Part shown: piece after piece, positions 1 through 44,307 of the stretch
How positions within the stretch are numbered: position 1 is the stretch's first letter
Layout: every line of letters begins with the position of its first letter
From: a bacterium
GTDB lineage: Bacteria; Cyanobacteriota; Vampirovibrionia; Gastranaerophilales; Gastranaerophilaceae
NCBI GenBank assembly: GCA_017471365.1
Contig: JAFUUC010000106.1
Span: 1 to 44,307 of the forward strand
DNA length: 44,307 bases
Direction: 5' to 3'
Made by a program: the position numbers and the translations under genes
The notes under the pieces: model-generated
Seen by the model: the letters and a program-made list of their open reading frames with translations, nothing else
What the model was told of the DNA's origin: nothing
Database searches by the model: none

Positions 1-544
1 AATCCACTACATCTACTGTTTTTTCTTCATCGTCAGCAAAATATTTGATCTCATTGTACGGTATACATTCTTTGAATGCTGAATTAGTACCGTCGCAGAT
101 CTTTGTAATCTTCATGTACTTAGATAATTCTTCTGCAAATTCAGCGGTACTACTGTAGGTGTTGTTGATACCGCCATGCAAGTCGAGCATGTTAAGTCCT
201 TGAATAAGCTTAGCTTCGGTGACTTTCTTTTGATTACCGTCGACTTTTTCGTTCACTTTTGCGATCAGTGTTGGCAGAGTTAATGCTGCGACTACGCCGA
301 TAATTGCAAGGGTGATTAATACTTCGGCTAAAGTAAAGGCTGCCTTACCCCTAACGGGGACGGCACCCACCCTAGCCCTCCCTCGAAGGGAGGAAGTTTT
401 TTCAGTGGTGGTGTGTTTGCCCCTTGCGGGGAACAGACCCACCCTTAGTCCCTCCATAGCTAGGGAGGGAAGTTTTCCCGTGATTTCTTCATTTACCCCC
501 GTAGTACACTCTGCTAAAGTAAATGCTTGTTTAAAATTTTTCAT
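1..544 (-). CDS. Prepilin-like protein, 5' part only (runs off the window start)
   Basis: The start codon is ATG at 544, preceded by a good ribosome binding site (GGAGG, about 549-553). About 181 codons are visible and the 3' end lies outside the window. Residues 8-12 read FTLAE but are not followed by a hydrophobic stretch. A second AFTLAE at 69-74 leads directly into VLITLAIIGVVAALTLPTLI, a typical class III prepilin/pseudopilin helix. The ~57 residues between are encoded by GC-rich palindromic repeats. After the helix the sequence is nearly identical to the complete paralogue at 29605-30948 (shared KVNEKVDGNQKK and CDGTNSAF stretches). The residue before the second FTLAE is Ala, not the usual Gly, so cleavage by prepilin peptidase is uncertain. 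Likely an exported pilin-like surface protein. An XRE regulator (694-1011) is divergently transcribed. Confidence 0.8.
   Translation of the reverse strand, partial: MKNFKQAFTLAECTTGVNEEITGKLPSLAMEGLRVGLFPARGKHTTTEKTSSLRGRARVGAVPVRGKAAFTLAEVLITLAIIGVVAALTLPTLIAKVNEKVDGNQKKVTEAKLIQGLNMLDLHGGINNTYSSTAEFAEELSKYMKITKICDGTNSAFKECIPYNEIKYFADDEEKTVDVVD
342..500 (-). repeat. Two tandem GC-rich palindromic repeats inside the prepilin coding region
   Basis: Two related units lie in tandem. One has a near-perfect 20-nt palindrome at 450-469 (CCCTCC-ATAGCTA-GGGAGGG on the plus strand). The other has arms CCTCCCT 377-383 and AGGGAGG 387-393. Each is followed on the coding strand by an AGGGTGGGT-type box and then a second small hairpin of the CCCCG(C/T)(A/T)AGGGG kind. 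The same unit lies in the prepilin at 29605-30948 and between genes at 43631-43665. The segment is in frame and free of stops on the coding strand. Its G+C content contrasts with the AT-rich neighbourhood. Confidence 0.8.
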
Positions 545-693
545 AATTACCTCCATATTCATGTGCTATATCAATTGTTGCCAATATTTATATTGTAACG
601 CATTAATAATACTAATGCAATACATCAACTATTAAATAAATTGTTGATATGCCATATTCTTAATAATACAGAGTAAGAAGACATAATTGACAT

Positions 694-1011
694 ATGAGTA
701 TTAAAGAACAATTTGGTAAACGGCTCAGGGAATTGCGTACCGGAAAAAATATAACGCAAGAAAAACTTTCCGAAGCTATCGGTATTCAGCCTGAAAACTA
801 TTCCCGTATTGAAAATGGTCTCTCCTTTCCAAAGCCTGAAAACATTGAAAAAATCGCATTAATATTAGGTGTTGATACCAAAGAACTTTTTGAATTTGAT
901 CATTTCTCCGATTTTAATTTAATAAAAGAAAGATTAACAAAAAAACTAACTTCTGACGAAGATACTGCCAGATTAATATATAAATTTTTAAAAAGTATCG
1001 GGAAATTATAA
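694..1011 (+). CDS. XRE-family transcriptional regulator (105 aa)
   Basis: A small DNA-binding regulator. Residues about 6-62 form a Cro/CI-type helix-turn-helix, with the typical FGKRLRELR, TQEKLSEAIGI and YSRIENG blocks. The remaining ~40 residues are charged and helical, perhaps for dimerisation. It aligns over its whole length with the 103-residue regulator at 29157-29468 (RIENG.SFP..EN.EKIA..L). Both sit divergent to a prepilin gene with a short intergenic region, so control of the prepilin and of itself is a reasonable inference. The upstream ribosome binding site is weak. The target operator is unproven. Confidence 0.85.
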   Translation: MSIKEQFGKRLRELRTGKNITQEKLSEAIGIQPENYSRIENGLSFPKPENIEKIALILGVDTKELFEFDHFSDFNLIKERLTKKLTSDEDTARLIYKFLKSIGKL

Positions 1012-1016
1012 TTTTA

Positions 1017-1075
1017 TCCTCTATATAGAGGAGGACTCCCTCATTTTAATATCCTAGAATATTACAACGAGGGAG
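1017..1075 (+). terminator. Palindrome and hairpin after the XRE gene
   Basis: A perfect 16-nt palindrome (TCCTCTATATAGAGGA, 1017-1032) starts six bases after the XRE stop codon. It is followed by a second hairpin with arms CTCCCTC (1035-1041) and GAGGGAG (1069-1075), whose interior also pairs (AATAT/ATATT). There is no clear U-tract, so this could be an inefficient terminator, an operator, or the leader of the small peptide starting at 1079. Confidence 0.4.
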
Positions 1076-1078
1076 ATT

Positions 1079-1171
1079 ATGAAAAAGATTATTATAATCC
1101 TTGGAGTGCTTATATTTATTAATATCATAGTTGCAAGTATTTGTAAAGCATTTGCTTCAACACTGCTCTAG
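1079..1171 (+). CDS. Possible 30-residue hydrophobic peptide
   Basis: ATG at 1079 follows a plausible ribosome binding site (GAGGGAG, 1069-1075). The peptide is MKKIIIILGVLIF followed by NIIVASICKAFASTLL. It has a lysine start and a long aliphatic stretch, like a signal peptide or single-span membrane peptide. Its TAG stop overlaps the stop of the convergent gatA. It may be a genuine small membrane peptide, the remains of a secreted protein gene, or chance. There is no homology I can name. Confidence 0.35.
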   Translation: MKKIIIILGVLIFINIIVASICKAFASTLL

Positions 1172-2631
1172 ATATCGGCAAGTTTTGTGTAGAAATCATT
1201 AGCCTGTTCAAATTGATATGCAAAATTAAACAATCTTGTTTCTTGCATTTGTGGTGCCAAAATCTGTAAACCAATCGGCATACCCGAATTATCAAAACCG
1301 GCAGGAACACTCATACCAGGCAAGCCTGCAAGGTTGCAACTGATTGTTGCAATATCTGTTAAATACATTGCAAGCGGATCAGATGATTTTGCACCAAGTT
1401 CAAACGCCGTATTCGGGCAAGTTGGAGATATTAACACATCAACCTCTTTGAAAGCTTCAAGAAATTCTTGAGTAACCAACGCTCTCATTTGTTGAGCTTT
1501 TTTATAATATGCATCGTAATAACCGGCAGAAAGTGCATAAGTTCCAAGCATTATACGACGTTTAACTTCCGGTCCAAAACCTTCAGCACGTGTACGTGTA
1601 TACATATCCATCAAATTTTCAGGATTTGAGCAGCGATAACCGTATCTTACACCGTCAAATCTTGCCAAATTTGAACTACATTCGGCAGTTGCCAAAATAT
1701 AATAAATACCAATCGAATATTTCAAATTCTTCAATGAAACTTCTTTAATTTCGCAACCGAGTTTTTTGTACGTTTCAATAGCATTTTCAATTGCTTTTTG
1801 AACTTCAGGCATATTACCTTCTGTGATAAGTTCTTTTATCACACCAACTTTTCTACCTTTAATATCATTTTTCAAAAAATCAGCATAATGTTCAACCGGC
1901 ATATTCAAAGATGTAGAGTCTTTAGGATCGTGTCCTGAAATAACTTCTAATAAATTCGCTGCATCTTCAACACTTCTTGCAAAAGGTCCAATTTGGTCTA
2001 ATGAAGAAGCAAATGCGATTAATCCATACCGTGAAACCCTTCCATAAGTCGGTTTCATACCTACAATACCGCAAAAACTTGCCGGTAAACGAATTGAACC
2101 ACCGGTATCAGATCCAAGTGCCAAAGTTGCTTCGCAAGAAGAAACACTAGCCGCAGAACCTCCAGAAGATCCGCCCGGAACTTTATTTAAATCCCAAGGA
2201 TTGTGAACCTTGCCAAATGCAGAGTTTTCGTTGGATGACCCCATTGCAAATTCATCTAAATTTGCTTTACCAACAATTGGAACAAAGTTGTCAAGAAGCT
2301 TTTGTGCAACTGTCGAATTGAAAGGTGAAACAAAGTTTTCTAAAATTTTGCTTGAAGCAGTTGTTTTTGAACCAACTAAATTCATATTATCCTTCAATGC
2401 AAGGGGAATTCCGGCAAGTAGAGGTAAATCTTCGCCTTTTGCAATTTTTTCATCCACTTTTTTTGCCGTTTCCATGGCAGTTTCTTGAGTTAAAGAATTA
2501 AATGCACCGATTTTATCTTCTACGGAATTTATTCTTTCAAATGCTGCTTGAGTAAGTTCTACAGCGGAAATCTCTTTATTTTTCAAAGCTCTGCTCTGTT
2601 CTGTAGCAGTCTTTTTTAACAGCTCGTTCAT
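1168..2631 (-). CDS. gatA: Asp-tRNA(Asn)/Glu-tRNA(Gln) amidotransferase subunit A
   Basis: Catalytic subunit of the GatCAB complex. It releases ammonia from glutamine so that misacylated Glu-tRNA(Gln) or Asp-tRNA(Asn) can be amidated in the cytoplasm. The 487 residues match the usual length. The amidase signature family triad is visible: Lys80 (IPLALKDN), cis-Ser155 (GGSSGGSAA) and nucleophile Ser179 (GSDTGGSIR), with the family spacing. The C-terminal LAGLPGMSVPAG and GLQILAP blocks are also typical. The start ATG at 2631 follows GGAG with good spacing. gatB and gatC are not in the window, so the subunits are not in one operon here. It ends tail-to-tail with a possible small peptide. Confidence 0.96.
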   Translation of the reverse strand: MNELLKKTATEQSRALKNKEISAVELTQAAFERINSVEDKIGAFNSLTQETAMETAKKVDEKIAKGEDLPLLAGIPLALKDNMNLVGSKTTASSKILENFVSPFNSTVAQKLLDNFVPIVGKANLDEFAMGSSNENSAFGKVHNPWDLNKVPGGSSGGSAASVSSCEATLALGSDTGGSIRLPASFCGIVGMKPTYGRVSRYGLIAFASSLDQIGPFARSVEDAANLLEVISGHDPKDSTSLNMPVEHYADFLKNDIKGRKVGVIKELITEGNMPEVQKAIENAIETYKKLGCEIKEVSLKNLKYSIGIYYILATAECSSNLARFDGVRYGYRCSNPENLMDMYTRTRAEGFGPEVKRRIMLGTYALSAGYYDAYYKKAQQMRALVTQEFLEAFKEVDVLISPTCPNTAFELGAKSSDPLAMYLTDIATISCNLAGLPGMSVPAGFDNSGMPIGLQILAPQMQETRLFNFAYQFEQANDFYTKLADI

Positions 2632-2792
2632 TTTTTCTCCTTAAAAGCTAATCTTCAAAAAAATTCTATGACAAACAAAATACGAAGGCAAGTTGCTTAT
2701 TTTTGCAAGATCCGTGAATTTGTTAATCAATCAAATAAACGATTATTTTAACAAAATCTAGAAAAAAGATATGTTAATGTTACAATTTTATT

Positions 2793-4679
2793 ATGAGTGT
2801 TACGTGGGATGAATTGATACAACAAATTAAAAGCAAGCTCAATATAGTAGATGTTGTATCAGAACAAGTTGTTCTAAAAAAGAAAGGAAATAATTATTGG
2901 GGATTGTGTCCTTTTCATAAGGACAAAAACCCTTCATTTTGCGTAACTCCGCATATGGGAATTTATAAATGCTTTAGTTGCGGTGAAGCCGGAGATGCAA
3001 TAAAGTTCATTATGAAAACCAAAAATATGGAGTTCAAAGACGTAATAGAAGATCTTGCTGAAAAATTTGGTTTTGAGATGCCGGAATCCCATAAAGGTGC
3101 CGGAAATACACGTGAACTTAAAGAGCAAATGCTCAAAGCAACTGAAATTGCAGCAATGTTTTACAATGATTTACTGCTGAGAAACAAAGATGAAAATGCT
3201 CAAATTGCTATGCAATATCTTACAAAGCGTGGTATAGGCACTGATATTATAAAAAAATTTCACCTTGGTGTAGCATCAAAATCGTCTTCAATGCTTTATG
3301 ATGAATTAAGAAAAGATTTTTCTAATGACGTTTTAGAAAAAGCCGGTCTTATTTTAAAAAGTGAAAAAGGTGGATATGTTGACAGATTTCGTAATCGTGT
3401 AATTATACCTATCCAAAATGAAAATGGTCAATTTGTAGCATTTGGAGCTAGAGCAATTGAAGCAGGTCAAAATCCAAAATATTTGAACTCGACAGATTCA
3501 TTAATATATAATAAAAGTCGTCTATTATACGGACTTTATACGGCAAAAGATTCCATTAAAGAAGAAGATGGTGCCATTCTTATGGAAGGTTATTTTGATG
3601 TAATTTCTTCTCAGGCTCACGGAATTACAAATTGCGTAGCTTCTTGCGGTACTTCACTTACAACAGACCACGTTAAACTTTTGTCGCGTTATACCAAGTC
3701 AAGACGAATTTATTTATCATTTGATACCGATTCAGCAGGTCAAAAAGCTACTGCACGCGGAGCAGCAGTGATTAGAGAGGTTTTTGCAGGGTTAGGTAAT
3801 ATTAAACAATTTGATGAAAGTTATGTTATGTCAGGAAATGACAATTATGCTTGTGAAATTAGAGTAATTGCACCTCCGGAAGGAAAAGACCCTGATGAAT
3901 TTGTACGTAGTGTCGGAGCTGATGCTTACAAAATGTATATTCAAAATGCTCCGTTATTTATTGACTTTCAGATAAATAGTATATTAAAAAATAAGGATAA
4001 ATATAAAACCCCGCAAGAAAAAGCCCAATTTGTCAGCACTTTTATTCCTGTTTTGTCTGAAATTCAAAACAGAATAATTCGTGCAGAATACACAGATATG
4101 GTAGCTCAAGCATTAGGAGTAGATTCCAATGATATAAAAACTGAGATTAACGCATTTGAAAAGGCAAATATTCCTCAAGTGGAAAGAATTGTTAAAAATG
4201 TAACAAAAAATGATTCAATTTTAAAAAAAGCGCAAAAAAAATTATTGAGCATGTTTTTTGTACCCGACAGTCATTTTACATTTGCCCAAATCAATGAAAT
4301 GATTGGCGACGTTACATTCGATGATGAAATATTAATAATTGTAAAATCCACAATTGACAAATTGATATGTACCGTAAATAATGTGAAAGAATTAATAGAA
4401 CATTTATACACTGAATTTGTTGAAAACCCTAACGCACAGGCACTTTTGCCGGAGTTGGCACAGGCTAGTGAAGCATACAAAGGCTTAAGTGATGAGGAGT
4501 TTGAAAACACTATAAAAGAGGTGGTTGCAAAAATTAATCAGTGTAAACACGCTCAAGAAATTAAACACATTAGAAAAAAATATCAGGAAATAGATGACAA
4601 TGATCCTGAAGCCCTAAAAATTCAAATACAGCTTAGAGATAAAATCAAAAACAAAAATAAAAAATCGGAGATGAATTAG
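2793..4679 (+). CDS. dnaG: DNA primase
   Basis: Makes RNA primers for the replication fork together with the DnaB helicase. The 628-residue protein has the N-terminal CHC2 zinc-binding domain (Cys39, His42, Cys60, Cys63) and the RNA polymerase/TOPRIM core. The TOPRIM core shows Glu265 in LMEGYFDV and Asp311/Asp313 in SFDTDSAG. The less conserved C-terminal ~190 residues would be the helicase-binding region. Its TAG stop directly abuts the ATG of rpoD, giving the classic dnaG-rpoD macromolecular synthesis pairing. The usual rpsU is absent upstream. Confidence 0.96.
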   Translation: MSVTWDELIQQIKSKLNIVDVVSEQVVLKKKGNNYWGLCPFHKDKNPSFCVTPHMGIYKCFSCGEAGDAIKFIMKTKNMEFKDVIEDLAEKFGFEMPESHKGAGNTRELKEQMLKATEIAAMFYNDLLLRNKDENAQIAMQYLTKRGIGTDIIKKFHLGVASKSSSMLYDELRKDFSNDVLEKAGLILKSEKGGYVDRFRNRVIIPIQNENGQFVAFGARAIEAGQNPKYLNSTDSLIYNKSRLLYGLYTAKDSIKEEDGAILMEGYFDVISSQAHGITNCVASCGTSLTTDHVKLLSRYTKSRRIYLSFDTDSAGQKATARGAAVIREVFAGLGNIKQFDESYVMSGNDNYACEIRVIAPPEGKDPDEFVRSVGADAYKMYIQNAPLFIDFQINSILKNKDKYKTPQEKAQFVSTFIPVLSEIQNRIIRAEYTDMVAQALGVDSNDIKTEINAFEKANIPQVERIVKNVTKNDSILKKAQKKLLSMFFVPDSHFTFAQINEMIGDVTFDDEILIIVKSTIDKLICTVNNVKELIEHLYTEFVENPNAQALLPELAQASEAYKGLSDEEFENTIKEVVAKINQCKHAQEIKHIRKKYQEIDDNDPEALKIQIQLRDKIKNKNKKSEMN

Positions 4680-5774
4680 ATGACAAGAAAAAGACAACCG
4701 GGTTCTTCTGTAATCAGCGTAGATGAAGATTCTTCAATGGAGTTACAAGATCTTGATGATAGTTCTTCTATGGAACCGGAACGTGAACCTGTAAATTATA
4801 TGAATGTTGATATTTCGACGGATAATATTGAAGATATCGTGACTTCAAAGATGAATGGTGAGAAAGTTGACGATATCTATGTAATGCATTCATCAGATGA
4901 TGGCGAAGGACGCGAAATTGATGTACCTAAAAATGTTGCTATTGATGATCCTGTCAGACTCTATTTGCGTGAAATTGGAAGAATTAAACTTTTGTCTGCC
5001 AGTGAAGAAGTTGAACTTGCAAAGAAAATTCTAGAAGGTGGTACTCCGGGAGCAATTGCAAAAAGGAAACTTGTTCAAGCAAACTTGCGTTTGGTTGTTA
5101 GTATTGCGAAGAAATATATTGGACGTGGTATGCTTTTCCTTGACTTGATTCAGGAAGGTAACCTTGGTTTAATTCGTGCTGCTGAAAAATTTGATCATGA
5201 AAGAGGATTTAAATTTTCGACATATGCGACCTGGTGGATTAGACAGGCGATTACACGAGCGATTGCTGATCAAGCAAGAACAATAAGAATCCCTGTTCAC
5301 ATGGTTGAAACTATTAATAAATTGAAAAAAGTTACCAGAAAATTGGCTCAGGATCTTTCAAGAAAGCCTACTGAAGACGAGCTTGCTGCGGAAATGAATG
5401 TTTCTATAGTTAAGCTTCGTGAGATTATTAAAATTGCACAAGAACCATTGTCACTTGAAACACCTATTGGTAAAGAAGAAGATTCTCGTTTGGGTGATTT
5501 TATTGAAGACAAGGAAGCCGATGCACCTGTTAAAATGGTAGCTTCCGAACTTTTGAAAGAAGATTTGGCGGAAGTTTTATGTACATTGTCTGCTCGTGAA
5601 CGTGATGTATTAAGATTACGTTTTGGTATGGATGATGGTAGACAAAGAACTTTGGAAGAAGTTGGTCAATTGTTCGGTGTGACTAGAGAACGTATTAGAC
5701 AAATTGAAGCGAAGGCACTTAGAAAACTTCGTCATCCAAATCGTAAAAAAAGATTGGAAGAATATGTTGAATAA
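4680..5774 (+). CDS. rpoD: Primary RNA polymerase sigma factor (sigma-70 group 1)
   Basis: Directs RNA polymerase to housekeeping promoters. The 364 residues start with an acidic, serine-rich ~85-residue segment. Region 1.2 follows ([14 protein letters not shown]), then region 2 with the -10 recognition helix ([17 protein letters not shown]), region 3, and region 4 with the -35 helix-turn-helix ([20 protein letters not shown]). The N-terminal region is short and lacks the large non-conserved region of proteobacterial RpoD, as in cyanobacteria and Firmicutes. It is translationally adjacent to dnaG with no intergenic base and is followed by a strong terminator. Confidence 0.96.
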
Positions 5775-5777
5775 AAG

Positions 5778-5800
5778 GTTGGGTTTTACCCAACTTTTTT
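5778..5800 (+). terminator. Rho-independent terminator of dnaG-rpoD
   Basis: Perfect 7-bp stem GTTGGGT/ACCCAAC with a 3-nt loop, followed by six T. It lies 4 nt after the rpoD stop codon. Confidence 0.9.
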
Positions 5801-5840
5801 ATTTGTCTATAAAAAAATTTGTGATACAATAAATGTACAT

Positions 5841-5912
5841 GCGGGCATAGTTCAGTGGTAGAATGTCTCCTTCCCAAGGAGAAGATCGCGAGTTCGAGTC
5901 TCGTTGCCCGCT
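5841..5912 (+). tRNA. tRNA-Gly (anticodon CCC)
   Basis: A full cloverleaf can be drawn. The acceptor stem is GCGGGCA/TGCCCGC. The D arm is of the GTTCAGTGGTAGAAT type. The anticodon stem TCTCC/GGAGA carries loop TTCCCAA (anticodon CCC, U33 present). The T arm reads GCGAGTTCGAGTCTCGT. The discriminator is T and CCA is not encoded. The acceptor body is that of bacterial tRNA-Gly. A 22-nt copy of its 3' end and flank recurs 177 bp downstream. Confidence 0.95.
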
Positions 5913-6095
5913 GATAAAGCAGACTCTACAAGGAGTCTTTTTTTATGGGAACGAAGACGAGAACTCGCCAAGCATTAGCTTGGCTGGAAAGTTCGAGCGA
6001 CCTGCGAGCAGAGGCTGGAAGGCGGGGTGTTGAACCCCGCCAGTAATGCCGTTTAATGCGAGCAGGTCAAGACAGTCTCGTTGCCCGCTGATAAA
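5897..6095 (+). repeat. Direct repeat of the tRNA-Gly 3' end flanking a structured GC-rich segment
   Basis: The 22 nt at 5897-5918 (last part of the T arm, acceptor strand and 7 nt of flank) recur exactly at 6074-6095. Between them lie ~125 bp of GC-rich non-coding DNA with nested hairpins. These are GCCAAGC/GCTTGGC (about 5977-5994), GGCGGGGT/ACCCCGCC (about 6022-6042), and an outer GACCTGC/GCAGGTC pair. The arrangement resembles attachment-site duplication by an element integrated at a tRNA, or a mobile tRNA-3'-end-associated repeat. No integrase is present, and no convincing gene lies in the segment. Confidence 0.7.
5921..5944 (+). terminator. Terminator after tRNA-Gly
   Basis: Stem AGACTC (5921-5926) / GAGTCT (5933-5938), followed by a run of seven T. 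It sits 8 nt after the tRNA and would end its transcript. Confidence 0.85.
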
Positions 6096-6190
6096 AAAGC
6101 CTCTCTGAACTGCAACCCTAAAACTAGACAAAGTAAAAAAAGTCGGTTTTAGGGTTGCAGTTTACTTTAGGAAGGGGCTTTTTTTTAAAT
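6091..6190 (+). terminator. Long hairpin with 17-bp perfect stem, ending in a T-run
   Basis: Arms 6108-6124 (AACTGCAACCCTAAAAC) and 6146-6162 are exactly complementary over 17 bp with a 21-nt loop. Outside them AAAAAAGCC (from about 6092) can pair with GGCTTTTTT near 6176-6184, after which the sequence is T-rich. It may act as a strong terminator isolating nrdD from the tRNA unit, or be a miniature inverted-repeat element. Confidence 0.5.
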
Positions 6191-6228
6191 TAGTTGCATA
6201 ATTTTAAAATTTATTCTACAATGCTTAC

Positions 6229-6335
6229 AATACAGTTTGAGGAAAGTATGGGTGAAAGTCCCTCACTGGTCCGCAGCCGTTACAGTCGGAATGCTCAAGT
6301 CTGTTTTTAGTACACCTCGAGACAGGAATTTGGGA
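6229..6335 (+). promoter_or_regulatory. Cobalamin-type riboswitch upstream of nrdDG
   Basis: The leader holds the conserved core pattern of cobalamin aptamers. GAGGAAAGT is followed by GGGTGAAAGTCCC (about 6250-6262), then a CACTGGTCCGCAGCCGTTA-like box (6264-6282), and then CAGTCGGAATGCTCAAGTC. This follows the family consensus GGTGnAA..CC..GnCCGCnnCnGTnA..GTCnGA. It ends ~60 nt before the nrdD start. In other bacteria such switches shut off B12-independent isoenzymes when B12 is available. By inference this one represses the class III reductase when a B12-dependent class II reductase can work. Exact boundaries are approximate. Confidence 0.78.
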
Positions 6336-6391
6336 GAGTTGATCTCTAAAAAATACCAATTTCTGCCTTTTTGAAAGAAAAGGAGATTGTT

Positions 6392-8632
6392 ATGAAAAAT
6401 TTAAATCAGGGGAATGTTGTAAATTTAAGCATTCCAAACATCGAAAATTCAGCTGATGATATCCATTTTATCAGCAGAGTTGTAGATTTTTTGCCAAAAA
6501 ATGCCTTAGATAAAATTAAAATTATTAAAAAGGACGGAACAAAAGAAAAGTATAATATTAAAAAAGTTATTTCTGCTATAAAAAAATCGGCAGCAAGAAT
6601 GCTTGTTGAATTTAGCGATAAGGAACTTGATACAATCTGTAATTTTGTAAATAAAAGTGTTTTAGAAACTAATTTACAAGAAATAGAAATTTTCAAAATG
6701 CATTGTATAGTTGAAAATGCTTTGGAAGAAGTTAACCCTAAAGTCGCTAAAAGCTATAGAAATTATAGAGATTACAAAATCGATTTTGTAAAGATGCTTG
6801 ATAAAGTTTACCAAGAAAGTCAAAAAATAATGTACATTGGCGATAAAGAAAATTCAAATGCAGATTCTGCACTTGTGTCAACAAAACGCTCTTTAGTTTT
6901 TAATCAATTGAATAAAGAATTGTATAAAAAATTCTTTTTGACTACGCCGGAACTGCAAGCTGTACGCGATGGTTACATTTATATTCATGATATGTCAGCT
7001 CGTCGTGACACTATGAATTGTTGCCTTTTTGATGTTGCAAATGTCTTAAAGGGTGGTTTTGAGATGGGTAATCTTTGGTATAATGAACCGAAATCTCTAG
7101 AAGTTGCTTTTGATGTGATTGGTGACATAGTTATGGCAGCTGCAAGTCAACAATATGGTGGTTTTACAGTTCCTGAAGTTGACAAAATTCTTGCTCCTTA
7201 TGCACTAAAAACTTATAATGAACAATATCAAAAATATATTGATATGGGGGTTAGTGAAGATATTGCTGATTATGAAGCTCAAAAGGATGTTTTGAAAGAT
7301 TTTCACGATGGATTTCAAGGTTGGGAATACAAATTCAACACAGTTGCTTCAAGTCGCGGAGATTATCCGTTTATTACTATGACAATGGGACTCGGTACCG
7401 ATAAATTCGCAAAAATGGCTTCTAAGATGATGCTCGAAGTTCGTAAGGTTGGTCAGGGTAAAAAAGAAAATAAAAAGCCCGTATTATTCCCTAAAATTGT
7501 GTTCTTGTATGATGAAAATCTTCACGGCGAAGGAAAAGAATTAGAAGATGTTTTTCATGCTGGTGTAGAATGCTCAAAAAAATCAATGTATCCTGATTGG
7601 TTATCATTAACAGGTGAAGGCTACATTGCAAGTATGTACAAAAAATATAAAAAAGTTATTTCACCTATGGGTTGCCGTGCTTTTCTTTCTCCGTGGTATG
7701 AAAAAGGTGGTATGAAGCCGGCTGATAAAAACGATGTTCCAGTTTTTGTCGGAAGATTTAATATCGGTGCAGTTAGTTTGCATTTGCCGATGATTTTTGC
7801 GAAGGCAAAGCAAGAAGGCAAAGATTTTTACAAAGTACTTGATTATTATATGGAAATGATTAGAGGGCTTCACAAACGTACTTACGAATATCTTGGTGAA
7901 ATGAGAGCTTCAATAAATCCTTTAGGTTTTTGTGAAGGCGGATTTTATGGTGGTAACCTTGGTATTCATGACAAAATTAAACCTATTTTGAAATCTTCAA
8001 CGGCTTCCTTTGGAATTACTGCTTTGAATGAATTACAGCAACTTTACAATCAAAAATCACTTGTGGAAGATGGTGAATTTGCTCTTGAAGTTATGCGTTA
8101 TATAAATGAAAAAATTACGCAGTATAAAGAGGAAGATGGAAATCTTTATGCAATTTATGGTACACCGGCAGAACGCCTTTGCGGACTTCAAGTTGAACAA
8201 TTTCGCAAGAAATACGGTATTATTGAAAAAGTTTCTGATAGAGGATATGTTTCAAACAGTTTTCACTGCCATGTTAGTGAGAATATTGGACCAATCGAAA
8301 AACAAGATTTAGAAGGGAGATTTTGGGAACTTCTAAATGGTGGCAAAATTCAATATGTAAAATATCCGATTTCTTACAATACAAAAGCTATTGAAACAAT
8401 TATCAAAAGAGCTATGGACAAAGGATTTTATGAGGGGGTAAACCTTTCTTTGGCATATTGTGATGATTGCGGACATCAAGAATTAAGTATGGATGTATGC
8501 CCAAAATGTGGAAGTAAAAATCTTACAAAAATTGATAGAATGAATGGTTATTTGTCATATTCCAGAGTTAAAGGTGATACGCGTTTAAATTCAGCGAAAA
8601 TGGAAGAAATTGCAGATAGAGTGAGTATGTAA
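6392..8632 (+). CDS. nrdD: Anaerobic (class III) ribonucleoside-triphosphate reductase
   Basis: Glycyl-radical enzyme that makes deoxyribonucleotides from ribonucleoside triphosphates without oxygen. I choose ATG 6392 (746 aa) because AAGGAG lies just upstream; an in-frame TTG at 6371 is less likely. The N-terminal ~110 residues form an ATP cone (IKKDGTKEKYNIKKVISAIKKSA). The barrel contains DMNCCLFDVANVLKGG-like and NPLGFCEGGFYGGN blocks. Near the end are a zinc ribbon (CDDC...CPKC) and the radical site RMNGYLSYSR (Gly about 719). It lies under a cobalamin-type riboswitch and is followed after 1 nt by nrdG. Confidence 0.96.
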   Translation: MKNLNQGNVVNLSIPNIENSADDIHFISRVVDFLPKNALDKIKIIKKDGTKEKYNIKKVISAIKKSAARMLVEFSDKELDTICNFVNKSVLETNLQEIEIFKMHCIVENALEEVNPKVAKSYRNYRDYKIDFVKMLDKVYQESQKIMYIGDKENSNADSALVSTKRSLVFNQLNKELYKKFFLTTPELQAVRDGYIYIHDMSARRDTMNCCLFDVANVLKGGFEMGNLWYNEPKSLEVAFDVIGDIVMAAASQQYGGFTVPEVDKILAPYALKTYNEQYQKYIDMGVSEDIADYEAQKDVLKDFHDGFQGWEYKFNTVASSRGDYPFITMTMGLGTDKFAKMASKMMLEVRKVGQGKKENKKPVLFPKIVFLYDENLHGEGKELEDVFHAGVECSKKSMYPDWLSLTGEGYIASMYKKYKKVISPMGCRAFLSPWYEKGGMKPADKNDVPVFVGRFNIGAVSLHLPMIFAKAKQEGKDFYKVLDYYMEMIRGLHKRTYEYLGEMRASINPLGFCEGGFYGGNLGIHDKIKPILKSSTASFGITALNELQQLYNQKSLVEDGEFALEVMRYINEKITQYKEEDGNLYAIYGTPAERLCGLQVEQFRKKYGIIEKVSDRGYVSNSFHCHVSENIGPIEKQDLEGRFWELLNGGKIQYVKYPISYNTKAIETIIKRAMDKGFYEGVNLSLAYCDDCGHQELSMDVCPKCGSKNLTKIDRMNGYLSYSRVKGDTRLNSAKMEEIADRVSM

Positions 8633-8633
8633 A

Positions 8634-9119
8634 ATGAATTATCATAATATAACAAAGCAAGATATGTTGAATGGTGATGGAATCCGTGTGGTACTATGGG
8701 TTTCCGGGTGTAATCATTGCTGCAAAAATTGTCAAAATCCAATTACTTGGGATGAAAATGGCGGATTATTTTTCGATAAAAATGCCGAAGATGAACTTTT
8801 TGAAGCACTTAATAAACCTTATATTGACGGTATAACTTTTAGTGGCGGAGATCCGTTATTTCCGAATAATAGAAAGGAAGTTTTCAGACTTATTAAAAAA
8901 TGTCGTAAACTTTATCCTGAAAAAACAATCTGGCTCTATACAGGTTATTTGTGGGAAGAAATTAAAGATTTAGAAGGAATTTCCGATATTGACGTTATTG
9001 CGGAAGGAGAGTTTGTTGAGAATTTAAAAGACAACAATCTTAAGTGGGTCGGCAGTTCAAACCAAAGAGTTATTGATGTCAAAAATTCCTTAGAAGGAAA
9101 GGTTATTTTGCACAATTAA
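8634..9119 (+). CDS. nrdG: Anaerobic ribonucleotide reductase activating enzyme
   Basis: Radical-SAM activase that installs the glycyl radical on NrdD, using a [4Fe-4S] cluster and S-adenosylmethionine. The 161-residue protein has the NrdG-type cluster motif CNHCCKNC (CxxxCxxC) at about residues 26-33. It also has a GITFSGGDPLF segment for SAM binding. ATG 8634 is one base after the nrdD stop, so the two are co-transcribed and should share the riboswitch. Its TAA stop overlaps the stop of the convergent gene on the other strand. Confidence 0.95.
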   Translation: MNYHNITKQDMLNGDGIRVVLWVSGCNHCCKNCQNPITWDENGGLFFDKNAEDELFEALNKPYIDGITFSGGDPLFPNNRKEVFRLIKKCRKLYPEKTIWLYTGYLWEEIKDLEGISDIDVIAEGEFVENLKDNNLKWVGSSNQRVIDVKNSLEGKVILHN

Positions 9120-9532
9120 TTGTAATAGATCATTCCGCCCCTGGTATAACTTTTTTGAGTTCTTGGTTGAAAATTTTTATTAAATCTGGAATTAGAATTG
9201 TTTACATTAACAATGTTCACATTTGTTGCAGGAACGTTTCCGATCAGCATCTGTCCCCCTACAGGAGGCATTGGTGGTCTGTTACCTCTTGGTTGAGCAA
9301 AGTGATTACGTGCAAAATTATTCCCACTATAAGGGCGAGCAAAATTATTGCTTCTGTATCCATAACCGCGGTTCATGCGACTAAGTTCTAATGTTTGTGT
9401 TGACATTCTTGGTCCGGCTCCATGTTGAACATAAATAGGCACTCCGGTGTTTTGATACGTAATAATCGTAGATGCATTCGCACCTAAGCCTGTGAACACA
9501 ACGATTCCCAATAAAAGCAAAAACTTTTTCAT
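9116..9532 (-). CDS. Small secreted Asn/Arg-rich protein, unknown
   Basis: 138 residues. The N-terminus MKKFLLLLGIVVFTGLGANA is a clear Sec signal peptide with a likely cut after ANA. The mature part is low in complexity, rich in Asn, Arg, Gly and Pro (NNFARPYSGNNFARNHFAQP, later NVNIVNVNNSNS), and has no cysteine or recognisable fold. It is basic, so it may associate with the cell wall, nucleic acid or a polyanion, but no function can be assigned. Its stop overlaps the nrdG stop (TTAA shared). It lies downstream of pgeF on the same strand, with a hairpin between. Confidence 0.7.
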   Translation of the reverse strand: MKKFLLLLGIVVFTGLGANASTIITYQNTGVPIYVQHGAGPRMSTQTLELSRMNRGYGYRSNNFARPYSGNNFARNHFAQPRGNRPPMPPVGGQMLIGNVPATNVNIVNVNNSNSRFNKNFQPRTQKSYTRGGMIYYN

Positions 9533-9585
9533 ACAGTAACCCTTTTACTTTTCCTACTTATATTAATATAATAACATTTTTTTAG

Positions 9586-9615
9586 AAAATATTGCTACAA
9601 CCATAGTAATATTTT
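9586..9615 (-). terminator. Hairpin between pgeF and the small secreted protein gene
   Basis: Arms AAAATATTGCTA (9586-9597) and TAGTAATATTTT (9604-9615) pair over 12 positions with one G-U. The minus strand continues with T-rich sequence. It is a weak, AT-rich terminator candidate for pgeF. Confidence 0.4.
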
Positions 9616-9655
9616 TACTTTTCTTAATATCGTTGCTATAATAAGTTCTTAGGAA

Positions 9656-10354
9656 TTATGCAAGTTTTAAAACGGCGTTATGCCTGTTAGTTGTACCATT
9701 TTCTTTTCGATATGAGAAAAAATAATTATTGTCACAACTCGTGCAATAAGGGCAGATATCGATATTTTTGACTCCTAATTCTCTAATTTGTTGACTGTTT
9801 ATACTTTTCAAATCGACAAAAAAATTATTATCTGAAATTTTATATAAATTATTAAAATTTTTTACTGTGATTTTTAATTTTTCAAAAACTTCTTCTCCAA
9901 CATTATAGCAGCATGAAGATATTGCAGGTCCTATCAAAGCAGTGACATTTTCAGGCTTTGTATTAAAATCTTCAATCATTTTTTGGATTGTTTTAGGTGC
10001 AATTTTTTTAACACTACCACGCCATCCGGCATGGCAAATAGCTCCTATATTTTGTTTTGTATCGTAGAGAATTATTGGAGTACAATCTGCAAAGTTCAGA
10101 AAAATCGCATATTCCGGAATTGTTAGAATTAAGGCATCAGTGTTCGGATAATTGAATTTATTTTTCTCTACTATTTGAATGTTGCCACTATGAGTTTGCT
10201 GTGGATAAATAAGTTTTTTTACTCCTAAATAGTTAATAATAAGTTGTTCATTTTCATTTATTGCACTTTCGCGTGTTGTAAAAAAGGCATTTGCATTTTG
10301 AATCATATCTGATCTAAGGATTTTTTTCTTATTTATATTTTCAAAATAGAACAT
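9656..10354 (-). CDS. pgeF: Laccase-domain purine nucleoside phosphorylase / peptidoglycan editing factor family
   Basis: 232 residues of the YfiH/PgeF family (old name multicopper polyphenol oxidase). Members show purine nucleoside phosphorylase or adenosine deaminase activity, and E. coli PgeF edits peptidoglycan precursors. The family blocks are all present: QTHSGNI, NFADCTPIILYD, ICHAGWRGSVKKI (the conserved Cys-His pair of the active site), GPAISSCCYNVGEEV and CPYCTSC...FFSYRKENGTTNRH near the end. Length is normal. The start ATG at 10354 lacks a strong Shine-Dalgarno. It is divergent from the gene at 10464. Confidence 0.92.
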   Translation of the reverse strand: MFYFENINKKKILRSDMIQNANAFFTTRESAINENEQLIINYLGVKKLIYPQQTHSGNIQIVEKNKFNYPNTDALILTIPEYAIFLNFADCTPIILYDTKQNIGAICHAGWRGSVKKIAPKTIQKMIEDFNTKPENVTALIGPAISSCCYNVGEEVFEKLKITVKNFNNLYKISDNNFFVDLKSINSQQIRELGVKNIDICPYCTSCDNNYFFSYRKENGTTNRHNAVLKLA

Positions 10355-10463
10355 AATTTTATGGTAGCAAAAAAAATGTTTTTTAGGTTTTAGTATATTA
10401 AAACTTTACAAAATCTAAAACGACCTGTATAATTCAATTAAAGTGTAAAATAGGAGTGAAAAT

Positions 10464-11222
10464 ATGGCTATAACGGCGGTTAGTAGTGTTAAAGCAGATA
10501 GTGGTTTTAAAAATGTCAGTTTTGGCAATCGTCCTGAAAGAGATGATATTCCGGAGGTTTCGCATAGTTCAGGGAATATAAAGACAATTCCGGTCGTAAT
10601 GCTTATGGCAATGAATCCGTCTTTATTATCCGCGGCGAATAACATTCCTGTTAATGAATTTGAACCTAATGAAATTGAAATTTCAGCACCAACACAGAAT
10701 GATAAGATTGATGAAGATTTTTATGTTACAGCATCGATTACTCCACAAACACCGCAAAAATCTAAAAAAACACCGCCGCCATATGGTTGGGAATATTTTA
10801 GATATGACAAAGTAAAATATTCAAAACCTATCAAAATTTATGAAGATCCGGGGCATCTTGTTTATACAACTTCTCAATTTAACAAAAAATCGAATGAAGT
10901 TGAAAATGTATTTTTGATTACAGACGGGAATTATGGCTCAAAACGTGCTTCAGATCATCCACCTAAGGTTCAACAAATAATTTTCCATGATCTTGGAGAA
11001 GGTAAAGAATTTTATGGTGCGGTAACTATTGAAGATGTTGTTAATTGTCTTGGAGATGCTGTTTCGGCATTAACAAAAGAAATTTACCTTGACAAGAGTG
11101 TTGCTGAAGAAATTCTAAAACTGTTGAATGGTCAAACACAATGGACAAATAAAACTCACATATCATATAAAACAACAACCTCTCCGAAATTTTTCAAATC
11201 AATATTGACTCAGTATTATTAA
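10464..11222 (+). CDS. Unrecognised protein (252 aa)
   Basis: ATG 10464 follows AGGAG with good spacing. I do not recognise the family. Residues about 15-22 read FKNVSFGN. A weakly hydrophobic segment (TIPVVMLMAMNPSLLSAANNI) spans about 41-60. A proline/lysine-rich linker (TPQTPQKSKKTPPPYGW) is near 95-110. The C-terminal ~140 residues look globular, with alternating aromatic and charged residues (WEYFRYDKVKYSKPIKIYEDPG; IIFHDLGEGKEFYGAV). There is no clear signal peptide or catalytic motif. It precedes the large helical protein at 11307 on the same strand, with an 84-nt gap that contains a long palindrome, so co-function is possible but unproven. Confidence 0.75.
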   Translation: MAITAVSSVKADSGFKNVSFGNRPERDDIPEVSHSSGNIKTIPVVMLMAMNPSLLSAANNIPVNEFEPNEIEISAPTQNDKIDEDFYVTASITPQTPQKSKKTPPPYGWEYFRYDKVKYSKPIKIYEDPGHLVYTTSQFNKKSNEVENVFLITDGNYGSKRASDHPPKVQQIIFHDLGEGKEFYGAVTIEDVVNCLGDAVSALTKEIYLDKSVAEEILKLLNGQTQWTNKTHISYKTTTSPKFFKSILTQYY

Positions 11223-11260
11223 AAATTGTAAAAATAAATTATCATGTTGAAAAATTAAAA

Positions 11261-11287
11261 CTTATAAATTGTTTAACAATTTATAAG
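11261..11287 (+). promoter_or_regulatory. 27-nt palindrome just upstream of the 986-residue protein
   Basis: Arms CTTATAAATTGTT (11261-11273) and AACAATTTATAAG (11275-11287) are perfectly complementary with a single-base centre. The element ends 19 nt before ATG 11307. No T-run follows, so it is more likely an operator or an RNA hairpin affecting initiation than a terminator. Confidence 0.5.
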
Positions 11288-11306
11288 AGAATATAAGAGT
11301 AAGATT

Positions 11307-14267
11307 ATGAGTGAATTTCAATATTTTCCTGAACCAAAAAAAGTAAATCCAACGACAGAAACTACGCGTCAACAAGGAACGTCAGCTGCTTCCGGGACAA
11401 ATGCACCTAAACAGTCCGTATGGACCGGTTACCAATCTTCCGGAGTAAACTCTGTTTCATCTGTTGGGCAAGATGAACATACACAGAAAGTTCTTAATTA
11501 TGTTCAGGTATTTTTGTCTCAAGAGCTGAGTTCTGATGATAAGTTGGACAAAATTGTAGATTTATACTTAAGTGATAATTCCGAGTATTCTGAATTAACT
11601 TTTGAACAGAAAAAAGAATACAGACAGAATTTCATCAATTCTTTATTGGGAAATGTCAATCCGCAATATCAACATGTAACCGGAAAAGAGAAAGATATGC
11701 TGAATATGCAGGTAATGATTATGCTTGGCGTATCTAAGTCAGAAAAAATTTCTCTTGAAGATATGCAAAACATGTCTAAATCTGAAATTCAAAAACTTGT
11801 ACTTGTAATGTTTGGCAAATATTACGATGAAATTACATCCAAAATAGCGGGTTATGAAGATAAAAGTTCTATAGAACAAATACATGCTGTTGCTAATTTC
11901 TATTTGGAATTAACGGATAATGAATACAAAGCCTTGCCTGATGATCAAAGAGAAGCAAAGTGTAAGCAGTATTGTAATCAAATTGCTTCCCAGCTTTTAG
12001 GAATAGAAGGAATGGATTTGGAAAAAATGTCCGAAGCATTTCCTGATTTTGATATATCTGATTTTGTAAAATTTGTTGCTCAGATTGAGGATTTTGATAT
12101 CGAAGAATTAAAAAATGATCCGGTAAAACAGAATGAATTAATTCTTAAATACCTTGAAACAAGAGGGGAGAATCTTAGTGAACAAGGTAAACAAATTACA
12201 GAATATTTAAAAGCTAAACTCAATTTGATCAAGGAAATAGGTAAAGAGAATCCAACTGAACAAGATATATATAATCATCTGAAAAGTAAAGACATAAGTC
12301 AGCTTTCAGATATTGAAAAAAGTATGCTCAGGTCTTATGAACTGAGAGAAAGAGTTGGCGATCCAAGTATGGATAAGCCTGCGGGTATAATGAACAGCTT
12401 AAAGGCTGTTATGGTTATTACTAATCCTCAAAAATTTCTTGAGTTTAGTTTAAGTAAAATAGATTTGAGTACTCCTCAAGGTTCACAGGCTGCAAGTGTA
12501 ATTCTTGAAGAACTGGCTGCCGGTATGTCGGATATGGCTTTTGCAGACGATGCTGCCGGTGAAGAAGCTATAAATAATATTATTAAACACGCGGTTAGCA
12601 CATTGGTTTCTAAAGGTATGACCGAGGAACAAGCCAGGGCTTTTGTTAAAGAACATTTTGAAGATAAAATGGATAATACTGCTGTCGCTGCGGCAAGCAT
12701 AGCAACAGGACAAGCAGATCAGAGTGTTGCAGCCATAAAAAGAGATATTGAAAGTGGAAATCCTGAAAAAGCCGCACGAGCAAGAAAAATTACTGCTGAA
12801 GCTCCGGATTTTTTGGATAATGAACAGGCTACGGAGTTTGGTGTTGGTGTTACAAATATTGGTTTAGAAGATGAATTTACGACAGGTTTAAACAAATATA
12901 AAACACAAGAAGATGCAGGATTCATTTCTACTAATATTCTTAATTCAGGCAAATTAAGTGATTCCAAAAAAGCCTCTTATGCAAAGTCTTTAGTAACAAC
13001 AACTGACGACGATAATAGAAAACTCTATTATAACCAAGAATTAACTAAGATAAATAGCCCTTCAGTAACAGAAGGGTTGGCAGCGGCTTCAAATACTGTC
13101 AAGGATCCAAATATTAGAAATCAATACAATACTAATATTGAAGAAGCAATGAAAAATTATTCTGCTGAAGATCAATTGGCAATTCGTCAAGCAATGAACT
13201 CCGGTGAAATTTCCCAAACGACACTTGCAAAAACTACAGTTTCTGAAAGAACAAATGCTGCAACTGTTACAAGTTCTTCTCAAACAGCGTCAGCACAACA
13301 GATTAAGCAAGTACAAGTTTCTGTTAGCGATATTAGCAGGTATTCAGATACTAAAGTTAAAACTGGAACTCCTGAAAAACAATTAGTCGATAATTATTTT
13401 AACTATCTTACAGATGTTCTGCAAAGGTTTGAAACGCAAAGAGAATATACGCTAGATCAGCTTTCTGATATTGTAACTCACATTGAAGAAAGTCAAGAAA
13501 TAACTCAAGAAGAAGCCGAAGTTCTGACTGAAGTTAAAAAAACTTATGGCGGACTTTCTGAAAGAGTTATAAAAGAGTTAAAACAAGCATATATAACCGG
13601 CGGAATGTCAAAATTATATGAAGCATTAAGCAAGATAAGTTCTACAGCTCAAAGAGTATTTTTGATTTATTTTGCAAAATATGGTACTCCTGCCGATATA
13701 AGAAGTTTTGTCGAAGCACACAGAAATAATTTAGAAATTATTGCAATTATTTGTGCTTATGGAAGTAATATTGATAATCTTCCATCCGATATGCTTGCAA
13801 TATACTTTAAAAGAGGTGTTATCAACGCTTCCAGTTTGAAAAATATACGTACTTTTGCCCTAAATCATAAAAATGATAGAGATATTTTGGAAGGTTTATT
13901 TGCATTTAGCGGTGATGTTTCAATTCTGGCATACAACTATGATTTGATTACCGAATATTTGATGAAGGGTAAAATTACTATAGTTCAACTTCAGGCTGCC
14001 GGAATTTATGAAAATTATAAAAATTCTCTATCAGAATATCAACAACAGAAACTTGAAAATGATCTTGATATTGAATTAGCTTCAATTGAGGGTGGCAGTA
14101 GAGCCTTTCAAATTGAAGAACAAAGAGCAAAAGAACATCCTATACCGGGTTCTCCGGAATTTTATTCAGCATTGAATAAACAGGCTGAAGGTTATACTCC
14201 TAATAATTTCACAACAGGTTCTTTAACAAATCTTGACTGGTATAAATATTTACGCGGCAGGGCTTGA
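11307..14267 (+). CDS. Large helical protein of unknown function (986 aa)
   Basis: I do not recognise the family. The first ~55 residues are low complexity (Ser, Thr, Gln, Gly; TTETTRQQGTSAASGTN). The rest is predominantly helical and acidic, without signal peptide, membrane segment, cysteine clusters or nucleotide-binding motifs. A Thr/Ser/Gln-rich spacer at about 640-680 (TVSERTNAATVTSSSQTAS) separates two helical halves. The C-terminal ~300 residues contain HEAT-like helical stretches (DILEGLFAFSGDVSILAYNY). It could be a cytoplasmic scaffold or an effector-like protein; both are guesses. It is followed by ispH after a 60-nt gap. Confidence 0.8.
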   Translation: MSEFQYFPEPKKVNPTTETTRQQGTSAASGTNAPKQSVWTGYQSSGVNSVSSVGQDEHTQKVLNYVQVFLSQELSSDDKLDKIVDLYLSDNSEYSELTFEQKKEYRQNFINSLLGNVNPQYQHVTGKEKDMLNMQVMIMLGVSKSEKISLEDMQNMSKSEIQKLVLVMFGKYYDEITSKIAGYEDKSSIEQIHAVANFYLELTDNEYKALPDDQREAKCKQYCNQIASQLLGIEGMDLEKMSEAFPDFDISDFVKFVAQIEDFDIEELKNDPVKQNELILKYLETRGENLSEQGKQITEYLKAKLNLIKEIGKENPTEQDIYNHLKSKDISQLSDIEKSMLRSYELRERVGDPSMDKPAGIMNSLKAVMVITNPQKFLEFSLSKIDLSTPQGSQAASVILEELAAGMSDMAFADDAAGEEAINNIIKHAVSTLVSKGMTEEQARAFVKEHFEDKMDNTAVAAASIATGQADQSVAAIKRDIESGNPEKAARARKITAEAPDFLDNEQATEFGVGVTNIGLEDEFTTGLNKYKTQEDAGFISTNILNSGKLSDSKKASYAKSLVTTTDDDNRKLYYNQELTKINSPSVTEGLAAASNTVKDPNIRNQYNTNIEEAMKNYSAEDQLAIRQAMNSGEISQTTLAKTTVSERTNAATVTSSSQTASAQQIKQVQVSVSDISRYSDTKVKTGTPEKQLVDNYFNYLTDVLQRFETQREYTLDQLSDIVTHIEESQEITQEEAEVLTEVKKTYGGLSERVIKELKQAYITGGMSKLYEALSKISSTAQRVFLIYFAKYGTPADIRSFVEAHRNNLEIIAIICAYGSNIDNLPSDMLAIYFKRGVINASSLKNIRTFALNHKNDRDILEGLFAFSGDVSILAYNYDLITEYLMKGKITIVQLQAAGIYENYKNSLSEYQQQKLENDLDIELASIEGGSRAFQIEEQRAKEHPIPGSPEFYSALNKQAEGYTPNNFTTGSLTNLDWYKYLRGRA

Positions 14268-14301
14268 TTTTGAAAGATCTTTATGATGTAATTTTTCTAC
14301 A

Positions 14302-14319
14302 GTGAAGTTACCCCTTCAC
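14302..14319 (+). other. Small hairpin before ispH
   Basis: Arms GTGAAG (14302-14307) and CTTCAC (14314-14319), loop TTACCC. It lies between the 986-residue gene and the proposed TTG start of ispH. There is no T-run. It may mark the end of the upstream transcript or influence ispH translation. Confidence 0.35.
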
Positions 14320-14327
14320 GAGTCCAT

Positions 14328-15212
14328 TTGAAAGAAGACAATTATAAATTGCCGAAAGAAATTACATTAGCTAAGTCTGCCGGTTTTTGCTATGGCGTAA
14401 AAAGAGCCGTTGAAACCGTGAAAAAATTGAAAGCCGACAACCCTGAACGTAGTGTTTGTGTACTTGGTGAATTGATACATAATTCGCAGGTTATTGACGA
14501 GTTAAATAGGCTTGGAATTAAAACATTAGTTGAGCTTCCTGAATGCGGACAAGGCATTTGCGTTGTAAGAAGTCACGGTGAAGCCCCTGAAGTTTTTGCC
14601 AAAATTCAAAAATCGGGCTTTGAAACTTATGATTTGACCTGTCCTGATGTTAAAAAAGTTCAGCAAAAAGCTGTTGAACTTGTTAAAAATGGATATTATT
14701 TAATAATTGTTGGTAAAGTTGAACACCCCGAAGTTGTCGCAATAAGAGCAAATGCGTTACAGTATGGACAAAAAGTTATTGTCGCAACAGAAATTGAGCA
14801 ATTAAAACCTTATGAAAATGAATTAAAATCTCACAAAAAAATCGGTATCGTTGTTCAAACGACACAGATGGTTTCTACTTTGAACAAAATTATAGAGTAC
14901 TTAACTCCAATATCAAAAGAATTACATGTAGCAAATACTATTTGCCCAAGTACCCAACGCCGCCAAATAGAAGCAAAAGAATTGGCTGCATTAAATGATT
15001 TGATGATAGTTGTAGGTTCTAAAAAAAGTGCAAATACTACTCATCTTGCTGAAATTACAAAAAATATTACTACAACAATTCATATAGAGTCAGAAAAAGA
15101 ACTTGAAAATTATAAAGATTTGATAGAACAATCTCAAAAAATTGCAATAACAGCCGGAGCTTCAACTCCGCAAAGTATTATAAATGAAGTGATAGAAAAA
15201 TTAACAAAATAA
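14328..15212 (+). CDS. ispH: 4-hydroxy-3-methylbut-2-enyl diphosphate reductase
   Basis: Last enzyme of the MEP isoprenoid pathway; reduces HMBPP to IPP and DMAPP with an iron-sulfur cluster. The 294-residue protein carries the three cluster cysteines Cys21 (SAGFCYGV), Cys105 (DLTCPDVKKV) and Cys206 (NTICPSTQRRQ). It also has the family HNSQVIDELNRLGI, VRSHGEAPEV and VQTTQ blocks. The family normally starts just before LAKSAGFC, so the start must be near here, but only TTG at 14328 is available and no clear ribosome binding site is visible. It lies 24 nt upstream of rpsA. The ispH-rpsA neighbourhood is also seen in clostridia. Confidence 0.94.
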   Translation: MKEDNYKLPKEITLAKSAGFCYGVKRAVETVKKLKADNPERSVCVLGELIHNSQVIDELNRLGIKTLVELPECGQGICVVRSHGEAPEVFAKIQKSGFETYDLTCPDVKKVQQKAVELVKNGYYLIIVGKVEHPEVVAIRANALQYGQKVIVATEIEQLKPYENELKSHKKIGIVVQTTQMVSTLNKIIEYLTPISKELHVANTICPSTQRRQIEAKELAALNDLMIVVGSKKSANTTHLAEITKNITTTIHIESEKELENYKDLIEQSQKIAITAGASTPQSIINEVIEKLTK

Positions 15213-15236
15213 AAAAGAAAAGGAGAAAAATTAAAA

Positions 15237-16298
15237 ATGACACAAGCAACATTAGACGAATTTGAAAAGTTATTAGAAGAAAGCTTTTCACAAGCACCTT
15301 CAGTAGCAGATATTGTTGAAGGTACAGTTATCAAAAAAGAAAATGACGGATATTTAGTAAGCGTTCGCGGTGCTAAAACAGAAGCATTTCTATCAGATAA
15401 CGAACTTTCTTCATTTGAAGAAAATTCTTCACTTGAAGTTGGTGATGTTAAAGAATTTTACGTATTGAAAGAAGAAAATGATGAAGATGGAATGCAATTA
15501 TCATTGAAAAGACTTGCATTTGCTCAGGCTTGGGCTCAACTTAATGATGCAAAAGTTCAAGGTGATACAATTCTTGCAAAAGTTGTTTCAGTTGTAAAAG
15601 GTGGAGTTCTGGTTGACGTTGCAGATCTTAAAGGTTTTATACCTTCTTCTCAATTAAGAAATGGCAACCCGACAGATAATCTTGTAGACCAAAAAATAGA
15701 AGTTAAAGTTCTCGAAGCTGATCCAAAGAAAAATAAACTTATTCTTTCTCAAAGACAAGCTATTGCTGAACAAAGAGATCAGGTTGTAGATAATATTTTA
15801 TCAACTCTTGAAGAAGATCAAATTGTTCAGGGTGAGGTTGTAAGAATTGCTGATTTTGGTGCATTTGTTGATATTAACGGTATCGATGGTTTACTTCCTA
15901 TTTCTGAAATTTCATGGCAAAGAATTAAACATCCTTCAGATGTAATTTCTCTTGGTGAAACTATTGAAGTTAAAGTTATTAAAATTGACCCTGAATTGAA
16001 AAGAATTTCGCTTTCTTTAAAGAGAATGGGCGAAGATCCTTGGACTCAAATTGAAGGTCAATTCTCTGAAGGTCAAGTTATTACAGGTACAGTTAACAAA
16101 GTTACCGGTTTTGGTGCGTTTATTAACATTTTCCCTGGTGTTGAAGCTTTGTTACCAGTTTCAGAAATGTCTGAAGAAAATGTTAATCCGTTCAATTTAT
16201 ACAAAGTTGGCGATAGTGTAGAAGTTCTTATTAAAAAATTCACACCGCAAGAACATAGAATCGCTTTGAGTGTAAAAGATATTAATAAAGAAGCGTAG
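15237..16298 (+). CDS. rpsA: 30S ribosomal protein S1
   Basis: RNA-binding ribosomal protein that helps load mRNA. The 353 residues contain four S1 (OB-fold) repeats at roughly 24-93, 107-175, 190-260 and 275-347. The last two are the most typical (VQGEVVRIADFGAFVDI; ITGTVNKVTGFGAFINI). This is shorter than the six-repeat proteobacterial S1 and fits the compact form of Gram-positive and cyanobacterial lineages. ATG 15237 follows AAAGGAG. It is followed by a strong terminator, which separates it from nusB. Confidence 0.93.
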   Translation: MTQATLDEFEKLLEESFSQAPSVADIVEGTVIKKENDGYLVSVRGAKTEAFLSDNELSSFEENSSLEVGDVKEFYVLKEENDEDGMQLSLKRLAFAQAWAQLNDAKVQGDTILAKVVSVVKGGVLVDVADLKGFIPSSQLRNGNPTDNLVDQKIEVKVLEADPKKNKLILSQRQAIAEQRDQVVDNILSTLEEDQIVQGEVVRIADFGAFVDINGIDGLLPISEISWQRIKHPSDVISLGETIEVKVIKIDPELKRISLSLKRMGEDPWTQIEGQFSEGQVITGTVNKVTGFGAFINIFPGVEALLPVSEMSEENVNPFNLYKVGDSVEVLIKKFTPQEHRIALSVKDINKEA

Positions 16299-16317
16299 TA
16301 CTTTTTAATAATAATAT

Positions 16318-16348
16318 GCAGGATGCATGATTGCGTCCTGCTTTTTTT
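16318..16348 (+). terminator. Rho-independent terminator after rpsA
   Basis: 9-bp stem GCAGGATGC (16318-16326) / GCGTCCTGC (16333-16341) with one G-T pair, a 6-nt loop and seven T. Confidence 0.92.
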
Positions 16349-16388
16349 ATGTTAATATTAGAAAAAGTAGATTAAAGAGGTAAAAAAT

Positions 16389-17051
16389 ATGCAAGCCCGT
16401 AGAGCAGCCAGAGAATTGGCATTTATATTATTTTCACAGTTCGACAAAACTATTAATGATTATTCAAAAGAAAATTTAGACGAAGTAATTGTTAAATCTG
16501 TCAGAATACTTTTGAGTAATGTCAGCGATGAATTAAAAACATCTCTGGGAGCTTTGCTTGATATGAAAAACAGGCTTGAGGATTATGAAGCAGAACATAA
16601 AATTAACCTTAACAGACCTATGAATGCAGCGAACATCCCTGTACCATTGAATATGACTTCTGCTGATATGTCACAACGAGTTAATGAAATGATCGATGTT
16701 GCAGAAAAAGCTTTGTTGGGTCTTGAAATTGCAGAATTTACTGTTCTTGATTCCGAACAAGAAGTTAAAAGGTACGCAATTGATATTGTTAAAGCATATA
16801 AAAATAATTCAAAAGAAATTGATTCTCAAATTGAGAAATATGCGAGAGGCTGGGATTTTGACAGGCTTGTAAAAATGGACAAAGATATTTTAAGAATTGC
16901 TCTTTGTGAACTTTTATATACAAAAGAAAATCCTGTCAAGGTTGTTGTAGATGAAGCTGTAGAACTTTCTAAAAAATATTCGACAGAAGACAGTGCTTCA
17001 TTTGTAAATGGAATTTTGGCAAAAGTCATAGTCGAAAACGGTTTAAAATAA
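16389..17051 (+). CDS. nusB: Transcription antitermination protein NusB
   Basis: Binds boxA RNA with ribosomal protein S10 to prevent premature termination in rRNA operons. The protein has 220 residues against ~140 in E. coli. The N-terminal RRAARELAFILFSQFD and the C-terminal KMDKDILRIALCELLY and SFVNGILAKV blocks are the NusB signature. The extra ~70 residues lie in the middle (about 40-130), an enlargement also known in cyanobacterial NusB. ATG 16389 follows AGAGG. It ends 2 nt from the stop of convergent mutL. Confidence 0.92.
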   Translation: MQARRAARELAFILFSQFDKTINDYSKENLDEVIVKSVRILLSNVSDELKTSLGALLDMKNRLEDYEAEHKINLNRPMNAANIPVPLNMTSADMSQRVNEMIDVAEKALLGLEIAEFTVLDSEQEVKRYAIDIVKAYKNNSKEIDSQIEKYARGWDFDRLVKMDKDILRIALCELLYTKENPVKVVVDEAVELSKKYSTEDSASFVNGILAKVIVENGLK

Positions 17052-17053
17052 AA

Positions 17054-18826
17054 TTACTTTGCTCTTTGAAAGAATCCGGCAAGTTCTTTATGTGGTATTG
17101 TATGGCAAATTGGTCGTCCGTGCGGGCATGTGTAAGGCATTTTTGTAGTTCGCCATTTTTTAATAATTTCTTGCATCTGCCATATTGAAAGTGGAGTATT
17201 GGCTTTTACAGATGCTTTGCACGCTGTAGTACGTAAAATACGTTCTTCAAGATTGTTCAAATCACCTTCGATATTTTCCAAAATATCTGCCATGATTTCT
17301 TTTGGATTGATCTTGGCAAGTATTTGTGGAACTTTGCGAAAAATTATTTCTGTATCGCTTATGAACTCTATCCCATAACCAAAACGTTCAAATTTTTGTA
17401 AATTTTCTCTGACTAATTCTACTTCGCTTGAAGAAATTTGTATTACGTCCGAGACAAAAAGCATTTGAGAAATTATATTTTTATCTTCTAATAATTTTTC
17501 GTAATTATATCGTTCTTCTGCTATGTGTTGATCAACAATTTCTAATCCTTCATCTGTTTCTAATAAAATGTATGTATCTTTATATTGTCCTATAACTCTG
17601 TCTGTAGATTCATTTTTAGAATTATCGGTCGGTGTGAATATAGTTTGTTGTGAAGGTGTTGGTTCATTTTTTGTTGAAAAATTCAAATTAACGTTTGAAG
17701 GGACATACAATGTATCTGTTGTTTTATCTACATAAACTTCTTGTTTACGAGAAGGGAATTGAACAACAGAACTTTGTTGCACTGGATTTTTTGGCTGTGG
17801 GCTGTAAAATCCTGAGACGTTATTTGAAGGTTTCTCAACGTAATTTGATAATCCTCCTTGTACAGCTGTATAAATAAAATTAAAAATTTGATTAGGATTT
17901 TTGTATCGAACTTCTTTTTTTGTAGGGTGAACATTCACATCCACATCGTGTGGAGGAATTTCCAAATTCAAAACGACAAACGGGTATTTATTACCGGCAG
18001 TAAGATTTTTGTATACCATATCTATTGCTTTTTGGAATACAGGGCATTTCACGGCTCTTGAATTTATGTATGTATGATAACTTTTTTTACTTGAACGAGT
18101 GTAATCAGGTGTACTTACAAATCCGCTTATTTTTAAACCGGATAATTCGTCTGTTTTTAAAACTTCTTTTAAATTGTTTGTAACATCAGATGAATAAACT
18201 TCTTTAATAGTCTGTGTAAGGTTGTTTTGCCCGGTAGTTTTTAAAACAGTTTTGCCAAGTTTTTTTAATTCAATTGAAACTTCAGGATGAGAAAGTGCAA
18301 TAGCTTGAACAACTTCTTGTATATAAGAAAATTCTGTATTGGAACTTTTTAAAAATTTAAGACGTACAGGTAAATTATAGAAAAGATCTTTTACTTCCAT
18401 AATAGTTCCGATTGCACAACCGGTTTCGACTTGAGAAACTTCTGAATTTTCGCATTTTACTTTTGTTCCTGTTTCAAAATCTTTTGTACGTGTTATACAG
18501 GTCAATTTTGAGATAGAAATTATACTTGCTAATGCTTCTCCCCTAAAACCAAATGTATGAATATCAAACAGATCATCGTCTTCTTGAATTTTACTTGTTG
18601 CATGTTTTGCAAAAGCCAGCATAATATCATCAGGATGAATACCTGAACCATTATCGGCGACTCTTATATCACGACATTCGTTATTAATTTCTATACTGAC
18701 TCTTGATGCTCTGGCATCAATGGAATTTTCTGTTAGTTCTTTCACAACGGATGCCGGACGTTCAATAACTTCACCTGCTGCGATTTGATTTATTAAATGT
18801 TTTGATAACTGTTTTATTCTTGCCAT
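17054..18826 (-). CDS. mutL: DNA mismatch repair protein MutL
   Basis: Links mismatch recognition by MutS to strand incision. The N-terminal GHKL ATPase has INQIAAGEVIERPASVVKEL, DNGSGI and TFGFRGEALASI. The linker at about 330-400 is Ser/Thr/Asn-rich. The C-terminal domain carries a metal-binding endonuclease motif DQHIAEERYNYE at about 432 (a DQHAxxExxxxE variant with Ile for Ala), then ACKASVKAN and CPHGRP at about 567. It should therefore be a nicking MutL, as in bacteria lacking MutH. The 590-residue length is typical. mutS is not in the window. Confidence 0.95.
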   Translation of the reverse strand: MARIKQLSKHLINQIAAGEVIERPASVVKELTENSIDARASRVSIEINNECRDIRVADNGSGIHPDDIMLAFAKHATSKIQEDDDLFDIHTFGFRGEALASIISISKLTCITRTKDFETGTKVKCENSEVSQVETGCAIGTIMEVKDLFYNLPVRLKFLKSSNTEFSYIQEVVQAIALSHPEVSIELKKLGKTVLKTTGQNNLTQTIKEVYSSDVTNNLKEVLKTDELSGLKISGFVSTPDYTRSSKKSYHTYINSRAVKCPVFQKAIDMVYKNLTAGNKYPFVVLNLEIPPHDVDVNVHPTKKEVRYKNPNQIFNFIYTAVQGGLSNYVEKPSNNVSGFYSPQPKNPVQQSSVVQFPSRKQEVYVDKTTDTLYVPSNVNLNFSTKNEPTPSQQTIFTPTDNSKNESTDRVIGQYKDTYILLETDEGLEIVDQHIAEERYNYEKLLEDKNIISQMLFVSDVIQISSSEVELVRENLQKFERFGYGIEFISDTEIIFRKVPQILAKINPKEIMADILENIEGDLNNLEERILRTTACKASVKANTPLSIWQMQEIIKKWRTTKMPYTCPHGRPICHTIPHKELAGFFQRAK

Positions 18827-18938
18827 AATCCATTCCCCCTTTCAAATAATATCATAAAATCCTCTGAATGTTTGATTACAAATCATAAGAGATTTTATAG
18901 AATTTTATAAAGTAAAAAGCAGACTTGGAGGAAATACT

Positions 18939-19817
18939 TTGGTTAGATTATCAGCAAATACAAAACTTAAACCAAATAAAAAAGCAGATTTGAAGGTTGT
19001 TCAAACCCCGGATATTAAGACGACCAAATACAGTGATATTAATCTCAAAAAATGGAAAGATTATGCACATGTTATGACAAATTCTCTGTGGCTTTTTCCT
19101 TCCAGATTGAAAGAACACGGACATTCTAATGAATATCACGGAAATTATATTCCGCAAATTGCTCAACAAATGTATGAAAGATATACAAAGAAGAATGATG
19201 TCGTTTTGGATTTATTTTTTGGCTCCGGAACTTCCGGAATTGAAGCGATTAATATGAACCGCCGTTGTATAGGTGTTGAACTGAAACAGGATCTTGTTGA
19301 TAGTGTAAGCGAAAAATTTTCTCCTAAACAACTTGTTACGGATGTGAATATTATTTGCTCGGATTCTACAAGTCAGGATGCTTTTGAAAAAGTGCAAGCA
19401 AGACTTGAAATTATGGGTGAAGATAAAGCTCAATTTTTGATGCTTCACCCGCCATATGACGATATTATTAAGTTTTCTGATAAAAAAGAAGATCTTTCTA
19501 ATTGCGAAACAACAGAAGAATTTTATGACATGTTTGAAAAAGTCGCAAAAAACGGCTATGACTTGTTGGAAAGCGGTCGCTTTGCGTGTTTGATAATCGG
19601 AGATAGCTATAAAAATTCAGAAGTTCAGCCTCTGGGTTTTGAATGTATGAATAGAATGAGAAAACTTGGATTTATATTAAAATCAACTATAGTTAAAGAT
19701 ATTAACGGTAATGAACGAGCAAAAGGCAGAACTGCGAATTTGTGGCGTTATCGTGCATTAGCCGGTGGCTTTAGCATTTTTAACCACGAATATATATTTG
19801 TATTCCAAAAACCGTAA
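18939..19817 (+). CDS. DNA methyltransferase, HPPY-motif (N4/N6 amino type), orphan
   Basis: 292 residues. The SAM-binding motif DLFFGSGTSG sits at 91-100, and a catalytic loop LHPPYDD at 169-175 replaces the usual DPPY by HPPY. Upstream is the SLWLFPSR...GNYIPQI segment typical of amino-methyltransferases. The order of motif I then motif IV suggests the gamma/alpha arrangement, but without a large target-recognition domain. TTG 18939 is chosen because GGAGG lies 8-9 nt before it. No restriction endonuclease is adjacent, so it is probably a solitary modifying enzyme. DNA rather than RNA as substrate is inferred from the motif class. Confidence 0.82.
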   Translation: MVRLSANTKLKPNKKADLKVVQTPDIKTTKYSDINLKKWKDYAHVMTNSLWLFPSRLKEHGHSNEYHGNYIPQIAQQMYERYTKKNDVVLDLFFGSGTSGIEAINMNRRCIGVELKQDLVDSVSEKFSPKQLVTDVNIICSDSTSQDAFEKVQARLEIMGEDKAQFLMLHPPYDDIIKFSDKKEDLSNCETTEEFYDMFEKVAKNGYDLLESGRFACLIIGDSYKNSEVQPLGFECMNRMRKLGFILKSTIVKDINGNERAKGRTANLWRYRALAGGFSIFNHEYIFVFQKP

Positions 19818-19909
19818 TGTAAAATTTTGTTAAACGGTGTTACCATTCACTAGCAAAAATATTTATTACACTACTTTATAACAACACAAGTAGAAATAAA
19901 GGAGTAAAA

Positions 19910-20212
19910 ATGAGAACCCCAGGAGTCAAATTAGGTTTTAGTATAGCAGATTATGCGAAGCTTCATGGAATGGGCATTGGAAGTTTTAGATTAAAAGACG
20001 GAAGCTCAATAAAAATTTTACAAAATCCGGAAAAAGAAATTGTTGAATTTTTTCATGTAAAAGCAGGGAAACTTTTTGATGGTAGCTTTTATAAAGGAGA
20101 AGGATGTATTGAAAGTGTTGCCGCAAATCTTACTCGTTATGAAGGTTTAGCAGAAAGTGTTGAGGAATTAAATAAAGCTTGGGCTCAAAGCATGTATCCA
20201 TCAGCTTTTTAG
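19910..20212 (+). CDS. Small conserved-looking protein, unknown (100 aa)
   Basis: ATG 19910 follows AAAGGAG with ideal spacing, so translation is likely. The 100 residues contain no signal peptide, cysteine cluster or recognised motif. The centre (FRLKDGSSIKILQNPEKEIV) looks like a small beta-rich domain and the end (GLAESVEELNKAWAQSM) like a helix. It stands alone between the methyltransferase and a shared bidirectional terminator. No function can be assigned. Confidence 0.7.
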   Translation: MRTPGVKLGFSIADYAKLHGMGIGSFRLKDGSSIKILQNPEKEIVEFFHVKAGKLFDGSFYKGEGCIESVAANLTRYEGLAESVEELNKAWAQSMYPSAF

Positions 20213-20227
20213 AAAATAATAAATAAT

Positions 20228-20267
20228 AAAAAAGAGACTGCATTTTACAAAATGCAGTCTCTTTTTT
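20228..20267. terminator. Bidirectional terminator
   Basis: 18-bp stem (20228-20245 / 20250-20267) with 4-nt loop TACA; A-run on one side and T-run on the other. It serves both the 100-residue gene (plus) and fba (minus). Confidence 0.93.
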
Positions 20268-20281
20268 GATTTCTATAAAAA

Positions 20282-21241
20282 TTAGTCTTTAGCGTGACCT
20301 GCTGTTCCAAGAACGTCAACCATTTTGTGTTTAACCATTTCTTTAACGGCAGTTCTACCAGGTCCCATATATTCACGTGGGTCAAATTTTTCAGGATGCT
20401 CAATGAAAAATTCTCTGATAGTTGATGTCATTGCAAGTCTCAAATCTGTATCGATATTAATTTTTGCAACACCGTGTTTTGAAGCATAATTAAGCATTTC
20501 TTCAGGAACACCTTGAGCATCAGGTAAATTTCCGCCAAACTTGTTGCATTTTTCAACAAATTCTTTTGGAACTGAAGATGAACCGTGAAGTACAATCGGA
20601 TAATCACCAAAACCAGCTTCACGTAAAGCATCTTTAATTTCTTTTAATCTGTCAAAGTCTAATTTAGCTTCACCTTTGAATTTGTAAGCACCGTGAGAAG
20701 TTCCGATAGCGATTGCCAAAGAATCGCAACCTGTTTGTTTAACAAATTCAACAGCTTCTTTAACGTTTGTATATTTAGCATCTTTAGCGTCAACATTAAC
20801 GTCATCTTCAACCCCTGCGAGTTTTCCGAGTTCAGCTTCAACCGAAACACCGCGTTCGTGAGCATATTCAACAACTTGTTTTGTTACTCTAACGTTTTCT
20901 TCAAATGGGAATCTTGAACCATCGATCATAACTGATGAGAAACCGCCGTCGATACAAGCTTTACAAATTTCAAAATCAGCACCGTGATCTAAGTGCAAAG
21001 CAATAGGTACTGTAGTTGTAGCTAAAGCTGCTTCTACCAATTTGATAAGGTATGTTTGATTAGCATATTTTCTTGCACCTGCTGAAACTTGTAAGATAAT
21101 AGGTGACTGAGTTTCTTCAGCAGCTTCTGCTATACCTTGCAAAATTTCCATGTTGTTAACATTGTAAGCACCAATAGCATAACCGCCTGCAAGTGCTTTT
21201 TTGAACATTTCGTTTGTTCCAACTAATTTTCTTTCACTCAT
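20282..21241 (-). CDS. fba: Class II fructose-bisphosphate aldolase
   Basis: Zinc-dependent aldolase of glycolysis and gluconeogenesis. Visible motifs: LHLDHGADF (zinc-binding His), GFSSVMIDGSRFPFEEN, VEAELGKLAG, AIGTSHGAYKF and VLHGSSSVP (phosphate and zinc ligands), and KINIDTDLRLA. I choose ATG 21241 (319 aa, MSERKLVGTNEMF) because GGAG sits just upstream and the family starts here. The longer in-frame reading to 21358 would add 39 residues encoded by an intergenic palindromic repeat and is almost certainly not part of the protein. It lies downstream of hydF on the same strand. Confidence 0.95.
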   Translation of the reverse strand: MSERKLVGTNEMFKKALAGGYAIGAYNVNNMEILQGIAEAAEETQSPIILQVSAGARKYANQTYLIKLVEAALATTTVPIALHLDHGADFEICKACIDGGFSSVMIDGSRFPFEENVRVTKQVVEYAHERGVSVEAELGKLAGVEDDVNVDAKDAKYTNVKEAVEFVKQTGCDSLAIAIGTSHGAYKFKGEAKLDFDRLKEIKDALREAGFGDYPIVLHGSSSVPKEFVEKCNKFGGNLPDAQGVPEEMLNYASKHGVAKINIDTDLRLAMTSTIREFFIEHPEKFDPREYMGPGRTAVKEMVKHKMVDVLGTAGHAKD

Positions 21242-21267
21242 TTTGAGTTCTCCTTCTTTCCTTTTTT

Positions 21268-21306
21268 CCCCTCGCCCTCTGGGAGAGGGGGTAGGGGTGA
21301 GGGGCA
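21268..21306. repeat. GC-rich intergenic palindromic repeat between hydF and fba
   Basis: CCCTCGCCCTCT is followed by AGAGGG...GTGAGGGG, giving a stem-rich GC island in AT-rich DNA. Read in frame on the minus strand it gives the peptide LTPTPSPRGRGE, the well-known translation of a widespread palindromic intergenic repeat. It is similar in style to, but distinct from, the repeats in the prepilin genes. Confidence 0.75.
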
Positions 21307-21350
21307 ATTCCCTCGTATCTACATGTCTTAAACTATAACAAACAAAACTT

Positions 21351-22529
21351 TTATTCAAGTTCGAAAATTTTTAATGCACGTGGCAAAATTCCTAAGCAAT
21401 ATGAAATTGATATCCCATAATTTGTAATTGGTATGCCATTACGGCTTGCAGTCAAAATTCTCGAAAGAACTTCACGACGGTTAGTCATGCAAGCACCACA
21501 ATGAATTATTAACTTGTAATCCAAAATATCAGGAAAGTCATGTCCTGAAAAATTTTCAATCACAAGATCTTTCCCTGTTTTCTTTTTCAAAAGATTTGGA
21601 ATTTTTACTCGTCCGATATCATCTTCAATTGCATGATGAGTGCAACTTTCTAAAATTAAAACTTTATCACCATTTTGAAGTTTTTCTATTGCACTTGCTC
21701 CATTTACAAAGGCTTTTAAATCCCCTTTTAATCTTGCAAATAATATAGAAAATGAAGTTAATGGAATATTTTCCGGTACAATTTCTGCCACTTTTTTGAA
21801 TGCTTGTGAATCCGTTATAACCAATGCCGGCGGTATTTTTAAATCATTTATTGCCTGTTTTAACTCTGTATCTCGGACACAAACAACTTTACATCCGCTA
21901 TCAAGAAGATCTCTTAGAGTTTGCACTTGTGGTAAGATAATCCTACCCTTTGGTGCTTCTTTGTCTATAGGTATGACCAAAATAACCGTAGAACCTTCAT
22001 CAATCAAATCACCGGCAATTTTTGGAGAGTTTACAAATTCGTCAGGCAAAAGTTTTATGAGTTCATCTTTAAATTTATAAATCAATTCTTCATCATATAA
22101 AACTGATGTAAATATTACATTCTTATAACCATCAATTAAGGGTTTTGAAATATCTGTTTTATTTACAATGATTACAAAAGGGATTTTAAAACTCTCAAAT
22201 TCTTCTATAAGTTTTTTTTCATATTCTCCGATGGCTTCATGATCACACATTAATACTGCGATATCAGTTCTCTTTAATGCCGATAAAGTTTTATCCAGAC
22301 GCTTTGAACCTAATTCCGTCTCATCGTTTATACCGGCAGTATCAAGAAAATTTACCGGTCCAATTGGTAAAAATTCCATTGATTTTTCTACGATATCGGT
22401 TGTTGTACCGGCTATATCAGAGACAATTGAAACTTCCTGATTGGTAATTTTATTTAAAAAAGAGGACTTTCCAACATTTGTTTTGCCGAAAATTCCTATA
22501 TGTAATCTGTTCGATTTAAGTGTGTTCAT
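21351..22529 (-). CDS. hydF: [FeFe]-hydrogenase H-cluster maturation GTPase
   Basis: Scaffold GTPase that assembles and delivers the 2Fe subcluster to [FeFe]-hydrogenase. The N-terminal GTPase domain has a P-loop GIFGKTNVGKS (12-22), switch GTTTD, DTAG and NKTD. The C-terminal cluster domain carries Cys296-Thr-His298 (ESCTHH) and HCGAC with Cys344 and Cys347, the HydF-specific CxH...HCxxC pattern. The 392-residue length is normal. HydE, HydG and the hydrogenase itself are not in the window. Its presence implies hydrogen-producing or hydrogen-using fermentative metabolism. Confidence 0.95.
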   Translation of the reverse strand: MNTLKSNRLHIGIFGKTNVGKSSFLNKITNQEVSIVSDIAGTTTDIVEKSMEFLPIGPVNFLDTAGINDETELGSKRLDKTLSALKRTDIAVLMCDHEAIGEYEKKLIEEFESFKIPFVIIVNKTDISKPLIDGYKNVIFTSVLYDEELIYKFKDELIKLLPDEFVNSPKIAGDLIDEGSTVILVIPIDKEAPKGRIILPQVQTLRDLLDSGCKVVCVRDTELKQAINDLKIPPALVITDSQAFKKVAEIVPENIPLTSFSILFARLKGDLKAFVNGASAIEKLQNGDKVLILESCTHHAIEDDIGRVKIPNLLKKKTGKDLVIENFSGHDFPDILDYKLIIHCGACMTNRREVLSRILTASRNGIPITNYGISISYCLGILPRALKIFELE

Positions 22530-22549
22530 GGGTGTATATTAGCATAAAT

Positions 22550-22579
22550 AAAAAACCGGTTCATAATAACCGGTTTTTT
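22550..22579. terminator. Terminator between rpsO and hydF
   Basis: 12-bp stem AAAAAACCGGTT (22550-22561) / AACCGGTTTTTT (22568-22579), loop CATAAT. On the minus strand it ends the rpsO transcript before hydF. Confidence 0.9.
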
Positions 22580-22588
22580 ATTTTGAGA

Positions 22589-22858
22589 TTAACCTCTAAT
22601 TTTTAACTTCTTAACAAGTGATCTGTATTCTTCAAGATTTCTTGATTTTACGTAGGAAAGTAATTTTTTTCTCTTACCTACCATCATTAAAAGACCTCTT
22701 TTTGTTGCGAAATCTTTTTTGTTAGATTTCAAATGTTCTGTCAATTCTGCAATTTTCTTCGTCATCATTGCGATCTGAACTGCTGAAGAACCTGTGTCTT
22801 TTTCATTCTTGCCGAATTTTTTAGCAAATTCTTGTTTGTTTTCTAAGTTAATTGACAT
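22589..22858 (-). CDS. rpsO: 30S ribosomal protein S15
   Basis: Primary binding protein of the central domain of 16S rRNA. The 89 residues match the family exactly in length and in the blocks DTGSSAVQIAMMTKKI, LTEHLKSNKKDFATKRGL and VGKRKKLLSYVK. ATG 22858 follows AAAGGAAAA. It is transcribed alone, with a terminator on each side. pnp, its frequent neighbour, is absent here. Confidence 0.97.
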   Translation of the reverse strand: MSINLENKQEFAKKFGKNEKDTGSSAVQIAMMTKKIAELTEHLKSNKKDFATKRGLLMMVGKRKKLLSYVKSRNLEEYRSLVKKLKIRG

Positions 22859-22879
22859 TTTAATTTTCCTTTTTTTGTT

Positions 22880-22903
22880 GAGTGATTATTGGCGTAAGCA
22901 CTC
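22880..22903 (-). promoter_or_regulatory. Short hairpin in the rpsO leader
   Basis: On the minus strand GAGTG and CACTC pair around a 14-nt loop, ~22 nt before the rpsO start codon. S15 controls its own mRNA through leader structures in several phyla, so this is a candidate site. The stem is only 5 bp, so support is weak. Confidence 0.25.
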
Positions 22904-22965
22904 TACATGGAGAATATTATTATGCACATAAAAAAAAATCAATAGGGGATTAAATTTGAGGGGCA

Positions 22966-22997
22966 AAAAAAATCTCTGAATATTCAGAGATTTTTTT
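22966..22997. terminator. Bidirectional-looking terminator downstream of the Tyr-rich protein gene
   Basis: A near-perfect palindrome AAAAAAATCTCTGAA/TTCAGAGATTTTTTT around TA. It lies ~47 nt after the stop of the minus-strand gene at 23045-23950 and ends its transcript. Confidence 0.88.
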
Positions 22998-23044
22998 CTA
23001 CCAATATCTACTAACCTTATTCAAAAATTTTTTATTATATTTTT

Positions 23045-23950
23045 TTAATCTGGCAATTCTCCGTCGTCATCGTCTTCATTTTCATCGACTTCTAGATTTT
23101 CGTCATCTCCTTCCACTTCGTCAGCTACAGTTTCATCAGCTTCCGATTCTTCTTCAACAGCCTCTTGTGTCGATTGACGGGATTCTATTTCGCGAACTTT
23201 AGCATTAATTCTATTTTGTAAATCTGTAAGTTTACTATGTACAGCCGCTGATCTTTGATAAGCCTCTTGCGGAGTAATTGTATCTCCTCCTTCTTCACCG
23301 GCTTGTTTTATGGCTTTTAATTCTGCGGCAAGATTGGCAACTTCTCCTTCAAGTTCAATCAGCTTTTCGATGTCTTTGTCGGTTGCTTTGTCATTGCTAA
23401 CAGCAGCATGAATTTTTTTCTGCATGCTGTCTAGGGTTCTGAGTCCTGTATTAACATAGTAATTTGCCAGATTTTGGCGTGCATGATTGCAGTCATGTTC
23501 TACTCGCTGTTCTATTTCGTCAAAGTCAAGCATTCTGGTTGATGTATTATCATTTAAATCTATACGTGGAGTACCTGTAATTCTGGCTCCAAGTTCGTTA
23601 AATTCCATTACATTATAATTATTGTAATAGTCGTCCATTACTGTTACTTGGGTTGACCCTGCGTATCTGGTGTACATAAGAGGCAAATATTGCCAGTATC
23701 TTGCATTAGCCCGCGACCAAGGTCCCATTCCGCCAGAGGTGAGTCCGGAATAATAATTGTAACCTAATCCGCGATTATATGAATATCTGCTGTAAGAAAA
23801 CGGATTTGTGTACCTCGGGTATCTGGTATAACCAAATGGTCTACCGTACCCATAATCCGAAGAAATTCTTATGTAATTTCCCGTATAAGGCATTGGTGTA
23901 TCCCAATAAGGATCTCCCCAATATCCGCTCGATATGATTTGTGTACTCAT
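23045..23950 (-). CDS. Tyr/Gly/Arg-rich protein with acidic tail, unknown (301 aa)
   Basis: ATG 23950 (MSTQIISSGYWGDPYWDTPM) is chosen because GGGG precedes it; the longer reading from 24007 has no support. Residues 1-95 are rich in Tyr, Gly, Arg and Pro (YGYGRPFGYTRYPRYTNPFS) with repeated SYSRYSYNRG-like units. The middle (~130-180) contains DFDEIEQRVEHDCNHARQNL. A coiled-coil-like helix follows (KDIEKLIELEGEVANLAAELKAI). The last ~35 residues are almost all Asp/Glu. There is no signal peptide. The layout suggests a sticky or phase-separating N-terminus with a solubilising tail, or a structural protein. I do not recognise the family. Confidence 0.72.
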   Translation of the reverse strand: MSTQIISSGYWGDPYWDTPMPYTGNYIRISSDYGYGRPFGYTRYPRYTNPFSYSRYSYNRGLGYNYYSGLTSGGMGPWSRANARYWQYLPLMYTRYAGSTQVTVMDDYYNNYNVMEFNELGARITGTPRIDLNDNTSTRMLDFDEIEQRVEHDCNHARQNLANYYVNTGLRTLDSMQKKIHAAVSNDKATDKDIEKLIELEGEVANLAAELKAIKQAGEEGGDTITPQEAYQRSAAVHSKLTDLQNRINAKVREIESRQSTQEAVEEESEADETVADEVEGDDENLEVDENEDDDDGELPD

Positions 23951-24068
23951 ATCTTTTTCCCCATTTCTTTGTAATTTCCCCTGTATATATATAAAAATTT
24001 TTCCCACTTGAAAATTGCATGAAATGTATATTTATTTGTAATATTTCGTAACATGTTTTTGTGCTAAT

Positions 24069-24482
24069 ATGTTCATTATGAAAACTTTAGCTGGGTTTAT
24101 ACATAATAAAAGGGAAGAATTAGGGTTGAGTGCAAAAGGTTTGGCTATGGCTGCCAATATCCCTTTAGAGGAGATTGAAGAAATCGAAGAAGGGAAAGAA
24201 TTATTTTTGTCCGTGACGGTTCGTCAGGCACTTGCAAAAGTTTTGAAATGTGAGCCTGCACAAATAAAAGCTCTTGAAAAAGATATTACTGATAATATAA
24301 TTTCTCCTGAAATAATAGAAAGCTTAAAAGAATTAATTTTAAATGGAGCAGGTGGTTTAAAATGCCCTCAGTGTGGTTCGTTACTTGTTACAAGAGTTGC
24401 CAAACTTTATGATCTTGAAGATAATTTGATTTTGCACCCTAAAGCACATTGCACAAAATGCCCCTTCCAAATTCATTCATAA
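24069..24482 (+). CDS. XRE helix-turn-helix protein with zinc ribbon (137 aa)
   Basis: Residues about 6-65 form a Cro/CI-like helix-turn-helix (IHNKREELGLSAKGLAMAANIPLEEIEEIEEG). The C-terminal half has a four-cysteine zinc ribbon, Cys99-x2-Cys102 and Cys128-x2-Cys131, with a nearby His123. The combination suggests a DNA-binding regulator responding to metal, redox state or a partner protein. Whether translation starts at 24069 or at the ATG three codons later is unclear. It stands alone and diverges from the Tyr-rich protein gene. Confidence 0.75.
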   Translation: MFIMKTLAGFIHNKREELGLSAKGLAMAANIPLEEIEEIEEGKELFLSVTVRQALAKVLKCEPAQIKALEKDITDNIISPEIIESLKELILNGAGGLKCPQCGSLLVTRVAKLYDLEDNLILHPKAHCTKCPFQIHS

Positions 24483-24553
24483 ATTTAATACTGTATTAAA
24501 TTCATTTGTCTTGCAGATGACTAGTTAATAAATATAAAATATAACTGATAAAG

Positions 24554-24581
24554 AACGGCAGAGGCTAACACCTCTGCCGTT
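24554..24581. terminator. Strong hairpin between the zinc-ribbon regulator and hpf
   Basis: Perfect 11-bp stem AACGGCAGAGG/CCTCTGCCGTT with loop CTAACA, between two convergent genes. Neither side has a long T-run, but position and strength suggest a shared terminator. Confidence 0.65.
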
Positions 24582-24606
24582 AAATCGATTTATAATAGTT
24601 TTAAAC

Positions 24607-24957
24607 TTATTCTTCTATTTCTTCATCGGTTTCGCCATCTCTTATAGATGCTTTGCTTGAAGAAATGTTCTTGTCTTTAAACTTAGTAATTTGTCTTGCA
24701 AATTTATCCGCCAAAAGGTCTATACTTGCGTACATTGATTCGGCAGCTTCTTCACAGCGAATTACTCCTGAATTTGTTTTACAGCTGAGTTCTGCAATAT
24801 TTTTACCTTCTGCTGCTGGATTTTTAATGACCGTCAATACAACATCAATACCTTGAATTTGATCATAGCGAGCAGCCACTTTGCCAATTTTCTCTTTTAC
24901 ATAAGCTTTGATCGCTTCTGTAATCTCAATGTTCTTTCCGTTTACGTGAATGTGCAT
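24607..24957 (-). CDS. hpf: Ribosome hibernation promoting factor / sigma-54 modulation family
   Basis: Binds the 30S subunit and silences ribosomes in stationary phase. The 116 residues start MHIHVNGKNIEITEAIKAYV and continue with the beta-alpha-beta-beta-beta-alpha pattern of the family (KIGKVAARYDQIQGIDVVLTV; AAESMYASIDLLADKFARQITKFKDK). The last ~20 residues are acidic. It is the short form: the ~60-residue C-terminal dimerisation domain of long HPF/LrtA is missing. 100S dimer formation may therefore need another factor. ATG 24957 follows GGAGG. Confidence 0.9.
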   Translation of the reverse strand: MHIHVNGKNIEITEAIKAYVKEKIGKVAARYDQIQGIDVVLTVIKNPAAEGKNIAELSCKTNSGVIRCEEAAESMYASIDLLADKFARQITKFKDKNISSSKASIRDGETDEEIEE

Positions 24958-25027
24958 TTAAAACCTCCGTTCTTACCTATACTGCTTTGTCAGTATAACA
25001 CAATCAAAACGATTTTTAAAGGGTTAA

Positions 25028-25291
25028 TTATACTTCTTCTTCTAAAAATTGTGGCAATTCCACATCTGGAGTTCCGATAACCCTAACCAATTCCAATACA
25101 GAAGCCTTCATTTGGCATTTTTGTGATGAGCCGCTGAAAAAATCTTTGTAAAAACAACCTTCACAATTGCAGCCCCTTTTATAACACTCCACAGCCGTTG
25201 TAGTCCATCTTCTAACAGCAACAGCTCTTCCCATATCCCTACTTCTAAACAATTTATATAATCTCCACTTATTTTTAATTAACTCTACCAA
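25028..25291 (-). CDS. Small Cys-cluster protein, unknown (up to 87 aa)
   Basis: A cysteine cluster C36-x4-C41-x-C43-x2-C46 with a further C59 (ECYKRGCNCEGCFYKDFF...QKCQM) suggests a zinc or iron-sulfur site. An Arg/Lys-rich N-terminus precedes it and a hydrophobic helix (ASVLELVRVIG) follows. The start is uncertain: TTG at 25291, or ATG 19 codons later. It is downstream of the structured intergenic stretch and upstream of hpf on the same strand. I cannot name the family; a small DNA- or RNA-binding zinc protein would fit. Confidence 0.6.
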   Translation of the reverse strand: MVELIKNKWRLYKLFRSRDMGRAVAVRRWTTTAVECYKRGCNCEGCFYKDFFSGSSQKCQMKASVLELVRVIGTPDVELPQFLEEEV

Positions 25292-25439
25292 TATATCTTA
25301 AATAATATACTGACATATCTCCCCTAAAGCCCTAATATCAATGCATTCGGGCTTTGATACTCCAATTATAGAAAATCAGATTTATTTTTCAAGGGGCATA
25401 CATGGTGTTATGAAGTTTTGTAACATAGGTCTAAAATCC

Positions 25440-25545
25440 TGTCATAGCAATATTTTGGCTTTATAAGTAAGCCTTAAACCATGCTATGACATGCTTATCA
25501 GATTGTTTGATCACTCAAAACCATGTCCCAGCATGGTTTTGAGTG
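25440..25545 (+). other. Two strong hairpins in a gene-free stretch (25292-25876)
   Basis: Hairpin A pairs TGTCATAGCA (25440-25449) with TGCTATGACA (25482-25491), with an inner GGCTT/AAGCC stem. Hairpin B pairs CACTCAAAACCATG (25512-25525) perfectly with 25532-25545 around loop TCCCAG, and is followed by GTTTTATTTGTTATT. On the plus strand this could be a small RNA ending in an intrinsic terminator. A weaker AAAGCCC/GGGCTTT stem occurs near 25335-25360. No coding region is seen here. Confidence 0.45.
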
Positions 25546-25590
25546 GTTTTATTTGTTATTAAGTTTTGTAAAAATATTCATTAATTCTTT

Positions 25591-25755
25591 AAAAAAGGCA
25601 TGCCTGATACTATAGACATGCCTTTCTTTCGACGGAAGTTAATCGGTTCATGCTTTATCATTTAAGATCCGTCGGTTTTGTACATCGCCGCTTTGTTGCA
25701 TGCCCGTTAAAGTCACGGTGTAACTCGGCTAGATTGGTACAAAACTTTCTTACAT
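25591..25755 (-). ncRNA. Candidate structured small RNA
   Basis: Three helices lie side by side with almost no gap. Helix 1 is GTTTTGTAC (25675-25683) / GTACAAAAC (25737-25745), enclosing inner stems (GCCG/CGGC; GTTA/TAAC). Helix 2 is CGACGGA (25630-25636) / TCCGTCG (25668-25674). Hairpin 3 is AAAGGCATG (25594-25602) / CATGCCTTT (25617-25625). On the minus strand hairpin 3 is last and is followed by a T-run, so it looks like an intrinsic terminator for a ~165-nt RNA. G+C is higher than nearby intergenic DNA. I cannot match it to 6S, SRP, tmRNA or a known riboswitch. Confidence 0.45.
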
Positions 25756-25876
25756 TTACAGAATAACAGTATTTTATTCAGTTTTTATCGGATATTTGGG
25801 TTATAAAAACTTGTACTTTTGTTTAATAGTTTTTTGCAGAAGGTGGGGTAATAATGCTTTTAAAAAGGAGATATTT

Positions 25877-26269
25877 ATGAAGGTTTTGTTTTTTGATTTA
25901 TGTGAAGAAGAAAAACCTTATGTAATTGAAAAATCTGACTGTTTTGATGTAAAGCTTTTCGAATGTTGTTTGGACGATAATACAATAAACACTTTGAAGG
26001 AAGAAGATTTTGAAGATACTGTTATGATCAGTATAAAACCCAGTTCCAAACTAAGTGCGGATATTATTTCAAAATTTAAAAATTTGCGTTTGATTGCTGT
26101 TCGTGCAAGAAAATATGATTGCGTAGATTGGCAGTATTGTTTTGATAATAACATTGCACTAACAAATGTTGAAAAGTACTCTCAATCAGAACCGGATCTT
26201 TTATTAAAAGAATCTTTTTCTTGTATGGCGGGTTTTTTATCAGGAGGAAAAGAAAACCGCGTAGTGTAA
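25877..26269 (+). pseudogene. Truncated D-2-hydroxyacid dehydrogenase (N-terminal catalytic half only)
   Basis: ATG 25877 follows AAGGAG, so 130 residues should be made. They match the first ~100 residues of D-isomer-specific 2-hydroxyacid dehydrogenases such as D-lactate dehydrogenase. MKVLFFDLCEEEKPYV starts the substrate domain. LRLIAVRARKYDCVDWQYC followed by NNIALTNVEKYSQ corresponds to the family's 'TRSTGxDHID...NGIxVxNVPxYG' block. The sequence then diverges for ~30 residues and stops. The NAD-binding GxGxxG domain and catalytic Arg/Glu/His residues are missing, and no downstream remnant is seen. It is probably a decayed gene, although the intact start signals leave a stand-alone domain possible. 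Confidence 0.65.
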
Positions 26270-26311
26270 TTTATGTTGCCACAAACCGAATTTTAACCTA
26301 AAATTTATTAT

Positions 26312-27637
26312 ATGAGAGTTGCGTTTGTGCCTATTGATAACAGGCCGGTTTGTTATACTTTGCCTGAAATTATTTCAAAAATTGATAGTGATATAGAATT
26401 TTTTATTACTCCAAGAAGTATGCTGGGTGATTTGACAAAATCCGCGGATATTAAGGGATTATTTGATTGGCTCTTTGGATTGCCAAGTCAGGATGCGATT
26501 ATACTTTCTCTTGATACTTTGGCATATGGAGGATTAATTCCTTCCAGAAGATGTTCTTCAACATTTGAACAAATACGTTTGCGTTTGGAAACTTTGAATG
26601 AAATTCTTAAACAAAAAAATGCAAAAATTTACGCATTTTCAAGTATTATGCGAATTTCTAATAATAATTATAATCAGGAAGAAAAGGAATATTGGCAAAA
26701 TTGGGGGAAGATGATTTTTGAATATTCTTATAATCTTCACAAAAATGGAGTGGCACAAACAACTGTTCCTGATGAAATTTTGAATGACTACATAACTACC
26801 CGTGAGCGTAATTTTGAAATTAATAAACTTTATTTGAATTGGGATTTATTTGATACTCTTGTTTTTTCAAAAGATGACTGTGCTAAATATGGTTTGAACG
26901 TTTTGGAATCACAGGTATTAGAATCTATGGGAGGGGTTACTAAAACCGGTGCGGACGAAATTCCTTTAAGTTTACTTGCTCGTGCAATTTGTAAAAAAGT
27001 GAAGATTTGTCCTATATTTTTGGAACCTGAAAGTGAAAATTTGATTTCTAACTATGAAGACGTCTCTATAAAAGAATCTGTTAGAGGGCAGATTGAGCTT
27101 GCGGGGTGCAAATGTTGCGAGCAAAATGAAGCGGATATTTTGCTTTTTGTTAATAATTTCAAAGATCATCAAGGTGAAATTGTTATGGGCGTTGATACAG
27201 AAAGTTTCGCAAAGGATTTCGAAATGCCGGATCGACCTTATATGATTGCAGATGTGAGATTTGCAAATGGTGCAGATAATGAGTTTGTCAAAGCTTTTTT
27301 CAAAAATAAAATTAATGATAAAAATTTTTACGGATATTCAGCGTGGAATACTTCGGCAAATAGTCTTGGAAGTTTGATTTGTGGTGCGAAGTTTAAGTTT
27401 TTAGCAAAAAAATATGATAAAAATGTGTTTCAAAAATTACAGGTTACGAGGTTTTTAGATGATTGGGCATATCAGGCAAATGTAAGACAAACCTTGGTAA
27501 AACCCGATTTGGAATTATTGTGTAAGAGTATGAAAAAATATGAGTTAATTCTCGAAAAAGAATTGGGAACAAGGATAAATGCAAAATACTCTTATCCTTG
27601 GAATAGATTGTTTGAGGTAGAAGTTGAGCTTAATTGA
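26312..27637 (+). CDS. DUF4127 family protein (441 aa)
   Basis: The start MRVAFVPIDNRPVCYTLPE and the blocks ITPRSMLGDL and IILSLDTLAYGGLIPSRR are the signature of the DUF4127 family. Its biochemical role is not established; members are seen in fermentative bacteria, often near sugar metabolism genes. There is no signal peptide and no membrane segment. A second conserved region (DVRFANGADNEFVKAF; YGYSAWNTSANSLGSLI) lies at about 310-355. No good ribosome binding site precedes ATG 26312. The 3' end overlaps the next gene by 14 nt, so they are co-transcribed. Confidence 0.85.
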   Translation: MRVAFVPIDNRPVCYTLPEIISKIDSDIEFFITPRSMLGDLTKSADIKGLFDWLFGLPSQDAIILSLDTLAYGGLIPSRRCSSTFEQIRLRLETLNEILKQKNAKIYAFSSIMRISNNNYNQEEKEYWQNWGKMIFEYSYNLHKNGVAQTTVPDEILNDYITTRERNFEINKLYLNWDLFDTLVFSKDDCAKYGLNVLESQVLESMGGVTKTGADEIPLSLLARAICKKVKICPIFLEPESENLISNYEDVSIKESVRGQIELAGCKCCEQNEADILLFVNNFKDHQGEIVMGVDTESFAKDFEMPDRPYMIADVRFANGADNEFVKAFFKNKINDKNFYGYSAWNTSANSLGSLICGAKFKFLAKKYDKNVFQKLQVTRFLDDWAYQANVRQTLVKPDLELLCKSMKKYELILEKELGTRINAKYSYPWNRLFEVEVELN

Positions 27638-28163
27638 TTTATTATTGCTGGCAGTTGTTTTGGGAATAGATTGTCTTGTGGTTTCATTTTCTCAGGGGTT
27701 GATTTTCAAATCTCAAAGGACAAAAAATTCTTTGAGATTAGCTATCTGTATGGGATTGTTTCAGGGTTTGATGCCAATAATCGGGTATGTTGCAACGAAC
27801 AAGGTGTACGATTTTCTTGTTCCATATAGTCGTTTGATTGTCTGTTTAATATTTTTTATATTAGGTATTCATTTTATTTTTGAGGCTTTGCAACCTGATT
27901 GTGAACATTCACAGTGTATTGATTGGCGTTGCCTTGCGGGGTTTGGAATTGCAACAAGTATTGATGCTCTAATTTCGGGAGTTACGTTGTGTTTAACATC
28001 AACAAATCTTGTTATTGCTTGTTTAATTATAGGCGGGGTGTCTTTTGTTATGTCTTTGGTCGGTTTTTGGATTGGAAACTATGTAAAAAATATCCCGTCA
28101 AAGTACCTTGAAATTGCCGGTGGTCTGGTACTAATTTTATTAGCATTAAAATCTTTGGTGTAA
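27624..28163 (+). CDS. MntP/YtaF-like membrane exporter (putative Mn2+ efflux)
   Basis: A 179-residue, six-helix membrane protein of the DUF204/MntP family. The two half-repeats each have an intramembrane Asp motif, GIDCLVVSFSQG (about 14-25) and GIATSIDALISG (about 112-123), as in MntP manganese exporters. E. coli MntP is 188 residues, so the length fits. TTG 27624 with GAGG upstream is the likely start, overlapping the DUF4127 gene. Within the family it could also be the sporulation-type YtaF, so the substrate is inferred. The 3' end overlaps the convergent transporter gene by 18 nt. Confidence 0.82.
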   Translation: MSLIDLLLLAVVLGIDCLVVSFSQGLIFKSQRTKNSLRLAICMGLFQGLMPIIGYVATNKVYDFLVPYSRLIVCLIFFILGIHFIFEALQPDCEHSQCIDWRCLAGFGIATSIDALISGVTLCLTSTNLVIACLIIGGVSFVMSLVGFWIGNYVKNIPSKYLEIAGGLVLILLALKSLV

Positions 28164-29105
28164 AAAGCAAGCACTTTTATGATTAGGTAAAATATTTTCA
28201 AGGGGTGGAATTTTTTGAGTACATATTTCCATGCAGTAATTGCAACGAGGGTGAAATCTGCAACCGGAAATATCTTGGGATAATGTGGGTACTTGACCAT
28301 TTATTGTTTCTAATTTGTTTTGCCTATTTGACGGTAACGATTTTAATAATGCTTGCGAGTACGGATGGCTGGGATTTGAGAAAAATTCATTTTTGCCGGC
28401 TTGTTCAATAATTCGTCCTGAGTACATAACAGCGATATCATCAGCATTTTGGCTTACAAGAGCCAAATCGTGAGTTATGAGTAAAATTGAAGTGTGATTA
28501 TTGAGTTTAATTTCTTCGAGCAGATTCATTATTTGGGCTTGAATGGTCACGTCTAAAGCTGTTGTTGGTTCATCAGCAATTAAAATTTCTGCATTACAAG
28601 CAAGTGCCATTGAAATAATAGCTCTTTGTTTCATACCGCCCGAAAATTCGTGTGGATAATTTTTCAATCTTGATTTGGCAGCGGGAATTTGTACAGTTTC
28701 AAAAGCTTCAATAGCTTTTTTTTCTGCTTCTTCGCCTTGCAAACCTTGGTGAATTTTTAGAATTTCTAAAAGTTGATCTCCCACTGTGTAAAGGGGATTA
28801 AGTGAAGTCATTGGATCTTGCGGAATTAAAGCAATTTTGCGTCCGCGAATGCTTTGCATTTGTTTTGTATTTTTATTTAAAAGATTTTCATTGTTAAATA
28901 AAATTTCTCCGGAAGTTATTTTTGCGGTTTTAGGAATTAATCCGAGTATACTCATAGCACTCATTGTCTTGCCGCAGCCGGATTCTCCGACAAGAGCAAG
29001 CATTTTCCCGCTGTCTAGTGAAAATGAAACATCAAATAATGCTTGATAAAAATTATCTTCAACTTCAAATCCGAGATTCAAGTTTTTTACTTCTAACAAA
29101 GTCAT
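28146..29105 (-). CDS. Oligopeptide/dipeptide ABC transporter ATP-binding protein (OppD/DppD type)
   Basis: Energises peptide (or nickel) uptake together with permeases and a second ATPase. Residues about 38-47 are Walker A (LVGESGCGKT). The Q-loop (IPQDPMTSLNP), signature SGGMKQRAI, Walker B (ILIADEPTTALD) and H-loop (LLITHD) follow. The C-terminal oligopeptide extension has the CRFHPRC...C cluster (GCRFHPRCNYCMEIC), specific for the Opp/Dpp subfamily. The 319-residue length is typical. No permease, OppF or binding protein is adjacent, so its partners must be encoded elsewhere. Confidence 0.92.
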   Translation of the reverse strand: MTLLEVKNLNLGFEVEDNFYQALFDVSFSLDSGKMLALVGESGCGKTMSAMSILGLIPKTAKITSGEILFNNENLLNKNTKQMQSIRGRKIALIPQDPMTSLNPLYTVGDQLLEILKIHQGLQGEEAEKKAIEAFETVQIPAAKSRLKNYPHEFSGGMKQRAIISMALACNAEILIADEPTTALDVTIQAQIMNLLEEIKLNNHTSILLITHDLALVSQNADDIAVMYSGRIIEQAGKNEFFSNPSHPYSQALLKSLPSNRQNKLETINGQVPTLSQDISGCRFHPRCNYCMEICTQKIPPLENILPNHKSACFLHQRF

Positions 29106-29156
29106 AAAACAAGTTTATATTATACGTGCTATAAAATCAATTGCACAAAAAGAGAA

Positions 29157-29468
29157 CTATAAATTCTTGACTATAAGATAAATCATACGTAACTCTTTAT
29201 TAGAAAGTCTGTCGATAGATTTTTTAATTTCGCTAATTAGATATTCATTAGATGCAAAACAATCATTATAAAAGAGTTCTTGAGGTTGTATTTTCAATAC
29301 TTCGGCAATTTTTTCTAAATTTTCGGCTGTTGGAAAACTTTCACCATTCTCTATACGCACAATTTGACGTGGATTCATATCTACCATTTCAGAGAATTTT
29401 TCTTGAGATATTCCTTGTTTTTTCCTTAAATTTTTTATTTTTAAACCAAGTGCTATTTTTATTTTCAT
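29157..29468 (-). CDS. XRE-family transcriptional regulator (103 aa), divergent from prepilin gene
   Basis: Residues about 8-64 form a Cro/CI helix-turn-helix (LRKKQGISQEKFSEMVDMNPRQIVRIENG). A ~38-residue helical tail follows. It is a full-length relative of the regulator at 694-1011, and like it is divergent from a prepilin gene. The intergenic region holds a 13-nt direct repeat overlapping a promoter-like sequence, a natural operator for it. Autoregulation and prepilin repression are inferred. ATG 29468 is preceded by GAGGTAGTT. Confidence 0.87.
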   Translation of the reverse strand: MKIKIALGLKIKNLRKKQGISQEKFSEMVDMNPRQIVRIENGESFPTAENLEKIAEVLKIQPQELFYNDCFASNEYLISEIKKSIDRLSNKELRMIYLIVKNL

Positions 29469-29520
29469 AACTACCTCTTTTTGAATATATAGTTAGTATG
29501 ATTTTATTAAGGTAAAATTT

Positions 29521-29579
29521 TGTCATAATATAGTTGACAAAGTGCAAAAATATGTCATAATATAGGTAAATATTTGTCA
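29521..29579 (+). promoter_or_regulatory. Promoter with repeated operator candidate between XRE and prepilin genes
   Basis: TTGACA at 29534-29539 and CATAAT at 29556-29561 (16-nt spacer) make a good sigma-70 promoter for the prepilin gene. The 13-mer TGTCATAATATAG occurs at 29521-29533 and again at 29553-29565, 32 bp apart (about three helical turns). The second copy covers the -10 box and the first lies just upstream of the -35. A further TTGTCA follows at about 29574. The layout fits two repressor dimers on one DNA face. Confidence 0.6.
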
Positions 29580-29604
29580 GGAAATAACAAATAGGAGCAA
29601 AAAA

Positions 29605-30948
29605 ATGACAGAAAAGATTATCAGTAAATCAGGATTTACCCTCGCAGAGGGTGCTACGGGGGTAAATAAAGAATGTAGGTTGGGGTTACTACCCCATAAG
29701 TTTCCCTTCCTAGCTAGGAAGGGTCAGGGTGGGTCTGTTCCCGTTAGGGGCAAACACATCACCATTGAGACAATCCCCTCTCTCTTTGTGAGAGGGAGCC
29801 AGCGTTGGCGAGCTGGCGAGACTTACGCTGGCGGGAGAGGGTTTAAGAAAGCAGCATTTACTTTGGCAGAGGTCCTTATCACCCTTGCAATCATCGGTGT
29901 AGTCGCAGCACTCACTCTGCCAACATTGATCGCAAAAGTGAATGAAAAAGTCGACGGCAACCAAAAGAAAGTCACCGAAGCAAAATTAATTCAAGGCTTG
30001 AATATGCTCGACTTGCATGGCGGAATCAACAATACCTATTCATCAACCGCAGAATTTGTAGAAGAATTGAGCAAGTACATGAAGATTACAAAGATCTGCG
30101 ACGGTACTAATTCAGCTTTTAGTGAATGTATCCCGTATAGTGAAATAACATACAATAACGGTACAGAAGATAAAACTGTTGAAATTACTAAATTAAACAC
30201 AGCAGATGTACTAGGACTGGGAACAGTAACTGATGAAGAAGAATTTATGGCACCTGTTGCAATGGTACTAGCTGACGGAACACCAATGTTTCTTACTTAT
30301 AATAAAAAATGTATATCAGATCCTGATAGTATAAAGTCTGATAATAAGAAAATTCATAGTTGTGTAGACGGGCTGTATGACTTAAATGGCAGCCGCATGC
30401 CAAATAGAGTGGGAAAAGATTTGACTGCCATGAACAAAGCTTCAATTAATATTGCTGAGGGACCTGCTGTCTTAGCAACGATAGCCGGTTACAATATTAT
30501 TAAACAAACAGACGGACTAACATATCCACCGGCAATGGATTGTTCAACTTACTTAGGAAATTCTAAGTATCCGGAAATTACTCACTGCCCATACTTAGGA
30601 GAACAAGACTACTGGGTAGGAGCGGTAGTAACATGTAGAGACATGGGAGGTCATTTACCTGATATGACAGAGCTGGCAGACATAGCTAAAGTTATCTATC
30701 CTAATGTAACAAGTGGCGAAGCCATAGACAAATATTCAGGCTGGAGCAACGGCAGTTGGAATACTACAGAAGCAGCAAAACTGGGCATTGACCCTTCTTC
30801 TGTTTCGTGGTTCACCCTGTGGTCGTCAGAGGGGAGCTCGGGCAGTAGCTCTCGCCGCCGCTACTTCAGCAGTGGTGACACGTACGGTAATATCTACGAC
30901 AATCGCAGTAGCTTTATAGTCAGGTTTGTTTGCCTGGCGGATAACTAG
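29605..30948 (+). CDS. Prepilin-like protein with duplicated FTLAE motif and lectin-like variable tail (447 aa)
   Basis: ATG 29605 follows TAGGAG. A class III prepilin motif occurs twice: SGFTLAE (11-15 for FTLAE) without a following hydrophobic helix, and AAFTLAEVLITLAIIGVVAALTL (FTLAE 85-89), a complete pilin/pseudopilin helix. Residues 16-84 come from GC-rich palindromic repeats. The body (~105-300) is shared with the partial copy at 1-544. The last ~130 residues (DYWVGAVVTCRDMGGHLPDMTELA...WSSEG...VRFVCLADN) resemble a C-type-lectin-like fold and match the gene at the right edge. Probably displayed on the cell surface through a type II/IV assembly system. Ala precedes the second motif, so processing is uncertain. 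Confidence 0.85.
   Translation: MTEKIISKSGFTLAEGATGVNKECRLGLLPHKFPFLARKGQGGSVPVRGKHITIETIPSLFVRGSQRWRAGETYAGGRGFKKAAFTLAEVLITLAIIGVVAALTLPTLIAKVNEKVDGNQKKVTEAKLIQGLNMLDLHGGINNTYSSTAEFVEELSKYMKITKICDGTNSAFSECIPYSEITYNNGTEDKTVEITKLNTADVLGLGTVTDEEEFMAPVAMVLADGTPMFLTYNKKCISDPDSIKSDNKKIHSCVDGLYDLNGSRMPNRVGKDLTAMNKASINIAEGPAVLATIAGYNIIKQTDGLTYPPAMDCSTYLGNSKYPEITHCPYLGEQDYWVGAVVTCRDMGGHLPDMTELADIAKVIYPNVTSGEAIDKYSGWSNGSWNTTEAAKLGIDPSSVSWFTLWSSEGSSGSSSRRRYFSSGDTYGNIYDNRSSFIVRFVCLADN
29650..29850 (+). repeat. GC-rich palindromic repeats within the prepilin gene
   Basis: At least three hairpin units lie in frame: TGGGGT/ACCCCA (about 29683-29698); the 20-nt palindrome CCCTTCCTAGCTAGGAAGGG (29704-29723) followed by AGGGTGGGTCTGTTCCCGTTAGGGG; and a CCCTCTCTC...GAGAGGG / GCCAGCGT...ACGCTGGC block (about 29784-29840). 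The middle unit is the same family as at 450-469 and 43631-43650. The preceding CTACGGGGGTAAAT segment is shared with the left-edge prepilin. Confidence 0.8.
30811..30930 (+). other. Candidate hypervariable (DGR-type) region at the prepilin 3' end
   Basis: By hand count 53 of 90 bases at 30811-30900 are G or C, far above the gene body. Of 25 codons from 30841 to 30915, 15 end in C and 9 in T (GGC, AGC, CGC, TAC, TTC, GAC, ATC and so on), although the rest of the gene prefers A/T endings. This is what adenine mutagenesis of AAC/AAT codons would leave. The encoded stretch ends in an invariant-looking FVC before the stop, like other lectin-fold variable regions. No template repeat or reverse transcriptase is in the window, so this is a hypothesis. 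Confidence 0.5.
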
Positions 30949-30967
30949 TACATAAAATAAGTTTAGT

Positions 30968-30997
30968 GGTGGGGGCGGTACCCCACCCTAATTTTTT
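30968..30997 (+). terminator. Terminator after the prepilin gene
   Basis: Stem GGTGGGG (30968-30974) / CCCCACC (30981-30987), followed by TAATTTTTT. A near-identical hairpin ends the right-edge prepilin gene (43699-43718), so the terminator moved or was duplicated with the family. Confidence 0.85.
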
Positions 30998-31102
30998 AAA
31001 AATGAAAATGAAATATATTTATGCGATTTATCAGACTTATTATTTCAAAATTATTGATATTAACAATTTGCTATATGCCAAAAAATCTTTATAATATTAG
31101 GT

Positions 31103-32449
31103 ATGACAGAACTTGATAAGAGTGAAATTCAAGATTTGAAGCAGCGTGTCAAAGAAAAAATTGACGGGTTGCAACTTTATTCATACAAAGGTTCTGTTTC
31201 TAAGCTTCTTGGACTGACGGTTGAAGTTAAGCTGCCGGGCCTGAAAATTGGTGACTTATGCTTTATTGAAACATATGACGGTCGTCAAAAACCGGCAGAA
31301 GTTCAGGCATTTAAAGGGGAAGTTGCTCAACTTTCACTTTTATTGGACGGAGAGGGGATAGGTCAGGGTAGTCTTGTGACTTCGACCGGAAGACCGATTA
31401 TTATACCTGTTGGGGATTTTTTATTAGGGCGTTTAATTGATCCTATGGGTAATCCACTTGATGATATGCCGCTTGACACTACAAATGCCGATTGGCGACC
31501 AATTGAAGGGCCGCCTCCAGGACCTTTTGAAAGACCTATTATAACTGAACAATTTTCGACCGGTGTACGGGCAATAGACGGTTGTATGACTATGGGTTGC
31601 GGGCAGCGTTTGGGGTTATTTGCAGGTTCTGGCGTGGGTAAGAGTACACTTTTAGGTATGATTGCAAGAAATTCTGATGCGGATGTTAACGTTGTTGCAT
31701 TAATCGGTGAACGCGGAAGGGAAGTAAAAGAATTTATTGAAGACGCTCTTGGTCCTGAAGGTATGGCAAGGTCAGTTTTGGTTTGTTCAACTGGGGATAA
31801 ACCACCTTTGATTAGGCAAAAATGTCTTTTGGCAGCTACTGCTGTGTGTGAATATTTTAGGGATCAGGGGAAAAAAGTTTTTTTAATGACTGATACTGTC
31901 ACACGTTGTGCTATGGCAGGACGTGAAGTTGGACTTTCATTAGGTGAACCGCCTACGATGAAAGGGTATCCACCATCTATTTTTTCTTGGCTTCAAAAAG
32001 TTCTTGAAAGAGCCGGAAACAGTGAAAAAGGTTCTATTACAGCTTTGTATACCGTTTTAATGGAAGGTGATGATATTACAGATCCTATAGTAGATATTGT
32101 TCGGGGTATTGTTGATGGACACATTTTCTTATCCAGAAAAGTTGCTGAATCTAATCATTATCCGGCGATCGATGTTTTGGGAAGCATTTCACGTCTTATG
32201 AGTGCAATTGCAACCCCTGAACACAAACAAGCAGCGGCTAAATTACGTACAATAATGTCTTTATATCGTGAAAACAAAGACCTCATCGATGTTGGTATGT
32301 ATCAGCAAGGTGCGAACCCTCGTCTTGATACAGCAATAGAAATGATGCCAAAGGTTAACGCGTTCTTGCAGCAAAGAACAGATGAAAGTGTAACCATGGA
32401 AGGTACAATTAACCAACTTGTAGAAATGATGCAAGGTGTGGATATCTAA
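31103..32449 (+). CDS. fliI: Flagellar-type export ATPase FliI
   Basis: Hexameric ATPase that helps feed substrates into the flagellar type III export gate. The 448 residues show an N-terminal beta-barrel (to ~95), Walker A GSGVGKST (175-182), Walker B region (VFLMTDTVTRCAMAGREVGLSLGEPP) and the SLYRENKDLIDVGMYQQG C-terminal block of FliI/SctN proteins. The GxPPTMKGYPPS stretch also fits. No other flagellar or secretion gene lies in the window, so FliI and SctN cannot be separated by context; sequence style favours FliI. It is convergent with metG. Confidence 0.9.
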   Translation: MTELDKSEIQDLKQRVKEKIDGLQLYSYKGSVSKLLGLTVEVKLPGLKIGDLCFIETYDGRQKPAEVQAFKGEVAQLSLLLDGEGIGQGSLVTSTGRPIIIPVGDFLLGRLIDPMGNPLDDMPLDTTNADWRPIEGPPPGPFERPIITEQFSTGVRAIDGCMTMGCGQRLGLFAGSGVGKSTLLGMIARNSDADVNVVALIGERGREVKEFIEDALGPEGMARSVLVCSTGDKPPLIRQKCLLAATAVCEYFRDQGKKVFLMTDTVTRCAMAGREVGLSLGEPPTMKGYPPSIFSWLQKVLERAGNSEKGSITALYTVLMEGDDITDPIVDIVRGIVDGHIFLSRKVAESNHYPAIDVLGSISRLMSAIATPEHKQAAAKLRTIMSLYRENKDLIDVGMYQQGANPRLDTAIEMMPKVNAFLQQRTDESVTMEGTINQLVEMMQGVDI

Positions 32450-32471
32450 ATTAAGGCTGAATACCCCAGTG

Positions 32472-34052
32472 CTACACTTTAGCTTTTGACTTATCTGCAA
32501 GTTCAGAATCAACACGCAAAAATACCGGATAAATTTCTTCTTTAGAAATTAATTTGCCGGTCTTTATATTTGATGTTGTAATTTCATCATATTTTGTAGA
32601 CAAGTTGTAGGACAATTGTTTTGCCATATCAGAAGCTATATTCGGACAATAAGGATAAATTAATGACGAAATTATACACATAATTTCCAAAACTGTAGCC
32701 AAAACCTGACCACATTCAACCATTTTTCCTTCTTTAGCAAGTGTCCAAGGAGCGTTATCTGTTACAAACTTATTTGTAGCATCTACGAGTGAAATGATCT
32801 CTTGTGCTGCCTCTTGTATTTCAAAATGATTGAAATGATTTTCTACTATTTTAATGGTGCCTAAAGATGTTTTTAAAAGACTTTCAGCTTCTTTTGAGCG
32901 GTTTGACAAAAATTCAGGTTGAATTTCGCCGTCAAAATACTTAACAAGCATTGAAAGACTACGGTTCAAAAGATTACCCATACTGTTTGCAAGATGAGCG
33001 TTAACCTTTTCCTTAAAATCAATGTCTGAGTAATTCCCGTCACGTCCGCAAGGAGCTGAAGTTGCCATATAATATCTGAATGCGTCAGGATATTTTAGTT
33101 CAAAATTTTCTAAAACAGATGTAGGAGAAACGACATTACCAAGCGATTTTGACATTTTGGTTTCATCAATTGTAATCCAGCCGTGTGCAAAAATATGTTT
33201 TGGTAATGGCAAATCAAGTGCCATTAAAATTCCAATCCAATAAATACTGTGGAATTTCAAAATATCTTTACCAATCACGTGGACATCAACCGGCCAAAGT
33301 TTTTCAAACTGTTCGCTTGATCCGTCCGGATCATATCCTATAGCAGTAATATAGTTTGAAAGAGCGTCAATCCAAACGTATATAGATTGATTAGGGTCAT
33401 CAAGAATATCAATGCCCCAGCCTACATTTTCCTTTGAACGGGAAACAGAAATGTCCTGAATATCTTCAAGTTGGTTAAGAACTTCGTTTGCCCTGAAAGA
33501 AGGAACAATAAAATCAGGATGATCTTTTATGTGTTTTATAATTGCATCTTTGTAATCTGAAAGTTTAAAGAAATAATTTTCTTCCTTTACGATGTCGGGT
33601 TTTTTCAAATGATCCGGGCAAAGTCCGTCTTCGGTCAAATCTTTTGGATTTAAGAAGCATTCACAGCCTTGACAATACCAGCCTTCATATTCGTGCTTAT
33701 AGATTGCACCCTTGTCTTTGAGTTTTTGAAAGATTTTTTGAACGATTTTTTCGTGTTCTTCGTCAGTTGTTCTAATAAATTTGTTGTAATTTATATCCAA
33801 AGCTTTCCATGCATCTTTGAATTTTTGTGCATTCTCATCGCACAATTCTTTAGGAGTTCTTCCTTGAGCGTGAGCGGTTTTTTGGATTTTAATTCCGTGT
33901 TCATCGGTTCCGGTGAGGAAAAACAGGTTATCTGTTCTTAAAGAATAATGTCTTGCGATAATATCTGTTAATATTTTTTCGTAAGCGTGTCCGATGTGCG
34001 GAGCTCCGTTCACATAATCAATAGCTGTTGTCAAATAATATTTATCAATCAT
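32472..34052 (-). CDS. metG: Methionyl-tRNA synthetase
   Basis: Charges tRNA-Met with methionine. The class I signature HIGH is at 19-22 (GAPHIGHAY) and KMSKS is in ETKMSKSLGN. A single zinc knuckle YCQGCECFL...GLCPDH lies in the connective domain, as in the Thermus-like form. The anticodon-binding helices follow. At 526 residues it lacks the C-terminal Arc1p-like tRNA-binding domain, so dimerisation through that domain is absent. ATG 34052 has a GAGGAC sequence upstream. Confidence 0.95.
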   Translation of the reverse strand: MIDKYYLTTAIDYVNGAPHIGHAYEKILTDIIARHYSLRTDNLFFLTGTDEHGIKIQKTAHAQGRTPKELCDENAQKFKDAWKALDINYNKFIRTTDEEHEKIVQKIFQKLKDKGAIYKHEYEGWYCQGCECFLNPKDLTEDGLCPDHLKKPDIVKEENYFFKLSDYKDAIIKHIKDHPDFIVPSFRANEVLNQLEDIQDISVSRSKENVGWGIDILDDPNQSIYVWIDALSNYITAIGYDPDGSSEQFEKLWPVDVHVIGKDILKFHSIYWIGILMALDLPLPKHIFAHGWITIDETKMSKSLGNVVSPTSVLENFELKYPDAFRYYMATSAPCGRDGNYSDIDFKEKVNAHLANSMGNLLNRSLSMLVKYFDGEIQPEFLSNRSKEAESLLKTSLGTIKIVENHFNHFEIQEAAQEIISLVDATNKFVTDNAPWTLAKEGKMVECGQVLATVLEIMCIISSLIYPYCPNIASDMAKQLSYNLSTKYDEITTSNIKTGKLISKEEIYPVFLRVDSELADKSKAKV

Positions 34053-34098
34053 TTTTATGTCCTCATGTTTTACGAGTTAATAATAACATAAAAATAAT

Positions 34099-36423
34099 CT
34101 ATGCTTTAATCATTTGTTCAAGAGAATTATTCCGATTAACAAAAGTTACTTTGCTTCCGGCAGGTTGAATTTCCGGAATATCAGGTTTTACAGGTTGGTT
34201 TTTCGATGCAACTTCGTATGATTTAATAGAACGTTTGCCGGTCAATCTTTGCATAAAGTTGTAATAACCTTTCAAAAATCCTGTTGAATTATTTTGTTTT
34301 TCTTCGATTGCTATTAATTCATCACGTGTATGAGTTTTAACAGGAATACCTACAGAACTTCTTGTTAAAATTTCACCTAACGTTGTATCAACAAATGTTA
34401 CCCAGCTCATTCCCCACAAAGCCGCATTGTATTGATTTCTGAATGTTGAATTGAACAGGTCAATTAATAGCGTTTGGTAGAACAATCTTGATCCTTCTTG
34501 TACAAATCTTTCTTTGAATTTGGTATTGGCACCGTCTTTATCGTTACCGTTAGATTTGAGCATTACCATGTTGTAGTTATCTGTCATCAAGAACCATATT
34601 GTAGCTATTGATGCGGCTGTTTTTGCGAGGTTTGATAACTCAGCATTTGATACGCTAGACATAGAGTCTAAATTGAAAGCTTTTAAAAGATTTACTTGAA
34701 CGTAATCTTTAAATTGCTCTGCATTAAAGTTTTTCTTTGTAGCTTGTTTGAATATTTTGTCAAAACTTTGTGCTACTGCTTTCAAATCGCTTGGTGCTGA
34801 TTTTGGTGCAGATTTGCGGAATACACTCATCAATTTTTCATCAATCATCCAGTAAGGAAGCGTTACAGTATTCCACATAAATTTAAACGGAGCAATGAAG
34901 AAATTTACAAGCGGTTTGATTTTTCTATCTTTCATACCGAAATCAATAACCTGTCTGCCGTCAATTTCTTTTAATCCTGTTCTGCCGGCTTGTTCATATT
35001 TCTCTGCAAATTTAACAAAACCGTTTTCTTTTAAAACTTTTATAACCTGATCAAACTGAGACGCTTCGATAATATATTTTTCAGATGTCATTTTGTCATA
35101 AAGTTTTGTGAATGGTTTATAAAATTCATTTAAAAGATGTTCAAATTGCGGAACAACCTTCTTTAATCCTTTAATTCCATAGCCCAAAGCAAGTACAACT
35201 GCCGATGCTTTCATCAACGTATCGAATGACAAAAGTGGTTTTTGAGTTTCTTTTTGTTTTTCAGTGCTATTTTTACCGAAAGTTGTCGGTTGAATTTCTG
35301 CTTCAGGTGCGTGGTTACGTTCATTTTCTGCACGTGCCTGCTCAGGTGTTAATCTTGTAATGTGTTTACCGTTAGACAAACGAGAGAACATTTCTGTTAT
35401 AAGAACTGTGATACCGGTTGTCAAAACGATACCCATTTTTGAACTGTTAATGAATTTTTGGAACGCTCCCATTGTAATCAAAGTTAAATATCCGCTTGTT
35501 AAAATACGACTGGTTTCCTGTTTGAACCTCGTTTTACGTTCTTTTTGAGCTTCTTTAGGATCGTCGTCCATCATTCTCGATAAGTTATAAGCATCGTTTG
35601 CAAGGAAAACAGCAGGAGGTAAACCTGAAACTAACCTGTTTAAAGCCCTTTCGTGTTTTGTATCGTAATTTCCTGTTTTGAAATCAAAAGGTCTTGTAGT
35701 TTGCTGTAAAATACTCGAACCCATTTGTTCTTCAACTTCTTTTTTAATTGCTTCAAGAGCTGCTCCTTCAGGTCTTACTCCGTGAACTTTTGCATATCTT
35801 TCAATGGCTTCATTTAATTTGTAGTCTCTGAAAGTTATTAGACCAACAAGAGAGTTAACTTTCGCATCTATTTTGGAACGCTGCCTTATATTTTTAAATA
35901 ATGGTTTTTGCAATGTTTCTGCTGACCAATTTTTTAGGAACGGGATTTTGCCCAAAAGTTCAACAGTTCCGTTTAATATGTCACCCGGTAATATTTTGAA
36001 AGGATATAAAATACCGTCAAGTGCAAGGTGTGGGATAGTTTTCTTGCTGATTATAATCTTGTCGCCGTTGACTGTTATAAGTTTTGCAGTTCTCGAAGCT
36101 CTTACACTTGTTATATCGTGCAAAAGCTCTGAACCCATATGATCAAGATGCTTGTTTGCAAATTCTAAAAACTCACTTTTGCTGTAAACCTTGTCAAGAG
36201 TTCTGTACATGCTAAAAGAAAGACCTTTAAAACTCAACTCTCCATGAATTGTTTTTAAAGGTCTCTCAATATCTTTGTTATTTGATAGAAATTCCGAATG
36301 AAGGACATGACTCTCATATTTTGGGGATAAATTGCCCTCCTTGTACTTCTGTTTATCTATTCGAAACTTCGTTACACTATTTATTAACATATTCCTAAAT
36401 CCATTTTTTCCATTCTCTGTCAT
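34099..36423 (-). CDS. Large protein with hydrophobic segments, unknown (774 aa)
   Basis: I do not recognise the family. There is no N-terminal signal peptide. Around residues 55-60 it reads ELSFKGLSF. Hydrophobic stretches occur at about 305-350 (GYLTLITMGAF; GIVLTTGITVLITEMF), at about 405-425 (TLMKASAVVLALGYGIKGL), and near 620-640 (AASIATIWFLMT). It may therefore be membrane-associated. The remainder is helical and basic. A Gln/Glu/Pro-rich linker (EAEIQPTTFGKNSTEKQKET) is at about 375-400. It is transcribed away from the HAD gene side and ends 47 nt from the metG start. The function is unknown. Confidence 0.78.
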   Translation of the reverse strand: MTENGKNGFRNMLINSVTKFRIDKQKYKEGNLSPKYESHVLHSEFLSNNKDIERPLKTIHGELSFKGLSFSMYRTLDKVYSKSEFLEFANKHLDHMGSELLHDITSVRASRTAKLITVNGDKIIISKKTIPHLALDGILYPFKILPGDILNGTVELLGKIPFLKNWSAETLQKPLFKNIRQRSKIDAKVNSLVGLITFRDYKLNEAIERYAKVHGVRPEGAALEAIKKEVEEQMGSSILQQTTRPFDFKTGNYDTKHERALNRLVSGLPPAVFLANDAYNLSRMMDDDPKEAQKERKTRFKQETSRILTSGYLTLITMGAFQKFINSSKMGIVLTTGITVLITEMFSRLSNGKHITRLTPEQARAENERNHAPEAEIQPTTFGKNSTEKQKETQKPLLSFDTLMKASAVVLALGYGIKGLKKVVPQFEHLLNEFYKPFTKLYDKMTSEKYIIEASQFDQVIKVLKENGFVKFAEKYEQAGRTGLKEIDGRQVIDFGMKDRKIKPLVNFFIAPFKFMWNTVTLPYWMIDEKLMSVFRKSAPKSAPSDLKAVAQSFDKIFKQATKKNFNAEQFKDYVQVNLLKAFNLDSMSSVSNAELSNLAKTAASIATIWFLMTDNYNMVMLKSNGNDKDGANTKFKERFVQEGSRLFYQTLLIDLFNSTFRNQYNAALWGMSWVTFVDTTLGEILTRSSVGIPVKTHTRDELIAIEEKQNNSTGFLKGYYNFMQRLTGKRSIKSYEVASKNQPVKPDIPEIQPAGSKVTFVNRNNSLEQMIKA

Positions 36424-36482
36424 ATTAAAAATGAAGGCAAGTTTTTTTTGCTAAATTTTTACGTAAGTTTACAAACAAAAAT

Positions 36483-36821
36483 TTAAGACTTGTACCAAAC
36501 GTCGAAAGTCTGGATGTTAGTGAATGTTTCATCAAAATTCCCATTGAACTTTAAACACCTGTCATCAATATGCAGCCAGGCAGGCTCTTTAACATTAGTA
36601 ATATCTGAAATATAAATATCCAGTCTATGTTCTATTAACCACTTTGCTGCAAGAAGTCTATTTCTTGTGGTAAATAATTTTACATCAAATCGTTGTGATA
36701 ATTTTTCTAAAAACTCTTTCGCACCGTTAAGCGGTGGTGGTATAAAATCAGCCTCAAACTTGCCGTTGTACTGATTTAACACTCCGTCAAGATCTAATAA
36801 TACTGTACGTTTATATTTCAT
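36483..36821 (-). CDS. Small HAD-superfamily phosphatase-like protein (112 aa)
   Basis: HAD motif I is LLDLDGVLN with Asp10 and Asp12, the nucleophile and acid/base pair. Motif II is KLFTTRNR. A final acidic motif is WLHIDDRCLKF at about 82-92. There is almost no cap domain, so it belongs to the minimal HAD forms, like those acting on nucleotides, nucleic acid ends or sugar phosphates. The substrate cannot be predicted. ATG 36821 follows GAGGTGATTT. It is divergent from the XRE gene at 36926. Confidence 0.82.
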   Translation of the reverse strand: MKYKRTVLLDLDGVLNQYNGKFEADFIPPPLNGAKEFLEKLSQRFDVKLFTTRNRLLAAKWLIEHRLDIYISDITNVKEPAWLHIDDRCLKFNGNFDETFTNIQTFDVWYKS

Positions 36822-36925
36822 AAATCACCTCGATAAATATTAACACACTCAGTTATAGCACAAACAAGAAAAAATAACACGGTCAGTTTGTTAAATTTGT
36901 ATAAAATTACATCAATAATCTGTTT

Positions 36926-37144
36926 ATGGACAAGGACTTAAACCTTAAAAGATTTGGGAAAAGATTAAGAGAGATAAGAAAACAGCGTAAATTAACCCAA
37001 GAGGAATTGGCAGAAAGGATTGACTTGTCTACAAATTTTGTAGGGATGGTTGAAAGAGGACAAAGAAATACAACTATTGCTAATGTGTTTAAAATGTCAA
37101 AGGCATTAGGCATAAAGTTATCTAAATTTTTTGAAACACTATAG
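36926..37144 (+). CDS. Small XRE regulator (72 aa)
   Basis: Almost the whole protein is one Cro/CI helix-turn-helix (FGKRLREIRKQRKLTQEELAERIDLSTNFVGMVERGQRNTT). There is no sensor domain. It resembles restriction-modification controller or phage-like repressors in size, but no such genes are adjacent. A 14-nt inverted repeat, TAGACTTTAGTCTA, follows its stop by 30 nt and recurs after the next XRE gene. It is divergent from the HAD gene; no clear ribosome binding site is visible. Confidence 0.85.
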   Translation: MDKDLNLKRFGKRLREIRKQRKLTQEELAERIDLSTNFVGMVERGQRNTTIANVFKMSKALGIKLSKFFETL

Positions 37145-37174
37145 TTCATCGATATTTCTCTTGATTGTTGCGTG

Positions 37175-37188
37175 TAGACTTTAGTCTA
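37175..37188. promoter_or_regulatory. Inverted repeat TAGACTTTAGTCTA, copy 1
   Basis: 6-bp arms TAGACT/AGTCTA around TT, followed by TCAAAA. The identical 14-mer recurs at 37552-37565, followed by CCAAAC. Copy 1 lies upstream of the second XRE gene and copy 2 upstream of fixC. The repetition suggests a shared operator. Confidence 0.55.
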
Positions 37189-37236
37189 TCAAAATAACTG
37201 TATATTTATATATTTTCAATATTATCTTCTTTAATA

Positions 37237-37268
37237 CCTGATACACCATTTATAAATGGTATATCGGG
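37237..37268. promoter_or_regulatory. 32-nt near-palindrome upstream of the second XRE gene
   Basis: A perfect 16-nt core ACCATTTATAAATGGT (37245-37260) is extended outward by CCTGATA/TATCGGG with one mismatch. It lies 47 nt before ATG 37315 and has no T-run. It is a good candidate operator for the adjacent XRE regulator. Confidence 0.6.
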
Positions 37269-37314
37269 TATTGTAAATGGTAGAAAAATTTTGTCAATAT
37301 GTGACCATATAACT

Positions 37315-37542
37315 ATGGATGAGAAATCAATATTAAAAAGTTTTGGTAATAATCTTAGGGCAGAAAGAAACAGACTTGGTTTGTCGCAAGATGGTTTAGC
37401 AAATCTAATGGGTATATGTGCCGGAAAGCATATTGGAAATATTGAGCGTGGTATAACGAATCCAAAACTTACAACTATTGTTGCAATGTTAAAATCTATG
37501 AATATAAATTTTGAAAAATTATATGAAATAGATAATGTATAG
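37315..37542 (+). CDS. Small XRE regulator (75 aa)
   Basis: A single Cro/CI helix-turn-helix (FGNNLRAERNRLGLSQDGLANLMGICAGKHIGNIERGITNPKL) with a short tail. ATG 37315 is preferred over TTG 37291 because the family starts just before this point, although no strong ribosome binding site is seen. A long palindrome lies upstream. The TAGACTTTAGTCTA repeat follows 9 nt after the stop, 60 nt before fixC. It may control itself and the fixCX pair; that is inferred from site positions only. Confidence 0.82.
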   Translation: MDEKSILKSFGNNLRAERNRLGLSQDGLANLMGICAGKHIGNIERGITNPKLTTIVAMLKSMNINFEKLYEIDNV

Positions 37543-37551
37543 TTTTTAGAA

Positions 37552-37565
37552 TAGACTTTAGTCTA
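37552..37565. promoter_or_regulatory. Inverted repeat TAGACTTTAGTCTA, copy 2
   Basis: Identical to 37175-37188. It lies ~30 nt upstream of a TATAAT hexamer (37598-37603), the likely -10 box of fixCX, so a regulator bound here could affect that promoter. Confidence 0.55.
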
Positions 37566-37625
37566 CCAAACCTATTCCCATATTTACGTTTGTATAGTAT
37601 AATAACTTACGTAAGAGGGAGTTTA

Positions 37626-38924
37626 ATGTTAAATAGTGATAACAAAACAGATGTCATAGTCGTTGGAGCGGGTCCTGCCGGAATTTCATGTGCTATTACG
37701 ATTGCTCGCAAAGGTAAGAGGGTTGTTCTTATTGAAAGGGGTATGTTTGCGGGAAGTAAAAATGTTTTTGGCGGTGCAATTTATACGCAACCGACAAAGG
37801 AAATCTTCCCGAATTTTGAAACAGAAGCTCCCGTTGAAAGACGCAATATTGCACATAATTTTATGATTTTGGGTAAGGAAGATTCCACAACTATTTCTTA
37901 TCGCAAATCAGGAAACGGAAGCTATTCTGTTATTCGCGGTAAATTTGACCGCTGGGCAGCACAAGAAGCTAAGAATGCCGGAGTCACTATTGTTGAACAA
38001 ACAGTTGTAAGAGAACTTATCAAAAACGGTACAACAGTTGTCGGTGTAAAAACCGAACTTGAAGATTATTATGCTGATATTGTTGTTCTCGCCGACGGAG
38101 TTAATTCACTTTTAGCAAAACAAACAGGCTTGAGAAAAGATATTGATACAAAAGATGTCGCTTTGAGTGTCAAAGAAGTTTTGAAACTTGATAAAGATAT
38201 TATTAATCACAGATTTAATGTAAAAGATGATGAAGGTGTAATTGGTCAAATTTTTGGCGGTCCGATGTTAGGTATTCTTGGACTTGGATTTATGTACACC
38301 AACAAGGATTCTGTTACTATAGGACTTGGTGTAACACTTAACGATCTTGTTGAAAATAATTATCGTCCGTTTGAACTTTTGGAGCAGCTCAAAAATCACC
38401 CGTCAATTGCTCCTTTAATTGAAGGTGGAACTCTGAAAGAATACAATGCACACTTAATTCCGGAAGGCGGATATAAAAAGATTCCAAAGCTTTGTGATAA
38501 CGGTGTTATGATTGTCGGGGATGCTGGAATGCTTGTTAATAACCTTCACTGGGAAGGCACAAACCTTGCAATGATCAGCGGCAAATTAGCAGGAGAAACC
38601 GCTGTAGAAGCCTTGAATGCTGAAAATTTCTCTAAAAAATTTCTTTCAAGGTACGAAAAAGCTTTAAAAAATTCCTTTGTTATTAAAGATATGCACACTT
38701 ATAAAGATCTTATGGATATTTGTCACGAAAGGCAAAAAGCTTTTCTTGATTATTATTTGAAGAAAATCAATTCATTTTTTGAAATGTTTACAACAGTGAA
38801 TAGTGTGCCGAAACGCGAAAATTATTGGAAATTTATTAAAAGTATTTTTACGGATAGAAAAATATGTGAATTATTTAAAGATTTGTGGGCAATTATCAGG
38901 TTATTGTGGGGTATTTTATTATGA
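37626..38924 (+). CDS. fixC: FAD-dependent oxidoreductase of the FixC / ETF-quinone oxidoreductase family
   Basis: Takes electrons from an electron-transfer flavoprotein or a related donor. The 432 residues start with a dinucleotide-binding motif VIVVGAGPAGISCAITIARKG. It then has an RGKFDRWAAQEA segment, VVLADGVNS and a final FAD block GVMIVGDAGMLVN...EGTNLAMISGKLA, all typical of FixC. ATG 37626 follows GAGGGA. Its TGA stop overlaps the ATG of fixX (ATGA), so translation is coupled. fixA and fixB are not adjacent. The partner may be encoded elsewhere, or this may be a stand-alone flavoprotein-ferredoxin pair. Confidence 0.88.
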   Translation: MLNSDNKTDVIVVGAGPAGISCAITIARKGKRVVLIERGMFAGSKNVFGGAIYTQPTKEIFPNFETEAPVERRNIAHNFMILGKEDSTTISYRKSGNGSYSVIRGKFDRWAAQEAKNAGVTIVEQTVVRELIKNGTTVVGVKTELEDYYADIVVLADGVNSLLAKQTGLRKDIDTKDVALSVKEVLKLDKDIINHRFNVKDDEGVIGQIFGGPMLGILGLGFMYTNKDSVTIGLGVTLNDLVENNYRPFELLEQLKNHPSIAPLIEGGTLKEYNAHLIPEGGYKKIPKLCDNGVMIVGDAGMLVNNLHWEGTNLAMISGKLAGETAVEALNAENFSKKFLSRYEKALKNSFVIKDMHTYKDLMDICHERQKAFLDYYLKKINSFFEMFTTVNSVPKRENYWKFIKSIFTDRKICELFKDLWAIIRLLWGILL

Positions 38925-39196
38925 ATATAGATAAGAAATTGTATACTTTAAAATACACGCCCGATTCAAAGTCACACTTAAATCCTGATAAAGAACAGTG
39001 CAAATTGTGTAATAGTCGGAATTGTACTTATATTTGCCCTGCGGGTGTGTACGAATGGAATGAGGAAAAACAGGAATTAATAGTAAACTATGAAAATTGC
39101 CTTGAGTGTGGAGCTTGCAGAATTGCCTGTGAACGCAAGTCTTTAGATTGGCAATACCCGAAAGGAACAAAAGGAGTTACTTTTAAACAGGGTTAA
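38921..39196 (+). CDS. fixX: FixX-like ferredoxin
   Basis: A 91-residue ferredoxin-like protein. Cysteine groups CKLCNSRNCTYICP and ENCLECGACRIACERKS provide ligands for an iron-sulfur cluster, in the arrangement of FixX and the ETF-QO C-terminal domain. The end DWQYPKGTKGVTF is the typical FixX tail. ATG 38921 overlaps the fixC stop by 4 nt. It should pass electrons between FixC and a quinone or other acceptor. Confidence 0.9.
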   Translation: MNIDKKLYTLKYTPDSKSHLNPDKEQCKLCNSRNCTYICPAGVYEWNEEKQELIVNYENCLECGACRIACERKSLDWQYPKGTKGVTFKQG

Positions 39197-39254
39197 GTTT
39201 TGGATGTAGGTTTGGCATACTTGCCTAACAAGAAATATAAAGGAGAGCAGAAGA

Positions 39255-39620
39255 ATGAAAGAAGAATACTCAAATCAACACAGACGCTGGTATGACAAAG
39301 ATCCGGTTTTATCAGAAGCAGTTAGAACTCTTGAAGAGACAGACGATCAAACTCAAATTCGAGTTGCACTAAATTTGATCAAAATTATTATTGAACACAA
39401 TATTGAAGATGAAAAATACGAAGCAGTTGACGACATTATTAATGCTGTAGGTTCAGGACTTGATGATAATCGCCGCGGTCGCTGGTACGATATTGATACA
39501 ACATTGAGAACTGCTATGAATATGCTTCAAAATTGCCCGTTTGATACTCAAAAAGAAATTGCAAAAGAAATGGCAAAAATGGTTGTTGATAAAATCAAAA
39601 CCGACGAAGATGATGAATAA
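39255..39620 (+). CDS. Protein with two internal repeats, unknown (121 aa)
   Basis: ATG 39255 follows AAGGAG. The protein consists of two related ~45-residue units. Unit one begins RRWYDKDPVLSEAVRTLE (about 10) and unit two GRWYDIDTTLRTAMNMLQ (about 75). Each continues with a helix of the pattern Q..(I)A..(L)(I/M)K. The end is acidic. There is no signal peptide or metal site. It lies 58 nt after fixX on the same strand. The family is not recognised; a small helical adaptor is possible. Confidence 0.72.
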   Translation: MKEEYSNQHRRWYDKDPVLSEAVRTLEETDDQTQIRVALNLIKIIIEHNIEDEKYEAVDDIINAVGSGLDDNRRGRWYDIDTTLRTAMNMLQNCPFDTQKEIAKEMAKMVVDKIKTDEDDE

Positions 39621-39676
39621 TTATTTCCTATAAATAACGTATATTCTTATATGTATTTTTGCCCTAGAATATCAGT

Positions 39677-40003
39677 ATGGAATATTATGCCGAATTAGAA
39701 TCCGAAGATAAAGAACTCAAAGCCATCGGGCTTGAGTTGATGTTTCTTACACCTGAAAAATATCAGGCTGAAGATGGTATTACGGCGGTTGAACTTGCAA
39801 AACTCGTGAATATTCCGCTCGAAACTGTGAAAAAAAAGTTGACAATCCTGAAAGATAAAGGATTGGCGAGGGTGAAGGGTATTAATCCGAAATACTGGAC
39901 TTTTGATCAATACAACTTTCAAAGATTGCCTGAAGATGATGAAACATTTTTGCTCTTATGCAGTTTTGATGATGTAGATTTTGATAAATATTTTTCTTAT
40001 TAA
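39677..40003 (+). CDS. Winged-helix DNA-binding protein (108 aa)
   Basis: Residues about 15-70 form a winged helix. The block GITAVELAKLVNIPLETVKKKL is the turn and recognition helix, and LKDKGLARVKGINPKYWTF is the wing. The C-terminus is acidic (DDVDFDKYF). It is probably a transcriptional regulator related to the ArsR/MarR-like fold, but the specific family is not recognised. No strong ribosome binding site precedes ATG 39677. It lies upstream of lysA on the same strand with a 75-nt gap. Confidence 0.68.
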   Translation: MEYYAELESEDKELKAIGLELMFLTPEKYQAEDGITAVELAKLVNIPLETVKKKLTILKDKGLARVKGINPKYWTFDQYNFQRLPEDDETFLLLCSFDDVDFDKYFSY

Positions 40004-40078
40004 ATACAAGAAAAGTAGTATGTTTTTTGTATTTAAATATGTTATGATAATTTTGTTCCCGCAATTTAAGGAGAAAAG

Positions 40079-41416
40079 ATGAGACAGAGTACTAACCAAT
40101 TTCAAAAACCTGTTACTACAAAGGTTAATTCCGATGGAAATATAGAAATTGGAGGGTGCGATCTTGTAAAACTTGCTAATGAATTTAGCACTCCTTTGTA
40201 TGTTCTTGATGAAGCGACTTTGCGTGGAATTTGTAATGATTACAAAGAAGCTTTTTCGGCTTATCCAAAAACTCATATTATGTATGCCTCAAAGGCTCTG
40301 TGTACAAAAGCTGTCGCAAAAATTGTTTCTGATGAGGGGCTTGGTTTTGACACGGTTTCGGGTGGAGAAATTTATACGGTCTACAAAGCAGGTGTTGATA
40401 TGTCAAAAGTTTTGTTCAATGGCAATAACAAATCTTTTGATGAATTGAGTCATGCTATTGGACTAGGTGTTGGCAGAATTTCCGTTGATAACTTTTTTGA
40501 ATTGGCTCTTTTGAATGAAATTGCAAAAATGTATAAAACTAAAGCAAATATTTTGCTCAGGATTACTCCGGGAATTGAATGTCATACACACGAATATATT
40601 CAAACCGGACATTTGGATTCGAAATTTGGTTTTGATATGACTCAGATTGACGAAGCTGTGGAATTGATTTTGACGGAATATAAAAATATAAATTTACACG
40701 GACTTCATGCTCATATTGGGTCTCAAATTTTTGAAACCGATATCTATGCTGACGAAATAGAAATTTTGGCAAAAGAAATAGCACGTTTGGATGAAAAGTT
40801 TGGTTTAAAACTAAATGAAATTAACATTGGTGGCGGATTAGGAGTTAAATACACCGATTCTGATACTCCACCTTCAACTTATGAAATTGCAGACATAATT
40901 ATCAAAAAATTAAATGAAGTTATTGAAAAATATAATATAGAACCTCCGGAAGTTTTTCTTGAACCTGGTAGAAGTATTATATCAACTTGTGGTGTAACTC
41001 TTTATACTGTAGGAAGTTCAAAACAGGTTCCAAATGGGAAAAAATATGTTGCAGTTGACGGCGGGATGGCAGATAACCCTCGTCCGAGTCTTTATCAGGC
41101 GGAATACTATGCTGAAGTTGCTAATAAAAAAGAAACTAACGAAGTTGAAAATATTACTCTTGCCGGAAGATTTTGTGAATCAGGCGATATTTTGATTAAT
41201 TCGATAGAACTTCCAAAACTTGAGGAGGGTGATATTATTTGTGTTTATAATACTGGAGCTTACAATTATTCAATGGCTTCAAATTATAACAGGGTTCAAA
41301 AACCGGCTATGGTGCTTGTAAATGATTCTCAAGCAGATATTATTGTAAAAAGAGAATCTCTTAATGATTTGGTTTCACACGATGTAATTCCTGATAGGTT
41401 AGAAAATGATAGATAA
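40079..41416 (+). CDS. lysA: Diaminopimelate decarboxylase
   Basis: PLP enzyme that decarboxylates meso-diaminopimelate to lysine, the last step of lysine synthesis. Lys72 in MYASKALCTKAV is the PLP-binding residue. HIGSQI, the glycine-rich phosphate site NIGGGLGVKY, EPGRSI, the catalytic CESGD (GRFCESGDIL) and the GAYNYSMASNYN substrate block are all present. The 445-residue length is usual. ATG 40079 follows AAGGAG. It overlaps the cdaA start by 11 nt, so the two are translationally coupled. Confidence 0.96.
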   Translation: MRQSTNQFQKPVTTKVNSDGNIEIGGCDLVKLANEFSTPLYVLDEATLRGICNDYKEAFSAYPKTHIMYASKALCTKAVAKIVSDEGLGFDTVSGGEIYTVYKAGVDMSKVLFNGNNKSFDELSHAIGLGVGRISVDNFFELALLNEIAKMYKTKANILLRITPGIECHTHEYIQTGHLDSKFGFDMTQIDEAVELILTEYKNINLHGLHAHIGSQIFETDIYADEIEILAKEIARLDEKFGLKLNEINIGGGLGVKYTDSDTPPSTYEIADIIIKKLNEVIEKYNIEPPEVFLEPGRSIISTCGVTLYTVGSSKQVPNGKKYVAVDGGMADNPRPSLYQAEYYAEVANKKETNEVENITLAGRFCESGDILINSIELPKLEEGDIICVYNTGAYNYSMASNYNRVQKPAMVLVNDSQADIIVKRESLNDLVSHDVIPDRLENDR

Positions 41417-42314
41417 TTTATTATATTTAACTCAAAGTTTTATAGCAAATTGGCACTTGTATATTCAAGATACATTTGGTTGGAAAAATGTGTTTGAAGT
41501 TTTTATCATAGTGGTTGTTTTGACAGTTTTTTACAGTAAATTTATCAAGAACACCCATTCGGAAAAATTTGTAAAGGGTGCTTTTGTACTAGTATTTTTA
41601 TGGATTGTTAGTGAATTACTTATTGCAATTGATTTACAAATTTTGGGAGCATTTTTACGTTCAATAGTATTGTTTATAGCATTAAGCTTAATCGTAATTT
41701 TTCAGCCGGAATTACGTAGGTTTTTAGGGTATTTGGGACAGGTCGACTTTTTCAAAAGATTTTTTGAAAACGATAAAAAACATGTAGAAAATAAGTCAAT
41801 TGATGTTATAAAAGAAATTGTAGAAGCAGTTAAGTATCTTTCAAAGTCTCATACTGGAGCTTTAATTGTCTTTCAAAATGATTTGAGTAACACTTTTCAT
41901 GATGTTGGAACTATATTGAATGCGGATGTTTCAACAGAGTTGTTGTTGACTATTTTCCATGTTAATACTCCGCTTCATGACGGGGCTGTGGTTATTAGTG
42001 GTACGAAAATTATTTCTGCCGGGGTACTTTTACCGCTGACTGATGATCCAAAATTGAGTTGGAAATATGGAACTCGCCATAGAGCAGCTATAGGGATGAC
42101 TGAATCTAGCGAAGCAGCTTGTCTTGTGGTTTCTGAGGAAACGGGTGACGTTTCGATTGCACTTGATGGAACTTTGAAAAAATATGATGATATTCCGACT
42201 TTGAGAAATGATTTAGAAAATATTCTTGGATATAGAGATGTAGAAGACGAAGAAAAAAACTCTTTCTTTAATATCGAGAAATTTATTACTTTGAACAAAA
42301 GGAAAGAAAAGTAG
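41406..42314 (+). CDS. cdaA: Diadenylate cyclase CdaA (c-di-AMP synthase)
   Basis: Membrane-bound enzyme that makes cyclic di-AMP, which controls potassium and osmotic balance and cell-wall homeostasis. The first ~100 residues hold three membrane helices (VFEVFIIVVVLTVFYS; GAFVLVFLWIVSELL; SIVLFIALSLIVIFQPELRR). The DAC domain follows with the DGA motif (PLHDGAVVISG) and the RHR motif (GTRHRAAIGMTE). The length of 302 residues is near the CdaA norm. Coupling to lysA, a precursor gene for peptidoglycan, fits a cell-wall connection. The usual regulator cdaR is not next to it. Confidence 0.95.
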   Translation: MIDNLLYLTQSFIANWHLYIQDTFGWKNVFEVFIIVVVLTVFYSKFIKNTHSEKFVKGAFVLVFLWIVSELLIAIDLQILGAFLRSIVLFIALSLIVIFQPELRRFLGYLGQVDFFKRFFENDKKHVENKSIDVIKEIVEAVKYLSKSHTGALIVFQNDLSNTFHDVGTILNADVSTELLLTIFHVNTPLHDGAVVISGTKIISAGVLLPLTDDPKLSWKYGTRHRAAIGMTESSEAACLVVSEETGDVSIALDGTLKKYDDIPTLRNDLENILGYRDVEDEEKNSFFNIEKFITLNKRKEK

Positions 42315-42316
42315 TT

Positions 42317-43153
42317 ATGGTTAAAAAAAGTCAGGTTAAAAAGTTTGTAAAAAGTTTATTTTTTATAACTTTTGGTGCTGTAATTACCGGTTTTGGCTTG
42401 GCATCATTTTTGGCTCCGAATAATATCATTGATGGCGGTGTAATTGGTGTGTCAATGATTTTGAGCCATATTACGGCGTTGAATTTAGGTTTGTTAATTG
42501 TACTTTTGAACCTGCCGTTTGTACTCCTTGCCTGGAAAAAAATGGGTACAAAATTTGTTATCCAAACCGGATATGCAAATATTATTCTTGCAATTTCAGT
42601 AAACTTTTTTCATTCTTATAAAGTAACCGGTGACTTACTTTTGGCAACTGTTTTTGGCGGTATTATACTTGGTGTCGGAGTTGGTACTATATTGAAAAAT
42701 GAAGCATCTTTAGACGGTACGGAAATGCTTTCACTGATTGTGTCGAGAAAATTTGGTTTTTCGGTTGGCGAATTTATTCTTATAATAAATGTGTTTATAT
42801 ACGCTGCTGCGGGATTGGTTTTTGGCTGGGAAAGTGCGATGTATTCCGTTATGACTTATTTTATTGTGTCTAAGGTTATTGACAGTGTAATGGAAGGCTT
42901 TAACAGTTCAAAATCAGTAAGAATTATCAGTGATAATGCGGAAGCTATTGGTGAAGCTTTGATCGGGAAGCTGGATATAAGTGTTACTTATCTTTCCGGT
43001 ATTGGAGGTTACACAGGCATGGAAAAAAGTTTGATATATTGTGTAATTTCAAGATTAGAAATGCCGAAGATGCTTGATATTGTGAAAGAAATGGATCCGA
43101 AAGCATTTGTTTCAATAGTTGATGTCCATGAGGTTCACGGTGGACGGGTGTGA
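42317..43153 (+). CDS. YitT family membrane protein (DUF161 + DUF2179)
   Basis: 278 residues. Membrane helices occupy about 1-175, including ITFGAVITGFGLASFLAPNNIIDGGVIGVS, the YitT signature. The C-terminal soluble ~85 residues form a DUF2179 domain (VRIISDNAEAIGEAL...YTGMEKSLIYCVISRLE...VSIVDVHEVHGG). ATG 42317 starts two bases after the cdaA stop, so it belongs to the lysA-cdaA unit. The family is thought to be transporters, and the soluble domain could sense a ligand. A link to c-di-AMP or cell-wall physiology is only suggested by position. Confidence 0.9.
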   Translation: MVKKSQVKKFVKSLFFITFGAVITGFGLASFLAPNNIIDGGVIGVSMILSHITALNLGLLIVLLNLPFVLLAWKKMGTKFVIQTGYANIILAISVNFFHSYKVTGDLLLATVFGGIILGVGVGTILKNEASLDGTEMLSLIVSRKFGFSVGEFILIINVFIYAAAGLVFGWESAMYSVMTYFIVSKVIDSVMEGFNSSKSVRIISDNAEAIGEALIGKLDISVTYLSGIGGYTGMEKSLIYCVISRLEMPKMLDIVKEMDPKAFVSIVDVHEVHGGRV

Positions 43154-43222
43154 CAACTTTTAACATTCTAGACAACAATTTTAAAATATAATATACTTAC
43201 TTTAAATAAGAGGAAATTATAT

Positions 43223-43570
43223 ATGGCAAAGAACAATGATACAGTACCTATAGAAGTTACGATTTTAACAGCAGACCACGATATTAAAGGTGTTGTGCAT
43301 GTTTCTAAATATACTAATACTAATCGTGAATTGACAGATCTTTTGAACGATAGAGAGCGTCGATTTCTTGCGGTGACGAATGCTGAAATTTATCCTCGCA
43401 CGGGCAATCAATCTCCTAGAAGATACAATTTCCTCGAAATCCATATGGATTATGTTTTAATGGTTCATCCGACTTCTCAAGCTGTATTTAGAGATTCCGG
43501 CAAGACTCAAGAAGATATTGCACGGTTTAAAGAATTAAGATATAAGCTAAATCAGACTAAACCATTTTAG
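43223..43570 (+). CDS. Conserved-looking small protein, unknown (115 aa)
   Basis: ATG 43223 follows AGAGGAAAT. The sequence begins KNNDTVPIEVTILTADHDIKG and continues with alternating hydrophobic strands (FLEIHMDYVLMVHP), suggesting a small all-beta fold such as an SH3- or Sm-like barrel. The basic end (RFKELRYKLNQTKPF) is helical. There is no signal peptide, and no motif allows a function to be named. It follows yitT after 69 nt. Confidence 0.75.
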   Translation: MAKNNDTVPIEVTILTADHDIKGVVHVSKYTNTNRELTDLLNDRERRFLAVTNAEIYPRTGNQSPRRYNFLEIHMDYVLMVHPTSQAVFRDSGKTQEDIARFKELRYKLNQTKPF

Positions 43571-43594
43571 TCAGGAATACAACCAAATGAATAG

Positions 43595-43650
43595 ACCCTG
43601 AAATAAATTCAGGGTGACAGGCAAAAATTTCCCTCCCTAGCTAGGGAGGG
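43595..43650. repeat. Intergenic palindromic repeats
   Basis: ACCCTGAA (43595-43602) pairs with TTCAGGGT (43608-43615). Then comes a perfect 20-nt palindrome CCCTCCCTAGCTAGGGAGGG (43631-43650), followed by ATTAAGGGTGGGTGG. The second palindrome is the same element found in frame inside the prepilin genes at 450-469 and 29704-29723; here it is outside any gene. Confidence 0.85.
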
Positions 43651-43686
43651 ATTAAGGGTGGGTGGTTTAATATTGCAAATAGGTCA

Positions 43687-43718
43687 AATAAAAAATAAGG
43701 TGGGGTACTTACCCCACC
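43687..43718 (-). terminator. Terminator of the right-edge prepilin-like gene
   Basis: Stem GGTGGGGT (43699-43706) / ACCCCACC (43711-43718); on the minus strand a T-rich run follows. It is nearly the same as the hairpin after the prepilin at 29605-30948. Confidence 0.85.
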
Positions 43719-43736
43719 ACTAATTAAATAACTAAG

Positions 43737-44307
43737 CTAGCCTCCTACGCAAACAACGCGGAAATCGTTGGTACTGCGGAAGTCGTTGTTCCAGTCCGTG
43801 TACGAACTGTTGAAGTAACGGTACCACGCAGACTTCGAGGTGTACTCGAGGTCACCCCAAAGGTCGAAATCCCTAGCGGAATCTTCTATGCCCAGTTTGG
43901 CTGTTACGCTCTTATCCCACTCGTTTGCAGTTGGGTCTGTTTCATTGTAATCTTCTGACTCGCTGATTGAATTGTCGTTGTAGATTGCCTGAGCTATTTT
44001 TGCCAGTTCACTTGCTTTTGGTAATCTGCCGCCTTGGTTCTTACACTCTACCATTGCTCCTACCCAGTAGTCATTGCTGTTATTGTAGTAGCAGCTTTTG
44101 ATTGCTTCGTAGCCGGATTTTCCAATGTAGTCACTACAACTTACAGGTGTTGGAACTTTTGCCTGGCTAATTATCTTCACTCCACCTATCTCTATATAAG
44201 AATCTTCAAGTTTTGCTCCATTAAATGAAATAAGGTCATTTCTTGTGTGTTCATCGCCACCGTAAAGATTTGGTTTTCTGGAGCCGTTGAAGTCATATAT
44301 ACCCGCT
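43737..44307 (-). CDS. Prepilin-family protein, 3' part only (runs off the window end)
   Basis: The open frame enters at the window edge and ends at TAG 43737-43739, giving ~189 residues. Its early part (GIYDFNGSRKPNLYG) matches GLYDLNGSRMPN in the complete prepilin at 29605-30948. The C-terminal ~140 residues match the same protein's lectin-like domain (NDYWVGAMVECKNQGGRLPK and the final RYFNSSYTDW...DFRVVCVGG). The conserved Cys pair and WVGA...GG.LP...ELA.IA pattern suggest a C-type-lectin-like fold. The N-terminal prepilin region lies outside, so the assignment rests on homology. The tail is GC-rich and varied. Confidence 0.8.
   Translation of the reverse strand, partial: AGIYDFNGSRKPNLYGGDEHTRNDLISFNGAKLEDSYIEIGGVKIISQAKVPTPVSCSDYIGKSGYEAIKSCYYNNSNDYWVGAMVECKNQGGRLPKASELAKIAQAIYNDNSISESEDYNETDPTANEWDKSVTAKLGIEDSARDFDLWGDLEYTSKSAWYRYFNSSYTDWNNDFRSTNDFRVVCVGG
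43740..43860 (-). other. Candidate hypervariable (DGR-type) region of the right-edge gene
   Basis: 64 of the 120 bases at 43741-43860 are G or C by hand count. In the 22-codon stretch from TAC CGT to TTC CGC, 15 codons end in C (TAC, AAC, GAC, TTC, CGC, ACC). Against the paralogue's tail, many differences keep the final C and change only codon positions 1-2: AAC/AGC, TAC/GAC, AAC/ATC, ACC/AGC, TTC/GAC. TAC TTC, AGT, ACG, CGC AGT and GTT TGC are shared. Confidence 0.5.

Follow-up and report, generated by a model that had tools for sequence, protein, structure and literature searches.

The window, by which is meant the whole 44,307-nucleotide stretch analysed here, carries two prepilin-like genes whose 3' tails share many codons and differ elsewhere mostly in bases other than the third. 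Are these tails variable regions (VRs) of a diversity-generating retroelement (DGR) and, if so, where do the templates and the rest of the machinery reside? The evidence assembled below very probably places the right-edge tail among the VRs of a cellular, multi-target DGR working in trans. That assignment rests on template, VR, adenine bias, bAvd, and fold; the assembly holds no reverse transcriptase (RT), and mutagenic homing is inferred.

Two Tails in One Window

The features on which the argument draws are as follows.

43740-43871, minus strand: VR-B, the variable region at the C-terminus of the prepilin paralogue on the right edge, placed by ungapped alignment to its template TR-B (contig C36, same genome)
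43737-44306, minus strand: 3' portion of a B-type prepilin-like gene truncated where the contig ends (stop codon 43737-43739); its product shares 40% identity with the C-terminal domain encoded by gene 29605-30948
30796-30945, plus strand: VR-A, the variable region of an A-type prepilin, with one indel relative to its template TR-A (contig C101)
29605-30948, plus strand: A-type prepilin-like gene with an N_methyl motif (Pfam) and a C-terminal C-type-lectin-like domain (predicted fold)
2-562, minus strand: N-terminal portion of one more prepilin paralogue, the third, situated at the contig's left edge, matching C4:8-532 at 78% identity, without a VR inside the window
29690-29740 and 43620-43670, and 9360-9720 of another stretch (L126): GC-rich intergenic repeats

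The window thus contains one member of each main family, A (left tail) and B (right-edge gene). The N_methyl motif (PF07963) occupies residues 81-104 of the protein encoded at 29605-30948 (Pfam, E = 1.4e-5); the N-terminus of the right-edge gene lies outside the window. The codon comparison with 30811-30948 made in the initial annotation was reproduced: TAC TTC, AGT, ACG, CGC AGT, and GTT TGC are identical between the tails, and differing NNC codons retain their third base, far above chance.

Both contig edges (2-562 and 43737-44306) are prepilin paralogues, as are those of many other contigs in this genome; the assembly breaks there because the prepilin family is itself the repeat. Short GC-rich intergenic repeats (CCCTCCCTAGTCAGGGAGGG...GGGTGGGTGG) are dispersed beside the templates and prepilin genes, here and there in tandem. 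The prepilin frame at 29605-29850 starts MTEKIISKSGFTLAEG, continues with about 70 codons of intergenic-type repeat, and then presents a second AAFTLAEVLIT; as its 5' part is common to other paralogues, an ancestral gene seemingly acquired the repeat within its signal region.

Two Intergenic Templates and a Shared Leader

The initial annotation had advised a search for a template with AAC repeats. Codon tables were compiled for each family, in which variable codons take all bases at positions 1 and 2, usually with adenine prominent, and are confined to C or T at the third; expected templates were written from these columns only and then searched against the genome. The search succeeded twice, each time at an intergenic AAC-rich locus. 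The best match to the predicted A template is a stretch that is not a gene (C101:30231-30361, 95% identity), followed downstream by a 113-residue protein with bAvd (P0003; PF22296, E = 1.6e-12, above the curated cut-off) and then by secA. The predicted B template matched C36:518-645 (97%), which stands alone between the contig end and rpoB, upstream of the latter. Both templates and bAvd are intact.

The two tails had been proposed to be fed by the same or related templates. They do belong to one DGR system, but not to a single shared template: the left tail stems from TR-A and the right from TR-B. The non-matching GGT/TCG and GGT/TGG codons, for which that proposal suggested different templates or older divergence, are indeed of the former kind, being fixed differences between TR-A (AGT GGT AAC ACG AAC GGT) and TR-B (AGT TCG AAC ACG GAA TGG).

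Similar 65-nt hairpins precede TR-A and TR-B, starting about 180-240 nt upstream of the template. A promoter-like TTGACC-17-TATCAT sequence immediately precedes the leader of TR-A. A covariance model of this leader, built from eight examples, matched within the genus only in this genome (G000, twice) and in G004, G008, and G064, and only before templates. Among 80 GTDB DGR-RT loci, 24 matched at E <= 1 (E < 0.01 for 21), mostly close behind the Avd gene. In the resulting 24-row alignment, 17 of 20 pairs are changed on both sides, and neither any of 500 shuffles nor any slid register came close, with the caveat that the alignment was fitted to the model. In DGRs of Gastranaerophilales the covarying leader precedes the template, and it recurs more weakly in a few other MAG loci. 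No credible match to it was found in Rfam; the conserved hairpin offers a testable RNA element absent from that collection.

A Family of About 75 Variable Tails

The genome (1.8 Mb, 109 contigs, 96.9% complete) holds 167 matches to gene 29605-30948, many at contig ends. An iterated profile gathered 99 reading frames from 97 stretches of the genome, the window included; the 94 that end in a stop were scored against the templates. Scores above 60 were reached by 75 tails, all distinct and with downstream flanks in 74 clusters, which identifies them as separate loci rather than assembly copies. These approximately 75 prepilin-like genes with VRs form two main families, 51 A-type (...LWSSEE...RFVCLADN) and 24 B-type (...LWGDLE...RVVCVGG). 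The VRs lie at the 3' ends of the target genes and change mostly at first and second codon positions, which meets one criterion for a DGR. The earlier guess of a multi-target DGR is accordingly supported by the VRs of the paralogue family, by two templates, and by bAvd beside one of them, with the reservation that an RT is absent from the assembly. The system appears to be among the largest surface-diversity systems of the DGR kind known.

The variable domain is predicted to adopt a C-type-lectin fold. A structure model from ten sequences reached an overall pLDDT of 61 (moderate), with the C-terminal domain mostly at about 75-80, so the prediction holds at fold level only. The modelled C-terminal domain matches C-type-lectin folds, namely the C-terminal domain of Bd2740 from Bdellovibrio (Z 9.8), intimin (8.3), a mannose-receptor domain (7.5), Lcl (7.2), and the phage DGR protein Mtd (1yu4; 6.1); Foldseek E-values by themselves are weak. 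Pfam gave only weak Lectin_C and Lcl_C matches to the variable domain, and a PDB sequence-profile search gave none. Taken together, the N_methyl motif and the fold suggest a pilin-like stalk whose variable tip resembles a lectin; the function is inferred.

The Missing RT

DGR-type RTs are marked by an IGxxxSQ motif. No RT was detected in this assembly, either by an RVT_1 search or with a DGR-RT profile even at E <= 10, and the same searches detect DGR-type RTs in relatives. Among 46 genomes of the genus, bAvd occurs in five (G000, G004, G008, G064, and, as a short match only, G065), and four of these carry a DGR-type RT of one group (G004, G008, G064, and, as a fragment only, G065), the exception being the present genome. 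G008 has a compact layout; in G004 and G064 the RT lies outside the TR-Avd locus, directly upstream of a VR-bearing prepilin near a contig end, with TR-Avd on another contig. Since the RT adjoins a VR-bearing prepilin in two relatives, and this is the repeat type at which the present assembly breaks, it is inferred that the RT gene most likely exists but fell in an assembly gap. The shortest contigs seen here are about 3.2 kb, from which it may be inferred that an RT flanked by prepilin repeats could have been lost with a dropped short contig. VR numbers are approximately five with one template in G064 and four in G065; with about 75, the present genome is an outlier.

Mutation Pattern and Alternative Explanations

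The right-edge tail differs from TR-B at 16 of 41 template adenines and at 9 of 91 other bases (Fisher p = 1.6e-4), six of those nine lying at the two extreme ends of VR-B; the left tail differs from TR-A at 23/46 adenines and 9/98 other bases (p = 1.3e-7). Across ungapped VRs (31 A-type, 11 B-type), template adenines are mismatched at 49% (A) and 51% (B) and other bases at 9.4% and 8.7%, an odds ratio of 9-11. The templates are hence nearly identical to the VRs except at adenines, another DGR criterion that is met. Codon position 3 receives 63% (A) and 86% (B) of the differences within the conserved domain upstream, vs 12-14% in the genomic tails; substitutions spread evenly over codon positions and bases, the pattern named beforehand as refuting, are thus not seen. 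Within AA, the first adenine is altered more often than the second (69-71% vs 43-50%). Among ungapped VRs, the core shows no mismatch outside template adenines in 10 of the 31 A-type and 2 of the 11 B-type members (A-column mismatches run from 14 to 26 across the set), and for the former such clean cores imply recent writing; many VRs have 3-20 mismatches at other bases, so that writing is not recent in every case. After the VRs, a perfect inverted repeat occurs in 27 of 69, and a general conserved hairpin just downstream was therefore not found; about a dozen of these repeats have GGTGGGG in common and may be terminators.

Were the adhesin tip simply evolving fast under ordinary positive selection, without targeted mutagenesis, the surplus of changes at first and second codon positions would be accounted for. 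This rival leaves unexplained the AAC-rich intergenic templates that match the VRs, the retention of silent third bases, and the saturation of adenine columns at any gene age; as the sole cause it is ruled out by the template matches and retains next to no credibility. Gene conversion among paralogues, as between pilE and pilS in Neisseria, is scarcely more plausible. Many dispersed paralogues are available for such cassette recombination, and the mean run common to A-type VR pairs is slightly raised (3.75 vs 3.35 in shuffles), but the longest common run does not exceed that of column-shuffled controls (8 vs 8.6 for A), leaving no long common tracts, variation is concentrated at template adenine columns, and intergenic AAC templates with bAvd exist.

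A more serious rival, though still an improbable one, holds that the RT was truly lost in this lineage and that the VRs are frozen relics spreading by gene duplication only. It draws support from the lack of an RT in the assembly and from the relative G034 (98% complete), in which 12 VR-like tails with the same footprint are present and neither RT, Avd, leader, nor template was found. Against it stand the intact bAvd and templates, the clean cores of A-type VRs noted above, and the state of the closest gene pairs: divergence at adenine columns is about 53% even where gene bodies differ at just 9% of third positions, and these columns are randomised already in pairs whose bodies barely differ, which points to recent activity. 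An active DGR thus remains the preferred reading. Besides the undetected RT, the non-adenine mismatches of many VRs, and the lack of a general downstream hairpin, two further observations count against it. Template adenines that stand alone are for the most part little changed, possibly through selection or sequence context (the two being indistinguishable here), and near the 3' end a block of A-type VRs (template columns 125-133) likewise departs from TR-A. Searches of IMG/VR and phage records with exact VR cores and with the TR-A locus gave no match, so there is no sign of phage origin.

Proposed Mechanism and Significance

Under the DGR reading, two stand-alone template RNAs, each a leader hairpin followed by TR-A or TR-B, would be reverse-transcribed by a DGR RT with bAvd, misincorporating at template adenines. 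The cDNA would then home to VRs of matching sequence and take the place of the 3' ends of the prepilin-like genes scattered through the genome; TR-A would serve the family marked by ...RFVCLADN, and TR-B the one marked by ...RVVCVGG, to which the right-edge gene belongs. Type IV pilin-like stalks would thereby come to bear a great variety of C-type-lectin tips exposed at the surface, probably serving adhesion, ligand binding, or antigenic variation; that the RT acts in trans, that the tips are displayed on the surface, and what they do are all inferences. The full picture is that of a chromosomally dispersed network: a single detached RT would be guided in trans by two independent leader-hairpin template RNAs and would thus diversify some 75 pilin tips, producing pilus antigenic variation through targeted reverse transcription rather than cassette recombination. 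This picture is favoured, with considerably more reserve than the VR assignment itself.

If correct, it would give uncultured gut and rumen Gastranaerophilales, non-photosynthetic relatives of cyanobacteria, a surface-variation machinery, and would show that templates and RT are separable. Moreover, dozens of VRs per template constitute a natural set for measuring adenine-context bias.

Comparison With Known Systems

Adenine-specific VR variation, a template, an Avd-type accessory protein, and a C-type-lectin variable domain are all shared with the DGR of Bordetella phage BPP-1 (mtd-avd-TR-brt), which, however, serves one target from one template in one cassette, whereas here two stand-alone templates face about 75 targets scattered across the genome, and the RT is not in the same locus. 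Cyanobacterial DGRs likewise diversify remote C-type-lectin variable proteins in trans, but their 121 diversified genes are spread over 21 genomes in total and are mostly predicted to be cytosolic (Vallota-Eastman 2020, PMC7517822), unlike the prepilin-like targets of this one genome. Thiohalocapsa PB-PSB1 resembles the present case in having several DGR loci, degenerate loci without RT, and inferred trans diversification; its nine loci have 15 targets, linked to conflict systems and not pilins (PMC10907252). The published many-target DGRs found therefore reach about 15 targets per genome or 121 over 21 genomes, far below about 75 VRs and two templates in 1.8 Mb. Surveys restricted to the RT neighbourhood miss such systems (Roux 2021, PMC8144416), and the literature searched yielded no paper joining DGRs with Melainabacteria or Gastranaerophilales. 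The DGRs of Gastranaerophilales/Melainabacteria in GTDB genomes (loci L183-L221) have a related RT, bAvd, and the leader hairpin, several with prepilin-like targets and C-type-lectin ends, yet mostly as a compact Avd-TR-RT cassette with few VRs. Relative to known DGRs, what is new here is the unusual number of targets, the split architecture, and the stand-alone templates.
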